Positions 1 to 55,752 of a stretch of DNA of 55,752 bases are shown piece after piece. The stretch is taken from assembly GCA_947503115.1 (NCBI GenBank), contig CANNCS010000011.1, positions 1-55,752 of the forward strand, given 5' to 3'. The notes beneath the pieces were generated by a model that worked only from the letters and a program-made list of their open reading frames with translations, was not told where the DNA came from and ran no database searches. This DNA comes from an uncultured Marivita sp. (GTDB taxonomy: Bacteria; Pseudomonadota; Alphaproteobacteria; Rhodobacterales; Rhodobacteraceae). Within the stretch, counting starts at the first letter, position 1. Each line of letters opens with the position of its first letter. The position numbers and the translations under genes were made by a program.

Positions 1-80
1 GCCATGGAATCAGAGCGCGGGCGAGCTGGGAACCTCAGAAATCCCTAATGAGTCAGAAGCCAGCCCCTTTGGTATGACAG
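1..80. repeat. terminal inverted repeat, left copy
   Basis: Bases 1-75 are the exact reverse complement of the far right end of the window (55676-55750). One mismatch at 76 is followed by four more matching bases (77-80), after which the flanks diverge completely. The repeat edge read outward is TGTCATACCAAAGGGGCTG here and TGTAATACCAAAGGGGCTG at the right end. A TG...CA type edge and truncation of an open frame at each end would fit the end of an insertion sequence, but no transposase is visible, so that is inference. It may equally be a duplicated gene segment at which assembly stopped. Confidence 0.85.
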
Positions 81-129
81 CTCCAATCACGGCACCGAGA
101 AACGCGCTTAGGATTGGTCTTTTTACCAT
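10..129 (-). pseudogene. small open frame fused into the terminal repeat, probably a truncated gene
   Basis: ATG at 129 has a good ribosome binding site (AGGAAA, 136-141) and opens with a hydrophobic, glycine-containing segment (MVKRPILSAFLGAVIGAV). After about 18 residues the frame enters the terminal repeat and stops at 10-12. The residues inside the repeat (PKGLASDSLGISEVPSSPAL) belong to the repeat, not to the host gene. I read this as the start of a small membrane or signal-bearing protein whose remainder was displaced by the repeated element. A genuine 39-residue peptide cannot be excluded. No family was recognised. Confidence 0.4.
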
Positions 130-237
130 CGTGTTTTCCTGACTGTCGTCATTTCTGCCTGCAGACAAAGAGACGATCTTGACTGTCATTGCGGTTGGGT
201 GAGCTCGGGTGGCCCCGGCTGAGCGTTGTCTGGCGGG

Positions 238-263
238 GCACAGTGCCAACTGTGGCACTGTGC
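238..263. promoter_or_regulatory. 26-bp perfect hairpin/palindrome
   Basis: Ten-base arms GCACAGTGCC (238-247) and GGCACTGTGC (254-263) flank a 6-base loop. It sits between the small lipoprotein gene and the truncated gene, both on the minus strand. No T-tract follows on either strand, so an intrinsic terminator is unlikely. An operator, an mRNA stabilising stem or a repeat element would all fit. The rest of 130-351 shows no gene. Confidence 0.5.
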
Positions 264-351
264 AAAACAGAAAGCAGCTTTTATGCGCTGTATCTGTCTA
301 AACTGGATTTGGTCTGCCAGGTCTCACAACGAGATGTTCAAACCAACCTAT

Positions 352-543
352 TTAGTCCCTTGGCAAACTTAGTACGGATATTGCGAGGGCTTGGTTTTCT
401 GCGGCGACTCTTTGCTGAACAGCGGCGCAGGCTTGAAGGTCGCCAGCCATGCAGGCAGCGTCCAGTTGTTCGCGTGCTGAAATTTCGGCAGGCGTTTCGC
501 AGGCACTTAATGCGAGCGCCGCGAGAATAAAGTAACGTTTCAT
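352..543 (-). CDS. small putative outer-membrane lipoprotein
   Basis: Sixty-three residues beginning MKRYFILAALALSAC: a short basic N-terminus, a hydrophobic core and a lipobox-like LSAC with the cysteine at position 15. Lipidation by Lgt and cleavage by signal peptidase II would leave a mature chain of about 49 residues. The mature part is alanine-rich and carries two further cysteines (near 31 and 38) that could form a disulfide. A weak GAGAAAG lies upstream of the ATG. It resembles the many small orphan lipoproteins of Rhodobacteraceae. No specific family or partner was recognised and it stands alone on its strand. Confidence 0.6.
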   Translation of the reverse strand: MKRYFILAALALSACETPAEISAREQLDAACMAGDLQACAAVQQRVAAENQALAISVLSLPRD

Positions 544-920
544 CTAAAGTTCTTTCTCATTGTTGTCTTTTGCCGTGCTGCCACCCTCAAGCAGATGTGG
601 CGCAGAAGTGCTCTTGGCTCGTGTTGAGTTTCATCGTGCCTACGGTGCTTTGAACTTCGCCCGAACACATTCTGCAGGAATAGGTTTGGCGTAATCCGTC
701 CTGTCCGTCGTCCGCCCCAACAGGCGGAGACACCTTTTCTGCGCGATGGCCGGCAGGGGGGGATCTCATGTGTCCTTCCCGAGCGATCAGGACGACACTT
801 CATGGCAGTTGCGGCACTTCAGAAGGAGCGCCAGCGCGTGCGAATGTGTTGGTTGCTGAAGTGCCCCCTTGCTGATGAGCGGGCAAACCTGATTTGATTG
901 CGGAATACAAAGAGAATTGA
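544..920. other. intergenic region upstream of the membrane AraC regulator
   Basis: About 380 bases between two divergent genes. Short minus-strand frames exist here (for example about 587-769) but lack a convincing ribosome binding site or family match. The clearest structure is a 10-bp inverted repeat at 813-865, listed separately. The remainder should hold the divergent promoters, but I cannot place a confident -35/-10 pair. Confidence 0.5.
813..865. promoter_or_regulatory. long-spaced inverted repeat, possible operator
   Basis: GGCACTTCAG (813-822) is repeated exactly in inverted form as CTGAAGTGCC (856-865), with centres about 43 bp apart, close to four helical turns. It ends 55 bp before the ATG of the AraC-type regulator at 921. 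Helical phasing and position suggest paired regulator half-sites, perhaps for autoregulation, or a stem in the leader RNA. This is inference from position and symmetry only. Confidence 0.4.
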
Positions 921-2087
921 ATGACTTTTGAAAGCGCCGCCACATTCCTAAACATCGTCTTAGTGGGCATTTGCCTTTTTAGCGCGCACCTCTTGATGCT
1001 CAGGAGGCGCGATCCGGGCGTTTATCTGCCGCTTGCTTTGCTTTTCCTGTTTCAGGGGATCGCGACGGGCGTGGCGCTTTTTGCCGACGTCGTTGATCGC
1101 AGTGGCGATGGCTGGGTGTCTCGCGTCAATTTGATGACCGGTGCGTTGGAGATCGCAATTCCCTTTCTCTTTTGGGTCTATGTGCGGGCTCTCACTACGG
1201 AAGGGGAAACGGAGCGTATTCCAAAGCTCTGGAAACACATTCTTCCAATAGTCGTCGTTACGCTATGCTTCTGGTCGCTTATGTTCTTGCCAGTTGAGCT
1301 TGCAGATGCCGAGTTGGCGGATGACGATCCGCGCCTTGTCCGCGTCGCGTTCATTCTCATGGCCGTTCTGGTGGCGGACGTGGTGTTTAAGGGCATGGTC
1401 GTCACGTATGTTTATTTGATAATTCGACGTTTGATGGCGTACCAAACGCGCCTCAAAGACGTCTTTGCCAGCACAGAGAACAGGGAACTGACGTGGCTTT
1501 GGGCGATTATTGTCAGCGCGGGCTTTTATGTCTGCGTCAACATCGCGTTGACCGTTTTGATCGCGTGGGGGGTGTTCTCAGAGGACGCAACCGAGGACAA
1601 GATTTCAGCCTTACACAGCCTTGCGGTGCTTGCGCTGTTCTGGGTGATCGGTGTCTGGGGGTTGCGGCAGCGTCCCGGGTTGGTCCGACGTTTTGAGTCT
1701 GAAGTAGATCAACCCGAACTGCCGCCAGCGCAGAAATACGAAAAATCTGCCCTTGATGCCGAGCGCGCCAACCGCATTGCGCGTAAGATCGAAGCCGCGA
1801 TGTCACAGGATTTGCTTTACCGCGAACCTGACTTGTCGCTGTGGGATTTGGCAAAACATATCGGTGTGACATCCCATTATGTGTCGCAGACCCTGAACAC
1901 ACATCTGGGTAAAAGCTTTTTCGAGCTGGTAAATGGCTGGCGGATCAAGGACGCGCTCACGCAGTTGAAGACGACAGACGCCACCACTCTTGTGATCGCT
2001 TATGATGTTGGGTTCAATTCGCGTTCGGCTTTTTACAAGGCGTTTAAGCGCGAAACCGGTAAAACGCCGTCTGATCTTCGCGATTAG
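921..2087 (+). CDS. membrane-anchored AraC-family transcriptional regulator
   Basis: 388 residues in two parts. Residues about 1-250 hold roughly seven hydrophobic segments (7-28, 35-54, 70-90, 103-123, 138-165, 190-215, 226-247). Residues about 285-388 form an AraC/XylS DNA-binding domain with two helix-turn-helices; the second has the typical sequence VIAYDVGFNSRSAFYKAFKR followed by GKTPSD. The layout matches AraC regulators whose sensor is an integral-membrane 7TM-like module, so it probably senses a membrane or periplasmic signal and binds DNA while anchored. The start is supported by AAGAGA six bases upstream. It is a single-gene unit and no target is evident nearby. Confidence 0.85.
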   Translation: MTFESAATFLNIVLVGICLFSAHLLMLRRRDPGVYLPLALLFLFQGIATGVALFADVVDRSGDGWVSRVNLMTGALEIAIPFLFWVYVRALTTEGETERIPKLWKHILPIVVVTLCFWSLMFLPVELADAELADDDPRLVRVAFILMAVLVADVVFKGMVVTYVYLIIRRLMAYQTRLKDVFASTENRELTWLWAIIVSAGFYVCVNIALTVLIAWGVFSEDATEDKISALHSLAVLALFWVIGVWGLRQRPGLVRRFESEVDQPELPPAQKYEKSALDAERANRIARKIEAAMSQDLLYREPDLSLWDLAKHIGVTSHYVSQTLNTHLGKSFFELVNGWRIKDALTQLKTTDATTLVIAYDVGFNSRSAFYKAFKRETGKTPSDLRD

Positions 2088-2176
2088 CAGTGTCCTTTCT
2101 GGTTGGGGGTCTCGGTGATCCGTTCACATTGATTTAGCGGCCGATGCCGTCAGAACTGCGCTTGCGCGTTTGCGTG

Positions 2177-3496
2177 TCACACGAAGTGTTGGAACAGATC
2201 CCGCAGCGTGACACGCGCGCGCAGGCGCGTGGCCAGAAGGAACAGGCCGGCTGCTTTGCGCTGCAGGTAGAGCACCTCGGTTGGCGGAATATGCTGTATC
2301 GACCGATCGCGCCCCAAGGCCATGCCACGATCCCGCAGGTCTGACACCAGTGAAGTATCGCCAAAGTCGAACCCGTCTGGCTGCAGCATTGGGGCGTTGG
2401 CAATGTCGACCATCGCGAGGATCTCGTTCCGGGTTTTTTCAGGCAGGGCATCGGACAGCAAGCCAAGGTCTCGCAGGGCGTCAGCAATTCCGGGCAGGTT
2501 GTTTTGCAACGAGGGTTGCAGCACGGCGCGGGACCGTGCTGCAAGATCGGGTGACAGCACACGCGTTGCGCCGAAGTCGAGCAGCACCAGTTTGCCAGTG
2601 TCTGGCTGCCACCGAAAATTGGCGAAGTTGGGGTCGGACTGAACGAGGTTGAACTCGAACACTTCCCGCATCATCAGGGTGATCAGCCTTTCGGCCGTCT
2701 GGTTGCGCGAGGACTGGTCTGCGTCCTCCAAGCTGTCGATCGGATCGGAGGGGATGTACTCCATCGCGAGGATATCGCGCGTGGAGAGGTCGTCGTGGTG
2801 GGCTGGGACGATGAAGCTCGGGTCATTTTTCAACAGCGCACCAAATCGGACAAGGCTGCGGGCCTCTTGGTCGTAGTCGGCCTCTTCATGCAGTTGCGCG
2901 CGAGCATCCTCGAGCAGCGGTTTGAGGTCTAGACCTTTGGGCATCATGCCGGACAGGCGCATGAGACTGGCAAGGTTGCGCAGGTCGCTGTCGACGCTGT
3001 CGCGGATGCCTGGATATTGCACCTTGATCGCCAGATCGCGCCCATCGCGGGTCTGGGCGCGGTGGACTTGGCCGATGGAGGCGGCGGCGATTGGGCGGAC
3101 GTCGAACTTTTTGAATCGTTTGGTAAAATCTGCGCCCCATGCCTTGACCAGCACCTGTTTGAGTTGGGCGGGCGGCATGAAATGGGCTTGTGCCTGCAAG
3201 GGGCGCAGCACGGCGGCCAGTTCAGGAGTTAGCAGATCGCCCGCTTCGAGGGACAAGAGTTGGCCCATCTTCATCGCCGCGCCGCGCATCTGGGACAGTT
3301 GTTTTGTCAGGCGCTGGGCGTTTGATGGGGTCAGGAACATGTCGCGGGGTGATGGGCGTTGTCCGCGCAGCAAGTGTTTTGCGCCTTCGGCGGCAGCCGA
3401 GGTCAGCAGGCCTCCGGCAAGACCGCCCATTCGGGCAGCCCGGGTGGCGCGTCCAGTTGGAACGGCGCGACTGCGCGTGTCGATGTCATCTTTCAT
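2177..3496 (-). CDS. ABC1/AarF/UbiB-family atypical kinase
   Basis: 439 residues with the hallmarks of the ABC1 (COQ8/UbiB/AarF) family: a KxGQ motif (K76-Q79), the alanine-rich loop AAAS (137-140) replacing the normal glycine-rich loop, the ATP-binding lysine in AIKVQYP (about K158), a QSDPNFAN catalytic-loop equivalent (usual form HADPHPGN) and a DFG motif near the C-terminal third. Canonical UbiB supports ubiquinone biosynthesis. This shorter protein lacks an obvious C-terminal membrane anchor and is not beside ubi genes, so it is more likely a soluble UbiB-like paralogue. The loop departs from the consensus, which may affect activity. It is convergent with the AraC gene. Confidence 0.85.
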   Translation of the reverse strand: MKDDIDTRSRAVPTGRATRAARMGGLAGGLLTSAAAEGAKHLLRGQRPSPRDMFLTPSNAQRLTKQLSQMRGAAMKMGQLLSLEAGDLLTPELAAVLRPLQAQAHFMPPAQLKQVLVKAWGADFTKRFKKFDVRPIAAASIGQVHRAQTRDGRDLAIKVQYPGIRDSVDSDLRNLASLMRLSGMMPKGLDLKPLLEDARAQLHEEADYDQEARSLVRFGALLKNDPSFIVPAHHDDLSTRDILAMEYIPSDPIDSLEDADQSSRNQTAERLITLMMREVFEFNLVQSDPNFANFRWQPDTGKLVLLDFGATRVLSPDLAARSRAVLQPSLQNNLPGIADALRDLGLLSDALPEKTRNEILAMVDIANAPMLQPDGFDFGDTSLVSDLRDRGMALGRDRSIQHIPPTEVLYLQRKAAGLFLLATRLRARVTLRDLFQHFV

Positions 3497-3535
3497 GCCG
3501 CAGAGGTAACGCCCGGTTGCGCCGGGGCAATGCGG

Positions 3536-3566
3536 GCGCGCGCCAAAAGTAAGGTCTGGCGCGCGC
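3536..3566 (-). terminator. GC-rich hairpin after the GST gene
   Basis: GCGCGCGCC (3536-3544) and GGCGCGCGC (3558-3566) form a perfect 9-bp stem with a 13-base loop in the 81-bp gap between the GST stop and the ABC1 start. There is no T-run, so it may be a 3' protective stem rather than a true intrinsic terminator. Confidence 0.4.
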
Positions 3567-3577
3567 GGTGCGGTTGC

Positions 3578-4444
3578 TTATTCGGCCGCCGCGAGTTTTT
3601 CTTGCGTCTTGGTGTCGAAATCGGACGCGTCATGGCGTTCGTGAAGCTGTTCACTGGGATCACCGGAAACGCGGGCCACCATGCGGCCACGCTGGGCTGC
3701 CGGGCGTGCGTCGATGGCTTTGGCCCAGCGGACGACGTTGGTGTAGCTTTCGACATCAAGGAATTCGGCGGCACTATAAAGTCGGCCCAGTACCAGCCCG
3801 CCATACCACGGCCAGATCGCCATGTCGGCGATGGTGTAGTCGGGGCCGCTGATGTAATCGCTGTCGGCCAGTTGCCGATCGAGTACGTCAAGCTGGCGCT
3901 TTGTTTCCATCGCGAAGCGGTTGATTGGGTATTCCATCGGTTCCGGCGCGTAGCTGTAGAAATGGCCAAAGCCGCCGCCCAGATACGGCGCACTGCCCAT
4001 TTGCCAGAATAGCCAGCTGAGCATTTCTGCGCGGTTTTCTGGCGCGCCAAGGAAGGCGTCGAACTTTTCGGCCAGATGCATCAGGATCGCGGCAGATTCG
4101 AACACGCGCACGGGCGTGTCGCCGGAATGGTCCATGAGGGCGGGAATCTTGGAGTTTGGATTGATGTCGACAAACCCCGACCCAAACTGATCGCCATCGC
4201 CGATCTTGATCAGCCACGCGTCATACTCGGCGCCGGTGTGACCTGCGGCCAGCAGCTCTTCCAGCATGATGGTGACCTTTTGGCCGTTCGGGGTGGCGAG
4301 GCTGTAAAGCTGGAAAGGATGGTTGCCGATCGGCAGTTCCTTGTCGTGGGTCGCACCTGCGATGGGGCGATTGGTGCTGGCGAATTTTCCGCCGTTTTCC
4401 TTGTCCCACGTCCAGACTTTAGGGGGGGTATAGCTGTTGGTCAT
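3578..4444 (-). CDS. yghU: glutathione S-transferase, YghU type
   Basis: 288 residues from the ATG at 4444, preceded by AGGAC; an upstream in-frame ATG at 4462 is possible but less well placed. The N-terminal extension, the TPNGQKV segment that replaces the classical Ser/Cys glutathione motif, the thioredoxin-fold strand IPALMDH and the ESAAILMHLAEKF helix are typical of YghU/YfcG-like nu-class GSTs. That class has disulfide-bond reductase and peroxidase activity with glutathione in the cytoplasm. It stands as its own transcription unit, followed by a GC-rich hairpin. Confidence 0.9.
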   Translation of the reverse strand: MTNSYTPPKVWTWDKENGGKFASTNRPIAGATHDKELPIGNHPFQLYSLATPNGQKVTIMLEELLAAGHTGAEYDAWLIKIGDGDQFGSGFVDINPNSKIPALMDHSGDTPVRVFESAAILMHLAEKFDAFLGAPENRAEMLSWLFWQMGSAPYLGGGFGHFYSYAPEPMEYPINRFAMETKRQLDVLDRQLADSDYISGPDYTIADMAIWPWYGGLVLGRLYSAAEFLDVESYTNVVRWAKAIDARPAAQRGRMVARVSGDPSEQLHERHDASDFDTKTQEKLAAAE

Positions 4445-4540
4445 ATTGACTGTCCTGATCACTGATGGCTTGACGCCAAACCTAGGGAGTGTTGGTCCAC
4501 GCTGCCAGTGCAGCGGTGCAGAGCTTCTGTGCGAATGGGG

Positions 4541-4972
4541 TCAGAGCACACCGATTTCAGCCAATGCGCCTGCAAGTTCGGGGGGCAATGTGTCGTCGTT
4601 CTGGCGCGATTTTCCCAAGTCAGGCGGAGCGTCTTCGGGTTTTAGATAACGCCAGCCCTGAAACGGGCGTTTCGGGGCGGTGGCGGTGCGAACCAATTCT
4701 GGGTCCAGAACGATGCCGCAGCGGCGGATTCCGTCATCACCGATCACTTCTTCCAGACCTATAATGCGCTGACGCGCTTGCAGCAGCCCCTTGACGACCC
4801 AATAGATCGATCCGCCGTTAAGCAGTTCGGTTTCGCGTTTGGGCCACATGCGGGTGAGGTGATAATATTGGCCCAATGCCCGCTGTCTTGAGCGGTTCTG
4901 CTGCCAATCCTCGATCTGCTCTACACTGTCGGATCCGACAGAGAGTTTGATGAGGTGAATTGTGCCTGCCAT
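4541..4972 (-). CDS. DUF1489 family protein
   Basis: 143 residues, beginning MAGTIHLIKLSVGSDSVEQI. The segments LTRMWPKR, SIYWVVKG and RCGIVLDPELVRT are characteristic of the DUF1489 family, a roughly 140-residue protein found widely in Alphaproteobacteria with no established function. A GGGGAC ribosome binding site supports the start. It has no signal peptide or membrane segment, so it is presumably cytoplasmic. Confidence 0.85.
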   Translation of the reverse strand: MAGTIHLIKLSVGSDSVEQIEDWQQNRSRQRALGQYYHLTRMWPKRETELLNGGSIYWVVKGLLQARQRIIGLEEVIGDDGIRRCGIVLDPELVRTATAPKRPFQGWRYLKPEDAPPDLGKSRQNDDTLPPELAGALAEIGVL

Positions 4973-5049
4973 AGTGTCTGTCCCCTGTCGGTCAGATCAT
5001 AGCGGGCGGGGGGCCGGGTTCAAGCGGCGCTGACGGCTTTGGGGGGCGG

Positions 5050-5274
5050 TCACTCGGGCGTTTTGCGGGTCTTGGATTTGGATGCGGGTGTTTTGCCGCT
5101 TTCTGCCGCGTCACGTTCAAGCCGGGTCTTGCGCAGGCGCTGGGTTTTCGCTTCGCGCTGTTCGGTTTCCGTATCCAGCATTTCGCGGACGACACGGGTC
5201 GTCTTGTCCATCACGGTTTCTGCCCGTGGCTGCGGAGCCTTGAAGAGCGTGTCTTTTGTCAACTTTGCCATCAT
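5050..5274 (-). CDS. small basic conserved hypothetical protein
   Basis: 74 residues, highly charged and lysine/arginine-rich from about residue 25, with a predicted helix around RVVREMLDTETEQREAK and a disordered SKSKTRKTPE tail. A strong AAGGAG lies five bases before the double ATG. It follows cspA on the same strand beyond that gene's terminator. Composition and size suggest a nucleic-acid or ribosome-associated small protein, but that is inference. Similar small proteins occur next to cold-shock genes in related genomes as far as I recall. Confidence 0.65.
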   Translation of the reverse strand: MMAKLTKDTLFKAPQPRAETVMDKTTRVVREMLDTETEQREAKTQRLRKTRLERDAAESGKTPASKSKTRKTPE

Positions 5275-5334
5275 TTAATCTCCTTGACGGTGGGGGCTTT
5301 GGGGGCCGCGTCTTGAGGGGTGACGTCGTCAAAC

Positions 5335-5369
5335 GCAAAAGCGGGCGCAGTCCGAGAACCGCGCCCGCT
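5335..5369 (-). terminator. intrinsic terminator of the cold-shock gene
   Basis: On the minus strand AGCGGGCGC and GCGCCCGCT form a 9-bp GC stem with a 12-base loop, immediately followed by TTTTGCGTTT. It lies just downstream of the cold-shock CDS. Confidence 0.85.
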
Positions 5370-5391
5370 TTGAATTCAGTCGTTCAGAGGC

Positions 5392-5598
5392 TTATGCCAG
5401 AGCAAGGTTTGTCGCGCTTTCGCGGCCGTCACGGCCACTTTCAACGTCGAACGTCACAGCCTGACCATCGTCAAGCTGGTGGATGCCGGCGCGTTCCAGC
5501 GCGGAGATGTGTACGAAGATGTCCTTCGAACCATGCTCGGGTGCGATAAAGCCAAAGCCTTTTGTGCCGTTGAACCATTTCACGGTGCCATTCGCCAT
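5392..5598 (-). CDS. cspA: cold-shock protein, CspA family
   Basis: 68 residues covering a single cold-shock domain. RNP1 is present as KGFGFI and RNP2 as IFVHIS, with the usual [14 protein letters not shown] opening. The product is a small OB-fold RNA/ssDNA chaperone that loosens mRNA secondary structure. AGGAGA precedes the ATG. The roughly 335 bases upstream could include a long structured leader as in other csp genes, though I cannot fold it reliably by eye. The gene ends in a strong terminator. Which csp paralogue it is cannot be told from sequence alone. Confidence 0.95.
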
Positions 5599-5933
5599 CG
5601 TGTTGTCTCCTAGAATTATTTTGCCATCCGCAACATGCGATGGCCTGGCTCAGTGTCGTCGTAGGATCGACTGAGGCCGTTAGGAAACAGAAGGTCATCG
5701 GAAGAATCTTTGCCTGTCTCACATGGGGGGGATCAGGTGAGATTACAATGCTTATTCCCGTTATCGGCGAAATTTGCTGGGTTAGGTTGAGGTTCGGTGG
5801 TCATTTTTATCCACAGGTTTCTCCACAGATGGCGCAGTATCTGGTAGGGTGATTGTCCACGCAATCTAGACGTTGTGGATTTGTCAATTTTTGCGCTATC
5901 TTGTCCGTCTGCTGCCACAGAGGAATCGCCGCC
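5599..5933. other. divergent intergenic region between cspA and nrdJ
   Basis: About 335 bases holding the cspA leader on the minus strand and the nrdJ control region on the plus strand. The notable content is a cluster of DnaA-box-like 9-mers at 5807-5883 (separate entry). No extra gene is supported. Confidence 0.6.
5807..5883 (+). promoter_or_regulatory. cluster of DnaA-box-like sites upstream of nrdJ
   Basis: A perfect consensus DnaA box TTATCCACA lies at 5807-5815. It is followed 12 bp later by TTCTCCACA (5819-5827, one mismatch), then TTGTCCACG (5854-5862, two mismatches) and the inverted TGTGGATTG (5875-5883, two mismatches). The cluster ends about 50 bp before the nrdJ ATG. DnaA boxes upstream of nrdAB couple ribonucleotide reductase expression to replication in E. 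coli, so a similar role for this class II enzyme is a reasonable inference. Confidence 0.6.
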
Positions 5934-8225
5934 ATGTCTCGCTTTACCGCTCCGATCGCTGAACAGATCTGGGATATGAAGTACCGCCTGAAAGAGTCGG
6001 ATGGTGCTGCATTGGATGGCACGGTCGAGGACACATGGCGCAGGATAGCGCGGTCCCTGGCCGAAGTTGAGGCTGAGCCGAAGCTCTGGGAAGAGCGATT
6101 TTTCGGTGCGCTTGAGGATTTCAAATACCTGCCCGCAGGCCGCATCACGGCGGGTGCTGGTACAGCCCGGTCAGTGACCTTGTTCAACTGCTTTGTCATG
6201 GGAACAATCCCCGACAGCATGGGTGGCATCTTTGAGATGCTGAAAGAGGCCGCACTGACGATGCAGCAGGGTGGCGGGATCGGATACGATTTCAGCACGA
6301 TCCGGCCCAAGGGGGCGGGCGTCAAAGGCGTGGCGGCGGATGCCTCTGGCCCGCTGTCGTTTATGGATGTTTGGGATGCGATGTGCCGCACCATCATGTC
6401 GGCCGGATCACGCCGGGGGGCGATGATGGCGACGATGCGCTGCGATCACCCGGATATCGAGGACTTTATCGGTGCGAAATCAGATGCAGCGCGGCTGCGG
6501 ATGTTCAACCTGTCGGTACTGGTGACCGATGATTTCATGGCTGCGGTCAAGGCGGACGGATCGTGGGATCTGGTCTTTGACGGTACGGTCTATCGCACCG
6601 TTCAAGCGCGCGATCTTTGGAACCGCATCATGCGTGCGACCTATGAATATGCCGAGCCGGGTGTGATTTTCATCGATCGGATCAATCAGGCCAACAATCT
6701 CAGCTACGTTGAGACTATTGCAGCGACGAACCCGTGCGGCGAACAGCCTTTGCCGCCCTATGGTGCGTGTCTGCTGGGGTCGATCAACATGGCGCGGCTG
6801 GTGACGGACCCGTTTGAGGACGCTGCTGCGTTGGATGTGAACGCGCTGAATGAGCTGGTCGCAACCGCTGTTCGTATGATGGACAACGTGGTCGATGCGT
6901 CGCGGTTCCCGCTCGAGGCACAGCGGGCCGAGGCGCAGGCAAAGCGGCGCATCGGTTTGGGTGTCACGGGGCTGGCGGATGCGCTGTTGATGCTGGGACT
7001 GCGCTATGGCTCGGACGAGGCAGCGCGCCAGACAGAGCGCTGGTTGCACGCAATTGCCCGCGCCGCATATCTCGCGTCGGTCGAGTTGGCCAAGGAAAAG
7101 GGCGCGTTCCCGTTGTTCGATGCAGAGAAGTACCTTGCATCCGGCACAATGCAGATGATGGACGAAGACGTGCGCAATGCGATCCGTGAACATGGCATTC
7201 GCAATGCGCTGCTGACGTCGATTGCGCCGACTGGGACGATTTCGCTTTATGCGGGGAACGTGTCGTCGGGAATCGAACCGGTCTTTGCCTATGCCTATAC
7301 CCGCAAGGTTTTGCAAAAGGATGGGACGCGGACCGAGGAAGAGGTGGTCGACTACGCGGTTCAGATGTGGCGCGACAAGTTCGGGGACCGGGAGCTGCCC
7401 GATTATTTCGTAAACGCCCAGACATTGGCACCACTGGAGCATGTAAAGATGCAAGCAGCGGCGCAGAAATGGGTGGATTCGTCGATCTCCAAGACGATCA
7501 ACTGCCCCGAGGACATTTCCTTCGAGGCGTTCAAGGACGTCTACATGGAGGCGTTCGAGACCGGCTGTAAGGGATGCACGACCTACCGTCCGAACGATGT
7601 AACAGGGTCGGTCTTGTCGGTGTCCGAGGATAAGAAGTCGGACGCGCCTGAGGTGGTGACGTCGTCGGACGAAGAACCGCAGCATCCGCATGGCGACGTG
7701 ATTTACATGTCCGAGCCTTTGGACCGACCCAAGGCGCTGGAAGGCGCGACTTACAAACTGAAATGGCCCGACAGCGAGCACGCGATTTATCTAACGATCA
7801 ACGACATCATTGTCGGCGGGCATCGGCGGCCGTTTGAGGTGTTCATCAACTCTAAGAATATGGAGCATTTCGCTTGGACTGTGGCGCTGACGCGGATGAT
7901 CTCGGCAGTGTTCCGGCGCGGTGGCGATGTGTCATTCGTGGTCGAAGAGCTTAAGGCGGTGTTTGACCCACGCGGCGGTGCATGGGTACAGGGTAAATAC
8001 ATCCCGTCGATCCTTGCAGCCATCGGTGGTGTGATCGAACAGCATATGATCGCCATCGGTTTCCTTGCAGGCGAAGGGATGGGGCTGAAGTCAGACCCGC
8101 AGGCGCAGGTGGTGAACCTGCAAGGCGGTCGCGGCAAAGCGTGTCCGTCTTGCGGTCAGTACGACATGCGCATGGTCGAAGGGTGCATGACCTGCGGATC
8201 ATGCGGCCACAGCAAGTGCGGGTGA
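5934..8225 (+). CDS. nrdJ: adenosylcobalamin-dependent (class II) ribonucleotide reductase
   Basis: 763 residues from the ATG at 5934, chosen because AGAGGA lies about ten bases upstream and MSRFTAPIAEQIWDMKYRL is the usual family start. It reduces ribonucleotides to deoxyribonucleotides using a B12-generated thiyl radical, so it needs no oxygen and no NrdB subunit. Signatures: NPCGEQ (266-271), the GACLLGSIN segment near 279, GTISLYAGNVSSGIEP in the barrel, and a C-terminal zinc-ribbon-like CPSC...CMTCGSCGHSKC tail (about 737-763) carrying the redox cysteines that re-reduce the active site. DnaA-box-like sites precede it. It is transcribed alone and is convergent with the FAH-family gene. 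Confidence 0.95.
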   Translation: MSRFTAPIAEQIWDMKYRLKESDGAALDGTVEDTWRRIARSLAEVEAEPKLWEERFFGALEDFKYLPAGRITAGAGTARSVTLFNCFVMGTIPDSMGGIFEMLKEAALTMQQGGGIGYDFSTIRPKGAGVKGVAADASGPLSFMDVWDAMCRTIMSAGSRRGAMMATMRCDHPDIEDFIGAKSDAARLRMFNLSVLVTDDFMAAVKADGSWDLVFDGTVYRTVQARDLWNRIMRATYEYAEPGVIFIDRINQANNLSYVETIAATNPCGEQPLPPYGACLLGSINMARLVTDPFEDAAALDVNALNELVATAVRMMDNVVDASRFPLEAQRAEAQAKRRIGLGVTGLADALLMLGLRYGSDEAARQTERWLHAIARAAYLASVELAKEKGAFPLFDAEKYLASGTMQMMDEDVRNAIREHGIRNALLTSIAPTGTISLYAGNVSSGIEPVFAYAYTRKVLQKDGTRTEEEVVDYAVQMWRDKFGDRELPDYFVNAQTLAPLEHVKMQAAAQKWVDSSISKTINCPEDISFEAFKDVYMEAFETGCKGCTTYRPNDVTGSVLSVSEDKKSDAPEVVTSSDEEPQHPHGDVIYMSEPLDRPKALEGATYKLKWPDSEHAIYLTINDIIVGGHRRPFEVFINSKNMEHFAWTVALTRMISAVFRRGGDVSFVVEELKAVFDPRGGAWVQGKYIPSILAAIGGVIEQHMIAIGFLAGEGMGLKSDPQAQVVNLQGGRGKACPSCGQYDMRMVEGCMTCGSCGHSKCG

Positions 8226-8237
8226 ATCGGCTCTGAC

Positions 8238-8258
8238 GGCCCGCCTTAGCTGCGGGCC
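8238..8258. terminator. hairpin between convergent nrdJ and FAH genes
   Basis: GGCCCGC (8238-8244) and GCGGGCC (8252-8258) form a perfect 7-bp stem with a 7-base loop that overlaps the stop codon of the FAH-family gene. No T-tract is present, so termination strength is uncertain. Confidence 0.4.
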
Positions 8259-9094
8259 GCGATGCAGGTCTGGCGTTGTTCGCCCAAGCCTTCGATACTG
8301 AGGACCATTTCGTCTCCTTCGCGCAGGTAGACCGCTGGTTTTTGTCCCATGCCGACGCCGGGAGGGGTGCCAGTCGCGATCACGTCGCCCGGATGAAGCG
8401 TCATGAACTGGGACAGATGAGCAATCACGGTCGCAACCGAGAAGTGCATCGTTGTGGTGGAGCCATCTTGCATCGTCTTGCCGTTGACCGAGAGAGACAT
8501 TCCCAGGCTCTGCGGGTCCGCCACTTCATCTGCCGTCACAAGCCACGGTCCCATCGGTGCGAAGGTGTCGTGGGATTTGCCTTTGACCCATTGGCCCGAA
8601 CGGTGAAGTTGGAAGTCGCGTTCGCTGACGTCGTTGACGATACAATAGCCGGCCACATGCGATAAGGCGTTTGCTTCGGAGACGTATTTGGCTCGGGTGC
8701 CGATAACCACGCCCAGTTCAACTTCCCAGTCGGATTTGGTTGACCCGCGCGGGATTTCTACGGGGTCGTCTGGCCCGGAAATCGAAGAGGTCGCCTTGAA
8801 GAAGACGATGGGCTCTTCGGGCAGCGCCATGTTCGCCTCCGCTGCGTGATCGGCGTAGTTGAGACCGATTGCGATTAGTTTTCCGACGGCACCGACGCAG
8901 GCCCCGATCCGGGTTTGCGCATCGACAAGGGGTAGGCTGCTTGGGTCAACGCTACGAAGCTTGTCGAGAGCGTCAGAGGATAGAGTTGCCCCTGTGATGT
9001 CATCAATGTGGTCGGATAGATCACGGATATGTCCATCCGCATCCAGCATCCCGGGTTTTTCTTCTCCGGCCTCTCCGAAACGCAACAATTTCAT
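8246..9094 (-). CDS. fumarylacetoacetate hydrolase (FAH) family protein
   Basis: 282 residues from the ATG at 9094, which has a very strong GGAGGAAAA ribosome binding site; the open frame upstream is untranslated. The FAH fold is clear: IGLNYADHA, FFKATSSISGP, a DWEVELGVVIG metal-binding strand, YCIVNDVSERD and the GDVIATGTPPGVG loop. The family includes ureidoglycolate lyase, 2-hydroxyhepta-2,4-diene-1,7-dioate isomerase and acylpyruvate hydrolases, which act on Mg-chelated alpha-keto or enol acids. The exact substrate cannot be chosen from sequence, and the neighbours (nrdJ, ihfB) give no pathway context. Confidence 0.88.
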   Translation of the reverse strand: MKLLRFGEAGEEKPGMLDADGHIRDLSDHIDDITGATLSSDALDKLRSVDPSSLPLVDAQTRIGACVGAVGKLIAIGLNYADHAAEANMALPEEPIVFFKATSSISGPDDPVEIPRGSTKSDWEVELGVVIGTRAKYVSEANALSHVAGYCIVNDVSERDFQLHRSGQWVKGKSHDTFAPMGPWLVTADEVADPQSLGMSLSVNGKTMQDGSTTTMHFSVATVIAHLSQFMTLHPGDVIATGTPPGVGMGQKPAVYLREGDEMVLSIEGLGEQRQTCIAARS

Positions 9095-9400
9095 CGGGTT
9101 TTCCTCCGTTTTTTGATTGTATGCACTGAGCCAGCACAGCCTCGGGATGTCCAGAGCCAAGACCGGATTTGGGTGTTACGACCGGGGTCGGCCGGGTGCG
9201 AATCGTAATGTGAATTTAATATAGTCAGTTTCTGGTCGCGGGTGATTTTGCGCGGAATCTGCGCGTCAGGCGGCTTTGAACCGCTTAATTTGGCTTAACT
9301 TTCTTCCAAACCCGCAAACGCCGTGGTTTCCGTCGAGCATTGTCCTGCGTATACTCGCGTTAAAGAACAGCACGGAACGGACGTGTGACCAGAGGGATGT
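9095..9400. other. divergent intergenic region upstream of ihfB
   Basis: About 305 bases. It contains a TATACT hexamer (9350-9355) that may be the ihfB -10 element with a poor -35 (around 9327-9332), and a small GCGG...CCGC inverted repeat near 9271-9285. No gene is supported here. Confidence 0.4.
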
Positions 9401-9688
9401 ATGCCGATGATACGGTCTGAGTTGATTCAAAAGATTGCCGACGATAATCCGCATTTGTACCAGCGCGATGTCGAGCGGATCGTTAATACCATTTTTGAAG
9501 AGATCATCGACGCCATGGCGCGCGGAGACCGGGTCGAGTTGCGAGGCTTCGGCGCGTTTTCGGTCAAGAAACGCGATGCCCGGACTGGCCGTAACCCGCG
9601 CACTGGCGAGGCGGTTGAAGTGGAAGAAAAGCATGTGCCGTTCTTCAAGACCGGCAAGTTGCTTCGAGACAGATTGAACGGGAAGTAA
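9401..9688 (+). CDS. ihfB: integration host factor subunit beta
   Basis: 95 residues of the HU/IHF family. RSELIQKIA opens the N-terminal dimerisation helices, followed by GFGAFSVK and the DNA-bending arm [10 protein letters not shown] with the intercalating proline. With IhfA it binds and sharply bends specific DNA, affecting transcription, recombination and replication. Two ATGs are possible (9401 and 9407); AGAGGG at about 9391-9396 is better spaced for 9407, which gives the more usual MIRSEL start. It leads a conserved block with lapA and trpF, though the usual rpsA neighbour is not in the window. Confidence 0.95.
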
Positions 9689-9694
9689 AGACAG

Positions 9695-10045
9695 ATGCGA
9701 TACATTCGCTATGCATTTCTTGCGGCGCTGGCCATTGTGCTGGTGTCCGTCGCACTCGCTAATCGCGGCATGGTGATGCTGCAGCTTCTGCCCTCGGGAC
9801 TGGCTGATGTGGTTGGGATGAACCAGTCGATTGAATTGCCGCTGTTCATTGTGATCTTTGGCGGCATTATCGCGGGTCTTTTGATCGGTTTTGTCTGGGA
9901 ATGGCTGCGTGAGCACAAGCATCGGGCCGCCGCGTCCCAGCGTCAGGCCGAGGTCAAACGGTTGGAGCGCGAGTTGCGCCGTACGAAAGCCGAGCGCGAC
10001 AAGGACAAAGACGAAGTTCTGGCGCTTCTTGACGAGGCAAGCTGA
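9695..10045 (+). CDS. LapA-domain (DUF1049) inner-membrane protein
   Basis: 116 residues with two hydrophobic segments (about 5-22 and 48-70) and a charged C-terminal coiled coil (about 80-110, rich in Arg/Lys/Glu). This is the layout of LapA, which in enterobacteria works with LapB to control LpxC turnover and hence lipopolysaccharide synthesis. It begins six bases after the ihfB stop and is followed within nine bases by trpF, so the three are probably co-transcribed. No LapB homologue is in view, so a role in LPS control is by family resemblance only. Confidence 0.8.
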
Positions 10046-10053
10046 GCAGTTCC

Positions 10054-10710
10054 ATGACCCCCGGCATTCGCGTTAAAATCTGCGGGTTGACCCGACCCGA
10101 AGATGTGTCCGCTGTGGCGGATGCAGGGGCAGCTTATGCCGGGTTCGTGTTCTTCCCCAAGAGCCCGCGCAACGTGACGATTGAACAGGCGCGACATCTG
10201 GCGGTTGAGGTGCCTGTGGGCGTGGCCAAGGTCGCGCTGGTGGTGAACGCTGATGATGCTCTTTTAGATGCGATCACCGCCGCAGTCCCGTTGGACATTC
10301 TGCAATTGCACGGGAGTGAAAGCCCCGAGCGTGTCACCGAGATACGGTCGCGATATGGCCTGCCTGTGATGAAAGCGGTCGGTGTGGCGGATCAGGAAGA
10401 TGTGGCGGCGCTCGATGTATACGCCGAAGTTGCCGATCAGATTCTGGTTGATGCCAAACCGCCGAAAAACGCGGATTTGCCCGGTGGCAATGGTGTGTCT
10501 TTCGATTGGCGGCTTATTTCGGCGCGGCGATGGACGAAACCTTGGATGCTCGCCGGTGGTTTGACGCCGGACAACGTGGCCGAGGCAATAGCCCTGACCG
10601 GGACGCAACAGGTGGATGTGTCTTCGGGAGTGGAGTCCGCGCCCGGGATCAAGGATGCCGGGGTGATCCGGGAGTTTGTTCAGGCGACGCGGATACCGGT
10701 CAAACTCTAG
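10054..10710 (+). CDS. trpF: phosphoribosylanthranilate isomerase
   Basis: 218 residues, a (beta/alpha)8 barrel. The opening [11 protein letters not shown] carries the general-base cysteine (near residue 10), DILQLHG is a core strand, and [10 protein letters not shown] with VDVSSGVE forms the C-terminal phosphate-binding region; the general-acid aspartate lies around QILVDAK. It converts N-(5-phosphoribosyl)anthranilate to the carboxyphenylamino ribulose phosphate, the third step of tryptophan synthesis. It follows lapA by nine bases. trpB, often next, is absent: the region downstream holds a dispersed repeat and the convergent pyrD. Confidence 0.95.
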
Positions 10711-10741
10711 CGGACCCTTCGACATGTTGGGGATGGAAAAG

Positions 10742-10789
10742 CTGGGGCTCTGCGCCAGACCCCGAGGTGTTTGCGAAACAGAGAAGAGG
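10742..10789 (+). repeat. dispersed intergenic repeat, copy A (short form)
   Basis: Begins with a GGGGCTCTG...CAGACCCC hairpin and ends in the shared tail CCCGAGGTGTTTGCGAAACA followed by GAGAAG. It fills the gap between convergent trpF and pyrD. The second hairpin seen in the other copies is missing here. Confidence 0.7.
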
Positions 10790-10794
10790 TTGGG

Positions 10795-11841
10795 TCAGGT
10801 TGCAGACCCAACCGCGTCAGAGACCGATTTGAACCCATCGCGTTTGAGCAAAGCGTCCAGCCCAGTTGCGATTTTCGGCACGAGGCTTAGCCCTTCATAG
10901 GTCAGCGCAGAGTAAAGCTGCACCGCCGACGCGCCTGCCTTGATCTTGATATAGGCGTCTTCGGCGGAGGCAATGCCACCAACGCCGATGATCGGCAGGC
11001 GGCCTTCGGTCGCGCGGAAGAGGTCTGCCAGCACGCGTGTGGATTTTTCGAACAGGGGGCGTCCCGACAGTCCACCTTTTTCGGGTCCGTGCTTGGACAT
11101 GAGGCCGTCACGATCAAGTGTCGTGTTTGTGGCAATCAGTCCGTCGATACCGGCGGTCAATGCGACATCCGCCACATCGGAAATTTCAGTCTCGCTCAGA
11201 TCCGGTGCGATCTTGAGAAAGATCGGGATTTGCCGATCCAGCGTATTGCGGGTGTCCATCACTCCTGCGAGCAAAGCTGCAAGCGCGTCTTTGCCTTGCA
11301 GATCGCGCAGTTTCTCGGTGTTGGGTGAGCTGACGTTAACGGTCGCGAAGTCGAGATGCGCGGCGCAGGTGGCCAGCACCGTTGCGAAATCGCCTGCGCG
11401 GTTTTCGCTGTCTTTGTTTGCGCCAAGGTTGAGGCCGATGATCGCATCGCTCGGCCTATTTTCCAGACGTGCGGCGATAGCCGTCATGCCGTCATTGTTG
11501 AAGCCGAAGCGGTTGATCACGGCGCGGTCTTCGGTCAGCCGGAAGAGGCGCGGTTTGGGATTGCCGGGTTGTGGGCGCGGGGTTGCGGCACCCACCTCGA
11601 TAAAGCCGAATCCGGCGCGTGACAGCGGGCGCAGCGCTGTTGCGTTCTTGTCGAAGCCAGCGGCAAGGCCCACCGGGTTCGGCAGTGTCAGCCCTGCCAA
11701 AGATGTACGCAAGCGCGGGCTGGTCACAGTGCCAACCGAAGGCGTCAGCCCAAGCTGTAGGGCTTTGAGTGCAAGGCCGTGTGCGGTTTCGGGGTCAAAC
11801 CGATGTAACAGGTGCAATCCGGCCTTTTCGATCAGACTCAT
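10795..11841 (-). CDS. pyrD: dihydroorotate dehydrogenase (quinone), class 2
   Basis: 348 residues. The N-terminal helix (about 1-30) associates with the membrane in class 2 enzymes. [13 protein letters not shown] binds [19 protein letters not shown] is a class signature, and NVSSPNT and the IGVGGI...[11 protein letters not shown] region complete the FMN site. It oxidises dihydroorotate to orotate and passes electrons to ubiquinone, linking pyrimidine synthesis to respiration. Its ATG overlaps the stop of the upstream DUF952 gene (ATGA), indicating translational coupling. Confidence 0.96.
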
Positions 11842-12173
11842 GTGATGTCGTCCGGGAAATCGTGGCCGCTACCCTGCATCGGAAGAGGTTTGGCCCAGAC
11901 CACATCGGACAGCCGCAACGGGCCATAGAGATGCGGGAATAACGCGCCGCCGCGGGACGGTTCCCACCGCAGCTCACCGGTCATGCTGTCTTCGTCATAG
12001 GCCAAGAGCATCAACCCGTCGGCCCCCGAGAAATGTTTAGATGCTGTTTCGCGCACCTGCTCGGCAGTTGAGAAATGCACATAGCCATCGGCTATGTCGA
12101 TTGGCGCGCCGGCGGTTTCACCGTCGGACTGCAAGGCGGCCCATTCATCAGAGCGAAGGATTTTATAGATCAT
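11838..12173 (-). CDS. DUF952 family protein
   Basis: 111 residues from the ATG at 12173 ([15 protein letters not shown]). The segments [20 protein letters not shown] and FPHLYGPL are typical of DUF952, a small cytoplasmic family without an assigned activity. Its stop overlaps the pyrD start by four bases, and the DUF952-pyrD order is common in Rhodobacteraceae. The coupling implies co-expression with pyrimidine synthesis, but nothing in the sequence shows what it does there. Confidence 0.85.
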
Positions 12174-12336
12174 GGCTTGGGATGTGCCGTCTGCACGCCG
12201 CCACGTCAAGCATTGTCATCTGCCTGTTGGAAATGCGGCCTATGGGCAAATGCGTCTGTGTCCCTAGGGTAAGTTTTGACTCCCCCCGCAAGGCGATGCA
12301 CGATTGCGCCATAACAATCCGACAGAGAGGACTCAC

Positions 12337-13920
12337 ATGTCTTACCGACTTCTTTCAAGTGCCGCAGCGCTCGCGTTGACTACTGGTGTGGCACAGGCCG
12401 ATTACACGCTGCATGTTATTCACATCAACGATTTGCACAGCCGCATTGAACCGATCAACCGCTTTGATTCGACCTGTTCCTCTGACGACAACGCCGAAGG
12501 CAAATGCTTTGGTGGTGTTGCACGGGTCAAGACCATGATCGACCAGCTTCGCGCCGAATTGGATGGTCAGAACGTCATTGTTGTCGATGCGGGCGACCAA
12601 TACCAAGGCTCGCTGATGTACACGACGTACAAAGGCGACGTCGAAGCCGAGATGATGGGAAAGATCGGATTTGATGTGATGGCCGTGGGCAACCACGAAT
12701 TCGACGATGGCGATGAAGGTTTGCTTAAGCTGATCGACAATGTGTCTTTCCCGGTGATTTCGGGCAATCTCGATGTGAGCGGTTCGAACCTCCTTGCCGG
12801 GAAAGTGCAGAACCATGTGGTTCTTGAAGTGGGTGGGCAGAAGATTGGCATCGTGTCTGCGCTGGCCACAGACACGGTGGAAACGTCGTCGCCGTCTGAG
12901 GCGGTGATCTTTCAAGATGAGATTGACAGCATTTCCGCTGATGTTGCTGCGCTTACTGAAGAAGGTGTGAGCAAGATTATCGCTTTGACCCATGTCGGTC
13001 TGCCGAAAGATCTCGCGATTGCTGCGGCAGTGCCAGGACTTGACGCGGTCGTCGGCGGTCACAGCCACACGTATCTGTCTGCAAGCGATCCTGACCGTCA
13101 GGGCGCGTATCCGACTTTTGCCAGCCAGGAAGACGGCACGCTGGTTCCTGTCGTGCAAGCCTACGCGTATTCCAAGTATGTTGGTCATCTGGAGTTGACC
13201 TTCGACGACGACGGCAACCTCACTTATGCGTCGGGCGATACGATCCTGCTGGACGCCTCGGTTGAAGAAGATGCCGAAATCGTTGCGCGGGTTGCCGAAT
13301 TGGCGGGTCCCATCGAAGAGATGAAAACCCGCGTTGTTGCAGAAGCAGCCGAGGCCATCGAAGGCAGCCGTGATGTCTGCCGCGCGATGGAATGCGCAAT
13401 GGGCAATCTTGTTGCTGATGCGATGTTGGATCGGGTGAAAGATCAGGGCGTCTATATTGCGATCCAGAACGGTGGTGGTTTGCGTGCGTCTATTGATGCG
13501 GGTGAGATCACCATGGGTGAAGTGCTTACGGTGCTGCCGTTCCAGAACACGCTCTCGACATTCGAGGTGACAGGCGCGCAAATTCTTGCCGCGCTTGAAA
13601 ACGGTGTGGGCCAAGTGGAAGATGGCGCTGGCCGTTTCCCGCAGGTCGCGGGAATGAGCTTTACCGTTGATCTCACGCAAGAGCCGGGCAGCCGTATCTC
13701 GAACGTCATGGTGGGCGATGCGGCACTTGATGCCGAGACCACGTACGGCGCGGTGTCCAACAATTATGTTCGCAATGGCGGTGATGGTTACCGCATGTTC
13801 CGTGATGCAATGAACGCCTATGACTACGGACCCGATCTGGCGGATGTGACAGCCGAGTATCTGGCCAAAGTTGGTCCGTACCAGCCCTTCACGGATGGTC
13901 GGATCACCGTAAATAAATAA
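12337..13920 (+). CDS. secreted bifunctional UDP-sugar hydrolase / 5'-nucleotidase
   Basis: 527 residues from the ATG at 12337 (AGAGGA upstream). A signal peptide of about 21 residues ends at AQA-DY. The N-terminal metallophosphoesterase domain shows INDLHSR (D32, H34), VVDAGDQYQGS, AVGNHEFDDG and VVGGHSHT. The C-terminal nucleotidase domain shows AIQNGGGLRASI and GGDGYRMF. Together these are the UshA/5'-nucleotidase architecture, which hydrolyses nucleotides and UDP-sugars in the periplasm and releases phosphate and nucleosides for uptake. It is monocistronic with a strong terminator. Confidence 0.93.
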   Translation: MSYRLLSSAAALALTTGVAQADYTLHVIHINDLHSRIEPINRFDSTCSSDDNAEGKCFGGVARVKTMIDQLRAELDGQNVIVVDAGDQYQGSLMYTTYKGDVEAEMMGKIGFDVMAVGNHEFDDGDEGLLKLIDNVSFPVISGNLDVSGSNLLAGKVQNHVVLEVGGQKIGIVSALATDTVETSSPSEAVIFQDEIDSISADVAALTEEGVSKIIALTHVGLPKDLAIAAAVPGLDAVVGGHSHTYLSASDPDRQGAYPTFASQEDGTLVPVVQAYAYSKYVGHLELTFDDDGNLTYASGDTILLDASVEEDAEIVARVAELAGPIEEMKTRVVAEAAEAIEGSRDVCRAMECAMGNLVADAMLDRVKDQGVYIAIQNGGGLRASIDAGEITMGEVLTVLPFQNTLSTFEVTGAQILAALENGVGQVEDGAGRFPQVAGMSFTVDLTQEPGSRISNVMVGDAALDAETTYGAVSNNYVRNGGDGYRMFRDAMNAYDYGPDLADVTAEYLAKVGPYQPFTDGRITVNK

Positions 13921-13927
13921 AATAGAT

Positions 13928-13962
13928 GCAGGCCGGGCTGTTATGTCCGGCCTGCCTTTTTG
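13928..13962 (+). terminator. intrinsic terminator of the 5'-nucleotidase gene
   Basis: GCAGGCCGG and CCGGCCTGC form a perfect 9-bp stem with a 10-base loop, followed by CTTTTTG. It starts eight bases after the stop codon. Confidence 0.9.
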
Positions 13963-13965
13963 CCC

Positions 13966-14631
13966 ATGTGTGGACGTTTTGCCCTGACCCTGCCGCATGA
14001 TGCGATGGCGCAATTGTTCGATGCGGTGCCGTCAAACGCGTTGCCTGACATTCCCAACTTCAACATTTGTCCGACGAATCTTGTTCATGCGGTTCACGTG
14101 CTTGAGGGGCAACGGCGGCTGGTGGCGATGCGCTGGGGGTTCCTGCCGCATTGGTACAAGGCGGAAAACGGTGGGCCTCTTCTGATCAATGCGCGGGCTG
14201 AAACGCTTGCGGAGAAGCCTGCCTTCAAGGCGGCGTGCCGCGAGCGGCGCTGTCTTATCCCGGCGACCGGGTTCTATGAATGGACCAAGGATGAAGCAGG
14301 TAATCGCCTGCCGTGGTACATCTATCCGGCTGATGCTGAGTTGCTGGTTTTCGCCGGGGTCTGGCAGGATTGGGAGCGCGACGGCGTGGCCCATCGGACC
14401 TGTGCCATTGTCACCACAGCAGCGAATGACCGGATGTCGTCGATTCACCACCGCCAGCCTGTAACGTTGCGCCCGGAAGATTGGGCGCTGTGGCTGGGCG
14501 AGGCAGGGCACGGCGCGGCGACGTTGATGCATGCGGCGCACGAAGATGCGATGGACTTCTATCGGGTTGACCCGATGGTGAATTCCAACCGCGCCGCCGG
14601 TGCTGAATTGATCGACCCAATCAACGCCTGA
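13966..14631 (+). CDS. SOS response-associated peptidase (SRAP / YedK-HMCES family)
   Basis: 221 residues. The start at 13966 puts the catalytic cysteine at position 2 (MCGRF), exposed after removal of Met1, as the family requires. Other signatures are NARAET, RRCLIPATGFYEW with the active-site glutamate, and SSIHHRQPV with the catalytic histidine. SRAP proteins form a thiazolidine crosslink with abasic sites in single-stranded DNA and protect them from strand breakage. It starts just after the nucleotidase terminator, with no clear promoter or SOS box seen. Confidence 0.93.
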   Translation: MCGRFALTLPHDAMAQLFDAVPSNALPDIPNFNICPTNLVHAVHVLEGQRRLVAMRWGFLPHWYKAENGGPLLINARAETLAEKPAFKAACRERRCLIPATGFYEWTKDEAGNRLPWYIYPADAELLVFAGVWQDWERDGVAHRTCAIVTTAANDRMSSIHHRQPVTLRPEDWALWLGEAGHGAATLMHAAHEDAMDFYRVDPMVNSNRAAGAELIDPINA

Positions 14632-14688
14632 TCGGGGTTTTCCCTACGCGCGCTTGGCGGTAGCTTGGCGCGGATCAGGGAGGCTTTC

Positions 14689-16074
14689 ATGTCCAACGCA
14701 CATATCGAAGCGACCATTGCGGAGCTGCGCACGCTTCTTGGGGATCGTCTGTCTACCGGGCAGTCGATCCGGGACCAACACAGTCACGACGAGGCCTATA
14801 CGGCCCCTGTGTTGCCGGACGCGGTTGCGTTTCCAGAGACGACACAAGAGGTTTCGCAAATCCTGCGTGTGTGTTCGCAGCACGGTTGTCCGGTTGTTCC
14901 CTACGGTGTCGGTTCGTCTTTGGAAGGCCATATCGTACCGGTGCAGGGTGGTATTACAGTTGACACCAGCCGGATGAACAAGGTGCTTCAGGTCAACGAA
15001 AGTGATCTTGATGCTGTGGTCGAACCCGGCGTCACGCGGGTACAGTTGAACGAGGAACTGCGCGCGACAGGGCTTATGTTTACCGTAGATCCGGGCGCCG
15101 ATGCCAGCTTGGGTGGGATGGCAGCAACGCGGGCGTCGGGGACCAATACGGTTCGATACGGCACGATGGCGGACAACGTGCTGGCTTTGGAAGTGGTGCT
15201 GCCGGACGGGCAGATCATCGAAACCGGAAGCCGGGCGCGGAAATCTTCGACCGGGTATGACCTGACGCATCTGTTTGTCGGGTCAGAAGGCACGTTGGGG
15301 ATTATCACCAAGTTGACGGTCAAGCTGCGTGGTCAACCCGAACATGTGGCGGCGGCGACTTGCGCTTTTCCCGATATTGCGAGTGCGGTGGATACGGTGA
15401 TCCTTGCGATCCAAATGGGGTTGCCGCTGGCTCGGGTCGAGCTGCTGGATGACGTGCAGATGAAGGGTATGAACATCTACAATCCCGATATGGATTTGCC
15501 GGAAGTGCCGCATTTGTTTTTGGAGTTTCACGGCTCGGAGGCGGGGGTTGCAGAGCAAGTTGAGAGTTTTGCGGCACTCGTTGAGGAGCACGGTGGATCA
15601 GATTTTCAATGGGCCACCAAGACGGAAGATCGCAACCGACTTTGGCAAGCACGGCACAACGCCTATTACGCGGGCAAAGCGCTGCGACCGGGATGTGAGG
15701 GCGTCGTAACCGATTGTTGCGTGCCGATCTCGGCGCTGGCGGACTGTATCGCCCGCACTAAGGAGGTGATCGCGCAATTCGGTCTTATGGCCCCGTTGGT
15801 GGGTCACGTGGGCGACGGAAATTTTCACCTGCTGATCTTGGTCGATCCCAATGATGCCGACGAAATGGAGCGCGCCAAGGCTTTGGCCAATCAGGTCAAT
15901 ATGCTGGCTCTGGAGTTCGGTGGTACGGTCAGCGGCGAACATGGTGTGGGTTTGGGCAAGCGGAAATACCTTCCCGAGGAACATGGGGCTGCCTATGCGC
16001 TGATGGGGACGCTCAAAAAGGCGATTGATCCCGACAATATCATGAACCCTGGCAAGTTGGTGACGTTGAACTGA
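14689..16074 (+). CDS. FAD-linked oxidase, GlcD / D-lactate dehydrogenase (cytochrome) type
   Basis: 461 residues from the ATG at 14689, with a strong AGGGAGG. A PCMH-type FAD-binding domain (VVPYGVGSSLEGH, DPGADASLGGMAATRASG, LFVGSEGTLGI) is followed by the FAD-oxidase C domain containing GHVGDGNFH and SGEHGVGLGKR, whose histidines line the active site. The family oxidises D-2-hydroxy acids such as D-lactate or glycolate and passes electrons to cytochrome c or quinone. No GlcE/GlcF partners are adjacent, which favours a stand-alone D-lactate dehydrogenase, but the substrate is inferred. Confidence 0.9.
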   Translation: MSNAHIEATIAELRTLLGDRLSTGQSIRDQHSHDEAYTAPVLPDAVAFPETTQEVSQILRVCSQHGCPVVPYGVGSSLEGHIVPVQGGITVDTSRMNKVLQVNESDLDAVVEPGVTRVQLNEELRATGLMFTVDPGADASLGGMAATRASGTNTVRYGTMADNVLALEVVLPDGQIIETGSRARKSSTGYDLTHLFVGSEGTLGIITKLTVKLRGQPEHVAAATCAFPDIASAVDTVILAIQMGLPLARVELLDDVQMKGMNIYNPDMDLPEVPHLFLEFHGSEAGVAEQVESFAALVEEHGGSDFQWATKTEDRNRLWQARHNAYYAGKALRPGCEGVVTDCCVPISALADCIARTKEVIAQFGLMAPLVGHVGDGNFHLLILVDPNDADEMERAKALANQVNMLALEFGGTVSGEHGVGLGKRKYLPEEHGAAYALMGTLKKAIDPDNIMNPGKLVTLN

Positions 16075-16120
16075 GGCAACACTGGCTGCGTCGGCGCAGT
16101 CTTTTCTGTTGACGGAAAGG

Positions 16121-16182
16121 TGGGGCGCTGCCCCCGTCGCCCTTTGGGCGACTCTCCCGAGGTATTTGTAAAACAGAGAAGA
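16121..16182 (+). repeat. dispersed intergenic repeat, copy B
   Basis: First hairpin GGGG-CGCTG-CCCC, second hairpin GTCGCCC-TTT-GGGCGAC, then the shared tail CCCGAGGTATTTGTAAAACA with GAGAAG. It lies 46 bp downstream of the FAD-oxidase stop. Confidence 0.75.
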
Positions 16183-16435
16183 CTTGAACTTAGAGGTTGG
16201 TCGCGCCTGTGGTCATGCAAGTCCATGCAATCCATTAAACCCATCCCAAGAGTACCTGAAACTGCGCGGTAAAATCAGTGGAGCCACGCGCTAAAGCTGT
16301 GTCTATATGTTGGAACGCAGCGTCACGGGCATCCTGTCGTAGCGTCGGGCTGTCTTGTTTTGACGAAATATCCGCTAAACAGGCATGCCACAGCGCAGTT
16401 GCGCGGGGGTAGACTGATAAAAGGGAGGGGACGCC
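16183..16435. other. intergenic region upstream of the acyl-CoA synthetase
   Basis: About 250 bases between copy B of the repeat and the next gene (the whole gap is 16075-16435). On the minus strand about 16235-16410 reads as an open, plausibly protein-like stretch ending in QFQVLLGWV and a stop, but it has no start codon of its own and would run into the antisense of the synthetase. I treat it as a possible remnant only. No clear promoter could be placed. Confidence 0.35.
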
Positions 16436-18316
16436 ATGACGTTTGCGAGTTTCGAGGACCGCAACGCGATCGAGAATGAAATGCCTTGGGTAGACCGGGA
16501 TGTGCCGGCGACGCTTTTTGGCCAGTTGAGTAAAACGGCGGCCGCGTTCCCGAACCGTCCCGCGGCAAGTTTCCAACTGCTGTCTGGCCCAAAGGACAAG
16601 GCTGAGACGCTGACTTGGTCACAGTTGTTGTCGCGCACTGTCCAAGCCGCGAACCTGTTTCGCAAGTTGGGGATTGGTGAAAACGACGTTGTCGCCTATG
16701 TGCTGCCCAACAGCACCGAAACGATTGTGACCTTGCTAGGTGGCGCGATTGCAGGCATCGCCAATCCGATCAATCCGCTGTTGGAACCCGAACAGATCGC
16801 CGCGATCCTGCGCGAAACCGAAGCCAAGGTTGTCGTCACTCTCAAAGCCTTTCCCAAAACCGACGTACCGCAGAAGGTGGCCGAGGCCTGTCGCCATGCA
16901 CCCAAGGTGCATACCGTGCTTGAGGTTGATCTGAACCGCTACCTTACGCCGCCGAAATCGTGGATCGTGCCATTGGTGCGACCCAAGAATCCCGGTGGCC
17001 ATCATGCTGATGTTCTGAACTTCAATGCCGAACTCAAAAAGCAGAACACCACGCTCGACTTTTCTGACAGCGCGGGCGACCGGGTCGCAGCCTACTTCCA
17101 TACTGGCGGCACCACGGGCATGCCCAAAGTCGCGCAGCACAAGTATTCGGGTATGATCTACAACGGTTGGCTGGGGAGCCGACTTTTGTTCATGGAACAG
17201 GACAGCATCATGTGTCCGCTGCCCTTGTTTCACGTCTTTGCATGCCATGTGATCCTGATGGCCTCGGTTGTGTCCGGCGCGCATACGGTGTTCCCGACTC
17301 CGCAAGGCTATCGTGGTGACGGTGTGTTCGACAATTTCTGGCAACTGTGCGCGCGTTGGAAAACCACCTTTGTGATCACCGTGCCGACCGCGATGTCCGC
17401 GATGATGCAGCGCCCGGTGGACGCCGATATTTCAACCATCAAGACAGCGTTTTCCGGGTCATCTCCACTGCCGCTGGAACTGTTCCACAGGTTTGAGAAG
17501 GCCTGTGGTGTGAGGGTGGTTGAAGGCTATGGCCTGACCGAGGCGACCTGTCTTGTGTCTTGCAATCCGCCGGATGGGGAAAAGAAAGTGGGGTCTGTCG
17601 GGATTCCGTTTCCTTATACAAATGTGAAGATTTTGACCCAGAAAAACGGGGCGGTTGTGGAGTGTGGGGCAGACGAAATCGGAGAGATTTGTGTGTCGAA
17701 CCCGGGTGTCTTTGCCGGGCACACCTATACGGAAGAGGTCAAGAATGCCGACCTCTTCCACTTTGGCACCCATCTGCGCACGGGTGATCTGGGCCGGATC
17801 GATGCGGACGGCTATCTCTGGATTACCGGGCGGGCGAAAGACCTGATCATCCGCGGTGGCCACAACATTGATCCCGCCGAGATCGAAGAGGCGTTGCTTG
17901 CCCATCCGGCTGTCGCCTTTGCGGGGGCGATCGGCCAACCCGACGAACATGCAGGCGAGTTGCCTTGCGCTTTTGTAGAACTTGTAGACGGTGCCAGTGT
18001 GACCGAGCAGGAGTTGTTGGAGCACTGCAAGGTTCATGTCCACGAACGTGCGGCAATCCCAAAGCATATGACCATTCTCGACGAGTTGCCAAAAACCGCT
18101 GTGGGCAAGGTGTTCAAGCCGGACCTTCGCAAGAATGCGATCACCCGGGTGTTCAACGCGGCGCTGGACAGTGCGGGTTCCTCGGCACGGGTCGTCTCGG
18201 TGGTGGATGACAAGACCCTTGGTCTGGTGGCGCAGGTGGACTTGCATGGTGCAGGGGCAGAAGATGTTGGCCATGTGCTTGGGAATTTCGCCAACCGGTG
18301 GGAGGTTGCGGAGTAA
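16436..18316 (+). CDS. acyl-CoA synthetase (AMP-forming, ANL superfamily)
   Basis: 626 residues with GGGAGGGG before the ATG. The AMP/phosphate loop reads YFHTGGTTGMPK, the adenine-binding motif EGYGLTEA, the hinge/ribose motif RTGDLGRID, and near the C-terminus GRAKDLIIRGGHNIDPAEIEE and the catalytic lysine in KTAVGKVFK. It activates a carboxylic acid, probably a fatty acid, to its CoA ester via an acyl-adenylate. The chain is longer than the 500-550 residue average because of an N-terminal extension and a tail after the catalytic lysine. The substrate is not identifiable and no beta-oxidation partners are adjacent. Confidence 0.9.
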   Translation: MTFASFEDRNAIENEMPWVDRDVPATLFGQLSKTAAAFPNRPAASFQLLSGPKDKAETLTWSQLLSRTVQAANLFRKLGIGENDVVAYVLPNSTETIVTLLGGAIAGIANPINPLLEPEQIAAILRETEAKVVVTLKAFPKTDVPQKVAEACRHAPKVHTVLEVDLNRYLTPPKSWIVPLVRPKNPGGHHADVLNFNAELKKQNTTLDFSDSAGDRVAAYFHTGGTTGMPKVAQHKYSGMIYNGWLGSRLLFMEQDSIMCPLPLFHVFACHVILMASVVSGAHTVFPTPQGYRGDGVFDNFWQLCARWKTTFVITVPTAMSAMMQRPVDADISTIKTAFSGSSPLPLELFHRFEKACGVRVVEGYGLTEATCLVSCNPPDGEKKVGSVGIPFPYTNVKILTQKNGAVVECGADEIGEICVSNPGVFAGHTYTEEVKNADLFHFGTHLRTGDLGRIDADGYLWITGRAKDLIIRGGHNIDPAEIEEALLAHPAVAFAGAIGQPDEHAGELPCAFVELVDGASVTEQELLEHCKVHVHERAAIPKHMTILDELPKTAVGKVFKPDLRKNAITRVFNAALDSAGSSARVVSVVDDKTLGLVAQVDLHGAGAEDVGHVLGNFANRWEVAE

Positions 18317-18325
18317 GACAGTTTC

Positions 18326-18399
18326 GGACCGGCTGTGCCGGTCTGACGGGCGCGCGCCTCCGGTGCGCGTTCACTTGCATATTTTTCAAAAAGAGAAGC
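18326..18399 (+). repeat. dispersed intergenic repeat, copy C
   Basis: First hairpin GACCGGC-TGT-GCCGGTC, second hairpin built on CGCGC...GCGCG with an inner G-T wobble, then a more diverged tail ATATTTTTCAAAAAGAGAAG. It begins ten bases after the acyl-CoA synthetase stop. Confidence 0.65.
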
Positions 18400-18467
18400 A
18401 GGGGATTGTACCTTTGCACCCAACGGAGGCTTGACGCCTTTCTGCGAAAAAGTGTCATGCTTGGCGC

Positions 18468-18866
18468 ATGACGGATGTTCCTGCCATCCCGGACGACATT
18501 GTGGCTGCGTTGGATGCACAGCATGACAGTGTGCGTCCAGCCTTGGTCCGCCTTCGCGGACTGATCTACGATGTCGTCGGCACGGTACCCGGCGCGGGCG
18601 ACGTGACCGAAACTCTCAAATGGGGGCAGCCATCCTATACAGTTTCGACGGGAACGCCCCTGCGATTAGGCGTGACGAAGGCCGGAGTTCCAGCGCTGTT
18701 TGTGCATTGCCAAACCCGTGTCGTGTCAGAGGCGCGGGCGCATCTGGCGGCAGACCTCGAGTTCGAGGGCAATCGCGCCATTCTGGTGCCGCAAGACACC
18801 GCTTTTCCCGAGGCAGCGTTGCGGCAGGTCATTCATGCCGCGTTGAGCTATCGGCTTGCGCGTTAG
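18468..18866 (+). CDS. DUF1801 (YdhG-like) domain protein
   Basis: 132 residues. The core LRGLIYDVVGTVPGAGDVTETLKWGQPSY followed by LGVTKAGVPALFVHC is typical of the DUF1801/YdhG-like fold, a small cytoplasmic family related to the SRPBCC-unrelated iron-chaperone frataxin-like proteins of Gram-positives but of unproven role in Proteobacteria. The start has only a weak ribosome binding site. Its stop codon overlaps that of the convergent amidase, so the two 3' ends interlock by about four bases. Confidence 0.75.
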   Translation: MTDVPAIPDDIVAALDAQHDSVRPALVRLRGLIYDVVGTVPGAGDVTETLKWGQPSYTVSTGTPLRLGVTKAGVPALFVHCQTRVVSEARAHLAADLEFEGNRAILVPQDTAFPEAALRQVIHAALSYRLAR

Positions 18867-20281
18867 CGGATGATTGGGTCGATCAAAGTCACCGGCAGGT
18901 TCAGCGCTTGTTCCAGCGAATGCGCGACTTGTAACAATCGTCCTTCGCCTCGTGGGGGGCCGATCAGTTGCAGGCCGACTGGCATACCGGAAGGGGTGAA
19001 GCCGACGGGAAGAGACAGAGCGGGAAGGCCCGCGACTGTGGCCAAGAAGGCGAATTGCAGCCAGTCTATGTAGTCGCGCATCGGGCGGCCTGCGACCTCG
19101 GTCGGGTATTCGACCTCGACCGGCAGAGGGGCCAAACCGTTGACCGGGCAGGCCAGTACATCATGGGTATGAAAGAAGTTCGCCATGGTATTGTAGATTG
19201 TGGCGCGGTCCCGTTCGGCCTGCACGTAATCGTCAAACGTCATGGCACGGGCATCGGTGAGATTGCCCTTGATCGTGTCCTTGTAATGCTTGGTGATGCG
19301 TTCAGGTGTCACTTGGTAGCTGCCCATGAAGGACAAACAGCGAAGTGCGCGGAAGGCCTCATCCAGTCGGGGGAGGTCGGGGCAATGATCCTCTACTGTG
19401 ACATCTGGCAGGCGCAGGTTGTCGAGTGCGTCACGCAGGACGGTATCGATTTCCGAGGTAACCGCGCCAAAGCCGTTAAGATCGGGCGTGTAGGCTATGC
19501 GAACTTTGCCAGCGTCGCGTCGTGCCGTCTCAAAGTAAGATGTCTCGGGGGCCGGGAAGGAAATCGGCCAGACCGGATCGAAACCAGCCATTGCATCGAG
19601 GAAAAGCGCGCAGTCCAGAACGTCCCGTGCCATCGGTCCATCGACACCGCCATTGGTAAAGCCCAGATGTGCCGAACTGCCGCCAGCAATTCCGGGAGAG
19701 GGGCGCAAGCCGACGATGCCGCAATAATTCGCTGGGCTGCGCAGGCTACCGCCGAAATCAGAGCCATGGCTGAGCCAGAGCTCTCCGGTGGCCAGAGACA
19801 CTGCCGCGCCTCCCGAAGAACCGGCGGCATTCATCCGTGTGTCCCATGGATTACGTGTGGCGCCGAAGATCGCGTTGAAGGTGTTGGCACCGGCCCCCAT
19901 CTCGGGGGTGTTGGTCTTGCCGAGCACCACGCCCCCGCGATCTTCGAGTCGCAGCACAAGCGGGTCAGACGCGCTGGGCACATGGTCGGCCATGCCTTCG
20001 GTGCCGAAAGTTGTGCGAACGCCTTCGACCGCATTGAGATCTTTGATCCCGATGGGCAAACCGGCCAAAGCGCTGTCCTTGGCTGCAGATGCCGCGCGCG
20101 CACGGTCGGGGCAGGGGGTAACCACGGCGTTGACCGCAGGCTCCACCTGTTCCATGCGTGCCATGCTGGCGGTGATCAGATCGTCCTTCGTCACCTCGCC
20201 CTTGCGCAGAAGGTCGATTACGTCACGCGCAGATTTCGCGCAAAGCTCGGGGCCAGAAAAGGCTGTGGTGGGGCGCGTCAC
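18863..20281 (-). CDS. amidase (amidase-signature family)
   Basis: 472 residues with the Ser-cisSer-Lys catalytic triad of the amidase-signature family: K80 in GIKDLNAVEG, the cis-serine in GSSGGAA (155-156), and the nucleophile S179 in GSDFGGSLR. It hydrolyses a carboxamide to the acid plus ammonia. No GatB/GatC-like partners are adjacent, so it is unlikely to be the Glu-tRNA amidotransferase subunit and is annotated as a general catabolic amidase. Its start overlaps the stop of the ArsR gene by four bases, so it is translationally coupled to that regulator. Confidence 0.92.
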   Translation of the reverse strand: MTRPTTAFSGPELCAKSARDVIDLLRKGEVTKDDLITASMARMEQVEPAVNAVVTPCPDRARAASAAKDSALAGLPIGIKDLNAVEGVRTTFGTEGMADHVPSASDPLVLRLEDRGGVVLGKTNTPEMGAGANTFNAIFGATRNPWDTRMNAAGSSGGAAVSLATGELWLSHGSDFGGSLRSPANYCGIVGLRPSPGIAGGSSAHLGFTNGGVDGPMARDVLDCALFLDAMAGFDPVWPISFPAPETSYFETARRDAGKVRIAYTPDLNGFGAVTSEIDTVLRDALDNLRLPDVTVEDHCPDLPRLDEAFRALRCLSFMGSYQVTPERITKHYKDTIKGNLTDARAMTFDDYVQAERDRATIYNTMANFFHTHDVLACPVNGLAPLPVEVEYPTEVAGRPMRDYIDWLQFAFLATVAGLPALSLPVGFTPSGMPVGLQLIGPPRGEGRLLQVAHSLEQALNLPVTLIDPIIR

Positions 20282-20598
20282 GATCCGCAGAACATTCCAT
20301 GCAAATGCGCGATCAGACGCGCGGTGTTGTCGTCGTTTAAGCTGTAATAGATGGTCTTACCGTCCCGACGGGTCTTGACCAGTTTCTCATCGCGCAAGCG
20401 GGCGAGCATCTGGCTCACCGCGGCTTGTCGGATGTTGAGCAGGGCTTCCAATTCACCCACGGATTTTTCACCTGCACCAAGGTGGCACAGGATCATCAGC
20501 CGGCCTTCATGCGCAAGCGTCTTGAGATAGGCAGACGCCTGTGCAGCGCTTTGGGCCATGTCCTGTGCGGCATCTGGTGCAACACTCGTATCATTCAT
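20278..20598 (-). CDS. ArsR-family regulator with a SqrR/BigR-type cysteine pair
   Basis: 106 residues with a winged helix (about 30-98): EALLNIRQAAVSQMLARLR is the recognition helix and RRDGKTIYYSL the wing. It has exactly two cysteines, C38 (MILCHL) and C104 (MFCGS), 66 residues apart. That is the spacing of the reactive pair in SqrR (C41/C107), BigR (C42/C108) and YgaV (C29/C95), which form a disulfide or tetrasulfide bridge with reactive sulfur or oxidants and then release DNA. No metal-site cluster typical of ArsR/SmtB is present. It overlaps the amidase gene, its likely co-regulated partner. Confidence 0.85.
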   Translation of the reverse strand: MNDTSVAPDAAQDMAQSAAQASAYLKTLAHEGRLMILCHLGAGEKSVGELEALLNIRQAAVSQMLARLRDEKLVKTRRDGKTIYYSLNDDNTARLIAHLHGMFCGS

Positions 20599-20660
20599 CG
20601 GAGAACCCCCAGTAACCCGAGCGCTTTTAACACCGAACTGCGCAGGTTTTCAAAGAATTA

Positions 20661-21905
20661 TCACGGTTCGCCCTGCGGCAGAGGTGTTGGTGCGCCGCCG
20701 GTGAAGGCATTGCCGTTCTTATAGTCACATGGCGCTTCTTGCATTTGCAAGTGTAGGCCAGTGCCGGTGAACGGATGCGCCCGCGCAAGGTCTTCGTCCA
20801 CATCTATGCCCAAACCGGGTGTGTCGGGCGCAGTGATGAAACCGTCGTCCACCCGGATCGAGTTGCGGATCAGAGCGGCATGGAACGGAGTTTCGATGCT
20901 TTCGGCCAGAAGCACGTTGGGGATCGAGGTACTCAGATGCACATTTGCGGCCCATTCGATCGGGCCTGCGTAAAGATGGGGTGCCATTTCCGCATTGAAA
21001 GCTTCGGCCATTCCCGAGAGCTTCTTCATTTCCCAAATCCCCCCGGCGCGGCCCAAGGCAGGTTGCAAGATCTTTGCTCCTCCTGTGCGCAGAAGGGTCG
21101 CAAACTCGGCTTTGGTGCTCAGGCGTTCGCCCGTCGCAATCGGGATGCGCACAGCGCGTGCCACTTCGGCGAATTCGAGCAGGTTGTCAGGGGGGATCGG
21201 CTCTTCGTACCAAAGGGGCAGATAGGGTTCGATGGCCTGCCCAAGACGGATCGCGCCGGAGGTTGTAAACTGGCCATGTGTGCCGAACAGCAGATCAGCC
21301 TTATTGCCCACCGCCGCGCGGATCGCTTTGCACATTTCGACTGAGAGCGCGATGTCGGTGAGCGCGGGTTGATGGCCACCACGCAGAGTGTAGGGGCCAG
21401 CCGGATCGAATTTCAGTGCGGTGAAACCCTGACCCAGATAATAAGCGGCTGCTTCGGCTTGGGCGTCAGGATCGGTCCAAAAGCTTTCGATATCGTGATG
21501 GGGCAAGGGATAAAGATAGGTATAGGCGCGCACCTTGGGGGTCATCTGCCCGCCCAGAAGCGCCCAAACTGGACGGTCGCGCGCTTTGCCGAGAATGTCC
21601 CAGCAGGCAATTTCAAGGCCCGAGAAGGCACCCATTACGGTCAGGTCGGGGCGTTGGGTAAAGCCTGAAGAATAGGCACGGCGGAACATCAGTTCGATGT
21701 TCTCGGGCGACTCGCCGTACATGTGCCTTTCAAAGACGTCTTCGATGACGGCCTTCATCGCATCGGGGCCAACGCTGGAGGCGTAGCATTCGCCCCAACC
21801 GATGATGCCGGTGTCGGTCGTGACTTTGACCAGCGTCCAATAGCGCCCACCCCATCCCGGAGCGGGGGGGGCGGTAGTAATCACATCAAGCGCGTGCAGT
21901 TTCAT
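20661..21905 (-). CDS. mandelate racemase / muconate lactonizing enzyme family protein (enolase superfamily)
   Basis: 414 residues from the ATG at 21905, the usual family start (MKLHALDVI). It has the N-terminal capping domain and the C-terminal barrel: ALKFDPAGP carries the KxD-like acid/base region, WYEEPIPPDN and ATGERLST hold metal ligands, and HLYAGPIEWAANVHL closes the barrel. FGTHGQ occupies the position of the first barrel metal ligand (DxN in muconate-lactonizing types), more like sugar-acid dehydratases. A role as a sugar-acid dehydratase with the neighbouring alcohol dehydrogenase is plausible but unproven. Confidence 0.88.
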   Translation of the reverse strand: MKLHALDVITTAPPAPGWGGRYWTLVKVTTDTGIIGWGECYASSVGPDAMKAVIEDVFERHMYGESPENIELMFRRAYSSGFTQRPDLTVMGAFSGLEIACWDILGKARDRPVWALLGGQMTPKVRAYTYLYPLPHHDIESFWTDPDAQAEAAAYYLGQGFTALKFDPAGPYTLRGGHQPALTDIALSVEMCKAIRAAVGNKADLLFGTHGQFTTSGAIRLGQAIEPYLPLWYEEPIPPDNLLEFAEVARAVRIPIATGERLSTKAEFATLLRTGGAKILQPALGRAGGIWEMKKLSGMAEAFNAEMAPHLYAGPIEWAANVHLSTSIPNVLLAESIETPFHAALIRNSIRVDDGFITAPDTPGLGIDVDEDLARAHPFTGTGLHLQMQEAPCDYKNGNAFTGGAPTPLPQGEP

Positions 21906-21928
21906 GGGCGGTCCCTTTCTTGTGGGCG

Positions 21929-21972
21929 GAGGATGCCTTGACGCATCCTCGCGTTTCCATTGACGGAAACGC
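21929..21972. promoter_or_regulatory. two adjacent 22-bp hairpins sharing the loop TTGAC
   Basis: GAGGATGC-CTTGAC-GCATCCTC (21929-21950) is followed without a gap by GCGTTTCC-ATTGAC-GGAAACGC (21951-21972). Each is a perfect 8-bp stem with a 6-base loop, and both loops are nTTGAC while the stems differ. They lie between the stop of the alcohol dehydrogenase and the start of the enolase-superfamily gene on the same strand, so they could separate or differentially stabilise the two messages. Confidence 0.6.
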
Positions 21973-21990
21973 ACGTGTGGCTGATGTGGG

Positions 21991-23070
21991 TCAAAAGAGG
22001 ATCACGTTGCGCTTGGCCTCGCCTGCTTTGGTGTCGGCGATAGCCTCGTTGATCTGGTCCAGCGACCATCTGCCAGAAACCAGTTCATCCAGCTTTAGAC
22101 GGCCTTGTCGGTAAAGGTCGGCGAGCCACGGGATATCGCGGCGGATCACAACGTCGCCCATCTTGGAGCCGACCATGCCTTGCGCCATGTAGGCCAAAAC
22201 CACGGGTTCGTATTCTGCCATTGCACCAGAATGCGGCATCCCGATCATCACCATGCGCCCACCCCATCCAAGGTAGCGGGGCGCTTGGTTGTAGGCTGGG
22301 ATCGCGCCCACAGTCACCGCGATCAGGTCAGCACCGCGCCCCAGAACTTTGTGGACTTGACGCCAAGGCGCTTTGCCGGTGGCCAGTACGCCATCCGTTG
22401 CGCCAAAGGCTTTGGCGGTTTCCAACTTTTCTTCGGTCATGTCGACCGCGACGATGCGCCGGGCGCCCGCGATCCGTGCGCCTTGAATGGCGTTGAGCCC
22501 CACACCGCCTGCGCCGATCACAACAACGTCTTCGCCCGCACGCAGTTTACCTGCGTTCACAATCGCGCCGACCCCGGTGATCACGCCACACGCCATGAGC
22601 GCCACCGCTTCGGGCGGCATGTCTTCGGGCAAGGGTACGACTTGGCTCTGATCTACCACCACCCGTTCGGCGAAGGCGCCGCAGTTCATGGCCTGGGCCA
22701 CCACTGTGCCGTCTGAGCGGCTGAGTGGAGAGGCATCAGCATCCGGTGTTTCGCATATCGTGGGTTTGCCGCTGGCGCAGTTGGTGCAACTGCCGCAGGA
22801 CTTGATCAACGTCACCACAACACGTTGTCCGATCGTCAATCCGGTGACAGACGCGCCAAGCGCCGTGACGCGCCCGGCGGCTTCGTGGCCATAGACCGCA
22901 GGCAGGTCACCACCCCAAGCGCCTTCTGCAAAGTGAATGTCGGAATGACAGATCGCCACCGCTTCGAGCGTGACTTCGAGTTCACCTGCCTGCGGCGCGC
23001 GCAGTAAAACGTCTTCGATCTGTAGAGGTTGGCCGAATTCGGTGCAGACGGCGGCTTTGATGCGGGTCAT
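21991..23070 (-). CDS. zinc-dependent alcohol dehydrogenase (MDR superfamily)
   Basis: 359 residues. The catalytic zinc ligands are C41 (ICHSD), H62 (GHEAAG) and a later cysteine (MACGVITG); the four structural-zinc cysteines are in CGSCTNCASGKPTIC (about 94-108). The Rossmann motif GAGGVGLNAI binds NAD(P). It resembles the class III/zinc-type alcohol and formaldehyde dehydrogenases. AAGGGAGA precedes the ATG. It is upstream of the enolase-superfamily gene on the same strand, separated by twin hairpins, and may act in the same oxidative pathway; the substrate is unknown. Confidence 0.92.
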   Translation of the reverse strand: MTRIKAAVCTEFGQPLQIEDVLLRAPQAGELEVTLEAVAICHSDIHFAEGAWGGDLPAVYGHEAAGRVTALGASVTGLTIGQRVVVTLIKSCGSCTNCASGKPTICETPDADASPLSRSDGTVVAQAMNCGAFAERVVVDQSQVVPLPEDMPPEAVALMACGVITGVGAIVNAGKLRAGEDVVVIGAGGVGLNAIQGARIAGARRIVAVDMTEEKLETAKAFGATDGVLATGKAPWRQVHKVLGRGADLIAVTVGAIPAYNQAPRYLGWGGRMVMIGMPHSGAMAEYEPVVLAYMAQGMVGSKMGDVVIRRDIPWLADLYRQGRLKLDELVSGRWSLDQINEAIADTKAGEAKRNVILF

Positions 23071-23144
23071 GCGGTCTCCCTTGTTTTGGGGTCAACCTGA
23101 GGGCGTCGGAGTCCAAGCGCAAGCGGGAAGTCGACCCGAACAGG

Positions 23145-24350
23145 TCAAGCCGCGACAGAGCTGCGGCGTGGCGTCAAAAAGACCGCAAGTGCGATAAGGA
23201 TCAGAACCAGAGACAACAGGAATGGTGCGCCGGGGAAATAGAGATCGGCTTCAGGGCGCGTGTATCGGGCAAACACCCCGGTCATCACCATTGGCGCAAT
23301 GATCATTGCGATCGCACCAACCGAAGTCAGCGCGCCTTGCAATTCGCCCTGTCGCTTGTCGCCTACCGCCTTGGACATGATGCCTTGAAGGGCAGGGGTG
23401 ATCACAGCTCCCAATGCCGCAAGCGGTGTGAGGATAAGCGCAACGGTTCCCGATGTGACAAAGGCCAAAGATCCAAAAGCGAAAAGATCGAAAACAAGAC
23501 CATAGATCACGGTTCCCCGCTCTCCGAGCCGGGCAAGGATCAGGCGGATCAATCCGCCTTGGACCACCGCCATCATTATTCCGAAAAGGCCGAGCGACAG
23601 GCCGATCATGCCGGCGTTCCAGCCGAACCGCGCCTGTCCGTAATAGGCCCAGACTGCCGGGTATACGAAGAAGGCCACCTGATAGAGGAAGAAAACTGCA
23701 AAAAGGCGCCCCAAGCCTGGCAATTCGCTAAGTGACTTGAACGCCCCAAATGGATTGGCGCGGCGCCAGTCGAACGGGCGGCGGATTGCATCGGTCACGG
23801 TTTCGCGCAACACGAAATAGCCCAGTACCGCGTTCGCGCCTGCCAGCGCCGCTGCGGCCCAGAACGGTGCGCGTGTGCCCCATTCGCCTAGCAGGCCGCC
23901 CAATAGCGGACCGATCACGAAGCCCAGCCCAAAGGCCGCGCCGACAAGCCCGAAATTCTGCGCCTTTTTGTCGGGGTCCGAGATGTCGGCCATATAGGCG
24001 GATGCGGTGGCTTGTGTGGCCGAGGTGATACCGCCGACCAACCGTCCAACCAGCAACAGCCACATACTGCCGGCAACGGCCATCACCACGTAGTCTGCCG
24101 CCATCACAACAAGCGAGATCAAAAGCACAGACCGTCGCCCAAATCGGTCGGACAAGTTACCAATCACTGGGCCAAAGAGGAATTGCATCACCGCGAACAC
24201 AGTTGTCAGCACTCCGCCCCACAGGGCCGCATTGGCCAGATCACCGCCTGTGACCTCGCGGATCAGGTCGGGCATTACCGGAATGATCAGGCCAACCCCC
24301 ATCGCGTCGATCATCACGGTAATCAGAATAAAGACGACAGGCAGGCGCAT
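23145..24350 (-). CDS. MFS transporter, TetA-like (DHA1 family)
   Basis: 401 residues and about twelve membrane helices. Motif A between helices 2 and 3 reads GNLSDRFGRRSVLL, and the antiporter motif C in helix 5 reads GLGFVIGPLLGGLLGE. The opening IDAMGVGLIIPVMP is characteristic of tetracycline-type drug/H+ antiporters. It should export a small hydrophobic compound. TetA-like chromosomal proteins in this group often have no proven tetracycline role, and no TetR regulator is adjacent, so resistance is not claimed. Confidence 0.88.
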   Translation of the reverse strand: MRLPVVFILITVMIDAMGVGLIIPVMPDLIREVTGGDLANAALWGGVLTTVFAVMQFLFGPVIGNLSDRFGRRSVLLISLVVMAADYVVMAVAGSMWLLLVGRLVGGITSATQATASAYMADISDPDKKAQNFGLVGAAFGLGFVIGPLLGGLLGEWGTRAPFWAAAALAGANAVLGYFVLRETVTDAIRRPFDWRRANPFGAFKSLSELPGLGRLFAVFFLYQVAFFVYPAVWAYYGQARFGWNAGMIGLSLGLFGIMMAVVQGGLIRLILARLGERGTVIYGLVFDLFAFGSLAFVTSGTVALILTPLAALGAVITPALQGIMSKAVGDKRQGELQGALTSVGAIAMIIAPMVMTGVFARYTRPEADLYFPGAPFLLSLVLILIALAVFLTPRRSSVAA

Positions 24351-24417
24351 GTGCAGAGCTTTCCGGGTCAGGCCAACGCGCCTTCAGAGTGTCAGGCTAC
24401 ACTTGAGAGTTCGCCAG

Positions 24418-25206
24418 TCAATGCGCCTGTGAGGCAATAAACTCGGTCAAAACTCGGGCGTATTCGTCTGGATTTTCAACGCAGGGCAGATGGCCTGCTT
24501 TGCGAATGAGATGGAACTGCGACCCCGGCACAAGGTCGGTGGTTTCGCGCACAAGATCAGGTGGGGTCGATCCATCGTCGCTGCCTGCGATGCCCAACGT
24601 TGGCAGGCGCAGTGCTGCGGTGGTGGTGTAAAAGTCGGTGCCAGCTATGGCGTGACAACACCCGATATAACCTTCGGTCGGGGTGCGGACCATCATGTTG
24701 CGCCAAAACCGGAACTCTTCCGTAGTGCGGAAGGCAGACGTGAACCATCGGGACATGGTTGCATCTGCCAGCGCCTCGACTCCACCCACTTCGACATCAG
24801 CGATCCGCTGCGCCCATATCTCGCGTGTTGCGATCCGTGCGGCGGTGTTCGACAGGACAAGCGCACGAACAAGGTCCAACCGCTTGGCGGCCAGTCCCTG
24901 TGCCGTCATGCCTCCTATGGAAAGACCGACGAACACTGTATTGGTGACACCGAGGTGATCCATCAACCGCTCTGCATCGCGCACGAGTGTGCCCATACTG
25001 TAAGGGGCCGGGCTGCTGTCCGACAGCCCGTGCCCGCGCGTGTCATAACGGATGTATTTCAATCCGGTTTTCGGCAGCCGCGCGATCACTTTGTCCCAGA
25101 GGCGTAAATCAGTGCCGAGGGAATTGGAGAATACAACTGGCGCGCCACCGGGATCGCCGTCGATGTGGTAGTGCAGTCGGATGCCGTCAAGATCGGCGAT
25201 ATCCAT
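24418..25206 (-). CDS. pcaD: 3-oxoadipate enol-lactonase
   Basis: 262 residues from the ATG at 25206 (AAGGA upstream). Alpha/beta hydrolase fold with nucleophile S96 in VGLSIGGMT, an oxyanion strand VVFSNSLGTDLRLW that is typical of PcaD, and the catalytic histidine in RKAGHLPCVENP. It hydrolyses 3-oxoadipate enol-lactone to 3-oxoadipate in the protocatechuate branch of the beta-ketoadipate pathway. Other pca genes are not in the window, so assignment depends on the PcaD-like sequence alone. Confidence 0.88.
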   Translation of the reverse strand: MDIADLDGIRLHYHIDGDPGGAPVVFSNSLGTDLRLWDKVIARLPKTGLKYIRYDTRGHGLSDSSPAPYSMGTLVRDAERLMDHLGVTNTVFVGLSIGGMTAQGLAAKRLDLVRALVLSNTAARIATREIWAQRIADVEVGGVEALADATMSRWFTSAFRTTEEFRFWRNMMVRTPTEGYIGCCHAIAGTDFYTTTAALRLPTLGIAGSDDGSTPPDLVRETTDLVPGSQFHLIRKAGHLPCVENPDEYARVLTEFIASQAH

Positions 25207-25292
25207 ATAGCGGTGTCCTTGTCGTTTTCGCCTCTGGTTATTCAATACCTCAGGGGGCAGTGACAACCGAACGCTTTGCAAACCCGGGTGCG

Positions 25293-26492
25293 TTAGGTCA
25301 CGCGCAAATGCGCCATGATCTGACCGTGATCGCTGGCCAGCTTGTTATAGGGTGCTTCGGGGTGACTGCCGTCGGTCAGGTGATCGTTGAGTACGCTGAA
25401 ATACGTCATGTCTCCGATGCGGCCTTCGAAGTCGGGGTCGAAATGGCGTGACAACCAAATCTGGTCAATGCTCTCGAACACGCCGCCAAAGGCCGAGGTG
25501 TAGACCATGTCGCGCAGGGATTTACGCACAAACAGTTTTTCTGCCGAGCGAAGACGGACTCGTTCAACCGCTTCGGTAATCTGTTCGTTTTCTTCGGCCG
25601 AGTATCGGTCAGACCGATGCTCTGCATCATGGCGGAGCATCCAACCGTAGTTCTTGAACGGGCGTTCTCCTGCGATGATTTCGGAACTCACAGCATGTTC
25701 CCCATCGTTGTAGTCGCCCATCGCAATCACAGGGTTCCCGGCATTCAATTCGGTCACAATCGCTTGTCTAAGGACCCACGCTTCTGCCATCCGGCGCGTT
25801 GCTGCGCGAAGAGCCCCCATCGCGCGTCCAAGTGCATCGTAGTTGGTCAGGTCTGCCTCGGTTGGATAGGTTTCGCCAGTAGGTTTGATGTATTCCCCCA
25901 GCTTGGATTTCAGATGGCAGTTGAACACGGTTACCTCGTGACCACCCATCGGAATGCGTACTTTGAGAATGGGGCGAGACAGGCGCCGGAGCACGAATTG
26001 GCCCGCATCTCCGGCATCAAGCCCGCGCAGGGGTGCAAAAGGAATAACTAGTGGTTGTGGTAAGTTCTGAATGATCTCGGGCGCACCAGAAAATCCCAAG
26101 CGCGACAGGATCGCAACGCCAGGGCGTCGTTCACCGGGGATACCAGCATCGGCGGAATTCGGGGCGAACGCCAGCGCTGCGCCATGGTAACCGCCGCTTT
26201 CAAGCCTGCGAAAGATCGCCTTTTTGCGATAGGGTTTTGTTTTGTCAGGTTGGGCTGCATTGTTCAGAATTTCGGCCCGTTCGGTGGTCTCTGTTATCAC
26301 TGCTTTTAGGGCGGCTTCCTCGAAGATTTCCTGAAACCCGACCACATCCGCATCCAGCGCCAGCAATTGGTCGGCCATCCAATCCGCTTTCCACGCATAT
26401 TCTTCCGGCGTGTAGGTCTGGAACTTGTAGTATTCCTGATCTGCTCCGATCAGGTTTTTGACGTTGAAACTCGCAACCGTGACGTCTTGCAC
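25293..26492 (-). CDS. endonuclease/exonuclease/phosphatase (EEP) family hydrolase
   Basis: 399 residues. SFNVKNL, DADVVGFQEIFEE, TVFNCHLKSK, MGDYND and the C-terminal ASDHGQIMAHL supply the Asn, Glu, His, Asp-Asn and Asp-His residues of the EEP metal-dependent phosphoesterase fold. No signal peptide is visible. The GTG start overlaps the TAG stop of the upstream dehydratase (TAGTG), and GAAGGG inside that gene's end serves as ribosome binding site. Substrates in the family range from DNA to sugar phosphates and lipids; none can be assigned here. Confidence 0.85.
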   Translation of the reverse strand: MQDVTVASFNVKNLIGADQEYYKFQTYTPEEYAWKADWMADQLLALDADVVGFQEIFEEAALKAVITETTERAEILNNAAQPDKTKPYRKKAIFRRLESGGYHGAALAFAPNSADAGIPGERRPGVAILSRLGFSGAPEIIQNLPQPLVIPFAPLRGLDAGDAGQFVLRRLSRPILKVRIPMGGHEVTVFNCHLKSKLGEYIKPTGETYPTEADLTNYDALGRAMGALRAATRRMAEAWVLRQAIVTELNAGNPVIAMGDYNDGEHAVSSEIIAGERPFKNYGWMLRHDAEHRSDRYSAEENEQITEAVERVRLRSAEKLFVRKSLRDMVYTSAFGGVFESIDQIWLSRHFDPDFEGRIGDMTYFSVLNDHLTDGSHPEAPYNKLASDHGQIMAHLRVT

Positions 26493-27469
26493 TACCCTTC
26501 TCCAAACTGCTCCAAGGCGCGGAGAAATACCGCGCGGTCCACGTTGCCGCCGGAAATGGTACAGATCACCGTATCGGCGTCGATCTGGTCAGCGTGATAA
26601 AGGGCTGCCGCCAAGGCCACGGCGCCACCCGGTTCAGCAACCAGCTTGAGCCGTGCAAATGCCTGAGCCATCGCTGTCTGCGCCTCGGCATCGGTTACCA
26701 CGATTCCCGAACCACAAAGTCGATGCATGATCGGAAACGTCATGTTCCCCGGCTGCGGTGTAACGATTGCGTCGCACAAACCATTCGCGCTGCCGGTGTT
26801 TCGTTCGATCTGGCCTGACGCCAAAGATCGTGTCACGTCATCGAAACCTTCCGGCTCTGCAGGACGCACCCGCATGCCCGGCGCATGTGATTCAAGTGCC
26901 AGCGCGATGCCAGATGTCAAACCGCCACCGCCACAGCACACGATCACTTCGGCCTCGGTCACGCCCAGTTCTGCCGCCTGTGCCGCGATTTCGAGCCCGC
27001 ATGTTCCCTGTCCTGCGATCACTTCGGGTTCGTCATAGGGTCGGATCAAGGTCAACCCGCGTTCTTCCGATAGTTTGGAGCCAATGACGTCCCTGTCTTC
27101 GGTCGCGCGATCGTAAAGCACCACTTCGGCCCCCAAGGCACGCGTGTTGTCGATCTTCATCTTGGGTGCATCGGACGGCATGATGATCACCGCGCTGGTG
27201 CCAAACTGTTTGGCGGCCAAAGCCACCCCCTGTGCGTGGTTGCCAGATGAAAAGGCGATCACACCGTTCTTGCGTTTTTCGTCTGACAGGGCCGATACCG
27301 CCGAACGCGCTCCACGATACTTGAAGCTGCCAGTGTGTTGCAGGCATTCCGCCTTTACCAGAACACGCCTGCCCGCAATTTTTTCCAGAAACGGCGAAGA
27401 CAAAAGCGGTGTGACCCGTGCGTGACCTTTCAGGCGGCGCGCTGCCGCCTCAATGCGTTGAATGTCCAT
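26492..27469 (-). CDS. threonine/serine dehydratase-like PLP enzyme (fold type II)
   Basis: 325 residues. K50 in TGSFKYRGA forms the PLP Schiff base, SSGNHAQG binds the carboxylate, and CCGGGGLTSG binds the PLP phosphate. Length and lack of a regulatory C-terminal domain fit catabolic threonine dehydratase, serine racemase or hydroxyaspartate dehydratase. GAGGTAA precedes the ATG. It lies between the alpha/beta hydrolase (3 bp away) and the EEP gene (1-bp overlap), so all are co-translated. Confidence 0.9.
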   Translation of the reverse strand: MDIQRIEAAARRLKGHARVTPLLSSPFLEKIAGRRVLVKAECLQHTGSFKYRGARSAVSALSDEKRKNGVIAFSSGNHAQGVALAAKQFGTSAVIIMPSDAPKMKIDNTRALGAEVVLYDRATEDRDVIGSKLSEERGLTLIRPYDEPEVIAGQGTCGLEIAAQAAELGVTEAEVIVCCGGGGLTSGIALALESHAPGMRVRPAEPEGFDDVTRSLASGQIERNTGSANGLCDAIVTPQPGNMTFPIMHRLCGSGIVVTDAEAQTAMAQAFARLKLVAEPGGAVALAAALYHADQIDADTVICTISGGNVDRAVFLRALEQFGEG

Positions 27470-27472
27470 GGA

Positions 27473-28294
27473 TTACCTCAGCATATCCAGCCAACGCTGC
27501 AAGGCGTTCAGGCTTTCGGGTTCGTCAAGAAAAGGGATGTGGCCGCGATCTGGTACGTCAACGGCGATCATGTCCGGACGGCGGCGTTTCATTTCAGCAA
27601 AGGTTTCGGGCGACAGCAGATCGGAATTCGCGCCGCGAATGCACGCGAGAGGCAGTCCCGCAAGAGCATCAAACAATGGCCAGAGGTCCGGCATCGGCTG
27701 CGCACCGCCCTCAAGCACCGCTTCGCGCAAGCGGGGGTCGTAGGTCAGTTCCAGCCCGTCCTCCGTTTGGTTGAACAGGATCTCTGCTTCGCGCTGCCAG
27801 CGTTCTGCGGGTACGTTCTGAAAAGCGGTGAGCACACGAGCGCGGGCTTCGGCCATCTCGGTATGGGTTTTCAGTACAGGCGGTCGGCCAAGGTAATCCT
27901 TGATGACGTCAAGACCTGCAGGTGCGATCTCGGGGCCTATGTCGTTGAGCGCCACGCCCAACAATCGGTCCTTGACTGTGGCGGCCAGAACCATTGCGAT
28001 CAATCCGCCGCGCGAGGTGCCCAGTACGGCTGCCTTTTCCAACTCCAGATGATCTAGCAACTCCATCGCATCGCGGCCTTCGACCGGGATCTGGTAGGTG
28101 GCTGGGTCGCCCCAGTCGGATTGACCGCGCCCGCGATAGTCGAGGCGGATCAGGCGCACGCCTTCAAGATGCGGAGCCACGAATTCGAAATCGCGCCCGT
28201 CACGGGTGAGGCCTGCAAGGCACAGCAGCGGCAGGCCGTCGCCTTCGTCGGTATAGTGCAGCGACAATCCGTCAGACGTTGTGAAACTGGGCAT
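27473..28294 (-). CDS. alpha/beta hydrolase
   Basis: 273 residues with nucleophile S94 in LGTSRGGLI, the DYRGRGQSDW loop after strand 4 and the catalytic histidine in PDRGHIPFLDEPES. The start ATG overlaps the stop of the HAD gene (TGATG). It belongs to the broad esterase/lactonase/dehalogenase group, and the neighbouring HAD dehalogenase hints at turnover of halogenated or ester substrates. That is only context. Confidence 0.88.
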   Translation of the reverse strand: MPSFTTSDGLSLHYTDEGDGLPLLCLAGLTRDGRDFEFVAPHLEGVRLIRLDYRGRGQSDWGDPATYQIPVEGRDAMELLDHLELEKAAVLGTSRGGLIAMVLAATVKDRLLGVALNDIGPEIAPAGLDVIKDYLGRPPVLKTHTEMAEARARVLTAFQNVPAERWQREAEILFNQTEDGLELTYDPRLREAVLEGGAQPMPDLWPLFDALAGLPLACIRGANSDLLSPETFAEMKRRRPDMIAVDVPDRGHIPFLDEPESLNALQRWLDMLR

Positions 28295-28971
28295 CAGGCC
28301 AGCTCCGGGATTGTGGTCAAGTCGGACAGGATGTGGGTAGGGCGATGCGGCAGGCGGTCCACGGGGTCTCCCGCGCGGTTAACCCAGGCGGTTTCGAAAC
28401 CGTACCCAGCCGCGCCAGCGATATCCCAGCCGTTCGAGGACACGAAAAGTACGTCATTCTTGGTGCAATCGAACCTTGCGCCGACCATATCATAGACGAC
28501 GGAGGATGGTTTGAAGATGCCGACATCTTCGACTGAAAGGACCGCATCCAGAAACTCGCCAATCCTCGCGCTGTCTACTGCACCTTCAAGCATGTCCTTG
28601 CTGCCATTCGACAAGATTGCGCAGGTTTTGCCCGCAGCCTTGAGCCGCGCCAGCATCATTGGCACTTCACGGTAGGCAGCAAGTTCCCAATAAAGCGCCA
28701 GTAGACGCTCGCGCAGTTCCGGGTCGTCTGTAAGCCCGACCTTCTCCATTGCCCAATCGAGACCGTCTTTGGTGACCCGCCAGAAAGGGGTGTAGTCGTC
28801 GGTGATCGTGCGCAGCCACGTGTATTGCAGCTGTTTCAAACGCCAGTGTTCCGCCAGTTGCGGCCACACAGCCTTGAGAGCATCTCGTCCCGGTTCGTCG
28901 GCTGCGACACGCGCCGCAGCTGCCACATCAAACAGCGTTCCATACGCGTCGAACACACACACCTGTGCCAT
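28294..28971 (-). CDS. haloacid dehalogenase, type II (HAD superfamily)
   Basis: 225 residues. Nucleophile D8 lies in VFDAYGTLFD, motif II is ILSNGS, motif III lysine is in VGIFKPSS and motif IV is VSSNGWDIAGA. These match L-2-haloacid dehalogenases more closely than general HAD phosphatases, which usually have DxD rather than DAY. It would convert L-2-haloacids to D-2-hydroxyacids. It is the first gene of a four-gene overlapping operon and has a GAGG ribosome binding site. Confidence 0.9.
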   Translation of the reverse strand: MAQVCVFDAYGTLFDVAAAARVAADEPGRDALKAVWPQLAEHWRLKQLQYTWLRTITDDYTPFWRVTKDGLDWAMEKVGLTDDPELRERLLALYWELAAYREVPMMLARLKAAGKTCAILSNGSKDMLEGAVDSARIGEFLDAVLSVEDVGIFKPSSVVYDMVGARFDCTKNDVLFVSSNGWDIAGAAGYGFETAWVNRAGDPVDRLPHRPTHILSDLTTIPELA

Positions 28972-29046
28972 AATCGCAGCCTCCCGTTTTCCGTTTGAGC
29001 CGCAAGGTGTCAGATCAAGACGAAGGAGGGAAGCGCTGTTTCAAGG

Positions 29047-29598
29047 TCAAAAGTCTGCACTGGTCCATGCAACGCGGTCGCCGTTGGGGCGCAATGGCAG
29101 GACAGGGCGATAGAGCCGTTGATAGGATTGCGGGTGATAGTCGCAAATCAAGGTGTCGCTGGCATCCTTGATGAACAGATAGGCGCCGTTTCTATGCTGC
29201 CATGCTACTCCGCCGTAGCTGGCGATGGTCATAGCGGTGATGTGATTGTTGGACGCCCAGAAGCCGTAATCATCGGTCCCGTAGATGCCACCGCGGATTG
29301 CTTCGGGTTCATCCTGCTTGGTTTCTTGAACCAGACCTCCGACATAGTCGTCGACGGCTGCCTTGATAATTCCAGTGACTGTGGCTGGCACGACCAGAAT
29401 CCAACCGGCAGCTGCGCCTGCCGCGCCCACCCCGTAGATGAAGGCATCACCGGCGTCGGGCCCATTGCCCGTTACGGCCCAGACCACGGGTTGTACTGCC
29501 AAACCGGCAACGTTGCCTCGCGCGCCACCTAAGGCGCGCTCAATCGCAAAAGCCGCAACGGTGACCGCCGCATTGGTTGTGGAATTTTCTCCAGACAT
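29047..29598 (-). CDS. hypothetical protein with a Gly/Ala-rich hydrophobic N-terminal half
   Basis: 183 residues from the ATG at 29598, preceded by GGGG. Residues about 5-90 are rich in Gly, Ala and Val and contain one or two possible membrane-inserting stretches (around GDAFIYGVGAAGAAAGWILVV). The C-terminal half is polar and aromatic (GTDDYGFWASNNH, YHPQSYQRLYRP). No family was recognised. A glycine-rich amphipathic N-half joined to a soluble domain is seen in some pore-forming or bacteriocin-like proteins, but there is no immunity or export gene beside it, so no function is assigned. Confidence 0.55.
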   Translation of the reverse strand: MSGENSTTNAAVTVAAFAIERALGGARGNVAGLAVQPVVWAVTGNGPDAGDAFIYGVGAAGAAAGWILVVPATVTGIIKAAVDDYVGGLVQETKQDEPEAIRGGIYGTDDYGFWASNNHITAMTIASYGGVAWQHRNGAYLFIKDASDTLICDYHPQSYQRLYRPVLPLRPNGDRVAWTSADF

Positions 29599-29862
29599 CA
29601 ATTCCCCTTTCGAAAGGTGGCCACGCCGATCTCAAGAAAAAAGGGCCATCCGCGCGGGCCGTTAAAACGCATTAAGCATCGACGCAAATATTGGGCCGGG
29701 CTCGGAGGTATGCTGTCATAGGCAAGGCGGGTCGCGCAAGTCGGGATACAGACAGGGCAAAACGCACGCCTTGGTGCGCTGCAGCTTGCCGAAACCGGAC
29801 CACGCGTTGCGGAAATTTCGGATGACGTTTCTTGAGCGAGCGAAGTAAGGAAAAAGGAATGC
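29599..29862. other. intergenic region downstream of rpsU
   Basis: Together with the rpsU terminator this makes a gap of about 330 bases. A 24-codon minus-strand frame (starting near 29672) ends exactly against the start of the next gene, but it has no good ribosome binding site and I do not call it. No repeat or RNA gene was recognised. Confidence 0.4.
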
Positions 29863-29900
29863 GCAAAAACAAACCCCCGAAAGCGCGGGGCTCCGGGGGC
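29863..29900 (-). terminator. intrinsic terminator of rpsU
   Basis: On the minus strand GCCCCCG and CGGGGG(T) pair around a GC-rich loop, followed by TTTGTTTTTGCG. It begins about 33 bases after the rpsU stop. Confidence 0.85.
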
Positions 29901-29932
29901 TGTCAAAATCAAAGCGTGTTGGAAAGAACTGC

Positions 29933-30139
29933 TTAGAGCATACCTTCGCGCTGTGCCTTTTTACGCGCCAGTTTGCGCGCACGGCGGATCGCTTCGGCTT
30001 TCTCGCGTGCTTTTTTCTCGGACGGCTTTTCGAAATGTTGCTTGAGCTTCATTTCACGAAAAACGCCTTCACGCTGCAGCTTTTTCTTCAGAGCGCGGAG
30101 CGCCTGATCGACGTTGTTGTCACGAACACTAACCTGCAT
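29933..30139 (-). CDS. rpsU: 30S ribosomal protein S21
   Basis: 68 residues, strongly basic. [20 protein letters not shown] is the conserved opening, followed by [16 protein letters not shown] and an Arg/Lys-rich helix. S21 binds near the anti-Shine-Dalgarno end of 16S rRNA and helps initiation. The gene is monocistronic with a strong terminator. COQ9 lies beyond a broken membrane-protein gene, an arrangement related to the rpsU-coq9 neighbourhood of other Alphaproteobacteria. Confidence 0.97.
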
Positions 30140-30222
30140 GTGGTTTTCACCACCTTTCTAAGTTGGATTTGCAAGGATTTGCAGGAAGGCGCCTGATAGC
30201 AAGGCGCGCGCTGTTTGTCCAG

Positions 30223-30897
30223 TCATCCATTCACAAGATTGCGCGGCCGGTCTGTATCGACCAACGGGTTCGCGGGGTTCAGAAATATAGCCAATGAGAG
30301 CAAAGCAAAGATGCATTCGTAGACTTCCCAGCGGCGGCTTTCATCCAAAAACGGGATGATCACGGTGACCACCAATGCAAACATGGCGTGATACGATTGT
30401 GGGACCGGAATGATCATGCGGCTGACCAGCCTTTGCACCCAAGCCACACGTGGCCAAAGTACAGGCAAAACAATAAGATATGCCAGAATGAAGTAAGACA
30501 GAACGGGTCCGAAGATCAGTTCGTCCAGTTTCACGTTTCCGATGACTAGGTTGTGGAACGTGAATTCCTGCTGATCGTTGTTGTTCTGAAAATATTCAGG
30601 GCTTTCAAAACCGATAAGGCGCTGGCCCCAGGAAACCTCTTCTCCGCCTGCCCAAACATAAACAAGCCCGTATAGCACGCCCAAAATCACGGCGCCTCGG
30701 GGAAGTACCGCACGAGCATCCAAGGCCCGCCACCACAACGCAATGCCACAGGCCGCCAGCAGCAGCGCGGTTGCGTTTTCGACAACCGAGTCTTCCGCGC
30801 CGAACTACGTGAAAAAGACATCTCCTGACATGGCCGAGGCGATGAAGGCCGCAAAAAGAACGGCGGTGGCCAAACAAAGAAGCGTGATATCAGTCAT
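30223..30897 (-). pseudogene. multi-pass membrane protein gene interrupted by an in-frame amber codon
   Basis: Read from an ATG at 30897 the frame is MTDITLLCLATAVLFAAF..., then a TAG at 30807-30805, then continues without any frameshift as FGAEDSVVENATALLLAACG and on to the stop at 30223. Full length would be 224 residues. The downstream part has GGEEVSWGQRLIGFESPEYF and FTFHNL, a pattern I recognise from uncharacterised multi-pass membrane proteins. TGG to TAG is the simplest change (Trp). Without read-through only the part from about 30738 could be re-initiated. Either a recent nonsense mutation or a sequencing error. Confidence 0.7.
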
Positions 30898-31156
30898 TTG
30901 CCGTGTCACGGGGGCAAGTCCTGTATTGGAGCAGGTGAGGGAGACGAAAGCTGATCTTTATCTCAACCTGTGAACGAACCGAAAGCCCGGAAGGTTCCTG
31001 TAAGGATCACAATTTCGCGCGTCAGATTGCTTGCGCGTATCAGGTCGCGCCAGCCAGAAAAATGGCGCATATCGTGTCGCAGTGGCGCTAGGCCATCGTT
31101 CGCTCTACCTTTGACGGACAACAGGCTCAGGGCCAGACCCTATCGGAGGTTAGATA

Positions 31157-31849
31157 ATGACAGACACACCGCGCGATTTCGCAACAGAGATTCTGGATGC
31201 GGCGTTGATGCATGTGCCCTTCGACGGCTGGTCGGAGACCGCGTTCAAGGCAGCTATCGAAGATGTCGATATCGCCCCCGCTCTTGCGCGAGGACTGTTC
31301 CCACGTGGCGCAATCGACCTAGCAGCCGCCTATCATCGGCGCGGCGACGACGCGATGATTGCTGCGCTGGATGCGCGCGACATGTCAGACATCCGGTTCC
31401 GCGACAAGGTCGCGTTGGCGGTGCGGTTGCGGCTCGAACTGGTTGAAGACAAAGAGGCTGTACGCCGCGGAGCCACGCTTTTTGCATTGCCAATGCATGC
31501 TGCCGAGGGAGCCAAGCTGATTTGGGGCACGGCGGATTGCATTTGGACGGCGTTGGGCGACGTCTCGCGCGACATCAATTGGTACACCAAACGTGCAACT
31601 CTGTCCGGAGTTTATTCTTCCACAGTGCTGTATTGGCTTGGAGACGATTCGCTCGACAATGAAGCGACGTGGGCTTTCCTTGACCGGCGGATCGACGACG
31701 TCATGCAGATCGAGAAGGTCAAGGCGCAGGTGCGCAAAGCGCCGGGGTTCGGGCGTTTTTTGAAAGGTGCAGAAACGGTTTTGTCCCGGATCAAGCCGCC
31801 CAAAGCGCGCCGCGATGATCTGCCAGGCGGATGGACTGTCCCGCGCTAA
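31157..31849 (+). CDS. COQ9 family protein (ubiquinone biosynthesis accessory factor)
   Basis: 230 residues. The N-terminal TetR-like helical part (ILDAALMHVPFDGWSETAFKAA) and the C-terminal lipid-binding COQ9 domain (WGTADCIWTALGDVSRDINWYTKRATLSGVY... split here) are both clear. In eukaryotes COQ9 presents the ubiquinone precursor to COQ7; alphaproteobacterial members are presumed to act similarly at the membrane. GGAGG precedes the ATG. It is convergent with the RNase T2 gene by two bases. Confidence 0.92.
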   Translation: MTDTPRDFATEILDAALMHVPFDGWSETAFKAAIEDVDIAPALARGLFPRGAIDLAAAYHRRGDDAMIAALDARDMSDIRFRDKVALAVRLRLELVEDKEAVRRGATLFALPMHAAEGAKLIWGTADCIWTALGDVSRDINWYTKRATLSGVYSSTVLYWLGDDSLDNEATWAFLDRRIDDVMQIEKVKAQVRKAPGFGRFLKGAETVLSRIKPPKARRDDLPGGWTVPR

Positions 31850-31851
31850 AC

Positions 31852-32484
31852 TTACCGGATCGGGTCCAACAACGCATCGGTCGCGGTGCAGTCGCGGATG
31901 ACATCCCGACCGCATGGGACGGGGTCCAACGATTTTGACAAACAAATGCGGGCTTCCTGAATGCGGCCGTCTTTGCAGGTGATTGTGATCATGTCCGGCT
32001 CTAGCTGCGGGTTGGCCTTGATAAACGCCTCTTCGACGACCTTGGCGGGTAGCTTTACGGCCTTGTCCAATTGGCGGAATACCGGGGGGCGGGCAATTGC
32101 GTCAAATGCTTGACGTGAAAGGCCGTAGTACTGCGGGGCTGACAAACCGCTACAGACGCCGTGTTTGTTCCACTGGTGCCATGCCAAACCAGATGTGCCC
32201 ATGATATCGGCCATATCGTTGGTCATGGTTCGTGATGGATTGCGTTCCACCGTCGGGCAATAGGATGGCCACCCACGGTTATATTGCGGCCATAATCCGT
32301 GCAGCACCCATCCGAAATCTGCATCGCATTGTGGCGATTGCCGCGCATCCCCTTCGATAGCGCACCAGGTAGGTGACCAACTGAGCGACATCACATAATA
32401 GTCAAAGTCGCCCGCCCGTTCGCCTTTGGCCCATGCGCCTGACACCGCGATCAGCCCCAACAGGGCAAATACCAATACCCGCAT
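31852..32484 (-). CDS. secreted ribonuclease T2 family protein
   Basis: 210 residues from the ATG at 32484 (GAAGAGGGA upstream). A signal peptide of about 19 residues ends at AWA-KG. Both conserved active-site segments are present: HGLWPQY with H62, and WHQWNKHG with H103 and H108 plus the acidic neighbour region. Cysteines C41, C53, C76 and C111 fit the family disulfides. RNase T2 cuts single-stranded RNA through a 2',3'-cyclic phosphate, here in the periplasm or outside the cell, probably for nucleotide scavenging along with the secreted 5'-nucleotidase. Confidence 0.93.
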   Translation of the reverse strand: MRVLVFALLGLIAVSGAWAKGERAGDFDYYVMSLSWSPTWCAIEGDARQSPQCDADFGWVLHGLWPQYNRGWPSYCPTVERNPSRTMTNDMADIMGTSGLAWHQWNKHGVCSGLSAPQYYGLSRQAFDAIARPPVFRQLDKAVKLPAKVVEEAFIKANPQLEPDMITITCKDGRIQEARICLSKSLDPVPCGRDVIRDCTATDALLDPIR

Positions 32485-32617
32485 TCCCTCTTCCCTCTTT
32501 GCCTCGGCGCGACTATAAGGCCGCCAAGTTCCCTGACAATGGAAACCGTCCCGGCAGACCGGGACCTCTTGGACCCGCTCCGAGAGACCGAAAAAGCTTT
32601 GCGTAAGGAGACGCGAG

Positions 32618-33382
32618 ATGGGTAAACCGATTATGGCTAAAGCCACCGCAGTCTGGCTGGTGGACAATACAACACTGACCTTCAAGCAGATCGCGGATTT
32701 CACGGGGATGCACGAGCTTGAAGTTCAGGGCATCGCGGATGGCGATGTCGCCGCCGGGGTCAAGGGATTTGACCCTATCGCTAACAATCAGCTTGATGCG
32801 GACGAGATTGAAAAGGGTGAGGCCAGCCCGTTGCATAAGCTCAAGCTCAAGGTTTATGCCGCCGCGCAAGGCGAAGAAAAGCGCCGTGGTCCGCGTTATA
32901 CACCGCTGTCCAAACGTCAGGACCGACCGGCATCGATCCTGTGGCTGGTCAAGTTCCACCCAGAGCTTAGTGACGGACAAGTCTCCAAGCTGGTCGGCAC
33001 CACGAAGCCAACCATTCAGGCGATCCGCGAGCGCACACACTGGAACATCAACAATATCCAACCGATCGACCCGGTCGCCTTGGGCCTCTGCAAGCAGTCC
33101 GAACTGGACGCCGCTGTTGCCAAAGCTGCGAAAAAGCAGGAAGCGGTGATGACCGACGATGAGCGCCGCAAGCTCGTCTCGACCGAGCAAAGCCTCGAGA
33201 TGGACGCTGAACCGCGTCTGCCGAGCGCGATCGAAGGTCTTGAAACGTTCAGCCTTTCGGGATCGTCGTTCGACACGGACGAGAGTGAGAAGAAAGAAGA
33301 CTACGCCGACGCGGACAGCTTCTTTAACCTGCCCGATGGCACACATGACGATGATGAGGACGACGAAGACGATCGTCTCTGA
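32618..33382 (+). CDS. trcR: DUF1013 protein, TrcR-like RNA-polymerase-associated factor
   Basis: 254 residues with AAGGAG upstream. The DUF1013 core is clear: KATAVWLVDNTTLTFKQIA, FTGMHELEVQGIADGD, RPASILWLVKFHPELSDGQ and TTKPTIQAIRERTHWN, which reads as a pair of helix-turn-helix units. The tail (about 170-254) is acidic, ending in a run of Asp/Glu. The Caulobacter member TrcR tracks with RNA polymerase and affects cell-cycle genes. The gene is conserved in Alphaproteobacteria, so a general transcription role is likely here. A terminator follows. Confidence 0.9.
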   Translation: MGKPIMAKATAVWLVDNTTLTFKQIADFTGMHELEVQGIADGDVAAGVKGFDPIANNQLDADEIEKGEASPLHKLKLKVYAAAQGEEKRRGPRYTPLSKRQDRPASILWLVKFHPELSDGQVSKLVGTTKPTIQAIRERTHWNINNIQPIDPVALGLCKQSELDAAVAKAAKKQEAVMTDDERRKLVSTEQSLEMDAEPRLPSAIEGLETFSLSGSSFDTDESEKKEDYADADSFFNLPDGTHDDDEDDEDDRL

Positions 33383-33403
33383 CAACGGCTGCCACTTGAT
33401 TTG

Positions 33404-33436
33404 AAACCCGGTCCGCCCAGCGGTGCCGGGTTTTTT
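33404..33436 (+). terminator. intrinsic terminator after the DUF1013 gene
   Basis: AAACCCGG and CCGGGTTT pair across a 14-base GC-rich loop, with a run of six T residues at the end. It begins about 20 bases after the stop. Confidence 0.88.
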
Positions 33437-33442
33437 CTTTGA

Positions 33443-33826
33443 TTACGACGTCTTGCGCATTTCCTTGGGAGCACCGGTCGCCATGTCGGTTCCCATATAG
33501 GACTGGCCGTCGTCTTTCCACGCAGCAAAGCCGCCCGCCATGTGGGCGATCCGATCTTCGCCAGCCGCAAGGCACAGCTTGGCCACCCGTGCAGAACGGA
33601 CACCTGATCCGCAATGGAACACGATCTGTTTCTTGGACTGGTCCGGCATGTGGTTCGGCGCGAATGCCTGCATTGGCGCCAACAGTGCTCCGTTGATCCG
33701 CTCAAGCGCAAATTCCTGAGGCGTGCGCACGTCGATCAGGACAATTCTGTCTTCATTGAAGGCCGCGGCCACTTCGGTTGGCGTCCAGTGTTCAAGGGGG
33801 CCGTTTTCCGTGTTCTCGATGTCCAT
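33443..33826 (-). CDS. rhodanese-like domain protein
   Basis: 127 residues from the ATG at 33826 (AGGAGA upstream). A single rhodanese domain: IDVRTPQEF, the INGALLAP strand, and the active-site loop HCGSGVRS with C72, six residues long as in sulfur-transferring rhodaneses. It carries a persulfide on C72 and moves sulfane sulfur to an acceptor that is unknown here. It has no signal peptide. It ends convergently against the DUF1013 terminator. Confidence 0.9.
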   Translation of the reverse strand: MDIENTENGPLEHWTPTEVAAAFNEDRIVLIDVRTPQEFALERINGALLAPMQAFAPNHMPDQSKKQIVFHCGSGVRSARVAKLCLAAGEDRIAHMAGGFAAWKDDGQSYMGTDMATGAPKEMRKTS

Positions 33827-33931
33827 ATTGGTCTCCTGAATTCGCATCGGCATGGCCGCAGTTTTGCCGCAAGCACGGTATCGAAACGAGGGTTTTCTGG
33901 TTTTGATGTGCGTTAGAAGGGTAGGGGTCGT

Positions 33932-34525
33932 CTAAATCGGTTTGCGTGCGTTCATCGCAGCGGTGATGGTACCCTCGTCAAGGTAATCCAGTTCACCGCC
34001 AATCGGCACGCCCTGCGCCAATGACGTCATCACCACGCGCCCGTCCAACTGATCTGCAATATAATGCGCCGTGGTCTGCCCATCGATCGTCGCATTAAGG
34101 GCAAGGATCACCTCGGTGATCTCTTCGCTGTCCACTCGGGAGGATAGTTTGGGAATACGCAGTTCCTCTGGGCCGACTTGATCCAGAGCTGACAATGTGC
34201 CGCCCAAAACATGGTAGCGACCCTTGAATACCCCTGCGCGTTCCATCGCCCAGAGGTCGGACACGTCTTCGACGACACACAGTAAGCCGTTGTTGCGCTG
34301 GTTGTCCTGACAGATGTCGCAGATGTCCTGAGTGCCGACATTACCACAATTCAGGCACTCGCGCGCATCTTGCGCAACCCGAGTCATCAATTCGGCCAGT
34401 GGCCCCAGCAACAGCCCTCGCTTGCGGATCATGTGCAGCACGGCGCGGCGGGCCGACCTAGGGCCAAGCCCCGGCAGCCGCGCCATCATCCCTATAAGTG
34501 CCTCTATGTCTCCACCGTCACGCAT
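33932..34525 (-). CDS. recR: recombination protein RecR
   Basis: 197 residues. An N-terminal helix-hairpin-helix ([17 protein letters not shown]), a four-cysteine zinc finger (CLNCGN...CDIC, about 57-72) and a Toprim domain ([26 protein letters not shown] split) are all present. RecR works with RecF/RecO to load RecA at gaps. It is the last gene of the dnaX-membrane protein-ebfC-recR cluster, a conserved order. The start at 34525 gives the family length. Confidence 0.96.
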
Positions 34526-34561
34526 CAGATCACCGTTATCCTCGGGCGTTGACCTGCTCGA

Positions 34562-34906
34562 TCAGAACGGCAGGTTCATTCCCGGTGGCAAGCCCAAGCC
34601 TTCGGTCAGCTTTGCCATTTCTTCTTGTGCCTTGGCCTGCGCCTTCTGCTGCGCATCCTTGATAGCGGCAAGGATCAGGTCTTCTACCACTTCTTTGTCG
34701 TCGCCATTGAAGATCGACGGGTCGATGTCCAGTTCGGTCAACTCACCCTTCGCGGTCGAGGTCGCCTTGACCAGACCTGCGCCGCTTTCGCCGGTCACGG
34801 TCAACGTTGCAAGGTCTTCCTGCATCTGGGCCATCTTGCCCTGCATTTCCTGCGCGGCCTTCATCATCTTGGCCATGTCGCCCATTTGGCCCAAACCCTT
34901 GAACAT
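34562..34906 (-). CDS. ebfC: YbaB/EbfC family nucleoid-associated protein
   Basis: 114 residues. MFKGLGQMGDMAKMMKAAQEM is an amphipathic helix followed by QEDLATLTVTGESGAGLVKAT and a C-terminal helix, the YbaB fold. The protein dimerises and binds DNA without strict sequence preference. It sits between dnaX and recR as in most bacteria. GGAG precedes the ATG. Confidence 0.94.
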   Translation of the reverse strand: MFKGLGQMGDMAKMMKAAQEMQGKMAQMQEDLATLTVTGESGAGLVKATSTAKGELTELDIDPSIFNGDDKEVVEDLILAAIKDAQQKAQAKAQEEMAKLTEGLGLPPGMNLPF

Positions 34907-34921
34907 GTGTTTCTCCGTAGG

Positions 34922-35284
34922 TCAGCGCCCCTTTATCGGCGGCGCGGTGTAAAAGATCATCCCCACACATATTGCAGCGATGATGCCGATGAACAAGGCG
35001 GGCGACCCAACGCAGCCTTCTGCCATCGCAAGTTTGCGCGAGGCCGGCGCCAGCATCGTGAGGAAAGTGACGAAGGCTGTCCAACCTAGTACCACAGCGA
35101 GCGATCCCCATTGGCTCTTAAAGCGGATCGCAACAGCGGTGCCCAACAGCAATACCAAAGCAGCAGGCGAGGATGCCAGAAACACCGCCTCCTGCACCGC
35201 GCTCACAGCTGCGCCGTCCCATCCGGGTCTATGCACAGAGCAGTCCTGCGCCCATGCCACTCCTGGCAGGAGCGACAGGATCAT
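34922..35284 (-). CDS. small membrane protein translationally coupled to dnaX
   Basis: 120 residues with a short hydrophobic N-terminus ending VAWAQDC (possible signal peptide) and about three later hydrophobic segments (38-56, 64-82, 95-112). The ATG at 35284 overlaps the dnaX TGA (ATGA), and the Glu codons GAGGAGGA at the end of dnaX would act as its Shine-Dalgarno although the spacing is very short. An in-frame ATG at 35305 inside dnaX is an alternative. No family was recognised and it is an insertion into the usual dnaX-ebfC-recR order. Confidence 0.65.
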   Translation of the reverse strand: MILSLLPGVAWAQDCSVHRPGWDGAAVSAVQEAVFLASSPAALVLLLGTAVAIRFKSQWGSLAVVLGWTAFVTFLTMLAPASRKLAMAEGCVGSPALFIGIIAAICVGMIFYTAPPIKGR

Positions 35285-37029
35285 TCCTCCTCGAACGGGT
35301 CCCATTCGTCTTCCACTTCAGGCAAAGCCTCGGCCTCGGCCACGGCGGCCAATTGATCTGGTGTTCGTACTTCTTCGATCACCGCGCCGGGAAAGGCGTC
35401 CAGCACGGCTTTGACCAAGGGGTGTGCCGCTGCCTGTGCCTTGATCGCCATCTCGGCGGCGTCGCGGGTTTCCACAATGGTCTGTGCATCCGACCCGTTA
35501 ACCAGTGTCACACCCCAGCGGTTTCCGGTCCAGCGCTGCAATGCGCTACCTAACCGTTGCGCTAAATCTGCAGGGGCGTTGTCGGTTGGCGTGAATTCAA
35601 TACGTCCCGGTTGATAGGCCGCGAGCCGCACGCAGCCTTCAATCTCGACCAAAAGTTTAACGTCGCGGTTCGACCGGATCAGTTCAATCACATGCTCAAA
35701 GGTCGGATATCGGGCAAGCGCCTGATCCGCGGCAATCGCTACTGCGGCCCCACCATACGACGCATGGGGGCCCGAAGAGGAGGAATGGGTCGGGGCAGGG
35801 CTGCCCGTTGCCTGCGTTCGAGTGGCTCCGCCTGCAGACATTCCTCCTCCCGATGGAGGTGGAGGGGGCGGTGTATCCTGCAACCGTTTTACAAGGTCTT
35901 CGGGGCTCGGCAGTTCCGAAACATGGGTCATGCGAATAACCGCCATCTCAGCAGCCATCATTGCATTTGGCGCTTGCGCCACCTCGTCGAGCGCCTTGAG
36001 CAACATTTGCCAAAGCCGCGTCAGCGGGCGCATGCCCAAAGCGTTTGCAAAACCCTGACCACGCTGGCGTTCATCGGGGCTAATGGTCGGGTCTTCGGCG
36101 GCTTCCGGCGTGATCTTGACGACGGAAATCCAATGCGTGATTTCAGCCAGATCGCGCAGCACAGCCATCGGGTCGGCGCCATCGGCGTATTGCGCCGATA
36201 ATTCAGTCAACGCGCCCGCTGCATCGCCCTTCATTACCAAATCGAAAAGGTCCAGAACGCGGCCCCGGTCGGCAAGGCCCAGCATCGCGCGGACTTGCTC
36301 GGCTGTCGTTTCGCCAGCGCCATGGCTGATCGCCTGATCCAAAAGCGATGTCGCATCCCGCGCCGACCCTTCCGCCGCGCGGGTGATCAGCGCTAAGGCA
36401 TCATCCGTGATTTCGGCATTTTCGCGCGTGGCGATCTTGCGCAGCAAAGCGATCATCATCTCGGGTTCGATCCGACGCAGATCGAACCGCTGACAACGCG
36501 ACAGGACCGTGACCGGCACCTTGCGAATCTCGGTTGTCGCAAAGATGAATTTCACATGCGCGGGTGGTTCCTCAAGCGTTTTGAGAAGCGCGTTGAACGC
36601 GCTGGTCGACAGCATATGAACTTCGTCGATGATGTAGATCTTGTAGCGAGCCGAAGCAGCCCGGTAATGCACGGAGTCAATGATTTCGCGGATGTCACCA
36701 ACACCGGTGCGCGACGCGGCGTCCATTTCCATCACGTCAACATGGCGGCCTTCCATGATCGCCACGCAATGTTCGCACTGGCCACACGGGTCGGTAGTTG
36801 GGCCACCAGAGCCGTCCGTCCCGATGCAATTGAGACCTTTGGCAATGATCCGCGCGGTGGTGGTTTTGCCGATCCCGCGAATCCCGGTCATGACAAAGGC
36901 CTGTGCGATGCGGTCAGCCTCAAACGCGTTCTTCAGCGTGCGCACCATAGCCTCTTGCCCGACAAGATCGGCAAAGGTTTCGGGGCGATACTTGCGTGCA
37001 AGCACCTGATACGGGGTTGCGTCAGTCAT
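35281..37029 (-). CDS. dnaX: DNA polymerase III subunit gamma/tau
   Basis: 582 residues. The AAA+ clamp-loader domain has Walker A GIRGIGKTT (49-57), a zinc module with C68, C82, C85 and C88, Walker B YIIDEVHML and the sensor SRC motif in VTVLSRCQRFDLR. A proline- and glycine-rich linker (around 385-425) leads to the tau C-terminal domain. No slippery run of A residues typical of programmed frameshifting was seen, so only the long form is expected. It leads the cluster with a small membrane protein, ebfC and recR. Confidence 0.96.
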   Translation of the reverse strand: MTDATPYQVLARKYRPETFADLVGQEAMVRTLKNAFEADRIAQAFVMTGIRGIGKTTTARIIAKGLNCIGTDGSGGPTTDPCGQCEHCVAIMEGRHVDVMEMDAASRTGVGDIREIIDSVHYRAASARYKIYIIDEVHMLSTSAFNALLKTLEEPPAHVKFIFATTEIRKVPVTVLSRCQRFDLRRIEPEMMIALLRKIATRENAEITDDALALITRAAEGSARDATSLLDQAISHGAGETTAEQVRAMLGLADRGRVLDLFDLVMKGDAAGALTELSAQYADGADPMAVLRDLAEITHWISVVKITPEAAEDPTISPDERQRGQGFANALGMRPLTRLWQMLLKALDEVAQAPNAMMAAEMAVIRMTHVSELPSPEDLVKRLQDTPPPPPPSGGGMSAGGATRTQATGSPAPTHSSSSGPHASYGGAAVAIAADQALARYPTFEHVIELIRSNRDVKLLVEIEGCVRLAAYQPGRIEFTPTDNAPADLAQRLGSALQRWTGNRWGVTLVNGSDAQTIVETRDAAEMAIKAQAAAHPLVKAVLDAFPGAVIEEVRTPDQLAAVAEAEALPEVEDEWDPFEEE

Positions 37030-37105
37030 TCAGGCATCCTTGGTTGCCGCCAAACCTAAGACGGGTATTGGCCAGCGTCCACCGCTTGTACGGCAGTTTT
37101 ATGAG

Positions 37106-37999
37106 TCATCCGTTCCAGCGCACCGATCCGGCTTCGGAAATGTCGTACCCCTTCAAGGCTGCGGCATGTTCTGCAAATTCGGCTGATTGCAAAAAGCGAA
37201 CAAAGCGCTGCATTGGTGCGTCGAAAAATGCGCGACGGCTGATCAGCAAATCGAAGTTCTCTTCGACGAGAGGTACAAAGCCAAGATGGTGCTGTGTGGC
37301 CAGCGCTTCGAGTCCAAAGGTCGCGTCTGCCGAACCTGTTGCGACGTCTAGAACAGCATCCGCTTCGCTGCGCGCGACCGGACGCATACGGATCGTGTCT
37401 TGAAGGATGTCGGCCGCGTTCAGCAGATGATCGAAAAGGCTGCGCGTCCCCGCGCCGACCTGTCGAGGTGTCATGGTGCGCCCGGTCAGATCGGAAAGGC
37501 TTTTGATTTCCGACAAAAGGTCAGGTTTGATCACCAATCCGCGCTTGCGTTTGGCAAAGCCCAACAAGACCGCCGAAGCGCCCTGCAACGCAGTATCCAC
37601 GGCAGCAATATTCCACGATCCGGACGCGGCATCGAACAAATGCAGGCCCGCCGCAATCCCTTCATGCGCGACGAAGCGATCCAACCCGTCTTGCGATCCG
37701 TCAAAATATGTCGCGATCCCGCATTCCGATTGCCTGAGAGCCCAATCCAGCAACGGATCATGGCTGCCCAGAAACACCGCGGGACGAACCCCATGCGTTT
37801 GTGCCGAGCCGTTTTGCCCACGTTCTAACCATCGCCGCACGGCTTGTTCGGGGAACAACAGCTTCCCGGTGACCTTGGAGCAGGGCACCGCGCCCGTTGC
37901 CGCAAGATCATAGACCTTGCGTTCCTTGATCCGCAAAAGCGCGGCCAATTCCGGCACAGTAAGATATCGTTCGGCTGAGGACGTATCAGTGTTGGTCAT
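37106..37999 (-). CDS. HTH regulator with a periplasmic-binding-protein-like sensor domain
   Basis: 297 residues from the ATG at 37999. Residues about 10-60 form an excisionase/MerR-like helix-turn-helix (YLTVPELAALLRIKERKVYDLAATGAVP); residues about 70-290 form a type 2 periplasmic-binding domain (LGSHDPLLDWAL, RQVGAGTRSLFDHLL). The same two-domain layout occurs in regulators next to molybdate/tungstate or formate dehydrogenase genes, so the ligand may be an oxyanion; that is inference. It is divergent from the TrmO-like gene with a 127-bp gap that should contain both promoters. Confidence 0.82.
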   Translation of the reverse strand: MTNTDTSSAERYLTVPELAALLRIKERKVYDLAATGAVPCSKVTGKLLFPEQAVRRWLERGQNGSAQTHGVRPAVFLGSHDPLLDWALRQSECGIATYFDGSQDGLDRFVAHEGIAAGLHLFDAASGSWNIAAVDTALQGASAVLLGFAKRKRGLVIKPDLLSEIKSLSDLTGRTMTPRQVGAGTRSLFDHLLNAADILQDTIRMRPVARSEADAVLDVATGSADATFGLEALATQHHLGFVPLVEENFDLLISRRAFFDAPMQRFVRFLQSAEFAEHAAALKGYDISEAGSVRWNG

Positions 38000-38126
38000 A
38001 GCGTTGCGACTATGTCTTACAGTCCGTCGCGCGGCAAGACGCGCAAAGCAGAGTTTCCACGGGTGCCTATGGTCTTTGCCGCCAATCTTTGCATTCTTGC
38101 TATGACGCAGAGGCAGGAGAATATTG

Positions 38127-38618
38127 ATGGCAGATTCCGGTTCGACCGACTTGCGGCAAGGCGAAGTCGCCGTTGATCCTGCGCAACCCCACGATGCAAC
38201 CGTACAATTCATCGGTACGATTCGTACGCCTTACACGACTCGCGATCTCTGTCCCCGTCAGGGCAATCTGGATGGCCCCGACTGCCGGCTTGAACTTCGG
38301 CCCGAATGGGCTCAGGCCCTCAAGGGGATCACGAAGTTCGAATATCTCGATGTGCTTTACTGGCTGCACATGTCCCGCCGGGATCTGGTTTTGCAAAGTC
38401 CGCGCGGCGACGGTGAGACCATAGGCACATTTGCCCTGCGGTCCCCGGTTCGGCCGAACCCGATTGGCGTGTCACGCGTCCGCTTGATCCGACAAGACGG
38501 TTCAAATCTGATCGTAAAGGGTTTGGATTGCCTCGATCAAACACCTCTTATCGACATCAAGCCGGACCTCTGCGTGTTCACCCCACAAGCGCCACACAAG
38601 AACGCCGACGGCGCATGA
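38127..38618 (+). CDS. TrmO/TsaA-like (VirR) methyltransferase family protein
   Basis: 163 residues from the ATG at 38127, six bases after AGGAGA. FIGTIRTPY opens the beta-barrel, RPNPIGVSRV is the SAM-binding signature and LDCLDQTPLIDIKP closes the domain. E. coli TrmO methylates the N6 of t6A37 in tRNA. This protein is single-domain and lacks the C-terminal extension of TrmO. Proteins like it also occur beside molybdoenzyme regulators, as here with the divergent HTH-PBP gene, so tRNA modification is likely but not certain. Confidence 0.82.
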   Translation: MADSGSTDLRQGEVAVDPAQPHDATVQFIGTIRTPYTTRDLCPRQGNLDGPDCRLELRPEWAQALKGITKFEYLDVLYWLHMSRRDLVLQSPRGDGETIGTFALRSPVRPNPIGVSRVRLIRQDGSNLIVKGLDCLDQTPLIDIKPDLCVFTPQAPHKNADGA

Positions 38619-38721
38619 CAGTGGCAAAATGCCTCGGATCTGCAGATGAAGGCGAAAGATAAGTAGGCGGATTGCATCGCATCGGGTAGAACGCTGCGAC
38701 AGTGACAAAAAAAGCAGGCTT

Positions 38722-39750
38722 ATGTCCGAGCAGTTTACCATTCCTGGGCATTCGCCCGTACCGACCGCCGCCAAAGATTGGGTTAAAGTTCTCGCCAAAT
38801 ACCGCGAACCCAATGCGACGCGCAGCTCTTTTGAACTTGCCGCGACCCTTGGCCCATTTGTGGCGCTTTGGGCCGCCGCTTGGTGGGCTTTGGGCGTTAG
38901 TTATTGGCTTACTTTCGCAATCTCCTGTGTGAACGCGGCGTTCCTTCTGCGGCTGTTCATCATCCAACATGATTGTGGCCACGGGTCATTCTACAACAAC
39001 CGTGCGCTCAGCGATTGGTTGGGTCGTATTTTGGGTGTTCTGACTCTGACACCCTATGACGTGTGGCGCCGAACCCATTCGATTCACCACAGTGCCCATG
39101 GCAATCTTGAACGCCGTGGCATCGGTGACGTACACACGATGACCGTTGCCGAATACAACGCGCTCTCGGGTTGGAACAAGCTTATGTACCGGCTTTACCG
39201 CCACCCAATTATCCTTTTCGGCTTGGGGCCGGGATATCTGTTCCTGTTCCAGAACCGTATTCCATTGGGCCTGATGTCGAGCGTTCGCTACTGGGCCAGC
39301 GCGATGGGCACCAACGCAGCGATTCTGACTGGCCTTCTTGTGATGCTGTATTTCGGCGGTCTGATGCCAATTCTGTTGATTTTCCTTCCGTCAACGTTGC
39401 TTGCGGCGACGGCGGGCGTTTGGCTGTTCTACGTCCAGCACCAGTTCGAAACCACGTTCTGGGAAGGTGAGGAAAACTGGCAATTGCACGACGCGGCCCT
39501 GCATGGAAGTTCGCACTATGTCATGCCCGCCGTTCTTCAGTGGTTGAGTGGCAATATCGGCATCCATCACGTGCACCACCTGTATAGCCGTATCCCATTC
39601 TATCGCTTGCCCGAAGTGGTGCGCGATCATGCCAGCCTTGCGGATCACAACCGCATGACGATCCGCGAAAGCTTTGCTAACGCGCGTCTGCATCTGTGGG
39701 ACGAAGGTTCGAGGCGGTTGTTGTCATTCCGTCAGGCGCGGGCGTTGTAA
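38722..39750 (+). CDS. membrane fatty acid desaturase
   Basis: 342 residues with about four to six membrane helices and the three histidine boxes that hold the di-iron centre: HDCGH (83-87), HSIHH (119-123) and HHVHH (around 278-282). It inserts a double bond into an acyl chain using O2 and reduced ferredoxin or similar. The box spacing matches acyl-lipid omega-6/omega-3 type desaturases (DesA-like). A bidirectional terminator follows, shared with rpsI. Confidence 0.92.
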   Translation: MSEQFTIPGHSPVPTAAKDWVKVLAKYREPNATRSSFELAATLGPFVALWAAAWWALGVSYWLTFAISCVNAAFLLRLFIIQHDCGHGSFYNNRALSDWLGRILGVLTLTPYDVWRRTHSIHHSAHGNLERRGIGDVHTMTVAEYNALSGWNKLMYRLYRHPIILFGLGPGYLFLFQNRIPLGLMSSVRYWASAMGTNAAILTGLLVMLYFGGLMPILLIFLPSTLLAATAGVWLFYVQHQFETTFWEGEENWQLHDAALHGSSHYVMPAVLQWLSGNIGIHHVHHLYSRIPFYRLPEVVRDHASLADHNRMTIRESFANARLHLWDEGSRRLLSFRQARAL

Positions 39751-39810
39751 CAGCGCCCCGCACTTCTCCAAAGTCGCTTTGCTCGACTTCAACAACTGAA
39801 CAACACAAAC

Positions 39811-39840
39811 AAAAAGGCCGCCTCGAAAGGCGGCCTTTTC
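39811..39840. terminator. bidirectional terminator between desaturase and rpsI
   Basis: AAAAAGGCCGCCT and AGGCGGCCTTTTC form an 11-bp stem with a short CGAA loop, flanked by A-run on one side and T-run on the other. It can serve both convergent genes. Confidence 0.92.
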
Positions 39841-39859
39841 GTTATTCTGTAAGCGTGGA

Positions 39860-40348
39860 TTAACGCTTGGAGAACTGGAAGCTACGACGCGCCTTGCGCT
39901 TACCGAACTTCTTACGTTCCACAACGCGGCTGTCGCGTGTGAGGAAGCCGGCAGCCTTGAGCGCCGAACGCAGGTTCGGATCGTACAGCTGCAGTGCCTT
40001 GGAGATACCATGCTTGACCGCACCGGCCTGACCAGAGAGACCGCCGCCTTTGACGGTCGCCATAACGTCGAACTGGTCAGCAACGCCAGCCACGTCGAAC
40101 GGCTGGCGCAGAATCATCTGCAGAACCGGACGCGCGAAGTATGCGTTCATTTCTTTGCCATTCACGCTGACCTTGCCGGAGCCCGGCTTGATCCAAACGC
40201 GGGCAACTGCGTCTTTACGCTTGCCGGTGGCATAGGCACGGCCCAGCGCATCACGCTGCGGCTCACGCGGGGTTTCAACCACTTCCGGCGCAGCATCAAG
40301 GCCTGCGGCGGTGTTCAGCTCTTCGAGAGAATTGAGTTGCTCAGCCAT
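39860..40348 (-). CDS. rpsI: 30S ribosomal protein S9
   Basis: 162 residues; an N-terminal acidic extension of about 35 residues precedes the conserved domain ([14 protein letters not shown]), which ends in the basic tail [19 protein letters not shown] that reaches the P-site tRNA. The extension is usual in Rhodobacteraceae. Its ATG overlaps the rplM stop (TAATG), so the two ribosomal genes are coupled. Confidence 0.97.
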
Positions 40349-40812
40349 TATTTCGCCGTCCGGGTGTTTTTGGAGTTCATGGATTTCACATCCAGCACTT
40401 CGGGGCTCTGGGCCTCGTGCGGGTGCTCAGCGCCAGCATAGACGCGCAGGTTGGTCATGACCTTGCGGGACAGGCGGTTGCCCGGAAGCATACGCTGAAC
40501 CGCTTTCTGGACGACGCGCTCGGGGTGTGCACCCTCGAGGATCTGCTGCTTCGTGCGGGATTTGATGCCGCCCGGGTAGCCGGTGTGCCAGTAGTAGTTT
40601 TCCTGACGCTTGTTGCCGGTCAACTGAATCTTGTCCGCATTGATCACGATGACATTGTCACCCATGTCCATGTGCGGAGTGAAGGACGGCTTGTGCTTGC
40701 CGCGCAGGCGAGTGGCGACGATCGCAGCAAGACGGCCCAGAACGACGCCTTCAGCGTCGATCAGGATCCATTTCTTGTCGATGTCTGCCGGTGTTGCAGA
40801 GTAGGTTTTCAT
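40348..40812 (-). CDS. rplM: 50S ribosomal protein L13
   Basis: 154 residues from the ATG at 40812 (AGGGAC upstream). [32 protein letters not shown] and [12 protein letters not shown] are signature L13 segments. L13 binds 23S rRNA early in assembly. It is co-transcribed with rpsI from a near-consensus promoter at 40880-40907. Confidence 0.97.
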
Positions 40813-40879
40813 CGTGGGATGTCCCTGACGTTGGATTGGTAAGGCAGGGTGCAGGCACCCCATGTATTCCGATGCGCGG

Positions 40880-40907
40880 GTTATAAGGATTGCCAAATCC
40901 CAGTCAA
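40880..40907 (-). promoter_or_regulatory. predicted housekeeping promoter of rplM-rpsI
   Basis: On the minus strand TTGACT (40902-40907) and TATAAC (40880-40885) are 16 bp apart, a near-consensus sigma70-type pair about 70 bp before the L13 start. Just upstream (about 40915-40975) is an unusually AT-rich stretch that could act as an UP-like element. Confidence 0.6.
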
Positions 40908-40986
40908 GCGACGTTTGTTCTAATTAATATAGCAATATCAAGTGTTTAAAAATAAGGTATTATTATACCCCACAATTTCCGTGGGA

Positions 40987-41511
40987 TCAGGCGTTTGTCA
41001 GGTCCAACTTGCGATAGACCAGATACTTCTCGAACGCAGCTGGGTTTGCATTGCCGTCATAGCGAGGTGTTTCACTGAACCCGAGCCGGTCGTAGAGGGC
41101 CAGCATTGAGCTGTTGCCGCGCACCGTATCCGCAAGGATCGTTGTCGCCCCCAATTCCTTGGCTTTTTCAATCCGCATTTCGATCATGCGGCGACCTAGA
41201 CCATAGCCACGGGCAATATCGCGCACATACAGGCGTTTCAATTCAGCCCGGTGGTCGTCGATCATCCGAACAAAGCCACAGCCCAACAGATATCCAGAGC
41301 TGTCTTGCGCCAAAAGAATGCCGCCATTCGGCGGCAGGAAATCATCAATTACGTCAAGGCTGGATTGTACATGGTCTTCGACTGACAGGCTGGGCCCGCC
41401 AACCGCCATCAATCGCTCGAGAATCTGGGCGTAGTATTCGGTCAGAATGTCGGACAATTCGTCGAGATCAGGCCGCGTTTCGACGAAGGCCAAGCTGATG
41501 TCTAAACCCAT
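40987..41511 (-). CDS. GNAT-family N-acetyltransferase
   Basis: 174 residues. The acetyl-CoA site reads RLYVRDIARGYGLGRRMIE, with the Q/RxxGxG/A pattern as RGYGLG, followed by the beta-bulge strand ATTILADTVRGNSSMLALYDRLGF. The N-terminal part shows no extra domain. The acceptor is unknown. It is a single gene and precedes the AT-rich rplM promoter region. Confidence 0.88.
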   Translation of the reverse strand: MGLDISLAFVETRPDLDELSDILTEYYAQILERLMAVGGPSLSVEDHVQSSLDVIDDFLPPNGGILLAQDSSGYLLGCGFVRMIDDHRAELKRLYVRDIARGYGLGRRMIEMRIEKAKELGATTILADTVRGNSSMLALYDRLGFSETPRYDGNANPAAFEKYLVYRKLDLTNA

Positions 41512-41599
41512 TTAAGTCTCGTGATAGGTGAGTCGCGCTGTTTAGCCTAGCGTCCGAATTGGTGGCAGGCGACCGTTTTTTGGTCATTCCGGCGGGAAA

Positions 41600-43009
41600 T
41601 CAGACACTTATCTGCTCCGGAGGGTGCCCAAGTAGCTCCCGTAGCTCCAACATGGCGTTTTCGAAGTCTTGTAAAGGGACTTGTGCATTCACCGCGATGC
41701 GGACCGCATGTGGCGCGCGTCCGTCGCGCAGGGCGAATTCATCTGCGGATCTTATCTGTATGCCGCGTGCTTCTGCGGCCCGGCAAAACGCGGCAGCGCG
41801 CCAGCCTTGTGGCAAGGGCAGCCATAGGAAGGGAACGTCCTCGTGCCAGGTCAGTTTGTATGTCCCGAGCGCGTTTACCGCGACGCGTACATACTCGGCC
41901 ATCCGTTCCCGGATCGCTGCAACGATGTCGTCGGTTTCGGGCAGGGTCAGAATGCGCTCGGTGGCTTCGGCCAAAGGTTGCGCAATTCCAAAGAACCCAT
42001 GTTCTGCAATCTGGCGTAGGTCCGGGCCACGCCCGCGTGGCGCAATTGCAAAGCCGATCCGAAGGGCAGGGGTCAACACTTTGGATATCGAACTGAGATG
42101 CCATGTCCGTTCGGGCGCTAGAATCCGGTAGCTCGGTGCTGTGATGTCCGTGCGGCGGTAGCAATTGTCCTCGATGATCTGAATATCTTGTGCGCGGCAA
42201 ACCTCAGCGATCTCGCGGCGACGGTCGGACGGGGTGCAGTTCAGCGTCGGATTGTGTACATCGGGTGACGTACACAAGACCTGTGCATTTGTTGCACGTG
42301 CGATCTTGGCAAGAGCGTCTGGCAGCAGCCCTTTCTCATCACTGGGCAACCCTGCCACATCTGCACGCAGCAGGTCGGCGGTGCGGCGAAAGCCGGGGTA
42401 GGCCATGTCTTCGACCAATACCGTGGGTCGAGGGCCATGCAAAATTGCCTGCAGAATGACGCTCAACCCATTCTGCGCCCCATGAACAAGCACTACATCG
42501 GTTTCGTCGATCCGGCCCAACGGGGCGGATCGCAGCCAATGTACTGCCGCTTCGCGCAGCGGGCGATAGGCGTCGCGGGTGGGATAATGCAGCAAACGGT
42601 CTGGCGCAGATGTGCCGATACGGGCGAATGCATCCTGGATAAGCGCCACCTGACCAAGATCGGGAAGCTGCGGGCTGAATAGAGATAGCTTGCCGTCCTG
42701 GATCGGAACTGAAACGTATTCGCGGGGGACCTGCGCTGTACGGGTCGTGCGTTCTGCGACAAACGTGCCCCGACCAACCTCGGCCACGGCATGCCCTGCA
42801 TTCGTTAATAATGTATAGGCCCGCGCCACTGTTCCAGGTGTGATGCCAAGCGACCACGCGAGTTCCCGGACCGGCGGCAGTTTATCACCGGCGCGAAGAT
42901 CACCGGCTTTGATCGCGGATTGTATCGTATCTGCCACCCGTTTGTACTTGGGCCCAACGGCGGGCTGGGGCAGCGAAACAATCTTGTCTGGGGAAATTGT
43001 ATCCGACAC
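41600..43009 (-). CDS. MocR-family (GntR-aminotransferase) transcriptional regulator
   Basis: 469 residues from a GTG at 43009; no ATG gives a sensible start. Residues about 20-85 form a GntR winged helix (GDKLPPVRELAWSLGITPGTVARAY); residues about 110-460 form a fold-type I aminotransferase-like domain with SSISKVLTPALRIG carrying the PLP lysine. MocR proteins sense PLP, amines or amino acids and often regulate a divergent gene. Here the divergent neighbour is a DUF1127 gene, and TGTATC/GATACA motifs lie in the shared promoter region and over this start codon. Confidence 0.88.
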   Translation of the reverse strand: MSDTISPDKIVSLPQPAVGPKYKRVADTIQSAIKAGDLRAGDKLPPVRELAWSLGITPGTVARAYTLLTNAGHAVAEVGRGTFVAERTTRTAQVPREYVSVPIQDGKLSLFSPQLPDLGQVALIQDAFARIGTSAPDRLLHYPTRDAYRPLREAAVHWLRSAPLGRIDETDVVLVHGAQNGLSVILQAILHGPRPTVLVEDMAYPGFRRTADLLRADVAGLPSDEKGLLPDALAKIARATNAQVLCTSPDVHNPTLNCTPSDRRREIAEVCRAQDIQIIEDNCYRRTDITAPSYRILAPERTWHLSSISKVLTPALRIGFAIAPRGRGPDLRQIAEHGFFGIAQPLAEATERILTLPETDDIVAAIRERMAEYVRVAVNALGTYKLTWHEDVPFLWLPLPQGWRAAAFCRAAEARGIQIRSADEFALRDGRAPHAVRIAVNAQVPLQDFENAMLELRELLGHPPEQISV

Positions 43010-43107
43010 AATCTTTCTCTGGAGCCTTGTTTGACTCGAATGTATCCATTTTTGTATCGCAATGACAATACTCTTCTTGCGATATCTTATTATTGTGTCG
43101 ATACATT
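42996..43107. promoter_or_regulatory. divergent MocR/DUF1127 promoter with repeated TGTATC motifs
   Basis: TGTATC occurs at 42998-43003, 43041-43046 and 43053-43058 (the last two 12 bp apart) and inverted as GATACA at 43100-43105. The two outer sites extend to near-identical sequences: ATTGTGTCGGATACAAT (minus strand, 42996-43012) and ATTGTGTCGATACATT (43092-43107). Candidate promoters overlap them: TTGCGA-17-GATACA for DUF1127 and TTGTCA-18-TACATT for MocR. This is the pattern of a MocR operator array with autoregulation. Confidence 0.6.
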
Positions 43108-43122
43108 TTGAGGAGTACACCC

Positions 43123-43350
43123 ATGGCACACGCAACTTACGCCCCGCAGATCGCCTATCTTGGCGGACAGTCCAACCTGTCCCCACTGGCTGTCGTCGCG
43201 CTGCGCGTTGCGGTGGCAGTCACGGTGTGGTCCGAACGCCGCCGCACGCGGCTGCATCTCAAACGTCTTGATGATCACCTGCTTCGTGACATCGGATTGG
43301 ATAGGTTGACCGCCCAAAGGGAAGCCAACCGAAAGTTCTGGCTGATGTAA
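43123..43350 (+). CDS. DUF1127 (YjiS-like) small protein
   Basis: 75 residues, start at 43123 with GAGGAG upstream. The C-terminal half RLHLKRLDDHLLRDIGLDR is the DUF1127 helix pair, found in very small proteins abundant in Alphaproteobacteria. Some members are linked to RNA metabolism or phosphate and carbon adaptation. An N-terminal hydrophobic stretch (about 20-35) may be amphipathic. It is divergent from and probably controlled by the adjacent MocR regulator, and has its own terminator. Confidence 0.85.
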   Translation: MAHATYAPQIAYLGGQSNLSPLAVVALRVAVAVTVWSERRRTRLHLKRLDDHLLRDIGLDRLTAQREANRKFWLM

Positions 43351-43374
43351 ATCCCTGCGTCAGGCAGACTTCTG

Positions 43375-43407
43375 GGGGCGCAAAGACCGGCTTTGCGTCC
43401 CTTTTTT
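43375..43407 (+). terminator. intrinsic terminator of the DUF1127 gene
   Basis: GGGGCGCAAAG and CTTTGCGTCCC pair (one mismatch) over a 5-base loop, followed by six T residues. It lies between the convergent DUF1127 and dacB genes. Confidence 0.88.
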
Positions 43408-43420
43408 CGGGCTTGTCGGA

Positions 43421-44929
43421 TCAACCGTTGTATAAAACGCCCCAACGCGCCAACAGCCGTTGCTGCAACTTGCGCGACGCTACGGCATAGGATCGGCCGC
43501 CCGGTGGATTTTCCCGTTCATCACGGCTGAGGGAATCTCGTCTTGGCAGGTCAGCCGAGAAATAGGCAAACGCCAATTCCGTGCCATCGGGCAGGTCGAT
43601 GAACCCTCCGAGACCGCTTACGAAGTTTAACGTTCCGGTCTTGGCGTGTACCTGTACGGGGTGATCGTCGATAATCTTGCGATCTTCAGTCCGCAATGGG
43701 TGCTGCTTGAGAAGGGGCTTTATTCCCATGGACTTACGCGCTGCAATCAGCGCTTTGACCATGTCACGTGCCGACACGCGGCTGTCGTCACCCAGACCCG
43801 AGTGATCTTCGAGCGCAACGGACGTCATCCCGAGCGTGTCCTTGGCCCATGCGTTCATCGCCTCAGCTGATGCAGCAAGCGATGAGATCCGCCCGGTCCT
43901 TGCAACAGTTGCTGTCAGGCCAACACATTCTGCGGTGATGTTGGTTGAGTATTTGAGCATGTCACGCAGGATCACACGCAACGGCGCGCTTTCATGTGTG
44001 AGGATGGGAACCGCTTCGCTAGGTAGGCTGTCTATCAACTCTGGCGTCTTGAGGACGATCCCGTTCGATCGCGCGAGGATCTGAAAAACCTCAGCCGCAT
44101 ATCGCGCGGGCTTTCGCACGGGTAGCCAGCGCGCGCCATTCCGACCCAACGCTCCGCGAGCCACTGTCCAGTCATCGAAAGCACCGCCGTCTTTGTAAGT
44201 GTAGACTGGGTAATTCCGCTTTTCGATCCGCATCCTTGCCGCGCGTACTTCGGGACGCAAGCTGGCCGAGCGTGCATCCATAGTCACATTGTATCCATCG
44301 CCCGCACGTTGCCATTCAAAGTGGACACGATTGAAATTCAGGTTCAGTCCGGACACTCCGGGATTGTACCCCACCTGATATGGCTGTTCGCTGTCGATGC
44401 CATTCAAAGCCGGTAGCGCGCCGCCCCAGACAAGGAAACGCCCTGTGACTTCGGTAATTCCCGCATCTTCGCGCAGACGCTTGGTGATTTTGGCAATGGC
44501 GTCGGTGTCGAGTGTCGGGTCGCCGCCGCCCGCCAGTATCAAATCGCCGTCGATCCGGCCGTTCGTCACCGGCGCGGTTGACAGTATACGAGTCTCGAAA
44601 TGATACCCCGGCCCAAGTACATCCAACGCGTAACACGCTGTCAGAGCCTTTGCGACGCTGGCAGGAGGCAAGGCGCGCAGTGGATTGTGCGATTCGAGCA
44701 CCAACCCGGTTTTGACATCGGCCACTTGCACGCTGATCTTGCCTGCAAGACCGGCCTTGTTGATCAATTCGCTGATCGTCGGCTGATAGTTCTTAAGAAT
44801 GTCCTCCGCGCGGGCTGCCGGACGCAAAGACGCCGTCGGAGCCAAGGCGGATTGTGCAAATGCCGACGGTGCGACCATGGCTGAAGCCAGACCACCCAAA
44901 GCCGCGCGACGTGAAACCTGCCGTGTCAT
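43421..44929 (-). CDS. dacB: D-alanyl-D-alanine carboxypeptidase/endopeptidase (PBP4, DacB)
   Basis: 502 residues. The N-terminus SRRAALGGLASAM with cleavage after AFA-Q resembles a Tat-type signal (two arginines) though Sec export is possible. The penicillin-binding motifs are SVAK (S91, K94), YSTN (SxN, around 330) and HAKTGT (KTG, around 435). It trims peptidoglycan side chains and cross-links in the periplasm. No ribosome binding site of note. It is convergent with DUF1127. Confidence 0.93.
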   Translation of the reverse strand: MTRQVSRRAALGGLASAMVAPSAFAQSALAPTASLRPAARAEDILKNYQPTISELINKAGLAGKISVQVADVKTGLVLESHNPLRALPPASVAKALTACYALDVLGPGYHFETRILSTAPVTNGRIDGDLILAGGGDPTLDTDAIAKITKRLREDAGITEVTGRFLVWGGALPALNGIDSEQPYQVGYNPGVSGLNLNFNRVHFEWQRAGDGYNVTMDARSASLRPEVRAARMRIEKRNYPVYTYKDGGAFDDWTVARGALGRNGARWLPVRKPARYAAEVFQILARSNGIVLKTPELIDSLPSEAVPILTHESAPLRVILRDMLKYSTNITAECVGLTATVARTGRISSLAASAEAMNAWAKDTLGMTSVALEDHSGLGDDSRVSARDMVKALIAARKSMGIKPLLKQHPLRTEDRKIIDDHPVQVHAKTGTLNFVSGLGGFIDLPDGTELAFAYFSADLPRRDSLSRDERENPPGGRSYAVASRKLQQRLLARWGVLYNG

Positions 44930-45026
44930 GTGGCGGATGTAACCTCACAGTATGGCAAGAAACAAGGACACGCTTTGGTGAGTGTTCGCGTGAGCTGAAT
45001 TTGCACCCTGGGCATCCAAAATTGAC

Positions 45027-45635
45027 TTACGAGTTATGCTGCCAAGCGCCTTTGGCCCGTAGCTCTGACGAACTGACTGGCATCATCGGCATGTTGACGA
45101 AACACCAAGCTGGAGCAATCTGATCCGCAAGGACGTGAGAGGCCCGGTCCGGCAGTCGCATATGTCGGTATTGTTGTGCGGTTCTTGAATGCAGCCCGGA
45201 TTGCCGCCAGCCGGGTCGCGCCAGAACGCCCAGTGGCACAGCGTGAACAATGTCCTGCCACCGCTGCCAACGGTGAAACTGATGCAGATTGTCCGCGCCC
45301 ATGAGCCAGACAAAGCGTACCCCGAGATACGCGGCTTTGAGAGTGTCGATGGTCTCGGCGGTATAGCTGGTTCCGATCTGCGCTTCGAAGTCGCTGACGA
45401 TCACACGCGGATCGCGCATGATCTCCTGAGCCCGCGCCATGCGCGCGGAAAGCGCGGCAGGCCCACGCACCTTCAGTGGATTGCCCGGCGAGACCAGCCA
45501 GATCACCCTATCCAACCCAAAGCGGCGCAACGCCACGCGCGTCAGATGCACGTGCCCTTCATGTGCTGGATCAAAAGACCCGCCCAGAAGACCCACACGC
45601 ATGTCAGGCCGAAGATGAAGCCTTTTGTGCGTCAA
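45027..45635 (-). CDS. nadD: nicotinate-nucleotide adenylyltransferase
   Basis: 202 residues if it starts at the TTG at 45635, two bases after the enoyl-CoA hydratase stop; an ATG at 45602 (MRVGLLGG) is the alternative. [13 protein letters not shown] is the nucleotidyltransferase motif with the HxGH catalytic pair, and [10 protein letters not shown] replaces the usual ISST-x-IR signature. It adenylates nicotinate mononucleotide in NAD synthesis. The C-terminus is slightly shorter than many NadD proteins and ends HNS. Confidence 0.9.
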
Positions 45636-45637
45636 GG

Positions 45638-46423
45638 TTACTGCGACCAGTCGGGGGGCCGTTTATCAAGAAACGCCGCGATCCCTTCTTCGGTGTCGCG
45701 GTAGAGCATGTTCTCGACCATCACCTGTCCGGTATAGGCGTATGCATCCTCAAGACCCATCTGGGCCTGTTCGTAAAACGCCTGTTTTCCGATCTTAACG
45801 GCTGCACCCAGCTTGCTGGCAACCATGTCCGCCATCGCTTGTGCAGCATCGTCCAGTTCGCCAACAGGGACGACCTTGTTCACCAGTCCCAACGCTTCGG
45901 CGCGGTGGGCATCGATGAACTGGCCCGTCACCAGCATTTCGAATGCCTGCTTGCGTGGGATGTTGCGGGACAGCGCCACCATCGGTGTCGAACAAAACAG
46001 CCCGATATTCACACCATTGACCCCGAACCGCGTGCCCTCGGCCGCGACAGCCATATCGCAGGACGCAACCAGTTGGCACCCGGCCGCAGTGGCGATTCCA
46101 TGCACCTGTGCGATTACTGGCTGCGGCAACCGTTGCACACCTGTCATAACGCGGGCGCAGCGGTCGAACAGATCCTTGAAATAGGCTTTTCCGCCGTCCT
46201 CGGCCTGCCGCCCAGCCGTCATCTGCTTAAGGTCATGCCCCGCGCAGAACGCCTTGCCTGCACCTGAGATCACGACAACCCGTACGGACGTGTCGTTGTG
46301 CAGCGCGTCAATCTGTTCTTGCAAGGCGGCCAGCATTTCATCCGACAGCGCGTTCAGGCGTTCCGGCGCGTTCAGGTGTAAATGGCAAACCGCGTCCGTG
46401 TCGCGACGTTCCAGGATTTTCAT
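45638..46423 (-). CDS. enoyl-CoA hydratase/isomerase family protein
   Basis: 261 residues with a strong GGGAGGAC. Crotonase fold: the oxyanion-hole segment [16 protein letters not shown] and the second loop [17 protein letters not shown]. The residue pair of true hydratases (two glutamates) is not clear in these loops, which suggests a dehydratase-unrelated member such as ECHDC3-like proteins rather than a beta-oxidation hydratase. It probably shares a transcript with nadD. Confidence 0.88.
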
Positions 46424-46479
46424 CTTGTCCTCCCAATAACTTGGCGCAACTCTATCGGTTCAGGGCAGAGGAGGAAAGC

Positions 46480-46905
46480 ATGGCGCTCAAAGTTCCGGCA
46501 GATGAAATGGAAGCGTTCTTGGATGAGGTGTTTCCGCAGGTCAAAGGCATGTTCGGGATCGATCATCTGGACGAAGACCTTTTGGTGATGCGTCTACATG
46601 CGAATGAGCAACACCTGCGCCCAGGTGGCACCGTGTCCGGTCCCGCGATGTTCAGCCTTGCCGATGTGGCCGCCTATGTCGCCACCATGTCGCGCATCGG
46701 GAAAGAAGCTCTGGCGGTCACCACAAATTGCTCTATCGACTTCATGCGTAAACCCGTGTCTGGGGCCGACGTGATCGCCCATGCCAAGGTGTTGAAGATG
46801 GGGCGCGCGCTTAGCGTGACTGACGTTCTGCTGTTTTCCGACGGACAGACCGAGCCTGTTGCGCGTGCCACGCTAACTTATTCGATCCCGCCAAACCGCG
46901 CTTGA
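46480..46905 (+). CDS. PaaI-family hotdog thioesterase
   Basis: 141 residues from the ATG at 46480 (GAGGAGG upstream). The hotdog signature GGTVSGPAMFSLADVAAYVA carries the conserved glycine and catalytic acidic residue; NCSIDFMRKPVSG follows. It hydrolyses acyl-CoA or aryl-CoA thioesters in the cytoplasm. It is divergent from the enoyl-CoA hydratase gene by 56 bp, so both may respond to the same acyl-CoA metabolism. Confidence 0.88.
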   Translation: MALKVPADEMEAFLDEVFPQVKGMFGIDHLDEDLLVMRLHANEQHLRPGGTVSGPAMFSLADVAAYVATMSRIGKEALAVTTNCSIDFMRKPVSGADVIAHAKVLKMGRALSVTDVLLFSDGQTEPVARATLTYSIPPNRA

Positions 46906-46910
46906 GCGAT

Positions 46911-47336
46911 TTAATCGCGCATGTGCCGTGCCCGTGCGCCGCGTTCGATTGCGGCAGCGTGCAGGCGGTCGAGCGCCAGTTCGTAACGGATCTCTTCGAG
47001 CAGCCGCAATTCGGCTTCGCGCAGGGTTCCGTCGGCTGCGGCGACATCGCAGGCCAGCGCATAGGCGGTTTCGAAAAGCCGTTCGGGCAGGTTGTCTCGG
47101 ATCAACCCGAACAACGCATCCAATCCATCTTCCTGTTCAAAAAGATCAAACACAAGCGCCGACATGTCCGGGATTCGGGCTTCGTCATATTCGGCAAAGA
47201 TCGGCAGGTTGTTCACTGCCGACTGGATTTTGACCAGTTCTGCGGTTCGGATGCTTTCATCGGACGCTGAAACCGCAATCATGAGCGCAACAAGGCAGTC
47301 TTGCGAGCTAAGGGGGTGTGGATCGATATCTGACAC
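46911..47336 (-). CDS. TerB-like (tellurite resistance family) protein
   Basis: 141 residues from a GTG at 47336. All-helical TerB-type domain with paired acidic motifs (SASDESIRTAEL and DVAAADGTLREAE) that bind divalent metal in the family. Stand-alone TerB-like proteins in Alphaproteobacteria have no proven link to tellurite; no other ter genes are near. It is convergent with the thioesterase by five bases. Confidence 0.8.
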   Translation of the reverse strand: MSDIDPHPLSSQDCLVALMIAVSASDESIRTAELVKIQSAVNNLPIFAEYDEARIPDMSALVFDLFEQEDGLDALFGLIRDNLPERLFETAYALACDVAAADGTLREAELRLLEEIRYELALDRLHAAAIERGARARHMRD

Positions 47337-47461
47337 GGGTATCGCTTTCTAGAATGAGTGTTTGCCATCCAACTTATTGACCCGCCCGCGCCCCCGCAAT
47401 AGGGAGTGCCTCTTGAACGACCGTACAATTCCGTGCGGCGACCTTCCGGAGTAAAAGAGCA

Positions 47462-49039
47462 ATGTCCGATATGCGCGAAGCTGCAATGACCTCAAAGGCC
47501 TGGCCCTTTGAAGAGGCGCGCCGGCTGCTCAAACGGTACGACAAGAAGCCGCCGGAAAAGGGCTATGTGCTGTTTGAAACAGGCTACGGACCGTCCGGGC
47601 TACCGCACATCGGCACGTTTGGCGAGGTCGCACGCACCACGATGATCCAGCGCGCGTTCGAGGTAATCTCGGACATCCCGACCAAGCTTATCTGCTTTTC
47701 GGATGATCTTGACGGAATGCGCAAAGTACCGGGCAACGTACCCAATCCCGAGATGCTGCACGAACACCTGCAACGTCCGCTGACCGATGTGCCAGATCCG
47801 TTCGGCACGCATGACAGCTTTGGCGCGCACAACAACGCAATGCTGAATCGATTCCTCGACACCTTTGGGTTCGAGTATGAATTTATCTCGTCGACCGAGT
47901 TCTACCGCTCGGGCAAGTTCGACGAGGTGCTTCTGCGCGCTGCCGAAAAGTATGACGCGGTGATGGAGGTCATGCTCAAGTCGCTGCGCGACGAACGGCG
48001 CGAGACCTATTCGATCTTTCTGCCGATCCACCCTGACACGGGTCGTGTGCTTTATGTTCCGATGAAGGACGTCGATGCGGCTAAGGGCGAGATCACTTTT
48101 GACGACGAAACTGGGCGCGAGATCACGCTGCCGGTGACTGGTGGTAACGTCAAACTCCAGTGGAAGCCCGATTTCGGCGCGCGCTGGGCGGCGTTGGATG
48201 TCGACTTTGAAATGTACGGTAAGGATCACAGCACCAACACGCCGATCTATGACCGCATCTGCGAAATCCTTGGCGGCAAAAAGCCCGAGCATTTCACCTA
48301 CGAGCTGTTTCTTGATGCGAATGGCCAGAAAATTTCAAAGACCACCGGCAATGGTGTCTCTATTGACGAATGGCTGACCTATGCCAGCACGGAATCGCTG
48401 TCTTATTTCATGTATCTCAAGCCCAAGACGGCCAAGCGGATGCACTTTGACGTGATCCCCAAGGCGGTGGACGAATACCACCAACAGCTGCGCGCCTACC
48501 GGACGCAGGACGCGACCCAGCAGGCCAACAATCCGGTTTGGCACATCCATTCCGGCAATGTGCCCGAGTCGCGCATGGTTGTGCCGTTCTCAATGCTGCT
48601 GAACCTCGCTTCTGCCGCCGGGGCCGAGGACAAGGACACAATGTGGGCCTTCATCAAGCGCTACGCGCCTGACGCGTCGCCCGACACCCACGCGGACCTG
48701 GATCAGGCAGCGGGCTTTGCTGTTCGCTACTACGAAGACTTCGTGAAACCCAACAAGACCTTCCGTGCGCCCGATGAAAAAGAGCGTGCCGCGATGGAAG
48801 ATCTGGCAGCCCGGCTTGAGGCGCATGACGGTCCGAGTGACGACGAAACACTGCAGACCATCATCTTTGCGGTTGGCAAAGACCACGGGTTTGATCCGCT
48901 GCGTGACTGGTTCAAGGCGCTTTACGAGGTGCTTTTGGGGCAATCCCAGGGGCCGCGCTTTGGCGGATTTGTGGCCCTCTACGGTGTCAATGAATCGGTT
49001 GCACTGATCCGTAAGGGGCTGGCCGGAGAACTCGCATAA
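47462..49039 (+). CDS. lysS: lysyl-tRNA synthetase, class I
   Basis: 525 residues. The class I HIGH motif is PHIGTFGE (H49) and the KMSKS motif is KISKTTG (around 289-295), so this is the archaeal-type LysRS found in Alphaproteobacteria instead of the class II enzyme. It charges tRNA-Lys. The length fits the family and no second lysS is seen here. Confidence 0.95.
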
Positions 49040-49074
49040 GTCGGGCTTTTTGCCTGACGCGTGAAACGCGCTAT

Positions 49075-49094
49075 CTTTCGTTTAGCAACGAAAG
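49075..49094 (+). promoter_or_regulatory. hairpin partly covering the DUF4864 ribosome binding site
   Basis: CTTTCGTT (49075-49082) and AACGAAAG (49087-49094) form a perfect 8-bp stem with a 4-base loop. The AAAGG ribosome binding site (49091-49095) lies mostly in the 3' arm, seven bases before the ATG at 49103. It may limit initiation, or it may only be a leftover lysS 3' stem. Confidence 0.5.
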
Positions 49095-49102
49095 GTGACC
49101 CC

Positions 49103-49519
49103 ATGAGCAAACTCATCACCGGACTGGCCCTTGCCGTCTCGATGACAGGCTCTCTTTGGGCGCAGGATGTTCTTGCGCCCGAACCCGGCATCGAAAGCAC
49201 CATCCAAGGTCAGATAGACGCCTTCCTTCAGGACGATTTCGGCTCTGCTTTCACCTTTGCCGCCCCGAACATCCGAAACATGTTCCGTACGCCGGAGAAT
49301 TTCGGGACGATGGTGCAGCAGGGCTATCCCATGGTCTGGCGCCCCGAAAGCGTCACCTTCGGGGATCTGCGGTCCATTTCGGGTGGGTTGTACCAGACGG
49401 TGATTCTCACGGATGCGGCGGGCAACCTACATTACCTCGACTACAGGATGCTTATGATCGACGGGCAGTGGCGCATCGCCGGAGTGCAGATCCTGCAAGC
49501 TCCTGAATTTTCTGCTTAG
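49103..49519 (+). CDS. DUF4864 exported protein
   Basis: 138 residues from the ATG at 49103. A signal peptide of about 20 residues ends at LWA-QD. The mature part (QIDAFLQDDFGSAFTFAAPNIRNMF, FGTMVQQGYPMVWRP, YLDYRMLMIDGQWRIAGVQIL) has the SnoaL/NTF2-like pattern of DUF4864. It is probably periplasmic, with no known activity. It follows lysS by 63 bp and its ribosome binding site is partly in a hairpin. Confidence 0.85.
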   Translation: MSKLITGLALAVSMTGSLWAQDVLAPEPGIESTIQGQIDAFLQDDFGSAFTFAAPNIRNMFRTPENFGTMVQQGYPMVWRPESVTFGDLRSISGGLYQTVILTDAAGNLHYLDYRMLMIDGQWRIAGVQILQAPEFSA

Positions 49520-49552
49520 GGGCGCGGTCCGTCGACGGAACGCTGCGATGCG

Positions 49553-50044
49553 TCACCGCATCGCCTCAACAATGTCGTCGGTGTTCAGAACATATGCCTT
49601 GCCGAAGCCGCCATTCAGATGCGCGCTCAACGCAGTGAACCGCACCAGCGCGAAATCTGCAAATCCAATATAGAGCTTGGCTTTTGGCTGTTTCGACAGG
49701 AACGCTTCGGCCAAGGGCGCGTGGCCGGCCTCTCCATGGCGCACGAAATCGGCGGTAGCCCGCAAACTTAGACGTGGGTGAGTCAACGGGTCACCTTTGC
49801 CCTCTGGCTCCCCGATCAACAGCGCACAAAGAGAGTTATGCTGCAGTGCGGCGCTGTGGTGGCTCAGATCCGACATCAAGCTCAACAGAGCGCCATTCGG
49901 TCCTGAAACCAGTGCGACCCGGCTGATCATTGGCGTGCCGTCCGCCTTGTCGGTATACGCCAAACCCGCGAACCGAGCGTTGTGGATCAGGTCGCGAACC
50001 AGTGCGCGCGCCTCGTTATCGGTCGGGCGAATGGGTGATTTCAT
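49553..50044 (-). CDS. HugZ-like / pyridoxamine 5'-phosphate oxidase family protein
   Basis: 163 residues from the ATG at 50044 with AGGATC upstream. The split-barrel FMN fold is recognisable from SRVALVSGPNGALLSLMSDLSHHSAAL and LLIGEPEGKGDPLTHPRLSL, a pattern close to the N-terminal half of HugZ haem oxygenases. The C-terminal haem-binding domain of full HugZ is absent, so haem cleavage should not be assumed. Confidence 0.85.
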   Translation of the reverse strand: MKSPIRPTDNEARALVRDLIHNARFAGLAYTDKADGTPMISRVALVSGPNGALLSLMSDLSHHSAALQHNSLCALLIGEPEGKGDPLTHPRLSLRATADFVRHGEAGHAPLAEAFLSKQPKAKLYIGFADFALVRFTALSAHLNGGFGKAYVLNTDDIVEAMR

Positions 50045-50139
50045 GTAACTGATCCTACCATCTTGACGGGGTGTGGCAATTTTGATGCTGCACCTGCACA
50101 ATAACTCTGTACCCTTTGGCCGAATCGAAGGAACAGCTC

Positions 50140-50781
50140 ATGCCCGGCCACGTCATCACAGTTGCGCAGCAAAAAGGCGGCTCTGGCAAGACCACAGTAT
50201 CTGCCAATCTCGCTATCGGCTTTATGCGCCAAGGAAAGCGCGTGGCGCTTGTGGACATTGATCCACAGGGCAGCTTGGGGCGCTGGTTCATGACCCGTCT
50301 CGAAACCGAATCCGGGCCCGTGGACGCGCTTGAGTTCGCGACATCTTCGGCATGGGGTATCACCTATGAGGTGCGCAAGCTGTCGGAAAACCATGACATC
50401 GTCATCATCGATACTCCCCCTAAGGCGGACAGCGATCTGCGCCCGGCCTTGCGCGTGGCGGATCTTGTGGTCGTTCCGGTTAGCGTCAGTCATGTGGACC
50501 TCTGGGCAACCGAGGGTGTGCTAGATCTCGCCCGGCGCGAGGATAAGGAAGCGATGATCGTTCTCAACCGGGCGCGTCACAACACCCGCCTTGGCGCCGA
50601 AGTGGCCGAAGCTGCGGAAAAGCTGATGGCACGAATTGCCGATGCAACGCTGGCCAACCGCGTGATCTATGCCGAAGCGCTGGGTCATGGGCGGGGGGCC
50701 GCCGAAGGCCGCAAGACACCGGCACAGGCCGAAGTCGACGCACTTACCTCAGAGGTGGCACAGGTGCTGTCAAACGGGTAA
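50140..50781 (+). CDS. ParA-family ATPase (orphan)
   Basis: 213 residues from the ATG at 50140 (AAGGAA upstream). The deviant Walker A is KGGSGKTT (12-19) with both lysines, and VDIDPQGSLGRW and IIDTPPKADSDL are the switch and Walker B motifs. ParA-type ATPases position DNA, proteins or organelles on the nucleoid. No ParB or parS is visible; instead a 281-residue gene of unknown function follows in 30 bp, then twin palindromes. It is thus an orphan ParA whose cargo is unknown. Confidence 0.88.
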   Translation: MPGHVITVAQQKGGSGKTTVSANLAIGFMRQGKRVALVDIDPQGSLGRWFMTRLETESGPVDALEFATSSAWGITYEVRKLSENHDIVIIDTPPKADSDLRPALRVADLVVVPVSVSHVDLWATEGVLDLARREDKEAMIVLNRARHNTRLGAEVAEAAEKLMARIADATLANRVIYAEALGHGRGAAEGRKTPAQAEVDALTSEVAQVLSNG

Positions 50782-50811
50782 GGCAGGGCACCCGATCAAG
50801 GAGCCTGCACA

Positions 50812-51657
50812 ATGACTGACCTCGACGCCCTGAAAGCCGTGATCCGTGCCGACAGTGCCGCGCGCGGGCAGACCGTGTCGAAACTGGGTTATTTCTGCGC
50901 ACCATTTCGCCCCACATCCGGCCCGTTCTCGGATAAGGTGATCAAGGTCTATCGGGGCTTGCGCGATCAGGCCGCTCTCGACCGGCTGGCTCAGTGTCAC
51001 GACGATTACGTGGCGGCGCTGAACACAGCCGGGGTTGCCTTGCCGGACACGGAATTTCACCTGCTCGACATAGACGGCTCCCGCATTCCAGTGATCGTGC
51101 AAGAGGCACTGCCCTCGGACAGTATGATGCGCCCGCAGATGCAGAGCGCCAGCGTCGATGAAACACTTCAGATGATGGAAGCGGCAGGCGACGTGATCGC
51201 CACCTTCTGGAACAATGCCGACCAGTTCGACACCCGCATTGGCTTTCACCCGTCGATCCGCAATTTCGCCTATCTCGACGGCCGTGCGCTGTTCTTTGAC
51301 ACCTTCCCGCCACTGATCCACTACAACCGCGAGGAAATGGGCAAGATGCTGCTCTTGTTTTCGGACAAGGCGCTGATGCGCTGGGTTGGGCCTTTTCTGC
51401 AGGCCAAGGTGACGGGCATACAGGACGAATGGTATTCGGCTCCGGAAACGTTGGTGGGCTTGGTTGGGTCGGCCTGCCGCCTGCGCCCAGACGATGCCGA
51501 AGCCTATCTCGACTGGGGTCGTGATTTCACCCAGCGGCGCATGCCCCGGTGGGCGGACGAGGCGTTGCCGCATTTGCAGGAACCGCCGCGCCTTCCGGGG
51601 TATTGGACTGGGTTCCGCAAACTTCTGGGCCTTCAGGGCGAACCCAACGTGTCCTAA
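50812..51657 (+). CDS. unknown protein in an operon with the ParA ATPase
   Basis: 281 residues with AAGGAG eight bases before the ATG, 30 bp after the ParA stop. It is soluble, with many aromatic residues: FHLLDIDGSRIPVIVQEALP, IGFHPSIRNFAYLDGRALFFDTFPP and LMRWVGPFLQAK. The strand-turn DGRALFFDTFPP following a helix looks like the catalytic segment of aminoglycoside-phosphotransferase or kinase-like folds, which would make it a distant kinase-like protein (DUF6206-like is possible). That is by eye only. Its pairing with ParA suggests it may be the ATPase's partner or cargo. Confidence 0.6.
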   Translation: MTDLDALKAVIRADSAARGQTVSKLGYFCAPFRPTSGPFSDKVIKVYRGLRDQAALDRLAQCHDDYVAALNTAGVALPDTEFHLLDIDGSRIPVIVQEALPSDSMMRPQMQSASVDETLQMMEAAGDVIATFWNNADQFDTRIGFHPSIRNFAYLDGRALFFDTFPPLIHYNREEMGKMLLLFSDKALMRWVGPFLQAKVTGIQDEWYSAPETLVGLVGSACRLRPDDAEAYLDWGRDFTQRRMPRWADEALPHLQEPPRLPGYWTGFRKLLGLQGEPNVS

Positions 51658-51690
51658 GTTTGCAAACTTGGCTGGTGGGTTTGCAAACTT
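51656..51690. promoter_or_regulatory. twin GTTTGCAAAC palindromes, 21 bp apart
   Basis: AAGTTTGCAAACTT (51656-51669) is a perfect 14-bp palindrome; a second GTTTGCAAAC with a trailing TT lies at 51679-51690. Centres are 21 bp apart, two helical turns. A half-site GCAAACTT lies at 51617-51624 inside the upstream gene. They overlap the stop of the ParA-partner gene and sit 80 bp before the UspA start. An operator for the UspA-hemerythrin pair or a centromere-like site for ParA are both possible. Confidence 0.65.
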
Positions 51691-51770
51691 CAACGGCCAT
51701 GATGCGGATCAAGGAACGGCACCCAAAACGACCCTAGACTGCCCCCATCCTGAAGTAAGGGAGGGGATCC

Positions 51771-52178
51771 ATGTATTCGAACATTCTCGTACCTATCGCA
51801 CTCGACAATGAAGACGACCGCACACCGCAGGCCTTGGAGATTGCCAAGACGCTTGCGGCCGACGGTGCCACGATTACGCTGCTGCATGTGGTTGAAGCCG
51901 TGCCAAGCTACGCCATCAGCTATATTTCGGCAGAAATTTTGAACGCCACACGCACCGGGATCGAAACCGAAATGGCCCGTCTCGCATCCGAGATCGGCGC
52001 CAATTCCGTGGTGATCGACGGTCACTCGGGGCGGTCCATCCTCGACTATGCCGAGGAACAGGGAACCGATCTGGTCGTCATCGCTTCGCATCGGCCCGGC
52101 ATGCAGACACTGCTGTTGGGGTCCACGGCAACGCATGTGGTGCGCCATGCAAATTGCTCGGTTCATGTTCTGCGCTGA
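51771..52178 (+). CDS. universal stress protein, UspA family
   Basis: 135 residues. MYSNILVPIALDNED opens the fold; LGSTATHVVRHANCSVHVLR carries the C-terminal ATP-type motif with G-S-T, where the usual G-x2-G-x9-G is partly degenerate, so nucleotide binding is uncertain. A GGGAGG precedes the ATG. It lies between the twin palindromes and the hemerythrin gene, 51 bp away, which suggests a joint stress operon. Confidence 0.92.
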   Translation: MYSNILVPIALDNEDDRTPQALEIAKTLAADGATITLLHVVEAVPSYAISYISAEILNATRTGIETEMARLASEIGANSVVIDGHSGRSILDYAEEQGTDLVVIASHRPGMQTLLLGSTATHVVRHANCSVHVLR

Positions 52179-52199
52179 TTGACATTCCCGGCGCGCGGA

Positions 52200-52227
52200 G
52201 CACCTCCTGCCGGATAGCAGGAGGTGC
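52200..52227 (+). promoter_or_regulatory. perfect hairpin sequestering the hemerythrin Shine-Dalgarno
   Basis: GCACCTCCTGC (52200-52210) and GCAGGAGGTGC (52217-52227) form an uninterrupted 11-bp stem with a 6-base loop. The AGGAGG ribosome binding site (52219-52224) lies wholly inside the 3' arm, and the ATG follows at 52230. The anti-SD CCTCCT is supplied by the 5' arm. There is no T-run, so a terminator is unlikely; translational control is the natural reading. Confidence 0.75.
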
Positions 52228-52229
52228 CC

Positions 52230-52781
52230 ATGAACGATACACTGACACTCGATACCCGAGACGGCCTGCCGGACGCACTGCGGGCGCTCTTGCACGACTT
52301 CCCGCGCGATGCATGGCCCGCGCATGACAATTTCGCAGGGTTGGTGGCGTTCTGGCTGGATCGACACCTAATGTTTCGTCGATTGATGACCGCACTCATC
52401 GACGATGCCGAACACGCAGTCGACCACAAGATCGACGCACAGACTCACGCCGCGAAATTGTCGCGCTACGGCTCGATGCTGTTGCAGAACCTGCATGGAC
52501 ACCACCAGATCGAGGACCATCATTACTTTCCGGTTCTGGCTACGCGAGAACCGATCTTGAACAAGGGTTTTGAGCTGCTGGATTCGGATCACCACGCGAT
52601 GGATGGGTTGCTCAATCGCTTTGCCGACGGAGCCAACGCGGTGATCCAGGGGCAGATGGAGGCCGGAGCGTTTCGCACGGATTTGCTAAGTTTTCAGGCG
52701 ATGCTGAACCGGCACCTGATCGACGAAGAGGAATTGGTCGTACCGGTGATTCTCAAACACGGGCCCGGTGGGCTGGGCTGA
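52230..52781 (+). CDS. hemerythrin HHE domain protein
   Basis: 183 residues from the ATG at 52230, five bases after AGGAGG; an in-frame GTG at 52224 overlaps the SD and is rejected. The HHE domain supplies histidines and acids in WLDRHLMFRRL, HGHHQIEDHHYFP, LDSDHHAMDGLL and HLIDEEELVVP, enough for a di-iron site. Proteins of this type bind O2 or NO or take part in iron and redox stress. It follows UspA and has its ribosome binding site in a hairpin. Confidence 0.9.
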   Translation: MNDTLTLDTRDGLPDALRALLHDFPRDAWPAHDNFAGLVAFWLDRHLMFRRLMTALIDDAEHAVDHKIDAQTHAAKLSRYGSMLLQNLHGHHQIEDHHYFPVLATREPILNKGFELLDSDHHAMDGLLNRFADGANAVIQGQMEAGAFRTDLLSFQAMLNRHLIDEEELVVPVILKHGPGGLG

Positions 52782-52843
52782 CGGGTTTACTTGGTCGCCC
52801 GGGCCATGGCAGATGTGCCGCCAGACCAAAACGGAGCCCGCGC

Positions 52844-53836
52844 ATGGACATTGACGAACTGGCCACCCGCATCCTTGGCGGGGAACGCCGTGCGCTTGCC
52901 CGCGCGATCACCCTTGTGGAAAGCGGTCGCGCTGATCACCGGAGTGATGCACTGAACCTGTTTGACAGGCTTAAGGGCCACGGCCGCGAAGCATTGCGTA
53001 TCGGTCTGTCCGGTACGCCCGGTGTGGGCAAATCCACCTTTATCGAAACCTTCGGGATGATGCTGACGGCGCAGGGGCTCAAAGTCGGTGTGCTGGCAGT
53101 GGATCCAAGTTCGACACGTTCGGGCGGCTCGATTCTTGGCGATAAAACCCGGATGGAACGTCTGTCGCGCGATCCAAACGCTTTTATCCGCCCGTCGCCC
53201 TCGCAATCGCATTTGGGTGGCGTGGCCCGCCGCACACGCGAGGCGATCGACCTGTGTGAGGCGGCTGGCTTTGACGTTGTGCTGATCGAAACCGTCGGGG
53301 TGGGGCAGTCCGAAACCGTGGTGGCAGAAATGTCTGACCTGTTCCTGTTGCTGCTGGCCCCGGCAGGGGGCGACGAATTGCAGGGTGTCAAACGCGGGAT
53401 CATGGAGATGGCGGACATCATCCTTGTAAACAAAGCGGATGGTGACCTTAAGGCTACGGCAACGCGCACCTGTGCCGACTATGCCGGGGCACTGCGCCTA
53501 ATGCGCAAACGCCCGCAGGATCCGCAGGGCTTTCCCAAGGCCATGACGGTCTCGGCGTTGGAGGATATGGGGCTGACCAAAGCGTGGGAAGAAATGCAGA
53601 GCCTCACTCAATGGCGGCGGGACCACGGCCATTTTGCAGCCCGACGCGCTGCACAGGCGCGATTCTGGTTTGAGGCCGAACTGAAGCAATCCTTGTTGGC
53701 GCGGTTGGAGCGGGAGCCCATGAAGGGCCTTGTTCAGGCGCTGGGACATGCAGTGGAAGACGGAATAAAGACCCCCAGTCAGGCAGCGGTCGAGGTACTG
53801 GCCCAGATCGAAGGGCGGACATCTCAGTTAGCATAG
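52844..53836 (+). CDS. meaB: methylmalonyl-CoA mutase-associated GTPase MeaB
   Basis: 330 residues. G1 is GTPGVGKST (57-65), the Mg-binding DPSSTRSGGSILGDKTRM follows (switch region), G3 is ETVGVGQSE and G4 is NKAD. MeaB/ArgK loads and protects adenosylcobalamin in methylmalonyl-CoA mutase. The mutase is not in the window. With nrdJ it is the second B12-linked gene here, implying the cell makes or takes up B12. Confidence 0.95.
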   Translation: MDIDELATRILGGERRALARAITLVESGRADHRSDALNLFDRLKGHGREALRIGLSGTPGVGKSTFIETFGMMLTAQGLKVGVLAVDPSSTRSGGSILGDKTRMERLSRDPNAFIRPSPSQSHLGGVARRTREAIDLCEAAGFDVVLIETVGVGQSETVVAEMSDLFLLLLAPAGGDELQGVKRGIMEMADIILVNKADGDLKATATRTCADYAGALRLMRKRPQDPQGFPKAMTVSALEDMGLTKAWEEMQSLTQWRRDHGHFAARRAAQARFWFEAELKQSLLARLEREPMKGLVQALGHAVEDGIKTPSQAAVEVLAQIEGRTSQLA

Positions 53837-53894
53837 CCGGCGCGCGCGTCGGGGGCGCACGAGTATGAGGCTTTGTGCTTATTGCTCCTCAAAG

Positions 53895-53962
53895 CAGTCT
53901 GGCGGCTCTGCCCCCGTCGCCGCAAGTGGCGTCTCTCCCGAGGTACTTGAGAAACAGAGAAA
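53895..53962 (+). repeat. dispersed intergenic repeat, copy D
   Basis: First hairpin region GGCGGCTCTGCCCCC (imperfect), second hairpin CGCCGC-AA-GTGGCG with a G-T wobble, then the tail CCCGAGGTACTTGAGAAACA with GAGAAA. It lies 58 bp after the meaB stop. Confidence 0.7.
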
Positions 53963-54078
53963 CGGATGGCGTGGTCTACCCCCTGAACATCTTGGAAAGG
54001 GGCTTTTCCGTTTGCGGTCATCGTCGCCCCTGCCTGTGCCGCGGTTGCAGAAGGCGCGAGTCGGGTCAAATTGTATTT

Positions 54079-54141
54079 CTTCTCTGTTTGAAAAATTCCT
54101 TGGGGGAATGCCACGTTTGCGCGGCAGGGGGGCAAAGCCCC
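54079..54141 (-). repeat. dispersed intergenic repeat, copy E (reverse orientation)
   Basis: Reads on the minus strand as first hairpin GGGG-CTTTG-CCCC, second hairpin TGCCGCG-CAAA-CGTGGCA with one G-T wobble, then the tail AAGGAATTTTTCAAACAGAG with AAG. It points back toward copy D, so the pair forms a larger inverted arrangement. Confidence 0.7.
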
Positions 54142-54343
54142 TAACCTGTCGGACCGCAGGCCGCGGTTCGACATAAAAAACCCGAACTTCGGGCGGACTC
54201 TCGGTTTTCCGGCTGGGCCCCACTTGACGCCTTTCCCGCATCCCTCTAAGGACAGCCAACGAGATTCCGGGCGCTGCCAGTCGGCGCCCTTTGATATTGG
54301 TAGAAGAGCCGTCTTCTGCCTCTGATAGAACGAGGATGAACCC

Positions 54344-54634
54344 ATGTCGCGTGTTTGCGAACTGACCGGTAAAGGCCCGATGACTGGCAACAATGTCAGC
54401 CATGCCAACAACAAGACACGTCGGCGTTTCCTGCCGAACCTGAACGACGTGACGCTGCAGTCCGAAACTCTGGGCCGTGGCATCAAGATGCGCATCTCTG
54501 CGCACGCGCTGCGCAGCGTCGATCACCGCGGTGGTCTCGACAAGTTTCTGGCGAAAGCCAAGGACACAGAACTGTCGTCCAATGCGCTGAAGGTCAAGAA
54601 AGAGATCGCCAAGGCACAAGCTGCTCAGGCCTGA
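54344..54634 (+). CDS. rpmB: 50S ribosomal protein L28
   Basis: 96 residues. [22 protein letters not shown] and [11 protein letters not shown] are the conserved opening, followed by [14 protein letters not shown]. It lacks the zinc-binding cysteine pairs of some L28 proteins. It is monocistronic with a strong terminator. Confidence 0.97.
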
Positions 54635-54656
54635 TCTTTTTCGGTCTAATGTTTAA

Positions 54657-54696
54657 ACAGCCCCGCTCGGTTTATCCGAGCGGGGCTGTTTCCTTT
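54657..54696 (+). terminator. intrinsic terminator of rpmB
   Basis: ACAGCCCCGCTCGG and CCGAGCGGGGCTGT form a perfect 14-bp stem with a 5-base loop, followed by TTTCCTTTT. It is the strongest terminator-like structure in the window. Confidence 0.92.
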
Positions 54697-54737
54697 TGTC
54701 GCCTTGTGAGTGCGTTTTGCGCCCTTATCTAGGCGTC

Positions 54738-55088
54738 ATGAGGCTTTTGCTCCGGCATATCACCGTTTTGACACTGGCGCTTTTTATCGGCGTCACGAGT
54801 GTGCAACTCGCATCTGCGCGCGGGCAATCACCGGCCGTCGGCACGATGGAGATCTGCACCGGTACAGGACCGATCCACATTCTTGTGGACGAGAATGGCC
54901 AACCGACGGGTGGTATAATGATCTGCCCGGACTACGCGATGGCATTTTTTGCCGATGTTTCGGTTGGCGCGCCTGACCTGCATCCGGTGCCTTTGTGGCA
55001 GAGCATGTGGATTTCGCGCACAGCTGTGGCGGCCGTCAGCGTGCCTTCAATTGCGGCTCAAGCGCGGGGGCCGCCTCGTTTCGTTTGA
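54738..55088 (+). CDS. small exported protein upstream of the copper chaperone (DUF2946-like)
   Basis: 116 residues from the ATG at 54738. A hydrophobic N-terminal segment (about 3-26, ending LASA-RG) is a signal peptide or anchor. The mature part has MEICTGTGPIHILVDENGQPTGG and MICPDYAM; the paired ICTG...ICPD cysteines resemble DUF2946 proteins, often encoded near copper genes. A second hydrophobic stretch lies at about 95-108. It precedes the PCu(A)C gene by 39 bp and probably shares its operon. Confidence 0.65.
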   Translation: MRLLLRHITVLTLALFIGVTSVQLASARGQSPAVGTMEICTGTGPIHILVDENGQPTGGIMICPDYAMAFFADVSVGAPDLHPVPLWQSMWISRTAVAAVSVPSIAAQARGPPRFV

Positions 55089-55127
55089 ACTCCACATACA
55101 TCTGAATTCAAACGAAAGAACCAAGTC

Positions 55128-55616
55128 ATGTTGAAAACAACACTCCTTGCCGGGGCTGCTGCCCTTGGCTTTGTCCTGCCCGCCTTTGCCGAAATCACGG
55201 TCGAAGACGCTTATGCGCGGTCGGCGTCGCCGATGGCGAAATCCGGCGCTGCGTTCATGCTGATCCACAATTCCGGCGAGACGGCAGACCGTCTGATCGG
55301 CGCGAGCAGCGATGCCGCGGCCCGCACTGAGCTGCACACGCATCTCGACGATGGGAATGGCGTCATGCGGATGGTGCATGTCGAAGAGGGTTTCGAGCTT
55401 CCTGCCGATGGCATGATCTCCATGAAGCGCGGGGGCAAACACGTCATGCTCATGGGTTTGAACGGCCCGATGGCGGCGGGCGAAACCGTGACTATCACCC
55501 TGACTTTTAGACAAGCCGGTGATGTCGTGGTCGAGGTTCCAGTTGATCTGGAGCGACAGGATCACAGTAGCATGCAGCATGGCAACGGCACGATGATGCA
55601 AGGCTCGGACGGCTGA
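55128..55616 (+). CDS. periplasmic copper chaperone PCu(A)C
   Basis: 162 residues with a signal peptide of about 21 residues (AFA-EI). The copper site motif is present: H in ELHTH, M in VMRMVHV, and HVML in GGKHVMLMGL, matching the HxnMx21-22HxM pattern. The protein delivers Cu(I) to the CuA centre of cytochrome oxidase. A His/Met-rich tail (QDHSSMQHGNGTMMQGSDG) adds possible metal ligands beyond the core. The upstream small exported protein is its likely partner. Confidence 0.92.
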   Translation: MLKTTLLAGAAALGFVLPAFAEITVEDAYARSASPMAKSGAAFMLIHNSGETADRLIGASSDAAARTELHTHLDDGNGVMRMVHVEEGFELPADGMISMKRGGKHVMLMGLNGPMAAGETVTITLTFRQAGDVVVEVPVDLERQDHSSMQHGNGTMMQGSDG

Positions 55617-55620
55617 TCCA

Positions 55621-55752
55621 CTAGCTCAGCAGGCGGTCCACCCAGGTGGGGACCGTCTTGCTGGCCGGTCCTGTAATACCAAAGGGGCTGGCTTCTGACT
55701 CATTAGGGATTTCTGAGGTTCCCAGCTCGCCCGCGCTCTGATTCCATGGCCG
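55621..55752 (-). CDS. partial open frame running off the right end
   Basis: Forty-three codons open from the window edge to a TAG at 55623-55621, ending SKTVPTWVDRLLS. The first part (RPWNQSAGELGTSEIPNESE and ASPFG) lies in the terminal repeat; the last ~16 residues are unique. It may be the true C-terminus of a gene, or chance reading through a repeat that interrupts one. At the left end the same repeat frame continues to a different tail. No family was recognised. Confidence 0.35.
   Translation of the reverse strand, partial: RPWNQSAGELGTSEIPNESEASPFGITGPASKTVPTWVDRLLS
55671..55752. repeat. terminal inverted repeat, right copy
   Basis: Bases 55676-55750 are the exact reverse complement of 1-75, with one mismatch at 55675 and four more matching bases (55671-55674). 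Two extra bases at 55751-55752 continue past the left copy's end. The exact block here from the edge is 77 bases, a length that would fit assembly ending at a k-mer-sized overlap in a repeat (inference). Confidence 0.85.

Follow-up and report, generated by a model that had tools for sequence, protein, structure and literature searches.

The window analysed here, a stretch of 55,752 nucleotides, corresponds to contig C11 in a genome of 4.5 Mb that belongs to the Marivita group, by which we mean the genus of the source genome. A gene for a uspA-like universal stress protein (135 aa, PF00582) is located at 51771–52178 of the forward strand with its stop codon TGA at 52176–52178, and is followed on the same strand by a gene for a hemerythrin-domain protein (183 aa; 52230–52781) recognised by a match to PF01814, so that the uspA–hemerythrin pairing proposed in the earlier note holds; meaB (PF03308) comes after the hemerythrin gene. 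The gap between the uspA stop and the hemerythrin ATG is 51 nt here, and 47–51 nt in the 16 Marivita-group loci described below. It opens with TTGAC directly after the stop (52179–52183, forward strand), which is invariant in all 16 loci. TTGAC was common near the uspA stop in other genera too, and in many of these it overlaps the stop codon itself.

The rest of the gap is dominated by a hairpin, in which a perfect stem of 11 pairs joins 52200–52210 to 52217–52227 (forward strand) around a loop of 6 nt, CGGATA, at 52211–52216. The 5' arm GCACCTCCTGC carries the anti-Shine-Dalgarno (anti-SD) sequence, and the 3' arm GCAGGAGGTGC contains the whole Shine-Dalgarno (SD) sequence AGGAGG at 52219–52224. 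These coordinates agree with the mismatch-free 11-bp stem, loop of six and enclosed AGGAGG that had been read from the letters; the ATG at 52230 lies two bases beyond the stem (CC, 52228–52229), not three. A terminator-like site with a T-tract was searched for at the hairpin and none was found, as the earlier reading had also said, and a scan of 51600–52900 against Rfam 15 with E up to 1 gave no matches. The leader folded at −31.4 kcal/mol compared with −19.3 ± 3.0 kcal/mol for its shuffles (z −4.0; 0 of 200 shuffles matched it), and the hairpin folded alone at −22.0 kcal/mol. Between 4 and 80 °C the predicted probability of an unpaired SD never exceeded 0.006. In all four longer folds that included uspA coding or hemerythrin sequence the inner 9 pairs or more persisted, and masking the RNA up to 52190 was predicted not to disturb the stem. 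Fold prediction thus bears out the proposed sequestration of the SD, in opening cost as well as in SD pairing, and confirms a predicted hairpin over the hemerythrin ribosome site of the kind that had been described.

Opening the region from −17 to +3 at the hemerythrin start was predicted to cost 21.0 kcal/mol. None of 342 gene starts called in some 455 kb of this genome reached 20 kcal/mol (median 8.7, maximum 19.7), and perfect stems on their SDs were 8 bp long at most; the underlying gene calls are crude and include wrong starts and antisense ORFs, two of which replace uspA and hemerythrin, so that the hemerythrin start itself is absent from this set. For same-strand downstream genes of this genome with gaps of 25–70 nt (n = 25), the median was 7.4 and the maximum 18.2 kcal/mol. 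All these indicated that the hairpin is more than chance would produce. Another SD-hiding hairpin of this genome, GTGCCTCCTG...CAGGAGGCAC, is located at about 557–593 of L162 (G000:C172), just 5' of an ATG, and the ORF behind it resembles a GNAT acetyltransferase by eye. Three hairpins of one kind, CCTCCTGA...TCAGGAGG, lie beside T-runs (L159 at 1184 and 3195, L160 at 1047; G000:C23 and C94); they are apparently related terminators in repeated contexts, similar in sequence to the hemerythrin hairpin.

Searches of 17 Marivita-group genomes, the source genome included, found the hemerythrin gene in 16, with uspA preceding it in all 16 and with hemerythrin protein identities of 73–91% in the genus. 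The predicted stem covers the SD at all 16 loci, being weak at L011, L015 and L016 (opening costs of 11.9, 11.2 and 11.8 kcal/mol) and shifted in its pairing at L014 when the gap was folded alone. Mean pairwise identity across the 16 loci was 0.93 for the SD arm and likewise 0.93 for the anti-SD arm (positions 52200–52209, with the innermost pair, which forms in 5 of the 16 loci, counted as loop), compared with lower values in the upstream flank (0.53), the loop (0.58) and codons 2–5 (0.64); the loop varies in both sequence and length, roughly from 4 to 8 nt. The strict pattern ACCTCCT-N3-16-AGGAGGT was present in 12 of the 17 genomes, each time at the hemerythrin start, and its one extra site in the source genome is a terminator. 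The backward control pattern occurred at one place across the genus genomes, in G008, and looser patterns mostly hit other sites among the matches listed.

The earlier note had looked to relatives for both conservation and covariation, and only the former was found, as the stem over the SD and the identity of the anti-SD arm testify. None of the 11 pairs changes on both sides in the alignment of the 16 loci, 5 of the 11 are invariant, and 88.1% of cells are paired compared with 88.3% in shuffles; sliding the partner by 1–3 columns lowers pairing to 33–56%. With covariation missing in the genus, the argument rests on the conserved anti-SD arm, which SD function does not explain. Judged from sequence comparison, support comes instead from this arm together with the replacement of whole stems in other genera.

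To describe these genera, we called a hemerythrin gene linked when a same-strand uspA match ended within 260 nt upstream. In the genome contigs, 32 of 80 loci had uspA directly upstream (14 in the Marivita group and 18 in others) and 48 did not. Opening costs were computed for distinct 90-nt windows from loci L002–L130 that had an in-frame start near the expected place, which gave 92 hemerythrin windows (49 from L002–L050 and 43 from L051–L130); starts outside the stretch analysed here were set by script, without annotation. Genus-level searches for additional relatives gave five further loci, four of which are junctions already scored, and the fifth, the uspA-linked L225, was left out. The median cost of opening −17 to +3 was 20.0 kcal/mol for linked genes of the Marivita group (n = 16) and 16.8 kcal/mol for those of other genera (n = 20), compared with 8.4 kcal/mol for hemerythrin genes without uspA (n = 56, including five distant paralogues, L018–L022), and the control starts of uspA and meaB had medians of 10.7 (n = 38) and 10.9 kcal/mol (n = 16). 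Both linked sets differed from the unlinked one (Mann–Whitney p = 1.5e-8 for the Marivita group and 6.7e-9 for the other genera), as did 22 linked from 52 unlinked clusters after similar sequences were collapsed (p = 6.2e-9), and the effect of linkage was 7.6 ± 0.9 kcal/mol with GC as a covariate. When only the upstream part from −50 to −18 was shuffled, with SD and start kept intact, z exceeded 2 at 11 of the 16 loci of the Marivita group and at 10 of the 20 other linked ones, compared with 5 of 56 unlinked hemerythrin, 4 of 38 uspA and 0 of 16 meaB starts. These costs, set against the roughly 7–11 kcal/mol of the controls, argue that occlusion largely tracks the operon and not the gene. The association has exceptions on both sides: the linked loci L011, L015, L026, L032, L034, L046 and L081 show no excess (z below 1), with L015, L032 and L034 falling under the shuffled mean, and L075, L079, L041 and L089 are occluded (19.9, 16.6, 16.1 and 15.9 kcal/mol) though they have no uspA.

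In the uspA–hemerythrin pairs of other genera the sequence of the stem is replaced. A CTCTG...CAGAG stem covers the SD in Puniceibacterium (L068, L073, L080) and Thalassococcus profundi (L076), and most or all of GGAG lies inside unrelated stems in Salipiger mucosus (L095) and at L040. The stem extends up to or into the ATG in Mameliella (L081, L083, L087), Sagittula salina (L071), Pseudoprimorskyibacter (L093) and L085; by eye, several of these starts have little recognisable SD. Covariation was also considered in the four-sequence Puniceibacterium and Thalassococcus set, where two pairs appear as U-A, C-G and U-G, and was rejected, since 117 of 500 shuffles did as well and the changes are therefore not evidence. 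In Roseivivax (L075 and L070), the ORF upstream of hemerythrin has an end resembling that of the ORF just before uspA in other genera (for L075, by eye, at L068 and L039), and this context looks as if uspA was lost; the start is still occluded at L075 and less so at L070 (11.8 kcal/mol).

The position of the stem relative to the uspA stop differs between these groups. The alignment puts the beginning of the Marivita-group core stem 21–22 nt past the stop, after nucleotides that are mostly variable; its end is typically 2 nt from the ATG. The stop-to-start gap is 30–59 nt in 19 other linked loci (L046, where no stop was found, was left out of the distances), and the stem starts 4–11 nt past the stop in 13 of these 19, with a range of 1–19 nt; these distances are a selected list, which takes in only hairpins with 4 or more pairs whose end lies near the start and counts outer extensions. 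In a scan of 36-nt windows around the start, median folds were strongest at −20 and −10, with −17.6 and −16.5 in the Marivita group and −12.6 and −11.5 in the other linked loci; unlinked loci had −7.4 and −5.8 at these places. From the geometry of the ribosome footprint, the leading edge of a ribosome terminating on uspA probably stops short of the Marivita-group core stem.

Upstream of the operon, an FNR-type box ATGATGCGGATCAA at 51699–51712 (forward strand) matches TTGAT-N4-ATCAA at 9 of 10 positions, 72 nt before the uspA ATG. Such a box was found 70–74 nt before uspA in all 16 Marivita-group loci, scoring 9 of 10 in 15 of them and 8 of 10 in one. For the 20 other linked loci, the highest scores within 200 nt were 10 (three loci), 9 (four), 8 (eleven) and 7 (two), two of the 8-point boxes lying at other distances (L026 at −145 and L040 at −82); shuffled upstream regions reached a score of 9 in 0.06% and of 8 in 2.7%. 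The available part of PMC2908626 lists the uspA gene RSP0697 of Rhodobacter sphaeroides as a bound FnrL target and ATGAT-N4-ATCAA and CTGAT-type sequences among the FnrL sites, the available text of PMC4263372 has the RSP0697 promoter activated by FnrL and CrpK, and that of PMC5398030 has Usp genes of D. shibae activated by FnrL. These boxes, together with the FnrL-controlled usp genes of R. sphaeroides and D. shibae, suggest that the uspA–hemerythrin operon is probably under FNR control and induced at low oxygen. The oxygen link visible at the locus is a transcriptional one, through the FNR-type box that precedes uspA.

Three results, the predicted occlusion, the conservation and the association with the operon, are the basis on which we read the hairpin as a selected element that makes hemerythrin depend, by translational coupling, on ribosomes delivered by uspA, a reading to which we give close to an even chance. 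The hairpin would occlude the ribosome site of the second gene in a probably FNR-controlled operon, and free 30S subunits would hardly be able to start hemerythrin alone. Ribosomes from uspA translation would open the stem, or cross the short gap and restart, and hemerythrin would be made only together with UspA, in smaller amounts. The actual block of translation, its relief by uspA ribosomes and its physiological purpose are what we infer from this basis. An SD predicted to stay closed from 4 to 80 °C implies that the stem needs an opener, as the gene would otherwise be nearly silent, and the conservation of hemerythrin in the genus argues that it is probably made in useful amounts. Because occlusion is present with uspA and mostly missing without it, uspA ribosomes suggest themselves as the opener, and among the openers considered in the earlier note (temperature, a protein, a small RNA or ribosomes translating upstream) the last fit the association with uspA best.

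In favour of dependence on uspA ribosomes are an anti-SD arm as conserved as the SD arm though SD function alone leaves it unconstrained, the higher opening costs of linked genes, the lower ones of the 25 downstream genes with gaps of 25–70 nt, the predicted unrelated stems over the SD or ATG in other genera, the fold minimum at −20 to −10, and the stems that start 4–11 nt past the stop in 13 of the 19 loci of other genera in the selected list. Against it stand the distance of 21–22 nt between stop and stem in the Marivita group, with a stem that survives masking up to 52190, and the long gap of 47–51 nt, as well as the lack of covariation in the genus, a z of 2 or less at 5 of the 16 loci of the Marivita group and at 10 of the 20 linked loci elsewhere, and the few genes that are occluded with no uspA before them. 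A terminating ribosome probably does not cover the Marivita-group stem, so that coupling there would need scanning ribosomes. In the accessible part of PMC12548453, occluded downstream sites are described for many coupled pairs as an established kind, and coupling is said to fade with spacing, one study of several pairs finding little of it beyond 30 nt and others seeing it reduced 3- to 10-fold by about +40; rpmI–rplT at +52, a spacing that resembles the +51 found here, is given there as an example of the RNA unfolding model. Like the pairs in that part of the article (rpmI–rplT, f1 VII–IX and, in its reference list, atpHA), uspA and hemerythrin are co-directional neighbours separated by a short gap, with a structure predicted over the downstream ribosome site. 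Unlike those pairs, the structure here is a compact, local and perfect hairpin lying wholly past the uspA stop, and the dependence on uspA is suggested by association. The element would be a fresh case of a known translational-coupling arrangement.

A possible but less probable explanation is a static brake or insulator, that is, a ribosome termination structure overlapping the next ribosome site, which would keep hemerythrin low relative to UspA and halt the run-on of uspA ribosomes with no opening signal. The available text of PMC7518266 reports such structures as enriched in the class of gaps of at least 25 nt, to which this gap belongs; its finding that a structure just after the stop lowered second-gene expression in a synthetic operon counts against coupling. 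Compared on gap and energy, the locus roughly fits the thresholds for this class (at least 25 nt, and −6 kcal/mol or lower near the stop; its definition also asks for a negative delta-LFE) and likewise has a stable structure after the stop, and the Marivita-group core stem is probably out of a terminating ribosome's reach, which would suit a fixed barrier. The same portion of that article places the genome-wide minimum of the signal in E. coli 5 nt past the stop, whereas the hairpin here is set on the start codon that follows and takes in its SD; a structure immediately after the stop is not what the Marivita group has, with its 21–22 nt of spacing, and would be found in several other genera. 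The 25 generic downstream genes with gaps of 25–70 nt have mostly open sites, and a hemerythrin 73–91% identical in the genus is probably made in useful amounts, both of which speak against a brake.

We consider it unlikely that the stem is opened by a trans-acting factor (a small RNA, an RNA-binding protein or a helicase) in some particular situation, for example when oxygen is low or under NO or iron stress. A stem predicted too stable to open alone, the anti-SD arm conserved in sequence in the genus and the FNR-type box upstream of the operon would suit such a factor; stem and loop are replaced between genera and the loop varies in sequence and length within the genus, a turnover that argues against one conserved binding site, and no Rfam family matched. 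An equally unlikely reading is a recurrent, sequence-independent lock rebuilt by selection behind uspA, whose Marivita-group version lies beyond the terminating uspA ribosome and would hence need a dedicated opener. Candidate openers would be UspA itself, an anaerobic RNA-binding protein or scanning 70S ribosomes, and hemerythrin output would then follow an AND gate, with FNR transcription as one input and a second, translational cue as the other.

Stable intercistronic stems are known, for example from the Rhodobacter puf operon, and the hairpin could be a 3'-end or processing element that shields the uspA mRNA from 3' exonucleases and covers the SD only incidentally to the short gap. Strong stems after some uspA stops without hemerythrin (such as L166, L172, L180 and L187), which may be terminators, are in line with this; the stem is nevertheless placed at the start codon despite 21 nt of room upstream, uses the SD itself as its 3' arm and reaches the ATG in several other genera, and where another uspA closely follows (L167, L178) no strong stem on the SD is seen by eye, all of which makes such an element quite unlikely. 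Still less credible is an intrinsic terminator, attenuator or DNA operator palindrome, suggested by an inverted repeat between genes: termination was rejected because no T-tract follows the stem, unlike the three similar G000 hairpins with T-runs that resemble ordinary terminators, and a protein operator fits neither the replacement of the entire stem from genus to genus nor its anchoring to the start codon. RNA thermometers of the ROSE and fourU types likewise pair the SD in a 5' hairpin, and temperature had been among the openers proposed, but the stem here is perfect and GC-rich and its SD is predicted to stay paired up to 80 °C without release over the physiological range, so that a thermometer was rejected and is left with a negligible probability.

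For coupling to uspA, the 36 distinct operon junctions form a natural series in which occlusion is largely kept and sequence replaced, with related hemerythrin genes that have no upstream partner as controls. As the stop-to-stem distance in this series runs from a few to about 22 nt, the mechanism of coupling (unfolding, scanning or a trans-acting factor) is directly testable. On this reading, these marine bacteria should produce hemerythrin along with UspA when oxygen is low. We found no description of an SD-hiding hemerythrin hairpin or of uspA–hemerythrin coupling in the open-licence literature; the main text of PMC4263372 never mentions hemerythrin, and in the available part of PMC3413700 the word is confined to a reference. 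RSP0697, as presented in the accessible parts of PMC2908626 and PMC4263372, is likewise a uspA gene with an FNR-type site, and its regulation there concerns transcription only, unlike the hairpin here.

Just 5' of the FNR-type box lie two palindromic TTTGCAAA boxes, at 51659–51666 and 51680–51687. The motif occurs 6 times in the window compared with 1.5 expected, and none of 100 shuffles had as many. By eye, the closer loci of the Marivita group mostly have a box like it in front of uspA, and L013–L017 do not. The motif resembles that of short-chain fatty-acid regulators of the PccR, RamB and PrpR kind, and we mention beside it that the gene behind hemerythrin is meaB.
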